Shown piece by piece: positions 1 through 39,343 of a DNA stretch of 39,343 nucleotides. This stretch comes from Gammaproteobacteria bacterium. GTDB lineage: Bacteria; Pseudomonadota; Gammaproteobacteria; SZUA-229. The first letter of the stretch is position 1. The number at the start of each line of letters is the position of its first letter. The notes below the pieces were generated by a model, which was not told the origin of the DNA, ran no database searches, and saw only the letters and a program-made list of their open reading frames with translations. The translations under genes and the position numbers were made by a program. Location of the stretch: positions 1 to 39,343 of the forward strand of contig JAOULC010000029.1 of NCBI GenBank assembly GCA_029882215.1, read 5' to 3'.

Positions 1-1215
1 TTAATGAGCCGCCCACTGCACGCTGGCCAGATCAATGCCGTCTTTGTACATATCCCATAACGGGCTCAGTTGCCGCAGCTTCTCTACCGCTTTGCGCACT
101 TCGGTAATCGCATAGTCAATCTCTTCCGCTTGTGTGAATCGACCAATACTGAAACGCAGTGAACTGTGAGCCAGCTCGTCATTACGACCTAAAGCACGTA
201 ACACATAACTTGGCTCCAGACTGGCCGAGGTGCAGGCCGAACCACTGGATACGGCCAGGTCTTTCAGGCTCATCATCAGGCTTTCGCCTTCAACAAAGTT
301 GAAGCTGACATTGAAAATACCCGGTACGCCCAGTTCCATATCGCCATTGATATAAACCTCTTCCATGTCCTTTACGCCATCCCATAATCGGTTGCGTAAG
401 GCCAGAATGTGAGCACGGTCTTTGGCCATTTCTTCTTTGGCAATGCGGAATGCTTCACCCATGCCAACGATCTGGTGGGTGGCTAAGGTGCCTGAACGCA
501 TGCCGCGCTCATGACCGCCACCGTGCATCTGGGCTTCTAAACGAATTCTTGGTTTGCGGCGCACGTATAACGCACCGATACCTTTCGGGCCATAGATCTT
601 GTGAGCCGATAAACTGATCAGGTCAACTTTCATGGTTTCGATATCAATCGCCACTTTGCCGGCGCTTTGCGCCGCATCCACATGAAACACGATGCCTTTT
701 TCACGGCACAGTTCACCGATCGCGGCAATATCCTGAATGATGCCGGTTTCATTATTAACGTGCATGATGCTGACCAGCGTGGTGTCGTCACGCATTGCGT
801 CTTCAATGGTTTTTAACGGGATAATGCCATTTGGCTGCGGATCAAGATAAGTCACCTCGTAACCTTCACGCTCGAGCTGACGACAGCTGTCTAATACCGC
901 TTTGTGTTCGGTTTTGCTGGTGATGATGTGCTTACCTTTTTTCTGGTAAAAATGGGCCACACCTTTTATTGCCAGATTATCTGACTCGGTAGCACCGGAG
1001 GTAAAGACGATTTCTTTAGGGTTCGCGTTCAGTAAGGCGGCCACATGCGCACGCGCTTCATTAACACCCTCTTCTGCCACCCAGCCAAATGAATGTGAAC
1101 TCGAGGCCGGGTTACCGAAATGGCCGGTCGGGGTTAAATACTGGATCATTTTTTCAGCCACCCGCGGGTCGACCGGTGTGGTTGCTGCATAGTCAAAATA
1201 GATAGGAAGCTGCAT
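1..1215 (-). CDS. iscS: Cysteine desulfurase IscS
   Basis: PLP-dependent desulfurase that takes sulfur from L-cysteine as a persulfide and passes it to IscU, TusA or ThiI for Fe-S cluster and thio-tRNA synthesis in the cytoplasm. From the ATG at 1215 the protein is 404 aa, the length of the E. coli enzyme, and key residues fall at the same numbers: His104, PLP lysine Lys206 in SAHK, and the sulfur-carrying Cys328 in [10 protein letters not shown] longer reading from a TTG at 1227 would overlap iscR; I rejected it because the family begins at M(K/Q)LPIY. It lies 8 nt after the iscR stop, so it is cotranscribed with iscR. The stop codon is the first three bases of the window, so any iscU/hscBA genes would lie outside to the left. 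Confidence 0.97.
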
Positions 1216-1223
1216 AATAGTTC

Positions 1224-1718
1224 TCAACGAGCCTCTTGACGTAAGGCTGAGGCCTGTCGTTTTGCAAGCGCAAATCGACCATTAATTTCATCTCGCTGCA
1301 TCGCAAGCTCTTTAATACCCGGGCGATTCACAAATTGTGACAGCGTAATATCATTGAGAAAGCCGTATAAACGATTGCTCAGCTCAGACCATAACTCATG
1401 CGTCAGACAACGCTGACCATTTTGACAGTCGCCTTTACCTGCGCAATTAGTAACGTCAACTTTTTCATCAACCGCCGCAATAATTTCAGCCACAGTAATA
1501 GTCTCTGCAGAGCGGGCTAATTTATACCCCCCCCCCGGACCTCGTACACCATCAACTAAACCATGCTTGCGCAGCTTGGAAAACAACTGTTCGAGATAAG
1601 ATAAAGATATACCTTGACACTGTGAAATATCAGCTAATGTTACAGGGCCAACACCATCATGGATGGCCAAATCCATCATCGCCGTAACACCATAACGACC
1701 TTTGGTAGATAATCTCAT
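1224..1718 (-). CDS. iscR: Fe-S cluster regulator IscR
   Basis: Rrf2-family winged-helix repressor that senses Fe-S status and controls the isc operon. The [2Fe-2S] ligands fall exactly at E. coli positions: Cys92, Cys98, Cys104 and His107. The N-terminus [10 protein letters not shown] and the HTH segment (about 25-50) are typical. I chose the ATG at 1718 because GGGAG lies 5 nt upstream and the family starts at MRL; an in-frame ATG at 1730 adds four residues and lacks a good site. Length is 164 aa. It is followed directly by iscS. Oddity: the RGPGGGY wing is encoded through a run of ten G (plus-strand C at 1527-1536), because all three glycines use GGG. Confidence 0.97.
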
Positions 1719-1755
1719 ATGAACTCCCATTGAATTCCTGACTAGATTAGTAAGG

Positions 1756-1784
1756 AATTTATCTTAACCTACTAAAATAGTCAA
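1756..1784 (-). promoter_or_regulatory. iscR-iscS promoter (-35 TTGACT, -10 TAAATT)
   Basis: Minus strand: -35 TTGACT at 1779-1784, a 17-nt spacer, and -10 TAAATT at 1756-1761, roughly 40 nt before the iscR start. The -10 is imperfect. The -35 lies inside the IscR site. Confidence 0.6.
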
Positions 1785-1788
1785 GTAT
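1764..1788 (-). promoter_or_regulatory. Type 1 IscR-binding site at the iscR promoter
   Basis: Read on the minus strand, the half-site ATACTTGACT is followed by ATTT and TAGTAGGTTA. This fits the known type 1 IscR consensus (ATASYYGACTRWWWYAGTCRRSTAT) with about three mismatches, mostly in the distal half. It covers the -35 element of the iscR promoter, as expected for repression by holo-IscR. Confidence 0.75.
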
Positions 1789-1881
1789 TCGATGATGAGA
1801 TTATTTATTATTCTTCACTCAGGATAAATGAACCGGAATCAAAAGGAAATAAAACGATATATAACAGCAACTTAAGAAATA

Positions 1882-2235
1882 TTAGCCCAGTTCAGATAAT
1901 TCCCGATGCATCTCGTCGGGGTCAGACAAGTTCAGCTCAAGTAGGCGCCTTAAATGAGTCAGGCTCTCTAAATCAATATCACCCCACTCAAGCCCAACCA
2001 GATTATCCTGCACATGCTTAACTTTTACACGCATATGAATCGCTGCATCTGCACCCAGGCGAAATTCCACCCGGTAAATCTCGTCTTCTTTAGCTTCAAC
2101 CCCTTCAGGAAAAACAACCAGCAAACCTTTAAGCGAGATATCAATTAAATGACAAGCCCATGATGCACCAGCATACTCCATTAACACTTCAGCATCAAAA
2201 TCCACACGCTGATAATGTCGTCTTTCATCCGTCAT
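1882..2235 (-). CDS. PilZ-domain protein (putative c-di-GMP receptor)
   Basis: A stand-alone PilZ domain of 117 aa, a family that binds cyclic di-GMP and alters motility, exopolysaccharide or surface behaviour. Both binding motifs are present: RxxxR at Arg6-Arg10 (ERRHYQR) and (D/N)xSxxG at 32-37 (DISLKG). I chose the ATG at 2235 because GAGAG lies 5-6 nt upstream and the PilZ motif starts right after; the open frame extends to 2334 but would run into cysS. It follows cysS by 67 nt on the same strand and precedes the iscR promoter. The downstream target cannot be told from context. Confidence 0.85.
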   Translation of the reverse strand: MTDERRHYQRVDFDAEVLMEYAGASWACHLIDISLKGLLVVFPEGVEAKEDEIYRVEFRLGADAAIHMRVKVKHVQDNLVGLEWGDIDLESLTHLRRLLELNLSDPDEMHRELSELG

Positions 2236-2302
2236 ATTATCTCTCGCTTTGATATTATAAGAATGACTTGAAGTATAGTCTGTTTTAATTAAGCCACAAG
2301 CA

Positions 2303-3688
2303 TCAAACCCTGCGCCAGCTTGTTTGCGCACCATTATCTTCTAATTCAATTCCCTCCAGACGCAGTTCATCCCTTATCTCATCAGCACGCTGCCAGTTTT
2401 TGTCTTTTTTAGCCTGCAAGCGCTCACCAACAAGCCGATCTATATTCTCAGCACCGGCAGCTTCTGCACTACCCACAGAACTCTTAAAGAACTCGTCCGG
2501 GTTATCTTCCAGAAGACCAAGCACCCCGCCCAGATGCTTTAATGTGGCCGCATAGGTCATCGTTGCTTCAGGATCACTATCACGAGTTTTATTGATTTTA
2601 TTAGCCAGATCAAATAACACAGCTAAAGCCTCGGCTGTATTGAAATCTTCATTCATTGCATCATTAAATCGAGCAACAGATTCTGCATCGAGCTCACAAC
2701 AACCAATCTCGATACCACGTAATGAAGTATATAATCGAGCCAGTGATGATTGTGCAGCATCCAGCAATGTATCTGCGTAATTCAATGGACTACGGTAATG
2801 ACTGGCTAATATAAAATACCTGATTTCTTCAGCTCTATATTCCTTCAATACCTCTCTGATAGTAAAAAAATTACCCAAAGATTTGGACATTTTTTCATCA
2901 TCAACGCGAACGAACCCGTTATGCATCCAGTAGTTTACAAACTTTTCACCTGTCGCGGCCTCTGACTGGGCAATTTCATTCTCGTGATGCGGGAACTGCA
3001 AATCCTGACCGCCACCATGGATATCAAAATGATTTCCCAGACAACATGTGGACATTGCCGAACACTCAATATGCCAGCCCGGGCGGCCTTTACCCCAGGG
3101 GGAGTCCCAACTAGGCTCATCAGGCTTTGCCGACTTCCACAAAACAAAATCAAGCGGATCTGATTTATTAACATCTACCGCGACACGCTCACCACTCCTT
3201 AAATCTTCGAGCTTCTTACCGGAAAGTTTACCGTATGTTTCAAATTTATTTACCGAATAATAGACATCACCATTGTCACCTGCATAGGCATAACCGCGCT
3301 CGATAAGATCCGCCACCATTTTTATAATATCACCCATATAAGCTGTCGCTTTAGGTTCCTCATCAGGGGGTAGGATATTTAAAGCTTTAGCATCTTCATG
3401 CATTGCCTCAATAAAACGAGCAGTTAATACTGAGAAATCCTCATTATTTTCATTAGCACGCTGAATAATCTTATCGTCGATATCCGTAATATTTCTGATA
3501 TAGGTAACGTCATAACCTGCACTACGCAAATAACGCACAACCATATCAAAAACAACCAGTACCCGTGCATGTCCAAGATGACACAAATCATATACTGTCA
3601 TACCACAGACATACATCTTGACTTTGCCAGGCTCGATTGGTGTAAATTCTTCTTTTTTATTGGTCAGGGTGTTGTATATTCGCAGCAT
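2303..3688 (-). CDS. cysS: Cysteinyl-tRNA synthetase
   Basis: Class I aminoacyl-tRNA synthetase charging tRNA-Cys. It is 461 aa, as in E. coli. Visible are the HIGH-type motif HLGH (37-40), KMSKS (266-270), and the active-site zinc ligands Cys28, Cys209, His234 and Glu238, all at canonical positions. The C-terminal anticodon-binding segment (about 400-455, [13 protein letters not shown]) is complete. The gene points away from the tyrosine phosphatase gene across an 89-nt divergent gap and reads towards the PilZ gene. Confidence 0.98.
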
Positions 3689-3777
3689 AGTTTTCCACGG
3701 CAGGCACTCAGGTGCAGAAATTAATAAAGTAATTTATATTGTACTATGAAGCACAAATTCAATCACTGAGGTATTAC

Positions 3778-4251
3778 ATGGTAAAGGTCTTATTCGTCTG
3801 TATGGGCAACATTTGTCGCTCACCAACAGCAGAAGGTGTATTCAGAAATCTCGCTATAAAAATGAATATCGATCATCTTTTAATCGACTCTGCAGGAACC
3901 CATGCTTACCACATTGGAGAGCCGCCCGACAAACGATCAATATCAACCGCAAAATCAAGAAATATCGATATGAGTCAGCAACGAGCACGACACATTGATA
4001 GCAGCGACTTTGTAGAGTTTGATCACATACTGGCAATGGATGAAAGCAACCGTAGGGATTTGCTGCAGATATGCCCGGAACATTTGCAAAATAAGGTCGA
4101 ATTATTTATGAATTACTCGGTGAACTTTAATGAAACCGAAGTACCTGACCCCTATTACGGTGGCGCCAGCGGTTTTGATCATGTGTTTGATCTGGTAGAA
4201 GATGCATCGAAAGGTTTATTAGAAACACTCATCAAGCACTCATCAAAGTAG
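3778..4251 (+). CDS. Low-molecular-weight protein tyrosine phosphatase
   Basis: Cytoplasmic phosphatase of the LMW-PTP (Wzb/Etp/YfkJ-like) family, 157 aa. The P-loop C-x5-R-S is CMGNICRS at residues 8-15, with nucleophile Cys8 and Arg14. The catalytic aspartate is in the DPYYGG loop (Asp124). I chose the ATG at 3778, which has TGAGG 6 nt upstream; the frame extends to 3739 but those residues are not family-like. No tyrosine kinase or polysaccharide cluster lies nearby, so its substrate is unknown. LMW-PTP relatives also include arsenate reductases, which context does not support here. Confidence 0.92.
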   Translation: MVKVLFVCMGNICRSPTAEGVFRNLAIKMNIDHLLIDSAGTHAYHIGEPPDKRSISTAKSRNIDMSQQRARHIDSSDFVEFDHILAMDESNRRDLLQICPEHLQNKVELFMNYSVNFNETEVPDPYYGGASGFDHVFDLVEDASKGLLETLIKHSSK

Positions 4252-4274
4252 CCATTACCCTGACGGGCAATGGC
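4251..4274. terminator. Shared hairpin between convergent genes
   Basis: GCCATTACCC, loop TGAC, GGGCAATGGC: ten-base arms with one A-C mismatch, starting at the last base of the phosphatase stop codon and lying 16 nt from the rne stop. It is symmetrical, so it may stop transcription from both sides. T-tracts on either side are short. Confidence 0.55.
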
Positions 4275-4290
4275 TTAGACTTAAATGCGA

Positions 4291-6570
4291 TTAACTTTGA
4301 TTGCTTTCTGAGTTAGCAGCGGATGACGATTTGTCAGTCGACTGAGAGTTTGACTGAGCATTTTTAGCTTTGCTCTCAACCACATTCTCTGCACTCTTAG
4401 CAAGCGGTACTGAGTTCGTTTCTATCGACTTAGCAACAAGCTCCTGTTTAGTCTTAACAGCCGATTGATCCACAGCATTACTTTGAGTCGTGTTAGCATT
4501 ATTGTCTGCCGCTACAGTATTCTCTGCCTGTGATCTTGACTGATTTGGATTGCGCCCGCGCCCGCGGTTACGACCTCCGCGCCTGCCACGATTACCGCGA
4601 TTAGCATTGTTTTGATTAGAACCTTCTACAGAAGTCCGATCATCCTTTACCACCTCACTAACGGCACGCTCATTTTTTTGCTTGGATGGTTTCTGCACGT
4701 TTCCAGTAGCATCCTGTTGCTTACGACCCGCATTACGATCGTTACGTCCTCTCCCCCTTTGCTGACCTCTACGCTCATTTCTACCAGCTGGACGACTTGC
4801 TTTATCTCTTTGCCCGGCAGATGAACGTTTTCTGTTGCCAGACTGCGGCTTAACTTCGGCGCTGCCAAATAGCATCTTCATCAAGCGTGAAAACAAACCT
4901 GGTTTGCTCGTTTTATTAGCTGGCACTTTTGCTTTTGACTGGGTTGTAGCTGCAGCAGGTACAAGCGCCACAGGAGAAACCGACTGTACGGCAGGCTGTT
5001 CAAATTTTGATGAGTCCGCCGTAGCTTGTTGAGAAGTACTGACTTCTTCAACATCTGATATTAATTGATAACTCATGCTTGATGAAGCTTCTTCCTGCTC
5101 ATTACTACGAACACGAACAATCTCATACTGAGGAGTCACCATGCCAGGATTAGGAACAATAACAACCTTCACACTGGTATTTTTCTGGATATCAACAATG
5201 GCATCACGTTTTTCATTTAACAGGTATGTCGCCACATCAACCGGCGCCTGCAGATTCACCTGCCCGGTCTGTTCTTTTAAAGCCTCTTCTTCAAGCAAAC
5301 GAATGATAGATACCGCAAGCGATTCAGTACTTCTGATAGAACCATGACCAGAACAACGAGGGCAAATAATTTGCGTCGCCTCTCCCAGTGAAGGACGCAA
5401 GCGCTGACGAGACATCTCAAGCAAACCAAAACGAGAAATACGGCCTACTTGTACACGCGCACGATCAACTTTTAAAGCATCCCGCAATCGATTTTCAACT
5501 TCTCTCTGATGACGATTGGAAACCATATCAATAAAGTCAATAACAACCAGACCACCAAGATCCCTTAAACGCAACTGACGCGCAACCTCATCAGCTGACT
5601 CAAGATTAGTATTGAAAGCCGTCTCTTCAATATCACTGCCTTTTGTCGAACGCGCAGAGTTTACATCGATTGATATCAGCGCCTCGGTGTGATCTATGAC
5701 AATTGCACCGCCGGACGGTAAGCGCACTTCACGCTGATAAGCTGACTCGATCTGACTTTCAATCTGAAAGCGGTTGAAGAGTGGAATAGGATCATCATAA
5801 AGTTTAATCTTTTTAAGATTATTAGGCATGACCTGCTTGATAAAATCTTCCGCTGTTTTAAAGACTTCAGCGTCATCAATCAGGATTTCACCGACATCAT
5901 TGCGGAAATAATCACGCAATGCACGGATAATGACATTGCTTTCCTGATAAATAAGGAATGGAGCCGACTTTTGGGAAGCCGCATCAATTGCAGTCCAAAC
6001 CTGTATTAAGTAGTTTAAATCCCACTGCAACTCCTCCTGATTTCGACCCACTCCAGCCGTACGGACAATCAAACCCATACCCTCAGGCGTATTGAGGTTA
6101 GCCATGATTTCACGAATTTCACTTCGATCATCGCCCTCTATCCGTCGTGAAACACCGCCAGCTCTGGGGTTATTAGGCATTAACACCATATAACGACCCG
6201 CTAAGCTGATAAATGTGGTCAGTGCAGCCCCTTTGTTACCACGCTCTTCTTTATCAATCTGAACGACAACTTCCTGGCCTTCCCTGAGTGCTGATTTAAT
6301 ATCAGGGCGACCATCGGATTTTTTGGCTTCTTCGGAAAAATAGCTTCTGGCTACCTCTTTAAACGACAGAAATCCATGGCGATCTGCACCATAATCTACA
6401 AAAGCCGCTTCAAGACTAGGTTCTATCCGGGTAATTGTACCCTTGTAGATATTAGCTTTTTTCTGTTCCCGGGACGGGACTTCGATATCGAGATCGTAGA
6501 GTTTTTGGCCCTCTACCATGGCCACACGCAACTCTTCTTTTTGAGTCGCATTGATTAATATACGTTTCAT
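4291..6570 (-). CDS. rne: Ribonuclease E
   Basis: Endoribonuclease that starts mRNA decay and processes rRNA and tRNA, acting at the inner membrane. It is 759 aa. The catalytic half matches E. coli almost residue for residue: S1 domain (about 35-120), magnesium ligands Asp302 and Asp345, and the Zn-link CPRC at 403-406. The C-terminal half is much shorter than in E. coli (1061 aa). It holds a likely amphipathic membrane anchor ([12 protein letters not shown], 558-569), then an Arg/Gly-rich low-complexity region (about 590-675) and an acidic Ser/Asn/Gln tail. The Shine-Dalgarno site is weak. The gene diverges from rluC, as in many gammaproteobacteria. An RNase G call is excluded by the C-terminal extension. 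Confidence 0.96.
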
Positions 6571-6645
6571 TTTGATTTAAACCTGGGATGTGCGGACTTG
6601 CTTTAACGCCTGATGCTTTTAGACGTAAACTGATGACAGCCACTA

Positions 6646-6677
6646 GCTTGTTAGGGGCGAACATTAGCGCCACAAGC
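6646..6677 (-). promoter_or_regulatory. Bulged hairpin in the rne 5' leader
   Basis: On the rne-sense strand, GCTTGT-GGCG pairs with CGCC-(4-nt bulge)-ACAAGC around an 8-nt loop, about 75 nt upstream of the rne start. A second hairpin (GGCCC/GGGCC, 7-nt loop) lies at 6701-6717. Both could be parts of an autoregulatory leader. I cannot confirm homology to the E. coli rne5 element. Confidence 0.4.
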
Positions 6678-6981
6678 AAAAGTGGTGAAATCAAGATGGT
6701 GGCCCACAGTGCGGGCCCAACAGATGTATGAAAAACAATATCCACAATAATTACAGTAACTTACGTTATTTATTTAAATATTTGATATGCCCAATTGCAC
6801 ACCAAATTAAAATTTTTTTCTTCCGCTCTAGGCGGGTAGTACTCTTAAAGATACCCTTAAAACAAAGCCCATTGGCTGGTCAGGGTGCGGAATTTTATTC
6901 TTTTACCGCACTCCTATTCTGGCATTATTTATCTTGTGCTGTAAAGACTTTTATATTTAATCCTAAGATATTGATATTAAA

Positions 6982-6990
6982 TGGTATAAT
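6982..6990 (+). promoter_or_regulatory. rluC extended -10 promoter
   Basis: TGGTATAAT is a perfect TATAAT (6985-6990) with an upstream TG extension. No good -35 is seen, which extended -10 promoters tolerate. Its predicted start of transcription falls at about 6996-6998, on or just before the rluC ATG. Confidence 0.6.
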
Positions 6991-6997
6991 TCAGGTT

Positions 6998-7957
6998 ATG
7001 CCTATACACAACACTCCCCCAACAAAAGTACAAACACTAGAAATTGACGCTGACAACGATGGGCAGCGAATCGACAATTTTTTAATGTCCAAGCTCAAAG
7101 GCTTACCTAAAAGCCGAATTTATAAAATACTGCGCAGTGGTGAGGTACGGGTCAACAAGGGTCGCATTAAACCTAGCCACCGCCTTGTCAGCGGCGATCT
7201 GGTCAGAATCCCGCCTGTACGGCTCGTAGAAAATAAGCACCCCGACATCCCAGACCGGTTTTTTGAAGAGCTCAATGAAACCATTCTTTTTGAAAACGAT
7301 GACCTGATCATCATCAATAAACCATCGGGCTTAGCTGTACATGCCGGCAGTAATATTGCTTTTGGCGTCATCGATATTTTACGTGCAGACCGATTTGAAA
7401 ATAAATTTATCGAACTGGTGCACCGTCTTGACCGGCAAACCAGCGGCTGTCTTGTTCTTGCAAAATCACGCATTGCTTTAACTCAGCTAAACGCACTGTT
7501 TAATTCTAATCATGATATTAACAAACAGTATCTGACACTCACCAAAGGAAACTGGCCAGAATCAGAACACAGAATCGATACCCCGCTCAGTAAAAATGAA
7601 ATCAAAGGCGGTGAGCGCATGGTTACCGTTAACCCGCAAGGAAAAACTGCCATTAGTATTTTCAGACCTGTTGAACAATTTAATAATTGCAGCTTGGTCG
7701 AAGTAACTTTACTAACTGGCAGAACACATCAGATTCGTGTTCATGCTGCAAGCGAGAACCACCCAGTGGCGGGTGATGAAAAATACGGCGATAAAGCTTT
7801 TAATAAATCAATGAAGAGCAAAGGACTTAACCGCATGTTTCTGCACGCAAGGCATCTTGCATTCAATCTAAACGGCCCTATTCAGGTTACCGCACCGCTG
7901 GAAGGCACACTCAAAAATATCATAGAGACACTGCGAAACAATGAAGAAAGCATTTGA
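6998..7957 (+). CDS. rluC: 23S rRNA pseudouridine synthase RluC
   Basis: Converts specific 23S rRNA uridines (955, 2504 and 2580 in E. coli) to pseudouridine. From the ATG at 6998 it is 319 aa, identical in length to E. coli RluC, and the N-termini align (DGQRIDNFL, then GLPKSRIYKILRSGEVRVNK). It has an N-terminal S4 RNA-binding domain (about 20-80) and the catalytic motif HRLDRQTSG with its Asp nucleophile, followed by GRTHQIRVH. The 5' leader is probably very short or absent. It overlaps the next gene by 17 nt, so the two are translationally coupled. Confidence 0.95.
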   Translation: MPIHNTPPTKVQTLEIDADNDGQRIDNFLMSKLKGLPKSRIYKILRSGEVRVNKGRIKPSHRLVSGDLVRIPPVRLVENKHPDIPDRFFEELNETILFENDDLIIINKPSGLAVHAGSNIAFGVIDILRADRFENKFIELVHRLDRQTSGCLVLAKSRIALTQLNALFNSNHDINKQYLTLTKGNWPESEHRIDTPLSKNEIKGGERMVTVNPQGKTAISIFRPVEQFNNCSLVEVTLLTGRTHQIRVHAASENHPVAGDEKYGDKAFNKSMKSKGLNRMFLHARHLAFNLNGPIQVTAPLEGTLKNIIETLRNNEESI

Positions 7958-8615
7958 ACTGATCGTATTTGACTGGGACGGCACACTAATGGACTCTCAG
8001 CAACGCATACTGGACTGTCTTAAAGCCGCGGCTCTGGACTGTGATGCTACAATATTAACAGATATCGAATTCAGCAATGTAATTGGCCTTGGCTTAAAAG
8101 AAGCTACAAAATCCTTATACCCTGATTTCACACCGCAACAAGCAGCTACATACGCTGAACGGTTCCGCAGCCATTACCTTATTAAGAACAAAACACACAG
8201 CCCGTTATTCAGTGGTGCTAGAGAGATATTGCAGACATTAAAAGATCAAGGATACTGGATGGCAGTAGCAACCGGCAAAGGCAGACAAGGACTTGATCTG
8301 GTATTAAACGAAAGCGGACTGGGATCTTTTTTTCTAACCACCCGCAGCGCAAGTGAAACATTTTCTAAGCCGCACCCACAAATGCTGGAAGAAATAATGT
8401 ACGAGTTAGCCATTGAACCAGAACAAACACTGATGATCGGTGACACTGAATACGATATGCAGCTTGCAAAAAATGCGCGAACTCATTCACTAGCCGTTAG
8501 TTACGGTGTACATTCATTGGAACGTTTATTAAAATACCAGCCTCTGGGCTACATTGATCAGATCCAACAACTGCCTGAATGGTTAGCAAACCAGTCTTCA
8601 GCCAATCCACAATAA
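7941..8615 (+). CDS. HAD-family phosphatase (Gph-like)
   Basis: HAD subfamily IA hydrolase, 224 aa. Motif I is FDWDGT (nucleophile Asp11, acid/base Asp13); motif II TGKG and motif III KP lie midway; motif IV GDTEYDM carries the metal-binding aspartates. A helical cap sits between motifs I and II, as in phosphoglycolate phosphatases. The substrate is not determined. It overlaps the 3' end of rluC, an arrangement frequent in this class of bacteria. Confidence 0.85.
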   Translation: MKKAFELIVFDWDGTLMDSQQRILDCLKAAALDCDATILTDIEFSNVIGLGLKEATKSLYPDFTPQQAATYAERFRSHYLIKNKTHSPLFSGAREILQTLKDQGYWMAVATGKGRQGLDLVLNESGLGSFFLTTRSASETFSKPHPQMLEEIMYELAIEPEQTLMIGDTEYDMQLAKNARTHSLAVSYGVHSLERLLKYQPLGYIDQIQQLPEWLANQSSANPQ

Positions 8616-8635
8616 CCTTTAAGTAAAGAACTACC

Positions 8636-9574
8636 ATGCCCGATTCAAATAACAACTGGGAAAAAGATGCCATCAGAGAAATCGCACTGGCAGGCATCAA
8701 GGAACAAAGACGCTCACGACGCTGGGGCATTTTCTTTAAACTTTTAGGCTTTTCTTATCTGCTTGTCCTTATCATAATACTGGCATCTAATAATATAAGC
8801 GACAACACTAGCGTCACTCAAAAACATACCGCCATGGTCAAATTATCAGGCGGCATTGTACCCGGAGAGCCGGCCGCTGCTGATAATATAATTTCAGGGT
8901 TACAAGACGCTTTCGCCAACAAAAATGCGAGCGGTGTCATTTTAGAAATTAACAGCCCTGGTGGTACACCAGTACAAGCCAGTATGATTTATGATGAAAT
9001 AAAACGGCTTCGTGGTTTACACCCCAAGACACCTATTTATACCGTCATCACCGATATCTGCGCCTCCGGAGGCTATTATGTTGCCGCTGCAACAGAGCAA
9101 ATTTATGCGAATAGATCCAGCCTGATCGGCTCTATTGGAGTTCGCCTCAGCAGCTTTGGTTTCACTGGCACAATGGAAAAACTCGGCGTAGAAAGGCGCC
9201 AGCTAACAGCCGGCACTAACAAAGCCATGCTCGACCCCTTCTCACCACGCAATAAATTAGCAGAAGCACACATGGCCGACTTACTGGCTAGCACGCACAA
9301 ACACTTTATCGATGATGTTAAAGCTGGCCGTGGTAAACGATTAAAAAACGACCCTGATCTGTTTAGCGGTCTGATCTGGAACGGTGATCAAAGTATAGAA
9401 CTTGGCCTGATTGATGAGCTTGGAAGCTCAGCCTATGTCGCAAGAGAAATTATCGGCCAAAAGAAAATAGTTGATTATACATATCAGCCTGATTTTTTTG
9501 AGCGCTTTTCAAGACAAGTCAGCCAAACCATGCTGAATCTGATTTATACCGAGCAGTTTCAGCACTGGCTGTAA
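8636..9574 (+). CDS. sppA: S49 signal peptide peptidase-like protease (SppA type)
   Basis: Membrane-bound serine protease of family S49 that degrades cleaved signal peptides and membrane-associated peptides. It is 312 aa, the short single-domain form, unlike the 618-aa double-domain E. coli SppA. One N-terminal membrane segment (about 30-50) follows a basic stretch. The nucleophile is Ser144 in CASGGYY, and Lys196 in AGTNKAML is the likely general base of the Ser-Lys dyad. The oxyanion motif SPGGTP is at 107-112. It is the last gene of the rluC cluster, 20 nt after the HAD gene. Confidence 0.88.
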   Translation: MPDSNNNWEKDAIREIALAGIKEQRRSRRWGIFFKLLGFSYLLVLIIILASNNISDNTSVTQKHTAMVKLSGGIVPGEPAAADNIISGLQDAFANKNASGVILEINSPGGTPVQASMIYDEIKRLRGLHPKTPIYTVITDICASGGYYVAAATEQIYANRSSLIGSIGVRLSSFGFTGTMEKLGVERRQLTAGTNKAMLDPFSPRNKLAEAHMADLLASTHKHFIDDVKAGRGKRLKNDPDLFSGLIWNGDQSIELGLIDELGSSAYVAREIIGQKKIVDYTYQPDFFERFSRQVSQTMLNLIYTEQFQHWL

Positions 9575-9586
9575 ACCCACTTTTTA

Positions 9587-9620
9587 GTGAATAAATAAAT
9601 ATTATTATTTACTTATTCAC
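9587..9620. repeat. 34-bp AT-rich palindrome downstream of sppA
   Basis: Arms of 15 nt (9587-9601 and 9606-9620, outer sequence GTGAATAA / TTATTCAC) around a TTAT loop, with a single mismatch. It begins 12 nt after the sppA stop and lies about 110 nt before the kinase gene. No T-tract follows on either strand, so it is not a classical intrinsic terminator; it may be a weak terminator, an mRNA 3' stabiliser or an operator. Confidence 0.6.
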
Positions 9621-9672
9621 ATAGTTTACAGAAAAACGTCATGATTTTTCCCAATGATTATATGCAAGTCAT

Positions 9673-9703
9673 TGTTTTTAGACTAATATCAGACACTTAT
9701 ATA
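9673..9703 (+). promoter_or_regulatory. Possible promoter of the kinase-phosphatase-FHA operon
   Basis: TTGTTT at 9673-9678 and TATATA at 9698-9703 with a 19-nt spacer, just before the CHASE2-kinase gene. The spacing is long and both boxes are imperfect, so this is a weak call. Confidence 0.3.
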
Positions 9704-9732
9704 TTCTAATAAAAAAATGGGGTTAACGATAA

Positions 9733-12327
9733 ATGAATAAGGGAATCTGGCAAAGCGACTGGTTTGCCGGTATTGTAATTACACTTACATTTATGCTGTT
9801 TTCCGGTAGTGATTTAATTTCTAACATCGAACGCAGTGCCTATGACTTCGGTGTTCGTGCATCCAATAAAAAACCCAGTAACAAGGTATCTATTATTGCG
9901 ATCGATGACAATAGTATTGCCAATCTTGGGCGCTGGCCCTGGCCGCGCGATACTCATGCACAATTACTCAATTTACTTGATAAAGCGGATACCGCTGTTA
10001 TTGGCCAAACCATTTTCTTCACCGAGCCACAACTTGATCCCGGCCTTCAATCCATTAACGACCTGCTGAGCTTTTATAACACAAGCCACCTTGTTTCTGC
10101 TGCTGAAGTTTTTACTCAATTAAACTCTCAACTCGCTAACAATGTTCAGAACGATCTGAATAATTTAAAAAGCAAACTAATAACGGCTGAAAATCAGTTA
10201 AATACCGATCGTATACTGGCCACTGCGATACAAAAAAATGGCAAAGTAGTGCTTTCAATGCCATTTCTCTTCGGTCCTCATCTCGGCAAACAAGGCAAAC
10301 CATTACCCGATTATGTGACTAAAAACAATTTAACTAAATCTGTTGGCATGTCGGATGCGATTGAGAATGGTTTTGTACTGCCCACTACCAACGACGCCAT
10401 TCCACCCATTACTGAGCTAGGCAGCCATGCATTAGCAATTGGCAACCTGACATCTTCACCTGATAGCGACGGTGGTATAAGGCATGAAGCATTGGTAGTT
10501 GACCATTATGGCGTGTATTACCCCTCTCTTGCTTTAGTGCTTGCCGCCAAGGGTCTGAATCTCGAGTTAAGTGATATTCTAGTAAGACTTGGTGAAGGCG
10601 TTAAGGTTGGAAACCTCAATATTCGTACCAATCAGGCATTACAAATGCACACCTATTTTTACAATGACAAAGAAAATGGGCAATCTGCTTTTCAAATTGA
10701 TTCTTTCTATGATGTCATCAGCGGCAAAATTCCGCTTGAAAAATACAAAGATAAAATTGTCTTAATAGGTGCTACAGCCTTTGGTGTCGGCAACTCTCAG
10801 GTCACCCCGATTAAACCGTCAATGACCCCGGTCGAAACACTGGCACATTCGGTTTCGAGTATTCTAAAGCAGGATTTTTTTATCGTTCCTGAGTGGAGTC
10901 TTTTTGCTCAAATTGGCCTGATAGTTTTTATAGCCATCTACCTGATTATTATCTTACCCAGAATAAAAGCCGCGATGGCTTTTACTATAACAAGCACACT
11001 TACAATCGCCATACTGCTTACTCATTACGTATTAATGACTCAGGAAAACTGGTGGATTGAACTCATGCTACCCGTAATGTTGCTCATTTCCGGGCATCTG
11101 TTACTAACCACCAAACACTTCCTGCTCACTGAACGCGGTAAATTAAAATCTGACTTTGAGTCAGCAGAAAGCAATCGCATGCTGGGACTGTCTTTTCAGG
11201 GTCAGGGGCAGCTCGATATGGCTTTTGAAAAATTCCGTAAAATACCACTTGATAAAGCGACAATGGAGTTGCTCTATAACCTGGCGCTGGACTATGAAAG
11301 AAAACGTCAGTTTAACAAGGCCAGTTCAGTTTATAGCTACATTGCAGAGACAGACTCTAAATTCAAAGATATTAGTCAGCGCCTTGCCCGTACTAAAGCA
11401 ATGGAAGAAACGGTTATCTTGGGAGGCACTGGTGGCTCTTCAGCCGGTGGCAGCCTGCTTCTCGATGGTGCCGGCATACAAAAGCCCATGCTGGGCCGCT
11501 ATGAGGTAGAAAAAGAGCTGGGTAAAGGCGCCATGGGTTCTGTTTATCTTGGTAAAGATCCCAAAATAAGCCGTATTGTAGCGATTAAGACCATGGCTTT
11601 ATCTCAGGAGTTTGAAGAAGATGAGCTACAGGATGTAAAAAACAGATTTTTCCGTGAGGCCGAAACTGCCGGACGACTGAGTCACCCCAATATTGTGACA
11701 ATCTATGATGCCGGCGAAGAGCACGATCTGGCCTATATCGCCATGGAGTATATCAAGGGTACTGATTTATCAGACTTCACTAAATCTGATAGCCTATTAC
11801 CACTGATCAAAGTAATCTCTATCATTGCACGGGCAGCCGATGCACTCGATTATGCTCACCAGCAAAATGTAGTGCATCGTGATATAAAACCAGCCAATGT
11901 TATGTATGAACGTGAGTCAGATTCACTTAAAATAACCGATTTTGGCATCGCCAGAATTACCGACTCAAGTAAAACCAAAACGGGCATGGTTTTAGGCACC
12001 CCCTCATACATGTCTCCTGAACAACTTGCCGGAAAAAGAGTTGACGGCCGATCGGACTTATTTTCTTTAGGCGTTATGCTTTTTCAGCTGGCAACTGGTG
12101 AATTACCATTCCAGGCGGACTCAATGGCAACACTTATGTATAAAATAGCTAATGAACCACATCCAGACCCGGGCACAATTCGCAAAGGACTACCAAGATG
12201 CATTACAATCATCATCAACCGGGCAATGGCTAAAAACATTGATAAACGCTACCAAAAAGCATCACAAATGGCATCTGACCTGCGCAAATGCGCTCAAATC
12301 ACAATGAAAGCTGCGCAGAAACAATAA
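9733..12327 (+). CDS. CHASE2-TPR-Ser/Thr protein kinase
   Basis: Membrane-anchored eukaryotic-type kinase, 864 aa. Order: N-terminal membrane segment (about 10-30), periplasmic CHASE2 sensor (about 32-380, including IDDNSIANLGRWPWPRD), three membrane segments (about 389-409, 414-434, 440-459), a short TPR-like helical region (480-550), a linker, and a kinase domain (590-855). Kinase residues are complete: Gly-loop GKGAMG (597-602), Lys619, Glu642, HRD 715-717 with Asn722, DFG 736-738, and an activation loop with several Thr/Ser ending in SPE 761-763. The Arg before the catalytic Asp suggests control by activation-loop phosphorylation. The linker carries an ETVIL site that could dock the FHA protein once phosphorylated (inference). 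It is followed by its likely phosphatase after 1 nt. The ligand is unknown. Confidence 0.93.
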   Translation: MNKGIWQSDWFAGIVITLTFMLFSGSDLISNIERSAYDFGVRASNKKPSNKVSIIAIDDNSIANLGRWPWPRDTHAQLLNLLDKADTAVIGQTIFFTEPQLDPGLQSINDLLSFYNTSHLVSAAEVFTQLNSQLANNVQNDLNNLKSKLITAENQLNTDRILATAIQKNGKVVLSMPFLFGPHLGKQGKPLPDYVTKNNLTKSVGMSDAIENGFVLPTTNDAIPPITELGSHALAIGNLTSSPDSDGGIRHEALVVDHYGVYYPSLALVLAAKGLNLELSDILVRLGEGVKVGNLNIRTNQALQMHTYFYNDKENGQSAFQIDSFYDVISGKIPLEKYKDKIVLIGATAFGVGNSQVTPIKPSMTPVETLAHSVSSILKQDFFIVPEWSLFAQIGLIVFIAIYLIIILPRIKAAMAFTITSTLTIAILLTHYVLMTQENWWIELMLPVMLLISGHLLLTTKHFLLTERGKLKSDFESAESNRMLGLSFQGQGQLDMAFEKFRKIPLDKATMELLYNLALDYERKRQFNKASSVYSYIAETDSKFKDISQRLARTKAMEETVILGGTGGSSAGGSLLLDGAGIQKPMLGRYEVEKELGKGAMGSVYLGKDPKISRIVAIKTMALSQEFEEDELQDVKNRFFREAETAGRLSHPNIVTIYDAGEEHDLAYIAMEYIKGTDLSDFTKSDSLLPLIKVISIIARAADALDYAHQQNVVHRDIKPANVMYERESDSLKITDFGIARITDSSKTKTGMVLGTPSYMSPEQLAGKRVDGRSDLFSLGVMLFQLATGELPFQADSMATLMYKIANEPHPDPGTIRKGLPRCITIIINRAMAKNIDKRYQKASQMASDLRKCAQITMKAAQKQ

Positions 12328-12328
12328 C

Positions 12329-13156
12329 ATGACTGATAAAAACATTATATATATAGAAGGCATGACTGATACGGGTCTTATACGTGCTCATAACGAAGAC
12401 AGTATTGGCAATGACCTGTCAATAAGTCTTGCCGTATTAGCTGATGGCATGGGTGGCCATAAAGGTGGTGAAGTTGCCAGTGCACTGGCAGTTAATACTG
12501 TTTTGAATGACTTGCCCGGCGAGCTTGAACGCTGTAAACGACTTGAAATCGACGAAAATGTCAGTGGTTATAGCTACCAAAGTATCGCCATTAAAAATGT
12601 GATTGAAAAAGCAAACTCTGTCATTTTTCAGGCTGCAAGCAAACAAATTCAGTATGAAGGTATGGGTACCACTATCGTTGTTACCATGTTCTACGGCAAC
12701 CGCATGAGTGTTGCACATGTGGGTGACTCACGTATGTATCGTTTACGCGAGCATGAAATGGAACAAATCACCAGCGATCACTCTTTACTTCAGGAGCTGA
12801 TTGACCGCGGTTTTTACACACCCGAGGAAGCTAAAAAATCTCTTAATAAAAATCTCGTCACCAGAGCACTGGGTATTGAAGAGAGTGTAAAAATCGACAT
12901 TACAGAAGAGATCGTTCTACCTGAAGACAGCTACCTGTTGTGTTCTGATGGATTATCAGACATGGTCGATGACAGAAGAATTACTATGATTTTAGAAGAG
13001 AACAAGGCGCATATTGATGTTGCCTGTTCCGAACTCATTCAGCAGGCAATTGACAATGGCGGACACGACAATATTTCTGTCATCGTTATACAACCCAACA
13101 AACAAGGGTCAGGCCTGAATAAAATTGTGTCTAAGTTTAAGGACATTTTTTCTTAA
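12329..13156 (+). CDS. PP2C-family Ser/Thr protein phosphatase
   Basis: Metal-dependent (PPM/PP2C) phosphatase of the Stp/PrpC/PstP type, 275 aa, cytoplasmic, no membrane segment. All family motifs are present: RAHNEDS (19-25), ADGMGGHKGGE (38-48) with metal-binding Asp39 and Gly40, HVGDSRMYR, CSDGLSD and GGHDNISV. The start codon is 1 nt after the kinase stop, so it is almost certainly coupled. It should remove the phosphates added by the upstream kinase and keep the kinase off in the absence of signal. Confidence 0.95.
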   Translation: MTDKNIIYIEGMTDTGLIRAHNEDSIGNDLSISLAVLADGMGGHKGGEVASALAVNTVLNDLPGELERCKRLEIDENVSGYSYQSIAIKNVIEKANSVIFQAASKQIQYEGMGTTIVVTMFYGNRMSVAHVGDSRMYRLREHEMEQITSDHSLLQELIDRGFYTPEEAKKSLNKNLVTRALGIEESVKIDITEEIVLPEDSYLLCSDGLSDMVDDRRITMILEENKAHIDVACSELIQQAIDNGGHDNISVIVIQPNKQGSGLNKIVSKFKDIFS

Positions 13157-13177
13157 TATTCAACGCTGGACATGGAA

Positions 13178-13903
13178 ATGACAAAAGTAACGATATTTCA
13201 AGACTTAAAAATAAAATCCGAATATGAAATCACCAGCAACACCACCACTATCGGCAGACATGACAACAACGACATCTGCATAGATAATTTATCAATCAGC
13301 GGACGTCATGCTCAGATTTTAAAAGCCGGAGATGATTATTTTATTGAAGATCTGAACAGCAGTAATGGTACCTATGTAAATGGCAACCTGATTAAAAAGT
13401 ACCTGCTGAGTAATGGTAATGAAATAAGAATTGGTAAATATGAATTAAAATTTCAAACGGATTCCGCCGCGGCAAAACCGGTTCGCGAAGAAAATGAGTT
13501 TGAAAAAACCATGATTATTCGTCCGGACTCTATCGGTTTACCGGAAAGTGCCGGTGACTCGAAGATAGATAAACAGATGAACGCTATCGCTGCCAAACTT
13601 GCAACAGAGCAGCAGCAACACAAAGCGCCGCCGAAAAATGCCAGCTTACAGTTATTGAGCGGTGCAAATGCTGGCAAAACACTGCCACTAACAAAAGCAC
13701 TGACCACTCTTGGAAAGCCAGGCGTACAGGTTGCAGCGATTACCCGACGACCAACAGGTTATTATATTTTGCATGTCGAAGGCGGCGCTAACAACGGGCA
13801 CCCGACTATAAACGGTGACATCGTTGGCTCTAAAGCCAGCCCGCTCAATAATAATGACATTATTGAGGTGGCTGGCATCAAGATGGAGTTTAATGTTAGC
13901 TGA
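13178..13903 (+). CDS. FHA-domain protein, probable kinase substrate and adaptor
   Basis: Soluble protein of 241 aa with an N-terminal FHA phosphothreonine-binding domain (about 18-95). Binding residues are visible: GR in TIGRHD, SISGRH, and LNSSNGTYVNG. A linker follows with a threonine in EFEKTMIIRP, then a Gln-rich stretch, then a second FHA-like beta domain (about 155-241) that lacks the GR and SxxH signatures and looks degenerate. FHA proteins beside kinases (GarA, Fha1) are phosphorylated at such N- or C-flanking threonines and then fold back on themselves; that role here is inferred. I chose the ATG at 13178 because a GGA lies 7 nt before it; the ATG at 13172 has no spaced site. It ends 11 nt before the convergent rlmD stop. 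Confidence 0.85.
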   Translation: MTKVTIFQDLKIKSEYEITSNTTTIGRHDNNDICIDNLSISGRHAQILKAGDDYFIEDLNSSNGTYVNGNLIKKYLLSNGNEIRIGKYELKFQTDSAAAKPVREENEFEKTMIIRPDSIGLPESAGDSKIDKQMNAIAAKLATEQQQHKAPPKNASLQLLSGANAGKTLPLTKALTTLGKPGVQVAAITRRPTGYYILHVEGGANNGHPTINGDIVGSKASPLNNNDIIEVAGIKMEFNVS

Positions 13904-13914
13904 ATTAGTGGCGA

Positions 13915-15255
13915 CTATTTTTCAAATACGGCAATTGACTCGACATGCGCCGTGTGAGGAAACATATCCATGACCCCTGCTGATAACATACGATAGCCAT
14001 AGTCGTTGACCAGTACACCCGCATCGCGAGCCAGTGTGGTTGGCTGGCATGAAACATACACTATCCTACTGGCACCCAGCTTACCAAGATAATGAATCAT
14101 TTCCATTGCACCGGAGCGAGGCGGATCCAGCAGTATTTTATCATAGCTCTGATTTAACCAGCGCTGGCCTTCCAGCTTCGTCGATAAATCAACAGCGTGA
14201 AACTCAACATTGCTGATATTGTTAAGTACGGCATTACTAACCGCTTTATTGACCAGCTCCTGACTGCCTTCAATACCAATAACATAGGCCCCTTTTTGCG
14301 CCAGAGGCAATGTGAAGTTACCTAAACCACAAAACAGATCCAGTACTTTTTCATCAGGCTGAATATCAAGCAGCTCAATCACCCGGTTAATCATTTTCTG
14401 ATTAATCTGAGGGTTCACTTGGGTAAAATCATTTGCATCAAAATTAAACTGAATACCCTGGTCTTTAAGTTTGTAAGATAAGTGCTTAAAGTCCTCAGGC
14501 CAGAGATTATGAACTGTTTTATGACCGCCCGGCTGAAGCATAATGACAAAGTTTTCTTGTTTAGCAAATTCGACCAGTTTTGCCAGATCCGACTCTGACA
14601 AAGCCTCAAGATGCCTGAAAACAAGCACAACATTGCTGTCATCAATCGCCACTTCTATCTGCGGTATCTGCTCTCTGGCATCCATACCTAAAATCAAATC
14701 AGCCAGTGCGGATAACTTATGACCAACCCGAATATGTAACACTTCACACTGGTCAATTAACGCAAGAAAGTTACTTCTTTTCTCTCTGAAGCCAACCAGA
14801 ACCCGCTCTTTTTTAGCGACATAACGCACGCCTAGCCGCGCTTTATAACGATAGCCAGTGACGGGCCCCGTAATTACCGGTAGCACTTCGTCAGGTTGCA
14901 CCTTGCCAATGAACTGCAGTGATTCAATCAGCGCAGCTTGTTTATTTTCGATCTGTTTGTCGGTATTTAAATGTTGCAGACTACAGCCGCCACAAATATC
15001 AGCATGCTGACACGGCGGCACTACGCGATCAGCCGAAGCCTCTAGAACACTGATCACTTTTGCTTCATCATATTTTGCAGTGGAGCTTGTATATTCTATC
15101 TCGACTTTTTCACCGGGCAGTGCTCCGTCTACAAATACAACTTTATCATTGAGATGAACAATTCCACGGCCTTCAGTAGATAAGCCTTCGATCAAACATT
15201 CAACCGGTGAATCAGGTAATTTTCTAACACGTCTACGACGTTTGTTCTGTGCCAC
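13915..15255 (-). CDS. rlmD: 23S rRNA (uracil-1939-C5)-methyltransferase RlmD
   Basis: SAM-dependent, Fe-S-containing RNA methyltransferase (formerly RumA), 446 aa. An N-terminal TRAM domain (about 12-70) precedes the [4Fe-4S] ligands Cys82, Cys88, Cys91 and Cys170. The SAM motif LDLFCGLGNF is at 305-314, DPPRSGA at 377-383, and the catalytic cysteine is Cys403 in YVSCQPTTLARD. The start is GTG at 15255, supported by CGGAG 5 nt upstream. It follows cysM by 34 nt, so the two are likely one operon. Confidence 0.96.
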   Translation of the reverse strand: MAQNKRRRRVRKLPDSPVECLIEGLSTEGRGIVHLNDKVVFVDGALPGEKVEIEYTSSTAKYDEAKVISVLEASADRVVPPCQHADICGGCSLQHLNTDKQIENKQAALIESLQFIGKVQPDEVLPVITGPVTGYRYKARLGVRYVAKKERVLVGFREKRSNFLALIDQCEVLHIRVGHKLSALADLILGMDAREQIPQIEVAIDDSNVVLVFRHLEALSESDLAKLVEFAKQENFVIMLQPGGHKTVHNLWPEDFKHLSYKLKDQGIQFNFDANDFTQVNPQINQKMINRVIELLDIQPDEKVLDLFCGLGNFTLPLAQKGAYVIGIEGSQELVNKAVSNAVLNNISNVEFHAVDLSTKLEGQRWLNQSYDKILLDPPRSGAMEMIHYLGKLGASRIVYVSCQPTTLARDAGVLVNDYGYRMLSAGVMDMFPHTAHVESIAVFEK

Positions 15256-15289
15256 AATGACTCCGAGAATTTATGTATAAGTCTTAAGA

Positions 15290-16192
15290 TTAAGCCGACT
15301 GGTTAAATATACCGGTCGAGAGATAGCGATCACCACGATCACATATAATGACAACAATCGTTGCGTTTTCAACCGTTGCTGAGAGCTTTAATGCAGCGGC
15401 CACAGCACCACCGGATGAGACGCCGCAGAATATGCCTTCTTTTGAGGCCAATAGACGTGTTGTCTCTTCGGCCTGCTGTTGTTCGATATCGATCACACGA
15501 TCAACTCTGGCGGCATCAAATATTCCGGGCAGGTATTCTTTAGGCCAGCGCCGAATCCCTGGAATACTTGAACCTTCGGTCGGTTGTACACCCACTACTT
15601 GAATCGTATCGTTTTGCTCCTTCAAATAATGCGACACCCCCATAATCGTTCCGGTGGTACCCATCGCACTGACAAAATGGGTAACTTCTCCGTTTGTGTC
15701 CGCCCAAATTTCCGGGCCGGTTGAATGATAATGCGCATTCGGATTATCCTCATTGTTAAACTGGTCAAGCACTTTACCTTCACCCCTTTCCTGCATGTCA
15801 AGTGCCAGGTCGCGTGCATATTCCATTCCCTGCTCACGCGTCACCAGGATAAGCTCAGCACCATAGGCCGCCATCGCGGCTTGTCGTTCGGCTGTCATAT
15901 TATCTGGCATGATCAGTTTAAGTTTATAACCTCGTATTGCTGCAGCCATCGCAAGCGCAATACCGGTATTACCGGAAGTCGCTTCAATCAGTACGTCTCC
16001 GGCTTTAATATCACCCCGCTCTTCAGCCGCCTGAATCATATTGATGGCCGGGCGATCTTTAACTGATCCTGCCGGATTGTTGCCCTCAAGTTTTACGAGT
16101 ATGGTATTTGAACTATCAACAGATAACCGCTGTAATCTTACCAAAGGTGTTCTGCCGATAAACTGTTCTATTGTTGGGTAGCTTTTTTTCAT
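15290..16192 (-). CDS. cysM: Cysteine synthase B
   Basis: PLP enzyme making L-cysteine from O-acetylserine and sulfide or thiosulfate, 300 aa. The PLP lysine is Lys45 in AGSVKDRP, and the phosphate/substrate loop TSGNTG is at about 69-74. The sequence from MKKSYPTIEQFIGRTPLVRL is typical of CysM rather than CysK, which is longer and differs around the active-site entrance. It is followed by rlmD, and cysM-rlmD is common in gammaproteobacteria. The product would feed cysS and iscS in the same window, although they are not cotranscribed. Confidence 0.94.
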   Translation of the reverse strand: MKKSYPTIEQFIGRTPLVRLQRLSVDSSNTILVKLEGNNPAGSVKDRPAINMIQAAEERGDIKAGDVLIEATSGNTGIALAMAAAIRGYKLKLIMPDNMTAERQAAMAAYGAELILVTREQGMEYARDLALDMQERGEGKVLDQFNNEDNPNAHYHSTGPEIWADTNGEVTHFVSAMGTTGTIMGVSHYLKEQNDTIQVVGVQPTEGSSIPGIRRWPKEYLPGIFDAARVDRVIDIEQQQAEETTRLLASKEGIFCGVSSGGAVAAALKLSATVENATIVVIICDRGDRYLSTGIFNQSA

Positions 16193-16509
16193 AGTACTAA
16201 TAAAATACGCTATAATTGTGAGTGATGGACACGTTAAGCAACCTATTTTAGGCTATTTCAGTATGCAGGTCATGGGTTGATTAAATATAAATATTAAAAA
16301 AAAATTGTGCTGCAAATGATAAAAATAAGCAGACGAGATTTGCATACAACCTCAAACTGAGCTGATTTTAACGAAACCGGCCCTACATAATAAGTAAAGC
16401 AAAGGAAATAGATTATTCATAAAAAAAACCGATATAGTTTGATACCTACAGTTACTAATGCCTCTAAAAAACACTTATTCTAAAATGTGAATAGAGAACC
16501 AATACACAA
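16193..16509. other. Divergent cysM-barA intergenic region
   Basis: This 317-nt AT-rich stretch has no gene. It holds a TATAAT on the plus strand (16212-16217) without a matching -35, a run of nine A near 16300, and two loose inverted repeats with 7-nt arms: GTATGCA/TGCATAC (16261 and 16342) and TGCAAAT/ATTTGCA (16311 and 16338). Neither is compact enough to call an operator. Promoters for both flanking genes must lie here, but I cannot place them. Confidence 0.5.
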
Positions 16510-19302
16510 ATGACAAATTACAGCATAAGAAAAAGGGTACTTTTACTTGCTTTACTGCCAACAGCAATCACTGTATTTTCTCTTGTCGGCTATTTCACCT
16601 ACTCAAGTATTCAGGATGTTGAGACCACACTAAACCAGCGCGGTCAGGACATTTCCAAATATTTGTCAAAAATCAGTGAGGTTGGTGTATACACGGGAGA
16701 CATTGAGTTTCTCGAGCGACACATGAAAACCACCTTTACCGAAGGTGATATTCATAAGATAAGCATTCTGGACAAAAATAATGAAACGATTACATCATTA
16801 GTTCACAATAACACCTCAACTGTTAATGAAAAACCCTATCGTTTTTTAATCAAAGAAAAATATTTAACCTTTAAAGCCAGTATTATTGATACTACTGTCA
16901 ATCAAGATAAGTATGATCTTAACGGAGCTGAAAATCACTCACAGCCAAGGCAGTCCCTTGGAACAGTCATCTTAATAATGTCTTCCATTCAGGCATCCAT
17001 ACAACAATTCAATATTTTCGTTAAAAGCCTTATCATTGCTTTTATTGGTTTAGTACTGAGTACTATTCTTGCTCTGTATATCAGCCAGGGCGTTATTAAC
17101 CCGATACAAAGTTTAACCAGTGCTGTGAGACGTATTGCAGCTGGTAACCTTAATGTTCATGTCAATATAGAGACTTCCGGTGAACTTGATACCCTGGTTA
17201 AGGGTTTCAATAATATGACAGAGGAGCTATCGATAGCCCGACACAACCTGCAAAATCAGGTACACGCAGCAACCAGTACTCTCAAAAACACTCTGGATGA
17301 ACTTGAAAAGAAAAACATTACATTAGATATATCTAAAAGTATGGCGCTTGATGCCAGCAGAATTAAATCAGAGTTTTTAGCCAATATGAGTCACGAAATA
17401 AGAACTCCAATGAATGGTATTATTGGTTTTGTTGAGTTACTTGAAAAGACAAATTTGACGCCTCAACAATCTCAATATATTGACACCATTCATGTTTCAG
17501 CAAACAGCTTACTGACTATCATAAATGACATACTTGATTTTTCAAAAATCGAATCCGGAAAACTTGATATTGAAATTATTGAATTTGATCTGCTTGAACT
17601 GATCGAGGAGATAATTACCATTATGTTGCCACTTGCTCAGAAAAAGAAAGTTGAGCTGATTTTTCACCGCGCCATTGATATGCCAAGATTTTTATTCGGC
17701 GACCCGTCACGTATACGTCAGATACTGTTAAACCTGATTGGTAATGCCATCAAGTTTACACAGCAGGGATACGTCGCTATAAGAATCCTCTTTTCTATAA
17801 ACAATGAAAACAATTATAACTTCAAATTTACAATAACCGATACCGGTGTCGGCATGAGCGAAGTTAACAAGCAGCGTTTATTTAATGCTTTCACACAGGC
17901 AGATACTTCTATCACACGTCGCTTTGGTGGTACAGGACTTGGTCTCGTTATTTCAAGAAGTCTGGCAAACCTGCTACACGGAGAAATTAATTTTGAAAGC
18001 AGCCTTGATTCTGGCTCTGTTTTCTGGTTATCACTGCCCTTAAAAGCCTCTTTTCAGCCACATAAGCATGACTTATCACAGCTTAAAGAAAAACACGTTA
18101 TACTCTACGAAAGCACCGCGCAATTACGACTCAGCAGCCGCCAACTCCTGAATATTTTCAGATCAAATATTCAGCAAGTCACTAATATTAAACAATTAAA
18201 GTCTTTACTTAAAAGCAATCTCATTAATTTTGACTATATGATCATCGGCATCAGCTATGCACAAACACAATCACGAGCTGATTTCACAAGCTTTATTTAC
18301 GAATGCTCGCTTAAAGGCATTCCTGTATTTGCTCTAATAAGCTCCGGAGATCACTCTCATTATAAATACTATTTTGATCAGGGGTTTTCACTCTGCCTTT
18401 TCAGAAACAACCCAATAGACAAAACATTAAACAGTATTAGTAATTATTTCAGCGGAAACAAAAGTGAAGTCAGCAACCATGAAGTCAACCGGTTAAATGC
18501 CGACTGGTCCGATCTGAGTATTCTCATCGTCGATGATAATAAAATAAACCTGCATCTTGCAAATGCAATACTGGAAAACTGGAATGTAAACACCTACACC
18601 GCATCAAACGGAGTCGAAGCGATTCAACTCTGTGAAGAACGGCACTTTGACCTTATTTTCATGGATCTGCACATGCCAGAAATGGATGGCATTGAAGCCA
18701 CAACAAACATCCGTGCCGGAACCAGTAATAATTCTGCAACAACTATAATAGCTTTAACGGCTAATGCAATGCCCGATGAAAAGGAAAAAATATTTGCTTG
18801 TGGGATGAATGATATTTTGTTGAAGCCAGTAACAGAATATCAGGTTTATGAAAGAATAATTCATTTTTGTAATGTAAAAACAGCACCCGATCTCAGTGAG
18901 ATTAACTCTGATACTCACAAGCAGGGCACAATATATGATGAGCAAGTCAATGATATAAATCTGACTTGCTTTGACAGCAAAGAGTCTATTAAGCTTGCAG
19001 GTGGCAATAAAGAACTTGCTCGCGAACTATTCACTATGCTGATCGCTGAGTTACCAGGCTATCTTGAAAAAATCAGATCTGCTTTGACAGCAAACAATAT
19101 CAAGGATCTTAAATATTTTATTCATAAGATCAATGGTGCCACCAGCTACTGCGGTGTTCCAAGGCTAAGATATGCAGCATCCAGACTAGAGAGAAAAATT
19201 GACAGCAATCACCTCGATACATTGAGCACTGATACTGAGCTGGTTATCGACAGTATAAATGAGCTTGTAGAGTACAAACCGTCATTTTACGATGATCGGT
19301 AA
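16510..19302 (+). CDS. barA: BarA/GacS-type hybrid sensor histidine kinase
   Basis: Tripartite sensor kinase, 930 aa, of the kind that phosphorylates UvrY/GacA and acts through Csr/Rsm small RNAs. Order: TM1 (9-31), periplasmic sensor (32-170), TM2 (171-193), HAMP (193-245), HisKA with phospho-His295 in MSHEIRTPMNG, ATPase domain (N-box Asn412, DTGVGM, GGTGLGL), a receiver-like segment without acidic pocket (about 525-645), a true receiver (670-785; phospho-Asp719 in MDLHMPEMDG, Lys772), and an HPt domain (about 825-920) with His872. The relay His295-Asp719-His872 is complete. The partner regulator is not in this window. The name BarA rests on architecture and the nearby pdxJ/cysM/rlmD genes; other tripartite kinases share the architecture. 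Confidence 0.85.
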   Translation: MTNYSIRKRVLLLALLPTAITVFSLVGYFTYSSIQDVETTLNQRGQDISKYLSKISEVGVYTGDIEFLERHMKTTFTEGDIHKISILDKNNETITSLVHNNTSTVNEKPYRFLIKEKYLTFKASIIDTTVNQDKYDLNGAENHSQPRQSLGTVILIMSSIQASIQQFNIFVKSLIIAFIGLVLSTILALYISQGVINPIQSLTSAVRRIAAGNLNVHVNIETSGELDTLVKGFNNMTEELSIARHNLQNQVHAATSTLKNTLDELEKKNITLDISKSMALDASRIKSEFLANMSHEIRTPMNGIIGFVELLEKTNLTPQQSQYIDTIHVSANSLLTIINDILDFSKIESGKLDIEIIEFDLLELIEEIITIMLPLAQKKKVELIFHRAIDMPRFLFGDPSRIRQILLNLIGNAIKFTQQGYVAIRILFSINNENNYNFKFTITDTGVGMSEVNKQRLFNAFTQADTSITRRFGGTGLGLVISRSLANLLHGEINFESSLDSGSVFWLSLPLKASFQPHKHDLSQLKEKHVILYESTAQLRLSSRQLLNIFRSNIQQVTNIKQLKSLLKSNLINFDYMIIGISYAQTQSRADFTSFIYECSLKGIPVFALISSGDHSHYKYYFDQGFSLCLFRNNPIDKTLNSISNYFSGNKSEVSNHEVNRLNADWSDLSILIVDDNKINLHLANAILENWNVNTYTASNGVEAIQLCEERHFDLIFMDLHMPEMDGIEATTNIRAGTSNNSATTIIALTANAMPDEKEKIFACGMNDILLKPVTEYQVYERIIHFCNVKTAPDLSEINSDTHKQGTIYDEQVNDINLTCFDSKESIKLAGGNKELARELFTMLIAELPGYLEKIRSALTANNIKDLKYFIHKINGATSYCGVPRLRYAASRLERKIDSNHLDTLSTDTELVIDSINELVEYKPSFYDDR

Positions 19303-19368
19303 GCCGGTCTATTTATTCTCTGGCGAAAACTTTTAACGCTCTGTCTGAACCAGCTCTAATGTATAACT

Positions 19369-20097
19369 TTAACTTCTGGTCATTCGTGACTTGATTAACT
19401 TTACTGCTTCTGGCAAGCCAAGAAATATTGAGTCCGCAATAATGGCATGACCAATATTAAGCTCCACTATTTCTTTGATTTGTGCAATCGCAGCAACATT
19501 ATGAATATTCAAACCATGCCCGGCATTTACCTGCAAGCCAATTGAGGCTGCATATTCTGCCATCATTTTTATTCTGTTTAATTCTTCGCCAATAGCGCAT
19601 TCATCTTTCAAATCAGCAAAATGTCCTGTGTGTATTTCTATCACAGGCGCACCGCATCGTTTAGCTGCATCAACCTGTGCTTTATCCGCATCAATAAACA
19701 GTGATACTCGTATACCTGCCACTGCTAATTGACTGCATGCCAGCTTAATTTTATCTTCCTGTATAACCACATCCAGTCCACCTTCTGTCGTTAGCTCTTC
19801 CCTTTTCTCAGGTACCAGACAACAATCTTCAGGCTTAACTCTGCATGCAATTTCAATCATTTCATCCGTCACCGCCATCTCAAGATTCAGTTTGGTTTGA
19901 ATGGCTGCTTTCATACGATAGACATCTTCATCCTGAATATGACGACGATCCTCTCGCAAATGCATAGTGATGCTATTGGCACCCGATAATTCAGCCTGAA
20001 GAGCTGCATGAACAGGATCAGGATACGATGTTCCTCTTGCTTCTCTGAGAGTTGCAACGTGATCGATATTAATTCCAAGGTAAATCGGATTAGACAT
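19369..20097 (-). CDS. pdxJ: Pyridoxine 5'-phosphate synthase
   Basis: Condenses 1-deoxyxylulose 5-phosphate with 3-amino-2-oxopropyl phosphate to make the vitamin B6 ring, 242 aa, octameric TIM barrel. Typical motifs are [16 protein letters not shown] near the N-terminus, [29 protein letters not shown] and NAGHGLN. I chose the ATG at 20097 because the family begins one or two residues before this motif; the ATG at 20106 adds three residues and lacks a ribosome site. The gene usually paired with it, acpS, is not seen next to it; downstream lies the convergent sensor kinase. Confidence 0.95.
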
Positions 20098-20129
20098 AAG
20101 CACCATATTATTCAGTAATTATTGAGGGA

Positions 20130-20147
20130 TTAATCAGAGCTGATTAA
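20130..20147. promoter_or_regulatory. Operator-like inverted repeat upstream of pdxJ
   Basis: TTAATCAG-AG-CTGATTAA: two perfect 8-nt arms with a 2-nt spacer, 33 nt upstream of the pdxJ start and 150 nt from the cyclase start. The size and symmetry suit a dimeric repressor site. No regulator can be named. Confidence 0.45.
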
Positions 20148-20251
20148 GTCAGAATATCTTAAAACAGAATTTTGACCATAACAATCTAAAATCTTATGAA
20201 AGTGAATGTAATAATCAAATATCAGCAAAATATTATCAATAACTTGGTGTT

Positions 20252-20281
20252 TTGAAAGATAATTTGCTATGGTTTTATACT
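20252..20281 (+). promoter_or_regulatory. Promoter of the cyclase-HD operon
   Basis: -35 TTGAAA at 20252-20257, an 18-nt spacer, and -10 TATACT at 20276-20281. The start of transcription would be about 10 nt before the cyclase ATG, giving a very short leader. Confidence 0.5.
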
Positions 20282-20297
20282 ACCAAATTGAAATTCA

Positions 20298-22535
20298 ATG
20301 ACACAGGACACGGCTAAACGGAATATGCATAAAAACATCAAATCAATAATAAGTGCCTGCATAATTCTTTTGTTCATTATGCAGCCAATTGGCCTGTTTA
20401 ACCTGCCACTACTCAATCAAATTGAAAACTTCACCTACGATACACGCTTAAAATACACAGCACCTTATACCATAGACAGCAATGTCGTCATACTCGACAT
20501 TGATGAAAAGAGCCTGGCGAAGCTGGGCCAGTGGCCCTGGAACCGGGATATTATAGCTAAGCTGGTCGATAATCTTTTTGATCACTACCAGGTCAATACC
20601 CTGGGCTTTGATATTATCTTTGCAGAGGCCGATCTCGACAATAGCTTAGAAACATTTAGTAACCTGGCGAACGGGCCGCTTAAATCCAATAGAGAATTTC
20701 TCAACGAATATAGAAAGATACTTCCTTCACTTAACCACGACAAAATCTTTGCTGACAGCCTGTTTAACCGTAAAACCATTTTAGGCTATGCATTCATCAA
20801 TGAAGATAACGCCGGAGATACAAGCCTGCCTAAACCGGCCCTGACACCGCATGCAGATATCGCGGGGAAACTGAGCCTGATTCAACAAAAAGCCTTTATA
20901 GGCAATTTACCTCAGCTTCAAAACAAGGCACTTGCTGGCGGTTTTATTGACAACCCCAGTATCGCTTATGATGCGGACGGAGTATTCCGCCGCGTGCCAT
21001 TATTACAAATGCATAAAGGCCAGATATACGAATCCTTAGCGTTCGGTCTTTTTCGCTCGGCAATAGGCTCACCTGCGATCGAACTGGATGTAGAAGAAAT
21101 TGATGATGCTGAAACCGATATAAACCGAATAAGAGTCGGTAATTACCAGATTCCAGTAGACCATGAAACCAATGTACTGGTGCCCTATCGCGGATACTGG
21201 CGTAGTTTTCCTTATATTTCAGCCGTTGATGCACTGAATAAATCTGCAAAAATCTCTGAACTCAAAGATGCCATTGTCATTCTTGGTACCTCAGCTGCAG
21301 GCTTAAAAGACCTGAGAACGACGCCTTTTGAAACAGGCTATCCGGGCGTTGAGGTACACGCGAATATCGTCTCCGGCTTGTTAGAGGGGCGAATCAAAGA
21401 ACAGCCTTCTTATACTTATGCACTGGAGTTTTTATTATTATTAGCGCTGGGCATCTTGTTGACATATATCTTACCCAAGCTTTCTCCACTCTATACCACT
21501 TTACTGACAGTTCTGACACTCTGCCTGCTAATAGCAGGAAATTTATACGCATGGCAAATACTTAATCAGGTACTGCCTCTCACTAACCCTCTGCTGTTAG
21601 TTTTAACCCTATTTGGTCTGCATATGTCCTATGGATTTTTTGTCGAATCTCTTCATAAACGGCAGATCACGCGACTTTTTGGTCAGTATGTGCCACCTGA
21701 GCTGGTTGATGAGCTAAGTGAACACCCGGAAGCATTATCAGTCGATGGCGAAACACGAGAGATGTCGGTTCTATTCAGTGATGTGAGAAACTTTACAACT
21801 ATTTCTGAAAGCCTCGAACCGAAAGAACTTACTCAGTTCATTAACGGTTTTTTAACCCCGATGACAAAAATAATCCATCAGCACAGAGGTACCATCGATA
21901 AATACATGGGGGATGCTATCATGGCCTTCTGGGGTGCTCCGCTTTCCGATGAACAGCATGCACGCAACAGTCTTAATGCCGGTATGACAATGATTAATGA
22001 AATGAAAAACCTGAGCTCATTGTTTAGACAAAAAGACTGGCCTGAAATAAAAATTGGTGTCGGAATTAACAGCGGACCCATGAACGTCGGTAATATGGGA
22101 TCAGAATTTCGCATGGCCTATACCGTTCTTGGCGACACTGTAAACCTTGGCTCCAGACTTGAAGGACTTACAAAAAACTACGGCGTCGATATTATCGTCA
22201 GTGAGTACACAAAAAACCTGGTAGAAGAATATGAATACCGTTTTTTAGATAATGTCCGGGTCAAAGGTAAAGACCAGCCGGTCATGATATATGAGCCAAT
22301 AAAGCTTAAAGCCGAGATCACCGCAGAGGAACATGCAGAACTTGAGCAATATCAGAATGCACTGCAGTGCTTCCTGGCTCAGGACTGGACAAATGCACAT
22401 GACCAGCTGTCAGACCTTGTAAAGAATTTTCCTGATAAAAAAATATACAGCATCTATATGGACAGAGTTAATGTATACAAAAAGACCCCGCCGGATACTG
22501 ACTGGGGTGGCGTATTTACACATACTAGCAAGTAA
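20298..22535 (+). CDS. CHASE2-class III adenylate cyclase
   Basis: Membrane cyclase of 745 aa predicted to make cAMP from ATP. Order: membrane segment (about 14-34), periplasmic CHASE2 sensor (40-365, including LDIDEKSLAKLGQWPWNRD), three membrane segments (375-393, 398-418, 426-448), catalytic domain (485-660) and a TPR-like helical tail. Metal ligands are Asp495 (FSDVRNFT) and Asp539 (DKYMGDA). The purine-specifying residues are Lys535 and Thr609 (YTVLGD): the Lys/Thr pair marks class IIIb adenylate cyclases, several of which respond to bicarbonate. Asn616 and Arg620 are present. Guanylate cyclases would have Glu and Cys/Ser instead. No clear ribosome site precedes the ATG at 20298; the ATG at 20325 is a possible alternative. 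Confidence 0.92.
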   Translation: MTQDTAKRNMHKNIKSIISACIILLFIMQPIGLFNLPLLNQIENFTYDTRLKYTAPYTIDSNVVILDIDEKSLAKLGQWPWNRDIIAKLVDNLFDHYQVNTLGFDIIFAEADLDNSLETFSNLANGPLKSNREFLNEYRKILPSLNHDKIFADSLFNRKTILGYAFINEDNAGDTSLPKPALTPHADIAGKLSLIQQKAFIGNLPQLQNKALAGGFIDNPSIAYDADGVFRRVPLLQMHKGQIYESLAFGLFRSAIGSPAIELDVEEIDDAETDINRIRVGNYQIPVDHETNVLVPYRGYWRSFPYISAVDALNKSAKISELKDAIVILGTSAAGLKDLRTTPFETGYPGVEVHANIVSGLLEGRIKEQPSYTYALEFLLLLALGILLTYILPKLSPLYTTLLTVLTLCLLIAGNLYAWQILNQVLPLTNPLLLVLTLFGLHMSYGFFVESLHKRQITRLFGQYVPPELVDELSEHPEALSVDGETREMSVLFSDVRNFTTISESLEPKELTQFINGFLTPMTKIIHQHRGTIDKYMGDAIMAFWGAPLSDEQHARNSLNAGMTMINEMKNLSSLFRQKDWPEIKIGVGINSGPMNVGNMGSEFRMAYTVLGDTVNLGSRLEGLTKNYGVDIIVSEYTKNLVEEYEYRFLDNVRVKGKDQPVMIYEPIKLKAEITAEEHAELEQYQNALQCFLAQDWTNAHDQLSDLVKNFPDKKIYSIYMDRVNVYKKTPPDTDWGGVFTHTSK

Positions 22536-22540
22536 ATATT

Positions 22541-23527
22541 ATGCCTGATAATAGCCGCCGAAAAGACTTTGATGTGACCGACAGTATACAGGTCACTTCT
22601 GCGCATGCCGTATGCAACGCGGTACGAGAAATATTTACCAGCTTATTTGACGTGAAATATTTCTCTCCTGTCCAGCAGAGCTTTGAGGACTTTGAAAAAC
22701 TATTTGAAGGTGAGTTTGAAAATTACATGGCTTGTGATACTTTTTATCACGACAAACAGCACACGCTCGACATGACGCTTGCATTAGCCCGGCTGATTGA
22801 AGGCTATCAGCAGGTCACCAGCAAAGGCGAGCAGCTCAGTGCTGAATATACCGCCATAGGCATTATTACTGCACTGTATCATGATTCCGGCTATATACGC
22901 GAGACTGGAGACAGTAATAGCAATGGTGCCGTATACACTAAAGTACATGTCGCCCGAAGCGCCTCTTTTTTATCCAGATATTTACCAATGATTGGTTTAG
23001 CTGACTATATTGATATAGCTGCCAACATCGTCCACTACACCGGCTATGAAGTCAAACCAGCTGATATTAAATTAAAAGAAAAGAAGCTTCATACTTTAGG
23101 CTACATGCTTGGCTCAGCTGATTTGATTGCACAAATGTCAGACCGTTGTTATCTGGAAAAATGCCGCGACAGACTTTATCCAGAATTTGTCTTAGGAGGG
23201 ATCTCAGAAGTCAATAACACGGACGGCTCAACTGATATTATTTATGCATCAGGAGACGATCTGCTTGAAAAGACACCGGATTTTTATAACGGAGAAATCA
23301 ACAACCGTCTCAACAAACTATTTAACGGCACCTACAAGTATGCCGAAAAACATTTCGGGGAAAGAAACCTATATATAGAGGCTTTGGAGAAGAATATAAG
23401 TCACTTATTAAAGCTGCTAAATAAAGGTAAGTTGAGCGAGCTTATCAGAATCCCCCTTGTTAACAACGGCACTATTTTTGCCAACGCATCAAATGCCGAA
23501 GAAATAAGAAAACTCATCATCAAGTAA
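22541..23527 (+). CDS. HD-domain phosphohydrolase, possible cyclic-nucleotide phosphodiesterase
   Basis: Soluble protein of 328 aa with the HD signature H...HD...D. Visible are YHDKQHTLD (69-77), ALYHDSGY (111-118, His114-Asp115), His136, His165 and Asp194 in GSADL. Their order and surroundings recall class I cyclic-nucleotide phosphodiesterases (YHNxxHxxD ... HDxxH ... TxxD). One difference is Tyr118 where those enzymes have a second His. The start is 5 nt after the cyclase stop without a clear ribosome site, implying coupling. The likely role, inferred from motifs and position, is to degrade the cAMP made by its neighbour. It is not HD-GYP (no GYP motif) and not RelA/SpoT. Its last 8 nt overlap the convergent hpt gene. 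Confidence 0.8.
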   Translation: MPDNSRRKDFDVTDSIQVTSAHAVCNAVREIFTSLFDVKYFSPVQQSFEDFEKLFEGEFENYMACDTFYHDKQHTLDMTLALARLIEGYQQVTSKGEQLSAEYTAIGIITALYHDSGYIRETGDSNSNGAVYTKVHVARSASFLSRYLPMIGLADYIDIAANIVHYTGYEVKPADIKLKEKKLHTLGYMLGSADLIAQMSDRCYLEKCRDRLYPEFVLGGISEVNNTDGSTDIIYASGDDLLEKTPDFYNGEINNRLNKLFNGTYKYAEKHFGERNLYIEALEKNISHLLKLLNKGKLSELIRIPLVNNGTIFANASNAEEIRKLIIK

Positions 23528-24086
23528 AAAATTTTATAGCATAGATACCGTCAGCGTTTCTAAGCTGACCTTTATAATCCATACCAAAGCCAAAAACATA
23601 GCGATCAGGCACATCAAGCGCACTGAAATCTGGTCTAATAGCTACCGTTCTTCTGTCGTGGATTTTAGTAACCAGTACAGAGGTTAAAACCTGACTCGCC
23701 CCTTCCTGCTTACAATAAGCGGCAATTGCCTCAAGCGTCAGGCCTTCATCAAAAATATCATCGAGGATAATGACCACTCTGTTATTCAATGGACTTTGCG
23801 GATGAACTTTCCAGTTAAGTTCATATCCCGTCGTTGTGTTGCGGTATCTTGTCGCGTGAATATAATCAATTTGTACAGGCTGATTAATCATCGGCAATAA
23901 CTGGCCAGCATAAATCAGACCACCGTTCATAACGGGCATAAGGATTGCCGGTTCGGCGGTATCTGATAAGTTATTCAGATACTGATTAATTTCATTTGCC
24001 TGAGTCATCAGCGCTTCTTTAATTTGCGCATGGCTATAAAGAAGATCAGCATCTTTCAGCTGATCCTGTAATTCGTTTAGAAGCAT
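23520..24086 (-). CDS. hpt: Hypoxanthine-guanine phosphoribosyltransferase
   Basis: Purine-salvage enzyme joining PRPP to hypoxanthine or guanine, 188 aa, cytoplasmic. The PRPP loop VVIILDDIFDEG is at about 104-115 (the acidic pair is Asp109-Asp110). VMNGGLIYAG (52-61), HATRYRN and the C-terminal DRYVFGFGMDYKG match this proteobacterial subgroup. I chose the ATG at 24086 because related proteins begin a short helix before the (A)DxLY motif; the frame stays open to 24146 but would overlap the DsrE-like gene. It is last in a minus-strand series after the DsrE-like gene. Confidence 0.9.
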   Translation of the reverse strand: MLLNELQDQLKDADLLYSHAQIKEALMTQANEINQYLNNLSDTAEPAILMPVMNGGLIYAGQLLPMINQPVQIDYIHATRYRNTTTGYELNWKVHPQSPLNNRVVIILDDIFDEGLTLEAIAAYCKQEGASQVLTSVLVTKIHDRRTVAIRPDFSALDVPDRYVFGFGMDYKGQLRNADGIYAIKFFT

Positions 24087-24105
24087 AAATACAATCTGCT
24101 CTCGG

Positions 24106-24474
24106 TTAATAGGTAAACGTGACAGTCGAATCATCCATGGATTCACTTATTACATAGGCAGCACCTACAGTTTCATCCACTTCTTTAATAAAATCATCAC
24201 CCCAAACCTCAAGTGTAGGAGTACACACTTTAAATGACACTCCTGCTGCATGCGCATCTTTTATTATATCGTATAATGTTTTTTCACTTTGCCCCTGAAT
24301 TATAATTTTATCAGATACCCCGTTCAAAGCCAGTTCGCAGCTGCGCCCTGTAAAAATAACTTCAACATCATACTCCATGGCCGCAGCTACTGTTGCCTGA
24401 AAGAACGGAGGACCCACTTCCTGAGGGTTAGACGGATTAGTATTAACCAGAACCATTATTAATTTATCAGCCAT
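24106..24474 (-). CDS. DsrE/DsrF-like family protein
   Basis: Small cytoplasmic protein of 122 aa with the DsrE/F-like alpha/beta fold, recognised from the N-terminal KLIMVLVNTNPSNP strand-turn, a V(E/I)F(T/S)GRSCELA segment and the KVCTPTLE strand. Relatives include sulfurtransferase subunits (TusD/DsrE) and many uncharacterised proteins. It has two cysteines, Cys46 and Cys84; the classical DsrE sulfur-carrier cysteine corresponds to a site near Cys84. No other dsr or tus genes are present, so a role in sulfur transfer is not established. It is followed by hpt after 19 nt. Confidence 0.75.
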   Translation of the reverse strand: MADKLIMVLVNTNPSNPQEVGPPFFQATVAAAMEYDVEVIFTGRSCELALNGVSDKIIIQGQSEKTLYDIIKDAHAAGVSFKVCTPTLEVWGDDFIKEVDETVGAAYVISESMDDSTVTFTY

Positions 24475-24506
24475 TTTGATTCACCTTATTAACAGTGTCA
24501 GTTACT

Positions 24507-25607
24507 TTATAGTACGGGCTCAGAAATATGCGAGTCAATATGTAGCGTTGATGTAGGAAAGGCGACTTCTGCACCGTGCTGTTCAATTATTTCAAGTACA
24601 TCTAACAACACAGCCTGCTTTATTTTATGGTAGGTAACCCAGTCGGTCGTTTTAGTAAACGTATAAATAAAGAAATCCAGTGATGACGGTGCAAATTTAT
24701 TAAAATTTACAATCAGAGTTTGTTTAGTATCTATCTCATCATGCTGTTGCAGCATGCTCCGAACACTATCAATGATAGCCGGTATTTTATGGCTGTCTTC
24801 ATAGCGTATGCCAATCGTTTCATAGATACGTCTGTTAGACATCCGCGAAGGATTCTCAACAGCAATACTAGAAAATATAGAGTTCGGTATATACAAGGGC
24901 CGTTTATCAAACGTTCTTATTGTTGTTAAACGCCAGCCAATCGTTTCAACAACGCCTTCAATCTCCCGGTCACTTGAACGAATCCAGTCACCGACAGCAA
25001 AAGGTCTGTCCAGATATATAATTAAGCCACCAAAAAAGTTGGCCAGCAAATCTTTTGCCGCAAAACCAATAGCAACGCCACCAATACCGCCAAATGCAAG
25101 TACACCGGAAATACTGAAACCAAGTGTTTGCAAAGCAACCAGTACACCGGTAATAATCGCCGATGCTCTCAGTAATTTACTGACAGCCTCAACAGTGGCG
25201 GCTTCATATTTTTTCTTACCCTGCTTATCCTCCTTTTTCTTAAAGACCGTTTCTATTTGTCGTATTAACCCCAACAGAAAAAGTGTCAGAATAAGGATGG
25301 CCGCAACGAATTGTAGCGGCTCGATGACCTCAAACACCGGTGACTTATTATCATACTGAATAACATCAACAGCCAGTTTCAAACCCAGCAGCCAGATCAT
25401 CCAGGTCAGCGGTCTTTGCGCCGCAAGTACTAAAGCATCATCCCAGGGATTGTTAGTTTTCAGGAAACGCTGGTGCAACCTGTTTAAGAATCTTTTCTGT
25501 ACAAAGTTAACAGTCAGCGATGCGGTAACAATTAAAAACACATAAATGATCCATGTGTCACCATTAACAGTCCAGGATATGATATCTGCCCACAATTCGT
25601 TCATCAT
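24507..25607 (-). CDS. MscS-family mechanosensitive channel
   Basis: Inner-membrane channel of the small-conductance family, 366 aa. There are about five membrane segments (17-36, 66-84, 97-116, 148-166, 172-205). The pore helix and following beta domain are diagnostic: GGIGGVAIGFAAKDLLANFFGG, then DRPFAVGDWI and the VETIGWRLTTIRTFD segment. The longer N-terminus than E. coli MscS (286 aa) resembles the YnaI/MscM-type members. It starts right after the nagZ stop (no gap), so the two are coupled. An ATG at 25604 is an equally possible start. Confidence 0.92.
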   Translation of the reverse strand: MMNELWADIISWTVNGDTWIIYVFLIVTASLTVNFVQKRFLNRLHQRFLKTNNPWDDALVLAAQRPLTWMIWLLGLKLAVDVIQYDNKSPVFEVIEPLQFVAAILILTLFLLGLIRQIETVFKKKEDKQGKKKYEAATVEAVSKLLRASAIITGVLVALQTLGFSISGVLAFGGIGGVAIGFAAKDLLANFFGGLIIYLDRPFAVGDWIRSSDREIEGVVETIGWRLTTIRTFDKRPLYIPNSIFSSIAVENPSRMSNRRIYETIGIRYEDSHKIPAIIDSVRSMLQQHDEIDTKQTLIVNFNKFAPSSLDFFIYTFTKTTDWVTYHKIKQAVLLDVLEIIEQHGAEVAFPTSTLHIDSHISEPVL

Positions 25608-26654
25608 TTAAACATCCAGTTCAAGGAGCGGTGAATCAGTTAACGGGGCAATTAATGCAGCCGTTTCCTGCCACTCTTTATTTGCGTGTAACTGAGCTCT
25701 GCTATAGTGCTTATGTCCGTGCATACGAATAAGCCTAATCGCTGAAGCCGGATTATTATAATCACCCAGCCCGTTTAAGACCTGCTTCGCTTCTGCGCTG
25801 TGATTGCAAACCAGAACCATATCACAACCGGCATCCAGTGCCGCCCTGGCTCTGTCTGTAAAACTACCGGCTGGTGCCGCCGCTTGCATACTCAAATCAT
25901 CACTGAAAATTGCGCCTTCAAAATGTAATTGCTTACGCAGAATATCCTTTAACCAGCGCTCGGAATAGCCGGCTGGTTTATCATCAACCTGCGGGTAAAC
26001 AACATGGGCCGGCATCACAGCTGCCAGACCATAACTAATCATTCGTTCAAAAGGCACAGAGTCATCCATCATAATATCAGCCAGTGAACGCCGGTCAACA
26101 GGATGTCCGACATGAGAGTCTTCTTTAACAGAACCATGACCTGGAAAATGTTTACCCGTTGCAGCCATTCCTGCTCTTTTCATACCTCGCATAAATTCAT
26201 GCGCCAGTATTGTAATAACATCAGCTGATGTATCAAATGCACGGTCACCAATCACACCACTGATACCATGACCTAAATCAAGTACCGGAGCAAAACTAAA
26301 GTCGATGCCAGCCGCCAGACATTCTGCCGCCATCAGCCAGCCTGTTTTCTCTGCGAGCTGTTTAGCCTTATCTTTATTGCTTTTATATAAACGGCCGAAT
26401 ATTGCCATTGCCGGCAGCCGGGTAAAGCCGTCATGAAAACGCTGTACACGTCCACCCTCGTGATCAACAGCAATTAATAAATGAGGGTGTCGTAACGAGT
26501 GAATCTCTTGTGTGAGTGACTCCAGCTGCTCGATTGACTCAAAGTTTCTGGTAAAAAGAATCACTCCACCGGTGTTCGGATGCAGTAGCATGTCACGTTC
26601 AACAGGCGTAATTTCTGTGCCTATCAAATCAATCATCACAGGTCCAAGCGTCAT
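25608..26654 (-). CDS. nagZ: Beta-N-acetylglucosaminidase NagZ
   Basis: Cytoplasmic family 3 glycosidase that removes GlcNAc from anhydro-muropeptides in peptidoglycan recycling; its products can induce AmpR-dependent beta-lactamase where AmpR exists. It is 348 aa. Motifs are VDHEGGRVQRF (63-73), the KHFPGHG loop (168-174) with the mobile-loop Asp179/His181 pair, and the nucleophile in FSDDLSM (Asp252). It lies between the HNH gene (15-nt gap) and the MscS gene (no gap). Confidence 0.95.
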   Translation of the reverse strand: MTLGPVMIDLIGTEITPVERDMLLHPNTGGVILFTRNFESIEQLESLTQEIHSLRHPHLLIAVDHEGGRVQRFHDGFTRLPAMAIFGRLYKSNKDKAKQLAEKTGWLMAAECLAAGIDFSFAPVLDLGHGISGVIGDRAFDTSADVITILAHEFMRGMKRAGMAATGKHFPGHGSVKEDSHVGHPVDRRSLADIMMDDSVPFERMISYGLAAVMPAHVVYPQVDDKPAGYSERWLKDILRKQLHFEGAIFSDDLSMQAAAPAGSFTDRARAALDAGCDMVLVCNHSAEAKQVLNGLGDYNNPASAIRLIRMHGHKHYSRAQLHANKEWQETAALIAPLTDSPLLELDV

Positions 26655-26669
26655 AATAATTCTGTCTCG

Positions 26670-27053
26670 TTATTTATTTTTCATCATTGCTTTAAGATCT
26701 GCAAATGGATTAGATGTGGCTTCCTTAACTCTGCTTTCACTGGTTAATGAATAGCCTTCCCCTCTGATCAGATCAGCGAAGCGGGAATGTTCATTTTCAT
26801 GACAGTAGACACATAACAATTCCCAGTTACTGCCGTCCTCAGGATTATCATCGTGGTTATGATTTCTGTGATGTACGGTTAATTCAGACAAGTTGATTCG
26901 TTCAAACTCTCTTTCACAACGACCACAAATCCAGGGATATAGTTTTAAAGCCTTGGCGCGATAGTCCTGTTCACGACTCTGCCTGTTTTTGATGGCATCG
27001 GCTACTACCTTATCCAGTTTATCTTTATCAATTATCGGTTTTTTTGTCGGCAT
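26670..27053 (-). CDS. HNH nuclease-like protein (YajD-like)
   Basis: Small protein of 127 aa with a zinc-supported HNH fold: CGRC (43-46), HHRNHNHDDNPEDGSNW (61-77) and CVYCHENEH (81-89). It resembles E. coli YajD, whose function is unknown. The basic N-terminus and the C-terminal NPFADLKAMM helix are typical of this group. A promoter at 27083-27111 drives it, with AAAGG 9 nt before the ATG. It heads the series HNH-nagZ-mscS. It is not associated with a restriction or phage cluster. Confidence 0.85.
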   Translation of the reverse strand: MPTKKPIIDKDKLDKVVADAIKNRQSREQDYRAKALKLYPWICGRCEREFERINLSELTVHHRNHNHDDNPEDGSNWELLCVYCHENEHSRFADLIRGEGYSLTSESRVKEATSNPFADLKAMMKNK

Positions 27054-27082
27054 TCCACATTACCTTTATCTGTTGTCACGTT

Positions 27083-27111
27083 ATTGTAACGTCTCAGGCA
27101 GTAACTTGTAA
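27083..27111 (-). promoter_or_regulatory. Promoter of the HNH-nagZ-mscS series
   Basis: Minus strand: -35 TTACAA at 27106-27111, a 17-nt spacer, and -10 TACAAT at 27083-27088. A palindrome ACGTTA-CAA-TAACGT (27078-27092) covers the -10, which is operator-like. Confidence 0.6.
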
Positions 27112-27120
27112 TAATTAATC

Positions 27121-27132
27121 AAGACCGGTCTT
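27121..27132. repeat. Perfect 12-bp palindrome AAGACCGGTCTT
   Basis: It lies 17 nt after the yqiA-like stop and just upstream of the -35 of the next promoter. Followed on the minus strand by an AT-rich stretch, it could be a weak terminator or a second operator. Confidence 0.35.
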
Positions 27133-27148
27133 ATAAACAAGAAACTAT

Positions 27149-27739
27149 TCAGCCAGAAACAGCCGGCTTAACTGAGTCATTAAAAAAGCCGATAATCGTG
27201 TCAATATGACGGTCAAAAGTACTAAAACTATGATCCCCACCTTCTTCGATTATCTGCGGTGAAGAGCAAAATTTCATCTCTGCCTGACGATAATCGAGTA
27301 CTTCATCTGCTGTTTGTAACATTAGCAGATAGCGCTGAGGTTTGGTAATGCGTTCAATATCCAGCGCTATTAATTGGTCAATGTGTTCAGGTCTGAGCTC
27401 ATATTCTTCACCACTGTAATAATTGATATTTTTCCCAAGATAGTCACCGAGCAACTCATAGGGTTTTACAGCAGGATTGACTAAAACAGCTGACAGATCA
27501 TAATGTTCAGCCAGCCAGATGGCATAATAACCGCCGAGAGAACTGCCAACTAACGCAATATTTTTAGACAGATTTTGTTCTACCAGTGATTTCAGCTTAG
27601 CTATTGCATCAGCGGGTATCGCCGAAAGAGTCGGTATAAGAATTTCATCTTCACGTCCGCGCTCTTTAAAGTGATTTAATAAAAGCTGTGCTTTATGAGA
27701 AGCGGGTGAACTATTAAACCCATGAATATAAATAATCAT
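27149..27739 (-). CDS. YqiA-like alpha/beta-hydrolase esterase
   Basis: Small cytoplasmic esterase of the UPF0227/YqiA group, 196 aa. The triad can be read: nucleophile Ser67 in GSSLGG, Asp in TADEVLDY (about 144) and His in GGDHSF (about 170). The N-terminal IYIHGFNSSP oxyanion strand is typical. The natural substrate is unknown. It lies 40 nt after ispF on the same strand and is probably the tail of the eno-ftsB-ispDF operon; in E. coli yqiA is beside parE instead. Confidence 0.85.
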   Translation of the reverse strand: MIIYIHGFNSSPASHKAQLLLNHFKERGREDEILIPTLSAIPADAIAKLKSLVEQNLSKNIALVGSSLGGYYAIWLAEHYDLSAVLVNPAVKPYELLGDYLGKNINYYSGEEYELRPEHIDQLIALDIERITKPQRYLLMLQTADEVLDYRQAEMKFCSSPQIIEEGGDHSFSTFDRHIDTIIGFFNDSVKPAVSG

Positions 27740-27779
27740 CTAAAACAACTCTGTGAAAATTAAAAGCCGCTTTCTGCAA

Positions 27780-28277
27780 TCAGCAGCCAGACAGCACTAT
27801 CAACGCAACCGCATGCACAGCAATACCCTCTTCTCTGCCGGTATAACCTAATCGCTCAGTTGTGGTTGCCTTGACATTAATTTGTTGTACAGGAACTGAA
27901 AAATCTTCTGCCAGATTATTTCTCATCCGGCTTATATGCTCAGACATTTTAGGTGCCTGAGCAACAATCGTTATATCCAGATTTCCTAGCTGATAATTTT
28001 GTTCTTTCAGTAAGCCAATAACACCGGAGAGTAATTTTCGGCTGTCAATATTCTCATATTTTTTATCGGTATCAGGAAAATGCTGTCCGATGTCACCTAA
28101 TGCAGCCGCGCCTAAAAGTGCATCGCAGACGGCATGTATTAACACATCACCGTCTGAATGAGCTTTAAATTGTTGATGGTATGGAATTGATACGCCAGCC
28201 ATTACGATATGGTCACCATCCTCAAATGCATGCACATCAAAACCATGACCGATTCTAAACGGAACGACACTACTCAT
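27780..28277 (-). CDS. ispF: 2-C-methyl-D-erythritol 2,4-cyclodiphosphate synthase
   Basis: Fifth step of the MEP isoprenoid pathway: cyclises CDP-methylerythritol phosphate with loss of CMP; trimer, 165 aa. Zinc ligands Asp14, His16 (GFDVH) and His48 are present, as are AHSDGD (39-44) and the [17 protein letters not shown] segment near the C-terminus. It overlaps ispD by 8 nt, the usual coupled ispDF arrangement. Confidence 0.97.
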
Positions 28278-29001
28278 TTTCCTGCGCCTTCAGATACATT
28301 TCAGCTAACTTTAAATCAGCTTGCCTGGTAATTTTAATATTGTCCTCATAGCCTTCCAGCAGCAACGGATGCAGCCCCATGTACTCAATCGCAGATGATT
28401 CATCTGTAATGAGAAAGCCGGATTCAATTGCATCGGTCATTGCCTGACGCAACATTTCTAAAGTAAACATTTGCGGTGTCAGCGCATGCCATAGTCCGCT
28501 CCGCTCTACCGTATCTTCAACTGTCTGATCAGAGCGCTGGCGCTTCATCGTATCCCTTACCGGTAAGGCCAGCAACCCGCCGACAGCATGATGACTTAAA
28601 CTGTCAATCAGCACATCAATATCAGAATGGCGCACACAGGGACGGGCCGCATCATGCACCAGCACCCAGTCATGTTGCTGCACATTCAATGTCGCTGCAT
28701 CACTCATTCTTGCTAACTCATTAAGTGCATTCAGTACCGAATAGCAGCGCTCCTCACCTCCGCTTACGCGGATAACGGGTTTATCGGTATTGAGCTTTAT
28801 ACCTGACCAGTACTCATCATTATCATTCAGAGCAATAACGATTCCGCTAATCTTTTCATGTGCTAGCAAACGCTGACAACTATGCTCGATCACGGTTTTA
28901 TCACGCAGTTTTAAATATTGTTTAGGGACATCACTGTCCATGCGTTTTCCGACACCGGCAGCAGGCACGACAGCCCAATAATTGACTGGTTTGTTATTCA
29001 T
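28270..29001 (-). CDS. ispD: 2-C-methyl-D-erythritol 4-phosphate cytidylyltransferase
   Basis: Third MEP-pathway step, making CDP-methylerythritol from CTP, 243 aa. The nucleotide loop [11 protein letters not shown] (11-21) with Lys27 in PKQYL, the VHDAARPC motif, and the C-terminal [11 protein letters not shown] and [15 protein letters not shown] segments are all present. It lies between ftsB (33 nt) and ispF (8-nt overlap). Confidence 0.96.
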
Positions 29002-29034
29002 TTTGTTTTAATTAAAGCGATTGCCACATCCATC

Positions 29035-29349
29035 TCACTGTTGTGATGGTGACTGTAAAGGAGGATTTCCTGTATCGGCTGGTTTTATAATTTGATAAAA
29101 AGTTTCATCTTTTTTGATCATACCCAGTTCATTACGCGCGCGTTCTTCAATGGCTTCAAGCCCCTGTTTCAGGTCATGGACTTCAGCTGCAAGCGCCTTA
29201 TTACGTTCCTGCAACTTTTTTTCTTCAATTTTCGCGTTATCTACTTCATTCTGAACATGCATGACATCCGGAATACCGCCATCACCTACCCAGAGTTTAA
29301 ACTGAAAATACAGTAATAAAACAACGAGTATGGTGATGATGATTTTCAC
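29035..29349 (-). CDS. ftsB: Cell division protein FtsB
   Basis: Bitopic divisome protein that joins FtsL and FtsQ and helps activate septal peptidoglycan synthesis, 104 aa. A very short cytoplasmic start leads into a membrane segment (3-19), then a periplasmic coiled coil (about 30-72, rich in E, K, N and L) and the conserved RARNELGMIKKDETFYQII region (70-89). The gene sits 7 nt after eno, as in most gammaproteobacteria. Confidence 0.94.
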   Translation of the reverse strand: MKIIITILVVLLLYFQFKLWVGDGGIPDVMHVQNEVDNAKIEEKKLQERNKALAAEVHDLKQGLEAIEERARNELGMIKKDETFYQIIKPADTGNPPLQSPSQQ

Positions 29350-29356
29350 AAATGAT

Positions 29357-30664
<1,308 letters not shown>

Positions 30665-30675
30665 TTACATTTAAC

Positions 30676-30721
30676 TAAACGGTACGAGTATACCGTTTAT
30701 ATATGTCACCCCTGTGACATA
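30676..30721 (-). repeat. Two perfect hairpins between kdsA and eno
   Basis: Hairpin A (30702-30721) has arms TATGTCAC/GTGACATA and a 4-nt loop. Hairpin B (30676-30699) has 9-nt arms TAAACGGTA/TACCGTTTA and a 6-nt loop. Together they fill most of the 82-nt gap, starting 1 nt from the kdsA stop. No T-tract follows either, so attenuation, mRNA stabilisation or protein binding are all possible. Confidence 0.6.
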
Positions 30722-30722
30722 C

Positions 30723-31555
30723 TTACAATAGTGATTCTTCAAATGGCTGTGACTTTACGACATCATCAATTCGTTTCATCATGGATAATAACGACTCCAT
30801 TTTATCCAGTGGCCAGGCATTCGGCCCGTCGCTTAATGCCTCGGCAGGATTCGGATGCGTTTCCATAAAGACACCGGACAAGCCAGCCGCTACTGCTGCA
30901 CGTGCCAGCACAGGCACATGTTCACGCTGGCCACCTGAAACACTGCCCTGACCACCCGGTAACTGAACCGAATGGGTAGCATCAAAAACCACCGGACAGC
31001 CCGTGTCACGCATCACCGCCATTGAACGCATATCTGAAACCAGATTGTTATAACCAAAAGACACGCCCCGGTCACACACCATGATATTTTTATTACCTGT
31101 AGTCAGTGCTTTATCAACTACGTTTTTCATATCCCATGGTGCTAAAAACTGACCTTTTTTGATATTAACAGGCTTACCCGTAGCGGCTACTTTTAAAATA
31201 AAGTTGGTCTGACGACATAAAAAAGCCGGTGTCTGTAACACATCAACCACTTCAGCAACCTGGTCCATTGGTGTATCTTCATGCACATCGGTTAACACCG
31301 GCACACCAATTTCGTCTTTTACTTTTTGCAGTATACGTAAACCTTCTTCAATACCCAGCCCGCGAAAGCTGTCCATTGAAGAACGATTGGCCTTGTCAAA
31401 AGATGACTTATAAATAAACGGAATGCCTAACTTTTCGGCAATACGTTTGAGTTCCGCTGATGTTTCCATCGCCATCTTTTCACTTTCAATAACACACGGG
31501 CCTGCAATCAAAAAGAAGGGCTGGTCTAAACCCGCCTTGAAACCACATAAATCCA

Positions 31556-31556
<1 letters not shown>
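30723..31556 (-). CDS. kdsA: 3-deoxy-D-manno-octulosonate 8-phosphate synthase
   Basis: Condenses PEP with arabinose 5-phosphate to give Kdo-8-phosphate for LPS inner core, 277 aa. It carries [11 protein letters not shown] with Cys21, where the E. coli enzyme has Asn, plus [12 protein letters not shown] and [15 protein letters not shown] supplying His, Glu and Asp. This is the metal-dependent type (Aquifex-like) by known family rules. Its ATG overlaps the pyrG stop (TGATG), indicating coupling. Confidence 0.96.
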
Positions 31557-33214
<1,658 letters not shown>

Positions 33215-33250
33215 TCAGAAATGGCAACAGAGTTGTCGCAGAAAGACCTT

Positions 33251-33279
33251 ATCATACCAAAATCTCATTTATGCCTCAA
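33251..33279 (-). promoter_or_regulatory. pyrG promoter
   Basis: Minus strand: -35 TTGAGG at 33274-33279, a 17-nt spacer, and -10 TATGAT at 33251-33256 preceded by a TG extension (TGGTATGAT). It leaves a leader of about 45 nt to the pyrG ATG. Confidence 0.6.
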
Positions 33280-33398
33280 TCAGTATCTACAAGCCGGTGC
33301 GACTATAAAACCACTGGTGGTAGTCCAGACAAGGCCGATAAGACCGATAAAACTGTGTGAGAATTTAATTGATAAGCTGCTAAAAATTATTTACGTAT

Positions 33399-33404
33399 TA
33401 TAAT
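33399..33404 (+). promoter_or_regulatory. -10 box of zapE
   Basis: A perfect TATAAT 28 nt before the zapE ATG. No -35 is found at a normal distance (TTGATA at 33369 is 24 nt away). Confidence 0.4.
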
Positions 33405-33432
33405 AGCCCATTAAAACAAACAAGATACCTTA

Positions 33433-34518
33433 ATGACCCCGCTAGCACGTTACCAACAGCTTTTAGCCGCCAATGAACTTAGCCATGACCGAGGCCAGGA
33501 AAAAGTAATTACCGCTTTTAATGCACTCTACCTGCAGGTCAACAAGGCCAGTCCTGGCTTTTTAAGCCGCTTTGTCAAACGCCTGATATTTAAGCCCAGG
33601 CCCGTAAAAGGCCTCTATTTATGGGGCGGCGTAGGTCGTGGCAAAACCTGGATGATGGATTTATTTTACGACAGCCTCGATATACAAAATAAATATCGCC
33701 AGCACTTTCATCGTTATATCCACGAAATACATGAGCAGCTTGAGCAATACAAAGGGCAAAAAAAGCCGCTGGCACTGATTGCCAGAAAATTTTCCAAAGA
33801 ATATCAGTTACTGTGTCTGGATGAGTTTCATGTGTCTGATATTACAGATGCCATGATTCTTTACGGACTGCTTCAGGAATTACTGAAAAATGGTGTCACA
33901 CTGGTTTTTACATCTAACCTTGAAGCCGATGATTTATATAAAGACGGTTTACAGCGCGAGCGCTTCATTCCCGCCATTGAGCTGATCAAACATCACTGTC
34001 ACTGTGTAAAAATCGATGATGGCACCGACCACAGGCTAAACGCCATTCAAAGCTCGGAACTGTATAACTACCCCTTAGATGCTGAAAACCAGAAAAAACT
34101 TGAAGATTATTTTATTAAACTCAGCCCCTGCGCACCCAAAACACATACCGAGTTATATATCAATCACCGCTCACTGCCTGTCTATAAGCTGGCTGACGAT
34201 GTCGCCTGGTTTATCTTTGATGATATTTTCAACAGCCCGAGAGCCGTTGCCGACTATATTGAACTGGCAAAAATTTTCCATACCGTTTTTATCACCGACA
34301 TTCCTTTCCTGACGGAGAAAAATGCCGATAAAACCAAACGATTCATTCAGTTAATGGATGAGTTTTATGACCGCAATGTGAAGATCATTATCAGTGCAGC
34401 AGGCCCGCCTGAATCGCTCTATCAGGGTGAGAACATGCTGTTTGAGTTTGAGCGCACTGTTTCCCGCTTAGAAGAAATGAAGTCACTCAAGTACCTGAAA
34501 AAACCTCACCGGGCATAG
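33433..34518 (+). CDS. zapE: AFG1-family ATPase ZapE
   Basis: AAA-type ATPase of the AFG1/LACE1 family, 361 aa, known in E. coli to bind FtsZ and act late in division under stress. Walker A is GGVGRGKT (65-72); Walker B is LLCLDEFHVSD (126-136) with Asp130-Glu131. VTLVFTSNLEADDLYKDGLQRERFIPAI is the family's sensor segment. The gene is alone, divergent from pyrG and convergent with the M16 protease gene. Confidence 0.92.
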   Translation: MTPLARYQQLLAANELSHDRGQEKVITAFNALYLQVNKASPGFLSRFVKRLIFKPRPVKGLYLWGGVGRGKTWMMDLFYDSLDIQNKYRQHFHRYIHEIHEQLEQYKGQKKPLALIARKFSKEYQLLCLDEFHVSDITDAMILYGLLQELLKNGVTLVFTSNLEADDLYKDGLQRERFIPAIELIKHHCHCVKIDDGTDHRLNAIQSSELYNYPLDAENQKKLEDYFIKLSPCAPKTHTELYINHRSLPVYKLADDVAWFIFDDIFNSPRAVADYIELAKIFHTVFITDIPFLTEKNADKTKRFIQLMDEFYDRNVKIIISAAGPPESLYQGENMLFEFERTVSRLEEMKSLKYLKKPHRA

Positions 34519-34520
34519 GC

Positions 34521-34558
34521 CAGGCCGCAGACAGGGCCTGATAAACACAAAACCCTGT
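34521..34558. terminator. Overlapping alternative hairpins between zapE and the M16 protease gene
   Basis: CAGGCC/GGCCTG (34521-34540, 8-nt loop) competes with ACAGGG/CCCTGT (34531-34558, 16-nt loop), because the two share bases 34535-34536. It lies between convergent genes, so a termination role is likely, though T-tracts are lacking. Confidence 0.4.
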
Positions 34559-34588
34559 CACCGTCAGCTTACACGACCCGTACATGCC

Positions 34589-37522
34589 TTATAAATGAAA
34601 CACCGCCATACCGAGATCACCTGTTTGCTCATAACTTGAAGCGTTGGTAATCACAGCCGTGGAGTGCTGCTGCGTTTTCAGGTAGCTTTTAGCGACTCGT
34701 TTCAAATCATCCATCGTCACACTGAGAATACGCTCTCGATACGCTTGCCGCTGAGCAACCGTTCGCCCATACAGGTTATTGTGAAACGCCTGTTTTGCCT
34801 CGCCTGCCGGTGAGCCCGGCTTATCCATGCTGCCGATAACACCCAGAATGGCTTCCTCCAGCAGTCTTTCATCGTGCTTGCCCTCTATCACCCAGTCGAC
34901 CGACTTATCAAAATCCTCAAGCGTTGCTAGCAAACGGGGGTCTCTATAGGAATAAAAACGAAAAGCACCGGTCGTCGAATCCTGGCTGGCACCACCACCA
35001 TAGGCACCGCCATTTTCACGGAGATGCGTATGTAAAAAACCATTACGCATAAAACCACCCAGCACCGATAATGCGGCTGCATCCGGGTGACCGGCTGGCA
35101 CCGTCTTGAAAGCTTTTGAGCAAAAGTTAACCTGAGTACTGGTTACCCACATTTGCTTAACGTTGTCACACACTGCCGGCACACTGAAAGCACTAAAGTG
35201 GTCGGTTTTATTGGCTAGCCATGTGTTAGCCACGTCATTGACTAATGCATCTTGCGACTCACTGTCTGCAATTAATAGGTGCTGGCGAGGTGCAGACACA
35301 ATCAGTGCATGTAACTGCTTAAACTTTTCGACCAGTGCATTCAGATCGGCATCATTATCGAGTGCTGAGTCCAGTTGTTTAATGCTAACAATACCCTGCA
35401 GACCGCTCAGGCTGTTTGATAACTTGGCAACCGGGCTCATTAAGCTTGAGGCCGCGGCCATGGCCAGGCTGTGGCCGCTACCGGTAACACTTTGTTCCAT
35501 ACCGGCTCGTTTCTGCGCGATCAGTTCTCTGATACGATTTTTTTCATCGAAGGAAACGGCATCAATGGTTTTATGCATTAATTCAGTCAGCTCAGCATGT
35601 TTGCTGACCAGAGCCTTACCCGAAAGCACAAAATAGGCCTTCACTTTTTGCTCATCATCGACCTGTCCACGCATACTGTAATAAGCCGATACGCCACCTG
35701 AAACAGCCGCCTGCCAGGCCTGGGTCTGCATATATGATTTTCCGTCACAGCCTAATTCAGTAATAATTGAACTGTAGTAAGGCAACACAGCAAGCAACTC
35801 ATCGGATAAGGCAGGCATATCGACTATCAATTGCTGATAGGCAATGCCATTCGTGCCCTGCTCATAGAAACTAACCGTCTGCCCAGCCGTTTCAACTAAT
35901 TTTCCTTCAGCAATCGACATCCTGGCAGGTACATCTTCAAGCCCTACTTTAGGCAGCACATCTGGATCATCTTCTTCCTGTTGTCTTGCTGCTAAATCCT
36001 CTGCGGTAGAAATGATTTTCTGAATCTCAGCTTCACTCAGATGTTTTTTCATTTCAGCCAGGCGTTGCTTTTCAGCAGCATCCCGGTGTGATGCCAGCTC
36101 AGCGTCGGGTTTCAGTGTCAGACGAATACGATGCGGATTGTTTAATAATAAATTTTTAACAAGGTTTTTAACAAAGTCAGGCTGCTTGATATCTTCACGT
36201 AACTGCGCAAGAACCGGGTCAAGATTTAAAACATCAATCGGATTACCGCGATGCGTTGCTGCCGACAAACCGGCCAGTATCAGCTGTAAGCCGTAAGGAT
36301 AACCGTCACCACCGATTTCACGCTGGCTGAGTTCTAACTGATGAAGCACCGCTTCAACTTGTGACTGTTCGATACCATTGCTGGCAACATCATTTAAAAC
36401 ATCCAGCACCATTTTTTCAAATTTTTCAGCGTGCTCAGGCTGACTGCCTTCAACACCACACATAAAGCACATTTCACGGTTAGAGTCTTCAAGCCCGCAA
36501 AGCGCTGACGGTGAACTGGCAATATCACTGGTTTCCAGTGCATGCATTAACGGTGATGAGCTGTTATCCAGTAATACGTCCGATAAAATATGTGCACTCA
36601 GCATGTCATATAAATCCATACTTTTACCCAGCAACCAGCCCATTACATGATGGGTTTTTCCCTGAGCAGAGGCGTTAATTTCTTCCTTGTCCAGCGCATA
36701 GCTCTCTTCAATTATCAGCGGTGAATAATACCTTTTCTCATCGGCTACTTTTATTTCTTCATCCAGTTTTTCAAACTGAGATAAGGCATTTTTTTCAAAT
36801 ACAGCCTGATGTTCACTGGCCGATATATTGCCATAGGTCATGAAAATAGCATTTGACGGATGGTAATGTTTTTTATAAAAGTTTTTTAAGTCATCATAAG
36901 TCAGGTCAGGGATATGATCAGGCTCGCCGCCGCTGTTATAGTGATAGGTACTGTTTGGAAATAAATACTTTGTGAAAAGTTGCCATAACTGACTAACAGG
37001 CGAGCTCATGGCGCCTTTCATTTCATTGTATACAACGCCTTTATACACAAGATCCGTTGACGGATCATCGGCTTTTTCAAACTCTACCCGATGGCCTTCC
37101 TGCTGAAAATCCAGCTCATGTAAGCGTGAGAAAAAGACCGCATCAAGATAAACAGCCAGCAGGTTATCAAAGTCTTTGCGGTTTTTACTGGCAAACGGAT
37201 AAGCCGTCCAGTCACTACTGGTGAAAGCATTCATAAAGGTATTTAAAGAACGCCGAATCATCATAAAAAAAGGGTCGCGAACCGGGTAATGCTCACTGCC
37301 GCAAAGCGCTGTATGTTCAAGAATATGGGCAACCCCTCGTGAATCCATTGGCACTGTTCTGAGTGCAACCAGGAAAACATTCTCGTCATTATCTGTATTC
37401 AAATGATAATGCATTGCACCTGTTTTGATATGCTCATACTGTTCCACGCTGAGGTTCAGCGACTCAATAGTTTGCATACCCATACTTCTGAAAGCGGGAT
37501 GTGAATCTGTTTTATTAGTCAT
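34589..37522 (-). CDS. M16C zinc metalloprotease, PreP/Cym1-like
   Basis: Large insulinase-type peptidase, 977 aa, resembling mitochondrial presequence protease. The inverted zinc motif HILEH (His66, Glu69, His70) is followed by TALCGSEHYPVRDPFF, typical of the M16C subfamily. Two clam-shell halves are joined by a helical linker (about 470-530) rich in Glu, Lys and Gln. No signal peptide is seen, so it is probably cytoplasmic and degrades small unfolded peptides. It follows tpm by 21 nt on the same strand. Confidence 0.9.
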   Translation of the reverse strand: MTNKTDSHPAFRSMGMQTIESLNLSVEQYEHIKTGAMHYHLNTDNDENVFLVALRTVPMDSRGVAHILEHTALCGSEHYPVRDPFFMMIRRSLNTFMNAFTSSDWTAYPFASKNRKDFDNLLAVYLDAVFFSRLHELDFQQEGHRVEFEKADDPSTDLVYKGVVYNEMKGAMSSPVSQLWQLFTKYLFPNSTYHYNSGGEPDHIPDLTYDDLKNFYKKHYHPSNAIFMTYGNISASEHQAVFEKNALSQFEKLDEEIKVADEKRYYSPLIIEESYALDKEEINASAQGKTHHVMGWLLGKSMDLYDMLSAHILSDVLLDNSSSPLMHALETSDIASSPSALCGLEDSNREMCFMCGVEGSQPEHAEKFEKMVLDVLNDVASNGIEQSQVEAVLHQLELSQREIGGDGYPYGLQLILAGLSAATHRGNPIDVLNLDPVLAQLREDIKQPDFVKNLVKNLLLNNPHRIRLTLKPDAELASHRDAAEKQRLAEMKKHLSEAEIQKIISTAEDLAARQQEEDDPDVLPKVGLEDVPARMSIAEGKLVETAGQTVSFYEQGTNGIAYQQLIVDMPALSDELLAVLPYYSSIITELGCDGKSYMQTQAWQAAVSGGVSAYYSMRGQVDDEQKVKAYFVLSGKALVSKHAELTELMHKTIDAVSFDEKNRIRELIAQKRAGMEQSVTGSGHSLAMAAASSLMSPVAKLSNSLSGLQGIVSIKQLDSALDNDADLNALVEKFKQLHALIVSAPRQHLLIADSESQDALVNDVANTWLANKTDHFSAFSVPAVCDNVKQMWVTSTQVNFCSKAFKTVPAGHPDAAALSVLGGFMRNGFLHTHLRENGGAYGGGASQDSTTGAFRFYSYRDPRLLATLEDFDKSVDWVIEGKHDERLLEEAILGVIGSMDKPGSPAGEAKQAFHNNLYGRTVAQRQAYRERILSVTMDDLKRVAKSYLKTQQHSTAVITNASSYEQTGDLGMAVFHL

Positions 37523-37543
37523 CTTTGGACATATTCCTGATAA

Positions 37544-38200
37544 TCAGGTTAAAGGGGATATTTGGTAGACTTTCTCATTCATGCTTTGCAAACCGCGTGC
37601 TGAAAACTGCGGAGAGGAAGACAACAGATCGGCCTCCTGCAGAACATTAATCCGGTAAAATTTGGCAAAATATTGATTAACTTCTGACTCTGTTACTGAA
37701 AAAGGAGGCCCCTGCATCGCATCCTGATCATATTCCATACACACCAGTAACAGGCTGGCAGCGGGCGCCAGTGCACTCAGCTGCTGGCAATAGGCCGCTC
37801 TCATTGTAGCAGGTAAAGCAATCAGTGAGGCACGATCAAACACAACGGAAACAGGACCCAGATCAGCGGCCCTCAGATCAAAGAAATCTCCCTGATAGAG
37901 GGTTATATTGCCGCTCTGATAGACATTAAGCTTAGCGTTAGTCGTCATTTGATACGTTAATGAGTGCTCCTGAAAAAATGCCTCCACCGCCGCCTGGCTG
38001 ACCTCAACACCCGTCACTTCATAGCCCTGCTCAGCAAGCCACAATAAATCCATGGATTTTCCACAAAGTGGAACAAATACCCGGCTACCGCTAGCAGGCT
38101 CGATAGAGGGCCAGTGTTTAATTAGATAAGGGTTAATTTCATCCTGATGAAAACCGATCTTTTGATTTTCCCAGCGATCTAGCCAGAATGCTTTATCCAT
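37544..38200 (-). CDS. tpm: Thiopurine S-methyltransferase family protein
   Basis: SAM-dependent methyltransferase of 218 aa. The N-terminal FWLDRWENQKIGFHQDE, the SAM motif VFVPLCGKSMDLLWLAEQG (42-60), GVEVS, and the FDRASLIALPATMR segment are diagnostic of bacterial TPMT. Bacterial members methylate selenium or tellurium compounds and thiopurines in vitro; the natural substrate here is unknown. It begins 5 nt after the upstream small gene, so the two are coupled. Confidence 0.92.
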   Translation of the reverse strand: MDKAFWLDRWENQKIGFHQDEINPYLIKHWPSIEPASGSRVFVPLCGKSMDLLWLAEQGYEVTGVEVSQAAVEAFFQEHSLTYQMTTNAKLNVYQSGNITLYQGDFFDLRAADLGPVSVVFDRASLIALPATMRAAYCQQLSALAPAASLLLVCMEYDQDAMQGPPFSVTESEVNQYFAKFYRINVLQEADLLSSSPQFSARGLQSMNEKVYQISPLT

Positions 38201-38205
38201 AATAA

Positions 38206-38475
38206 TCAGCTGCCGGGCTTCCAGACGCCATATGCTTCTTCTTTTGGTTTCTTATCAGCTTCCATCTGATCAAATACCTGAAGACTAAACTCCGCCAGTT
38301 GTGACAACACCTGCTTTTTATCGAACTGACCATCCGGTAAGGCCGACATAAAGTAACCGATAGATGCTGCCATATACTGAACAGCAACCATGTCATCGCC
38401 TGCTGTGTAGTCATGCTGCTTAATGGCTTTTTTAACATCTTCTATTAATGCATCAGATAACTGAATACCACTCAT
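38206..38475 (-). CDS. Small conserved-looking hypothetical protein
   Basis: I do not recognise this family. It is 89 aa, acidic and mostly helical by composition, with no membrane segment or cysteine, and ends in the basic tail AYGVWKPGS. I chose the ATG at 38475 because AGGA lies 7 nt upstream; the open frame reaches 38559 but the added residues look like translated intergenic DNA. It heads a three-gene series with tpm and the M16 protease, so it is real by context. Function unknown. Confidence 0.7.
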   Translation of the reverse strand: MSGIQLSDALIEDVKKAIKQHDYTAGDDMVAVQYMAASIGYFMSALPDGQFDKKQVLSQLAEFSLQVFDQMEADKKPKEEAYGVWKPGS

Positions 38476-38690
38476 TATTATTTCCTGAAAATTAGTTTTA
38501 AAAAATACAAATGAATACGTTAAATGTATGTTCAAGCCGGTGTATTTCAAGCAATCCATTTAGTCATGTGTTGATCTGGATGCTATCATCATATCGATCT
38601 GATCGTATTCGAATTAGTACGTTCATTATGCAATATTTATTGCTGCTGCTAAACCACCAAAAAACAAGGTTTTTTAAGGAGTTTTATCAA

Positions 38691-39002
38691 ATGTATAAAA
38701 TATGTTTTTTTGTACCCGTCGAGCATGCCGAGACGGTTAAAAAAGCCCTCTTTAATAGCGGCGCAGGTAAAATAGGCAATTATGACCATTGCAGCTGGCA
38801 ATGTTCGGGACAGGGACAATTCAGACCACTGAGTAATAGCCAGCCGTTTATTGGTGAGCAAAACAGGCTTGAGATTGTCGATGAATTTAAAGTTGAACTT
38901 GTTTGTGACAGTACAAATATAAAAACCGCAATTCTGGCATTAAAAGCATCACACCCGTATGAAGAACCAGCTTATGAAGTTTATAAGCTGGAAACCTTCT
39001 GA
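38691..39002 (+). CDS. Stand-alone NIF3/YqfO-like domain protein
   Basis: Small protein of 103 aa matching the CutA/PII-like insert domain found in some NIF3 (YqfO) proteins. Marks are the N-terminal FFVPVEHAETVKKALFNSGA, GKIGNYDHCSW, GQGQFRPL, and the C-terminal SHPYEEPAYEVYKL. The full NIF3 metal-binding halves are absent. The ATG at 38691 has AAGGAG 9 nt upstream; the longer frame from 38511 is not protein-like. It diverges from the small hypothetical gene and is convergent with lpxA. Biological role unknown. Confidence 0.85.
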   Translation: MYKICFFVPVEHAETVKKALFNSGAGKIGNYDHCSWQCSGQGQFRPLSNSQPFIGEQNRLEIVDEFKVELVCDSTNIKTAILALKASHPYEEPAYEVYKLETF

Positions 39003-39013
39003 CTAAGCTGTCA

Positions 39014-39343
39014 TTAACGAACAATCCCGCGTTCACTGGCATCAATAAAAGCCACCATCTTTTTAACTTCTTCAAACTGCTGACAAAGTTCATCAACTTC
39101 TGCCTGAATCTCTGCACGCTTTTTATGGCCTTTAACCAGCAGCTTAAACGTCTTATGCAGACCACGAATCACATCGGATTCAAAACCGCGGCGTTTCAAT
39201 CCGTTTTTATTCAGACCATATGCCTGCGCATGATTACCGGCAACGATGATATATGGCGGTATATCCCGGTTAACAATCGTACCCAGGCCAGAGAAGCTAT
39301 GTTCACCGATATGAGTAAACTGATGTACAGCGGTAAAACCACC
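39014..39343 (-). CDS. lpxA: UDP-N-acetylglucosamine acyltransferase LpxA (3' part)
   Basis: First enzyme of lipid A synthesis, transferring a hydroxyacyl chain from ACP to UDP-GlcNAc. The window holds the last 109 codons; the start lies beyond the right edge. The frame is open to the edge and reads VHQFTHIGEHSFSGLG, then RDIPPYIIVAGNHAQAYGLN and GLKRRGF. This covers the last coils of the left-handed beta helix, followed by the C-terminal helical domain ending ASERGIVR. The TTG at 39199 is an internal leucine codon. lpxA normally follows fabZ, which would be outside. Confidence 0.92.
   Translation of the reverse strand, partial: GGFTAVHQFTHIGEHSFSGLGTIVNRDIPPYIIVAGNHAQAYGLNKNGLKRRGFESDVIRGLHKTFKLLVKGHKKRAEIQAEVDELCQQFEEVKKMVAFIDASERGIVR

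What the first reader, a model, noticed from the sequence alone, without database searches (positions are those of the whole stretch)
20298..23527. Adenylate cyclase and phosphodiesterase-like HD protein in one transcript
Seen: a CHASE2 cyclase with the class IIIb Lys535/Thr609 pair, then 5 nt later an HD protein with YHDKQHTLD, ALYHDSGY and GSADL blocks in the order of class I cyclic-nucleotide phosphodiesterases. Known: bacterial cAMP hydrolysis is usually by CpdA-type class III enzymes; animal-type HD PDEs are rare in bacteria. Inference: synthesis and breakdown are made as a coupled pair, giving a sensor-driven cAMP pulse.
Basis: partly seen in the sequence, partly recalled or inferred. 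Interest (0 to 1): 0.8.

Follow-up and report, generated by a model that had tools for sequence, protein, structure and literature searches.

The report
CHASE2 cyclase paired with HD phosphohydrolase
A bacterial enzyme predicted to make the signal molecule cAMP sits next to an uncharacterised metal-dependent hydrolase that may destroy the same signal; the two genes stay together across one bacterial order, but the hydrolase is not a true animal-type phosphodiesterase and its activity has not been tested.

Summary
In detail: a CHASE2 class IIIb cyclase (20298-22535) is followed after 5 nt by an HD protein (22541-23527) with YHDKQHTLD, ALYHDSGY and GSADL. The HD protein fails class I phosphodiesterase membership: no Pfam match, HDxGY instead of HDxDH, Thr/Ser at the purine-Gln position. 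Its YHx3H-to-HD half matches PDE4/5/9 beyond column shuffles, but on equal terms two other HD proteins of the genome match as well, so kinship specific to PDEs is not shown. It belongs to an uncharacterised HD family near NCBI's Npun_R2479 family. In the order the cyclase lies directly upstream in 35 of 36 HD-bearing genomes (the 36th contig ends there). Outside it the pair was seen in 1 of 14 genomes, though all of those have class III cyclases. In selected relatives, such cyclases lie beside CpdA (curated cAMP phosphodiesterase; four genomes) or a class-II-like candidate (one). A plant cyclase-PDE fusion with Thr at the same position hydrolyses cAMP (literature). Best reading: an HD phosphohydrolase that removes the cyclase's product, a little under even odds. 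Structure prediction failed; activity is unknown.

The parts
20298..22535 (+). CHASE2 class IIIb nucleotidyl cyclase, 745 aa: N-terminal hydrophobic segment, CHASE2 sensor, hydrophobic stretches at about 374-449, catalytic domain 486-662
   Evidence: Pfam CHASE2 9.7e-53 and Guanylate_cyc 1.6e-23; PDB relatives such as CyaB 3r5g; residues and hydropathy
22541..23527 (+). HD-superfamily phosphohydrolase, 328 aa, no hydrophobic segment; candidate cyclic-nucleotide phosphodiesterase
   Evidence: No Pfam match; Npun_R2479 HD family 5.2e-12, below cut-off; invariant H70, H74, H114, D115, D194
22536..22540 (+). 5-nt gap between cyclase stop and HD start
   Evidence: Sequence; no terminator-like site between the genes
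20252..20281 (+). Promoter-like match TTGAAA-18-TATACT just upstream of the cyclase (consensus match only)
   Evidence: 10 of 12 positions, a score shared with one other site; 14 matches found against 9.5 expected (sd 3.3), so near chance
19369..20106 (-). pdxJ, divergent; part of the conserved barA-pdxJ-cyclase-HD gene order
   Evidence: Pfam PdxJ 2.6e-100; gene order
16510..19302 (+). BarA-like hybrid sensor kinase, conserved neighbour
   Evidence: Pfam HisKA, HATPase_c, Response_reg, Hpt; gene order

Best explanation
The two genes form a signal-on/signal-off pair. The membrane CHASE2 cyclase makes a cyclic nucleotide, most likely cAMP, in response to an outside signal (family and catalytic residues shown; signal and product not tested). 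The soluble HD protein is a metal-dependent phosphohydrolase that hydrolyses that product, doing the job that CpdA would do beside related cyclases in some other gammaproteobacteria. The HD metal ligands and the conserved pairing are shown; substrate and reaction are inferred. It is not a class I PDE by membership: it comes from an uncharacterised HD family, near Npun_R2479, that was probably joined to the cyclase once, at or before the base of this order.
For: Pairing: HD in 36 of 54 order genomes, cyclase ortholog in 39 of 54; both 35, HD only 1 (G004, contig edge), cyclase only 4, neither 14; Fisher 1.3e-8 (kinship and genome incompleteness not corrected). By coordinates the cyclase is directly upstream in 35 of 36. 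The pair persists while the gene beyond HD differs between genera (23 stretches). One change of linkage on a 36-row tree, support 88/79, 90% of bootstrap trees. Class sample: 17 of 17 genomes with a full-length HD protein carry a class III cyclase against 238 of 369 overall (Fisher 0.001, 0.003 without the own family). CHASE2 ortholog at E<=1e-170: 10 of 17 against 58 of 369 (my count from its table; Fisher 4e-5, 0.002 without own family). Analogy: class III cyclase directly beside CpdA in L155, L156 (CHASE2) and L158, L159 (dCache); 4 of 4 of these CpdA proteins pass NCBI's 3',5'-cAMP PDE cut-off; a PDEase_II-like gene 37 nt behind a CHASE2 cyclase in L148. In two genomes of family f10 HD lies downstream of cNMP-binding, PP2C and FHA genes. 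N-half match to the PDE4D/5A/9A profile: 39.2, 0 of 300 shuffles, largest 23.4. Precedent: MpCAPE has Thr at the Gln position (PMC8115329) and hydrolyses cAMP (PMC5159850); passages read.
Against: I found no biochemical data for a close relative. Class I membership fails: no Pfam hit for the window protein, no PDB match up to E 10, best PDB profile hit PDE8A only E 0.47; HDxGY, not HDxDH, in 20 of 20; Gln replaced by Thr/Ser in 20 of 20. The PDE resemblance is not specific: single PDEs score P 0.0094, 0.0017 and 0.0046 against the merged family profile, the genome's other HD proteins L099 0.00063 and L090 0.0011; with profile A3 alone L099 (0.00056) beats the PDE alignment (0.0018). C-half at chance; shallow profile A1 P 0.11. 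Pfam HD is matched more often than PDEase_I (11 and 2 of 20, both below cut-off). Outside the order HD is next to the cyclase in 1 of 14 genomes, and 48 of 58 genomes with a close CHASE2 ortholog lack a full-length HD protein. Four order genomes keep the cyclase without HD. HD does not replace CpdA: 10 of 17 HD genomes have it. This genome holds a class-II-like PDE candidate. Both structure predictions failed (pLDDT 35.5 and 36.5).
Confidence: 0.46

Rival explanations
1. The HD protein is an active phosphohydrolase of another nucleotide or signal (for example a linear nucleotide, a 2',3'-cyclic nucleotide or a dinucleotide), working in the same response but not hydrolysing the cyclase's product.
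For: No cyclase homologue was found beside it in 13 of 14 HD-bearing genomes outside the order (upstream gene not visible in G215 and G298). It lacks the class I purine Gln and HDxDH, and its HD region matches other HD proteins as well as it matches PDEs. CpdA co-exists in 10 of 17 HD genomes. The HD superfamily has many substrates (established knowledge).
Against: All 17 full-length HD genomes carry class III cyclases; curated PDEs occupy the same place beside related cyclases in some relatives; tight pairing in the order.
Confidence: 0.35
2. The HD protein binds the cyclase or its product and regulates it without hydrolysing it.
For: Conserved pairing and conserved residues outside the metal site (H136, R139, Q198, D201, Y204).
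Against: H70, H74, H114, D115 and D194 are invariant in 20 of 20 members, unlinked ones included, as expected for a catalyst.
Confidence: 0.08
3. The pairing is only inherited gene order with no functional link: HD landed behind the conserved barA-pdxJ-cyclase block and was carried along.
For: One change on the tree; barA-pdxJ-cyclase is itself conserved; gaps reach 578 nt, median 140; the Fisher tests are not corrected for kinship.
Against: Divergence within the order is large (47-78% identity to the window protein) and the gene on the far side of HD has changed; 14 genomes lack both genes and 4 keep the cyclase alone; association with class III cyclases also holds outside the own family.
Confidence: 0.11

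Closest known systems
CAPE (COMBINED AC with PDE) of bryophytes and other streptophytes
   Same: Class III cyclase coupled with a metal-dependent phosphodiesterase; Thr at the purine-Gln position in MpCAPE, GbCAPE and AaCAPE, and MpCAPE hydrolyses cAMP much better than cGMP (passages of PMC8115329 and PMC5159850).
   Different: CAPE is one polypeptide with a class I PDE domain that keeps all eight metal-binding residues; here there are two genes, a CHASE2 sensor, and an HD protein without HDxDH.
Class III cyclase plus CpdA gene pairs in Gammaproteobacteria (L155, L156, L158, L159)
   Same: Class III cyclases (two of them CHASE2) with a curated cAMP PDE family member adjacent.
   Different: CpdA is calcineurin-like (class III PDE), not an HD protein; in L155 and L156 it is divergently transcribed. 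The four were selected, so they give no frequency.
Npun_R2479 family HD metalloprotein (NCBIfam NF045583)
   Same: The only HD family in NCBIfam that the window protein matched (5.2e-12). Profile A3 against A2 (A2 member L051 matches NF045583 at 8.2e-86): 99.5% probability over 237 columns; shared YHx3H, HDxGY (HDIGF in one A2 member), HxxR, ADLxxQxxD.
   Different: 45.5 bits against a 400-bit cut-off, so not a member. The model's title gives no substrate, and no paper listed held the name.
Class I cyclic-nucleotide phosphodiesterases (PDE4, PDE5, PDE8, PDE9)
   Same: YHx3H-to-HD region in register (39.2, 0 of 300 shuffles), ADL block, D-to-F spacing 54.
   Different: No HDxDH, Gln to Thr/Ser, C-half not significant, below the Pfam cut-off; other HD proteins match the family profile as well.
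Sinorhizobium meliloti CHASE2 adenylate/guanylate cyclases
   Same: CHASE2 cyclases in cAMP signalling (abstract of PMC13001267).
   Different: No HD partner is mentioned in the abstract; the rest of that paper was not read here.

Membership tests
Class III (IIIb) nucleotidyl cyclase with CHASE2 | Pfam Guanylate_cyc and CHASE2 above curated cut-off | tested here: met
   83.7 bits against 21.9 and 179.8 against 26.3
Class III (IIIb) nucleotidyl cyclase with CHASE2 | Metal Asp pair, Lys/Thr substrate pair, transition-state Asn and Arg | tested here: met
   D495, D539, K535, T609, N616, R620, aligned with CyaB 3r5g; roles of the residues recalled
Class III (IIIb) nucleotidyl cyclase with CHASE2 | Makes cAMP rather than cGMP | not testable with these tools
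   The Lys/Thr pair predicts ATP as substrate (established knowledge); no assay
HD superfamily | H...HD...D metal ligands conserved across the family | tested here: met
   H74, H114, D115, D194 in 20 of 20 members
HD superfamily | Pfam HD above curated cut-off | tested here: not met
   No hit for the window protein; 11 of 20 relatives match weakly, best E 5.9e-4, 20.5 bits against 22
Class I cyclic-nucleotide PDE | Pfam PDEase_I above cut-off | tested here: not met
   No hit for the window protein; weak hits in 2 of 20 relatives, best E 0.0081, 16.3 bits against 24.8
Class I cyclic-nucleotide PDE | YHx3H with a His four residues before the metal His | tested here: met
   H70 and H74 invariant in 20 of 20; in register with PDE4D. 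Shared with the Npun_R2479-like group A2, so not specific
Class I cyclic-nucleotide PDE | HDxDH motif | tested here: not met
   HDxGY in 20 of 20 members
Class I cyclic-nucleotide PDE | Purine-binding Gln three residues before the clamp Phe | tested here: not met
   Thr in 19 and Ser in 1 of 20 in the anchored register; MpCAPE shows that Thr can be tolerated
Class I cyclic-nucleotide PDE | Closer to PDEs than to other HD families | tested here: inconclusive
   PDE alignment against merged profile P 8.7e-5, but single PDEs 0.0017-0.0094 against 0.00063 and 0.0011 for two other HD proteins
Class I cyclic-nucleotide PDE | PDE-type C-terminal half | tested here: inconclusive
   Local profile score at chance, 132 of 300 shuffles; fixed-register z 2.4, 3.1 and 1.7 with anchors chosen by eye; another offset scored higher than zero in the first test (-9) and in the third (4 and 8)
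Class I cyclic-nucleotide PDE | PDE fold | tested here: inconclusive
   AlphaFold2 models of no use, pLDDT 35.5 and 36.5
Npun_R2479 family (NF045583) | Score above equivalog cut-off of 400 bits | tested here: not met
   45.5 bits
CpdA (class III PDE) | Metallophos fold / NF008359 | tested here: not met
   No such match for the HD protein
Cyclic-nucleotide phosphodiesterase (function) | Hydrolyses 3',5'-cAMP or cGMP | not testable with these tools
   Needs an assay

The most novel reading that the evidence does not exclude
The HD family is an unrecognised bacterial class of 3',5'-cyclic-nucleotide phosphodiesterase, related to animal class I PDEs through a shared HD ancestor, that uses Thr in place of the purine Gln and HDxGY in place of HDxDH, and that was recruited as the dedicated off-switch of a CHASE2 cyclase.
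Probability: 0.3. Interest if true: 0.75.

Novelty: new variant of a known kind. Interest (0 to 1): 0.5.

Why it matters
Known bacterial cAMP phosphodiesterases are mainly of the CpdA type and class-II type (established knowledge). In the order studied here CpdA was found in 3 of 54 genomes. A cyclase-linked HD family is a named, testable candidate for the missing step, and class III cyclases of this class of bacteria are seen beside three different hydrolase folds (HD, calcineurin-like, MBL). If the HD family hydrolyses cAMP, it would be a prokaryotic enzyme of the same superfamily as the drug-target class I PDEs and could bear on where those came from.

Tried and rejected
Class I PDE membership was tested by Pfam, PDB sequence search, profile comparison and motif positions, and rejected. 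An N-half resemblance stands against column shuffles but is not better than that to other HD proteins on equal terms.

Structure prediction: a single sequence and a three-row alignment gave useless models, so no fold search was run.

'HD replaces CpdA' was tested and not borne out class-wide: 10 of 17 HD genomes have CpdA against 161 of 369 overall. It remains only that CpdA is rare in this order.

CRP-type sites: TGTGA-N6-TCACA with up to 2 mismatches gave 13 matches in the window against 20.6 expected, so no signal. A promoter-like match over the gene junction (22515-22542) is within a scan near chance level. Viral contigs gave no relatives; plasmids one remote hit.

Paper searches: I saw listings only, except passages of PMC8115329, PMC5159850, PMC3770947, PMC6416229 and PMC9293780 and the abstract of PMC13001267. 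The listed titles and starts of abstracts showed nothing on this HD family or on CHASE2 cyclase-HD pairs: 0 papers; 10 of 36 listed, none with 'Npun_R2479'; 15 of 25; 22 of 22; 15 of 79; 15 of 111; 8 of 797; 12 of 1,352. Most listed papers were not opened, and subscription papers are mostly not held.

Full report
What is there. The first is a CHASE2 class III cyclase with D495, K535, D539, T609, N616 and R620 at positions aligned with P. aeruginosa CyaB 3r5g. The second has no Pfam match, no PDB match up to E 10, and two NCBI matches, of which one is relevant: the Npun_R2479 HD family at 5.2e-12, far below its cut-off. Its H70, H74, H114, D115 and D194 are invariant in 20 of 20 diverse relatives (A3).

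Is it a class I phosphodiesterase? By membership, no. PDEase_I is hit weakly in 2 of 20 relatives and Pfam HD in 11 of 20, all below cut-off. HDxDH is HDxGY here. The class I purine Gln is Thr in 19 and Ser in 1 of 20 when aligned on the following Phe. Profile comparison with PDE4D, PDE5A and PDE9A gives P 0.11 with A1, 0.0018 with A3, 0.0028 with A2 and 8.7e-5 with A3 and A2 merged. The signal lies in the YHx3H-to-HD region: N-half score 39.2, none of 300 column shuffles reached it, largest 23.4; the C-half scored at chance, 132 of 300 shuffles as high. Shuffling destroys the HD motif itself, so this shows HD-superfamily kinship, not kinship to PDEs in particular. The fairer control is against it: one by one against the merged profile, PDE4D, PDE5A and PDE9A give P 0.0094, 0.0017 and 0.0046, while of 14 other HD proteins of the genome L099 gives 0.00063 and L090 0.0011; with A3 alone L099 (0.00056) also beats the PDE alignment. 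The spacing from the metal Asp (ADL) to the Phe is 54 in 16 of 20 members, as in PDE4D and PDE9A (PDE5A 56); fixed-register z values are 2.4, 3.1 and 1.7, but in the first and third test another offset scored higher. I chose those anchors by eye, so this is a hint only. PDEase_I itself is rare in the phylum: over its cut-off in 1 of 349 genomes, with 51 of 238 positions matched. Two AlphaFold attempts failed (pLDDT 35.5; 36.5).

Does the pairing hold? In the order, HD was found in 36 of 54 genomes (in two of them as a fragment or broken frame, G017 and G001) and the cyclase ortholog (E<=1e-100) in 39 of 54: both 35, HD only 1 (G004), cyclase only 4, neither 14 (Fisher 1.3e-8; kinship and incompleteness not corrected). 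Of the 32 loci examined (30 distinct genomes), all but L018, whose contig begins just before HD, have the cyclase upstream. Coordinates add the other six HD genomes, so 35 of 36. In 23 stretches cyclase and HD are neighbours in all; pdxJ was labelled in 20 and barA in 22; the gene beyond HD differs between genera. Four genomes of one genus keep barA and the cyclase without HD. A tree of 36 HD proteins from A1 and A3 (four rows dropped: L002, L003, L048, L049) needs one change for linkage, support 88/79, 90% of bootstrap trees. The tool warns that G262 (L034), the only linked member outside the order, sits on a long branch, so one origin including it is probable, not shown. The gap is 5-578 nt, median 140, over 29 loci, so tight coupling is not general.

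Outside the order. In a class sample, 24 of 369 genomes matched: 3 of the own family, 14 others with full-length proteins (15 loci), 2 remote, 1 fragment and 4 of the Npun_R2479 type. Only G262 of the 14 has the cyclase beside HD, again in pdxJ-cyclase-HD order; no cyclase homologue was found in the other stretches, up to 7 kb each side where the contig allowed. The upstream gene is not visible in G215 and G298. The 17 full-length HD genomes all carry a class III cyclase, against 238 of 369 overall (Fisher 0.001, 0.003 without own family). Ten of 17 carry a close CHASE2 ortholog (E<=1e-170) against 58 of 369 (counted from its table; Fisher 4e-5 and 0.002). In the reverse direction, 48 of those 58 lack a full-length HD protein. 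Kinship and genome size are not controlled.

What stands in the same place elsewhere. From the printed, capped lists I picked five genomes in which a cyclase and CpdA lay on one contig close together, so these give no frequency. L155 and L156 have a CHASE2 cyclase divergent from CpdA (gaps 200 and 74 nt); L158 and L159 have a dCache cyclase overlapping CpdA on the same strand; L157 has another gene between. The four adjacent CpdA proteins pass NCBI's cut-off for 3',5'-cAMP phosphodiesterase. In L148 the CHASE2 cyclase is followed after 37 nt by an MBL-fold protein over the Pfam PDEase_II cut-off, though its best NCBI matches, all below cut-off, are to RNase Z. Among the 30 cyclase loci (L122-L151), HD follows in the window's own locus, L123, L133 and L134. 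In two genomes of family f10 HD lies downstream of cNMP-binding/rhodanese, PP2C and FHA genes; that FHA family is present within the flanks of 11 of the 30 cyclase loci. These make a role in cyclic-nucleotide signalling likely, but do not prove the reaction.

Other cAMP hydrolases. CpdA was not found in the own genome and in only 3 of 54 of the order, while 161 of 369 class genomes had it, so the query works. This does not make HD a replacement: 10 of 17 HD genomes have CpdA, and G000 has an MBL-fold PDEase_II-like protein (L165).

Mechanism and precedent. I read the pair as synthesis and removal of one messenger. The closest working precedent is CAPE of liverworts: class III cyclase and class I PDE in one protein. 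MpCAPE has Thr in place of the purine Gln (PMC8115329, passages), and its partially purified PDE domain hydrolysed cAMP much better than cGMP, with activity lost when conserved His199 or His203 was changed (PMC5159850, passages). So Thr does not exclude cAMP hydrolysis; but CAPE keeps all eight metal-binding residues, while this family lacks HDxDH. Hydrolysis, substrate, signal and co-transcription remain inferred.

Verdict. Observation confirmed, interpretation partly supported. This is a lineage-specific pair of a known cyclase type with an uncharacterised HD family: a new variant of a known kind.

Noticed in passing
window 9733-13903: A second CHASE2 protein, a CHASE2-Ser/Thr protein kinase (9733-12327), followed by PP2C (12329-13156) and FHA (13172-13903) genes, ends about 6.4 kb upstream of the cyclase; the FHA gene is homologous to FHA genes near CHASE2 cyclases in 11 of 30 loci.
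   Followed up: partly
L064 6920-11323 and L068 6905-11008: Cluster of cNMP-binding/rhodanese, PP2C, FHA and HD genes in two genomes of family f10 (PP2C of L068 by position and sequence, not scanned): the HD family in a cyclic-nucleotide and phosphorylation neighbourhood without an adjacent cyclase.
   Followed up: partly
L148 1465-4516: CHASE2 cyclase followed 37 nt later by an MBL-fold PDEase_II-like gene.
   Followed up: partly
L155, L156, L158, L159: Class III cyclases directly beside CpdA, two divergent (CHASE2) and two overlapping on the same strand (dCache).
   Followed up: partly
L050 1231-1764: HD homologue of 177 aa that keeps N- and C-terminal parts but lacks the catalytic core: remnant, or a non-catalytic form.
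   Followed up: no
L165 1375-2139: PDEase_II-like MBL-fold protein in the window's own genome, upstream of what looks by eye like an SRP GTPase (ffh) gene; a second candidate cAMP phosphodiesterase.
   Followed up: partly
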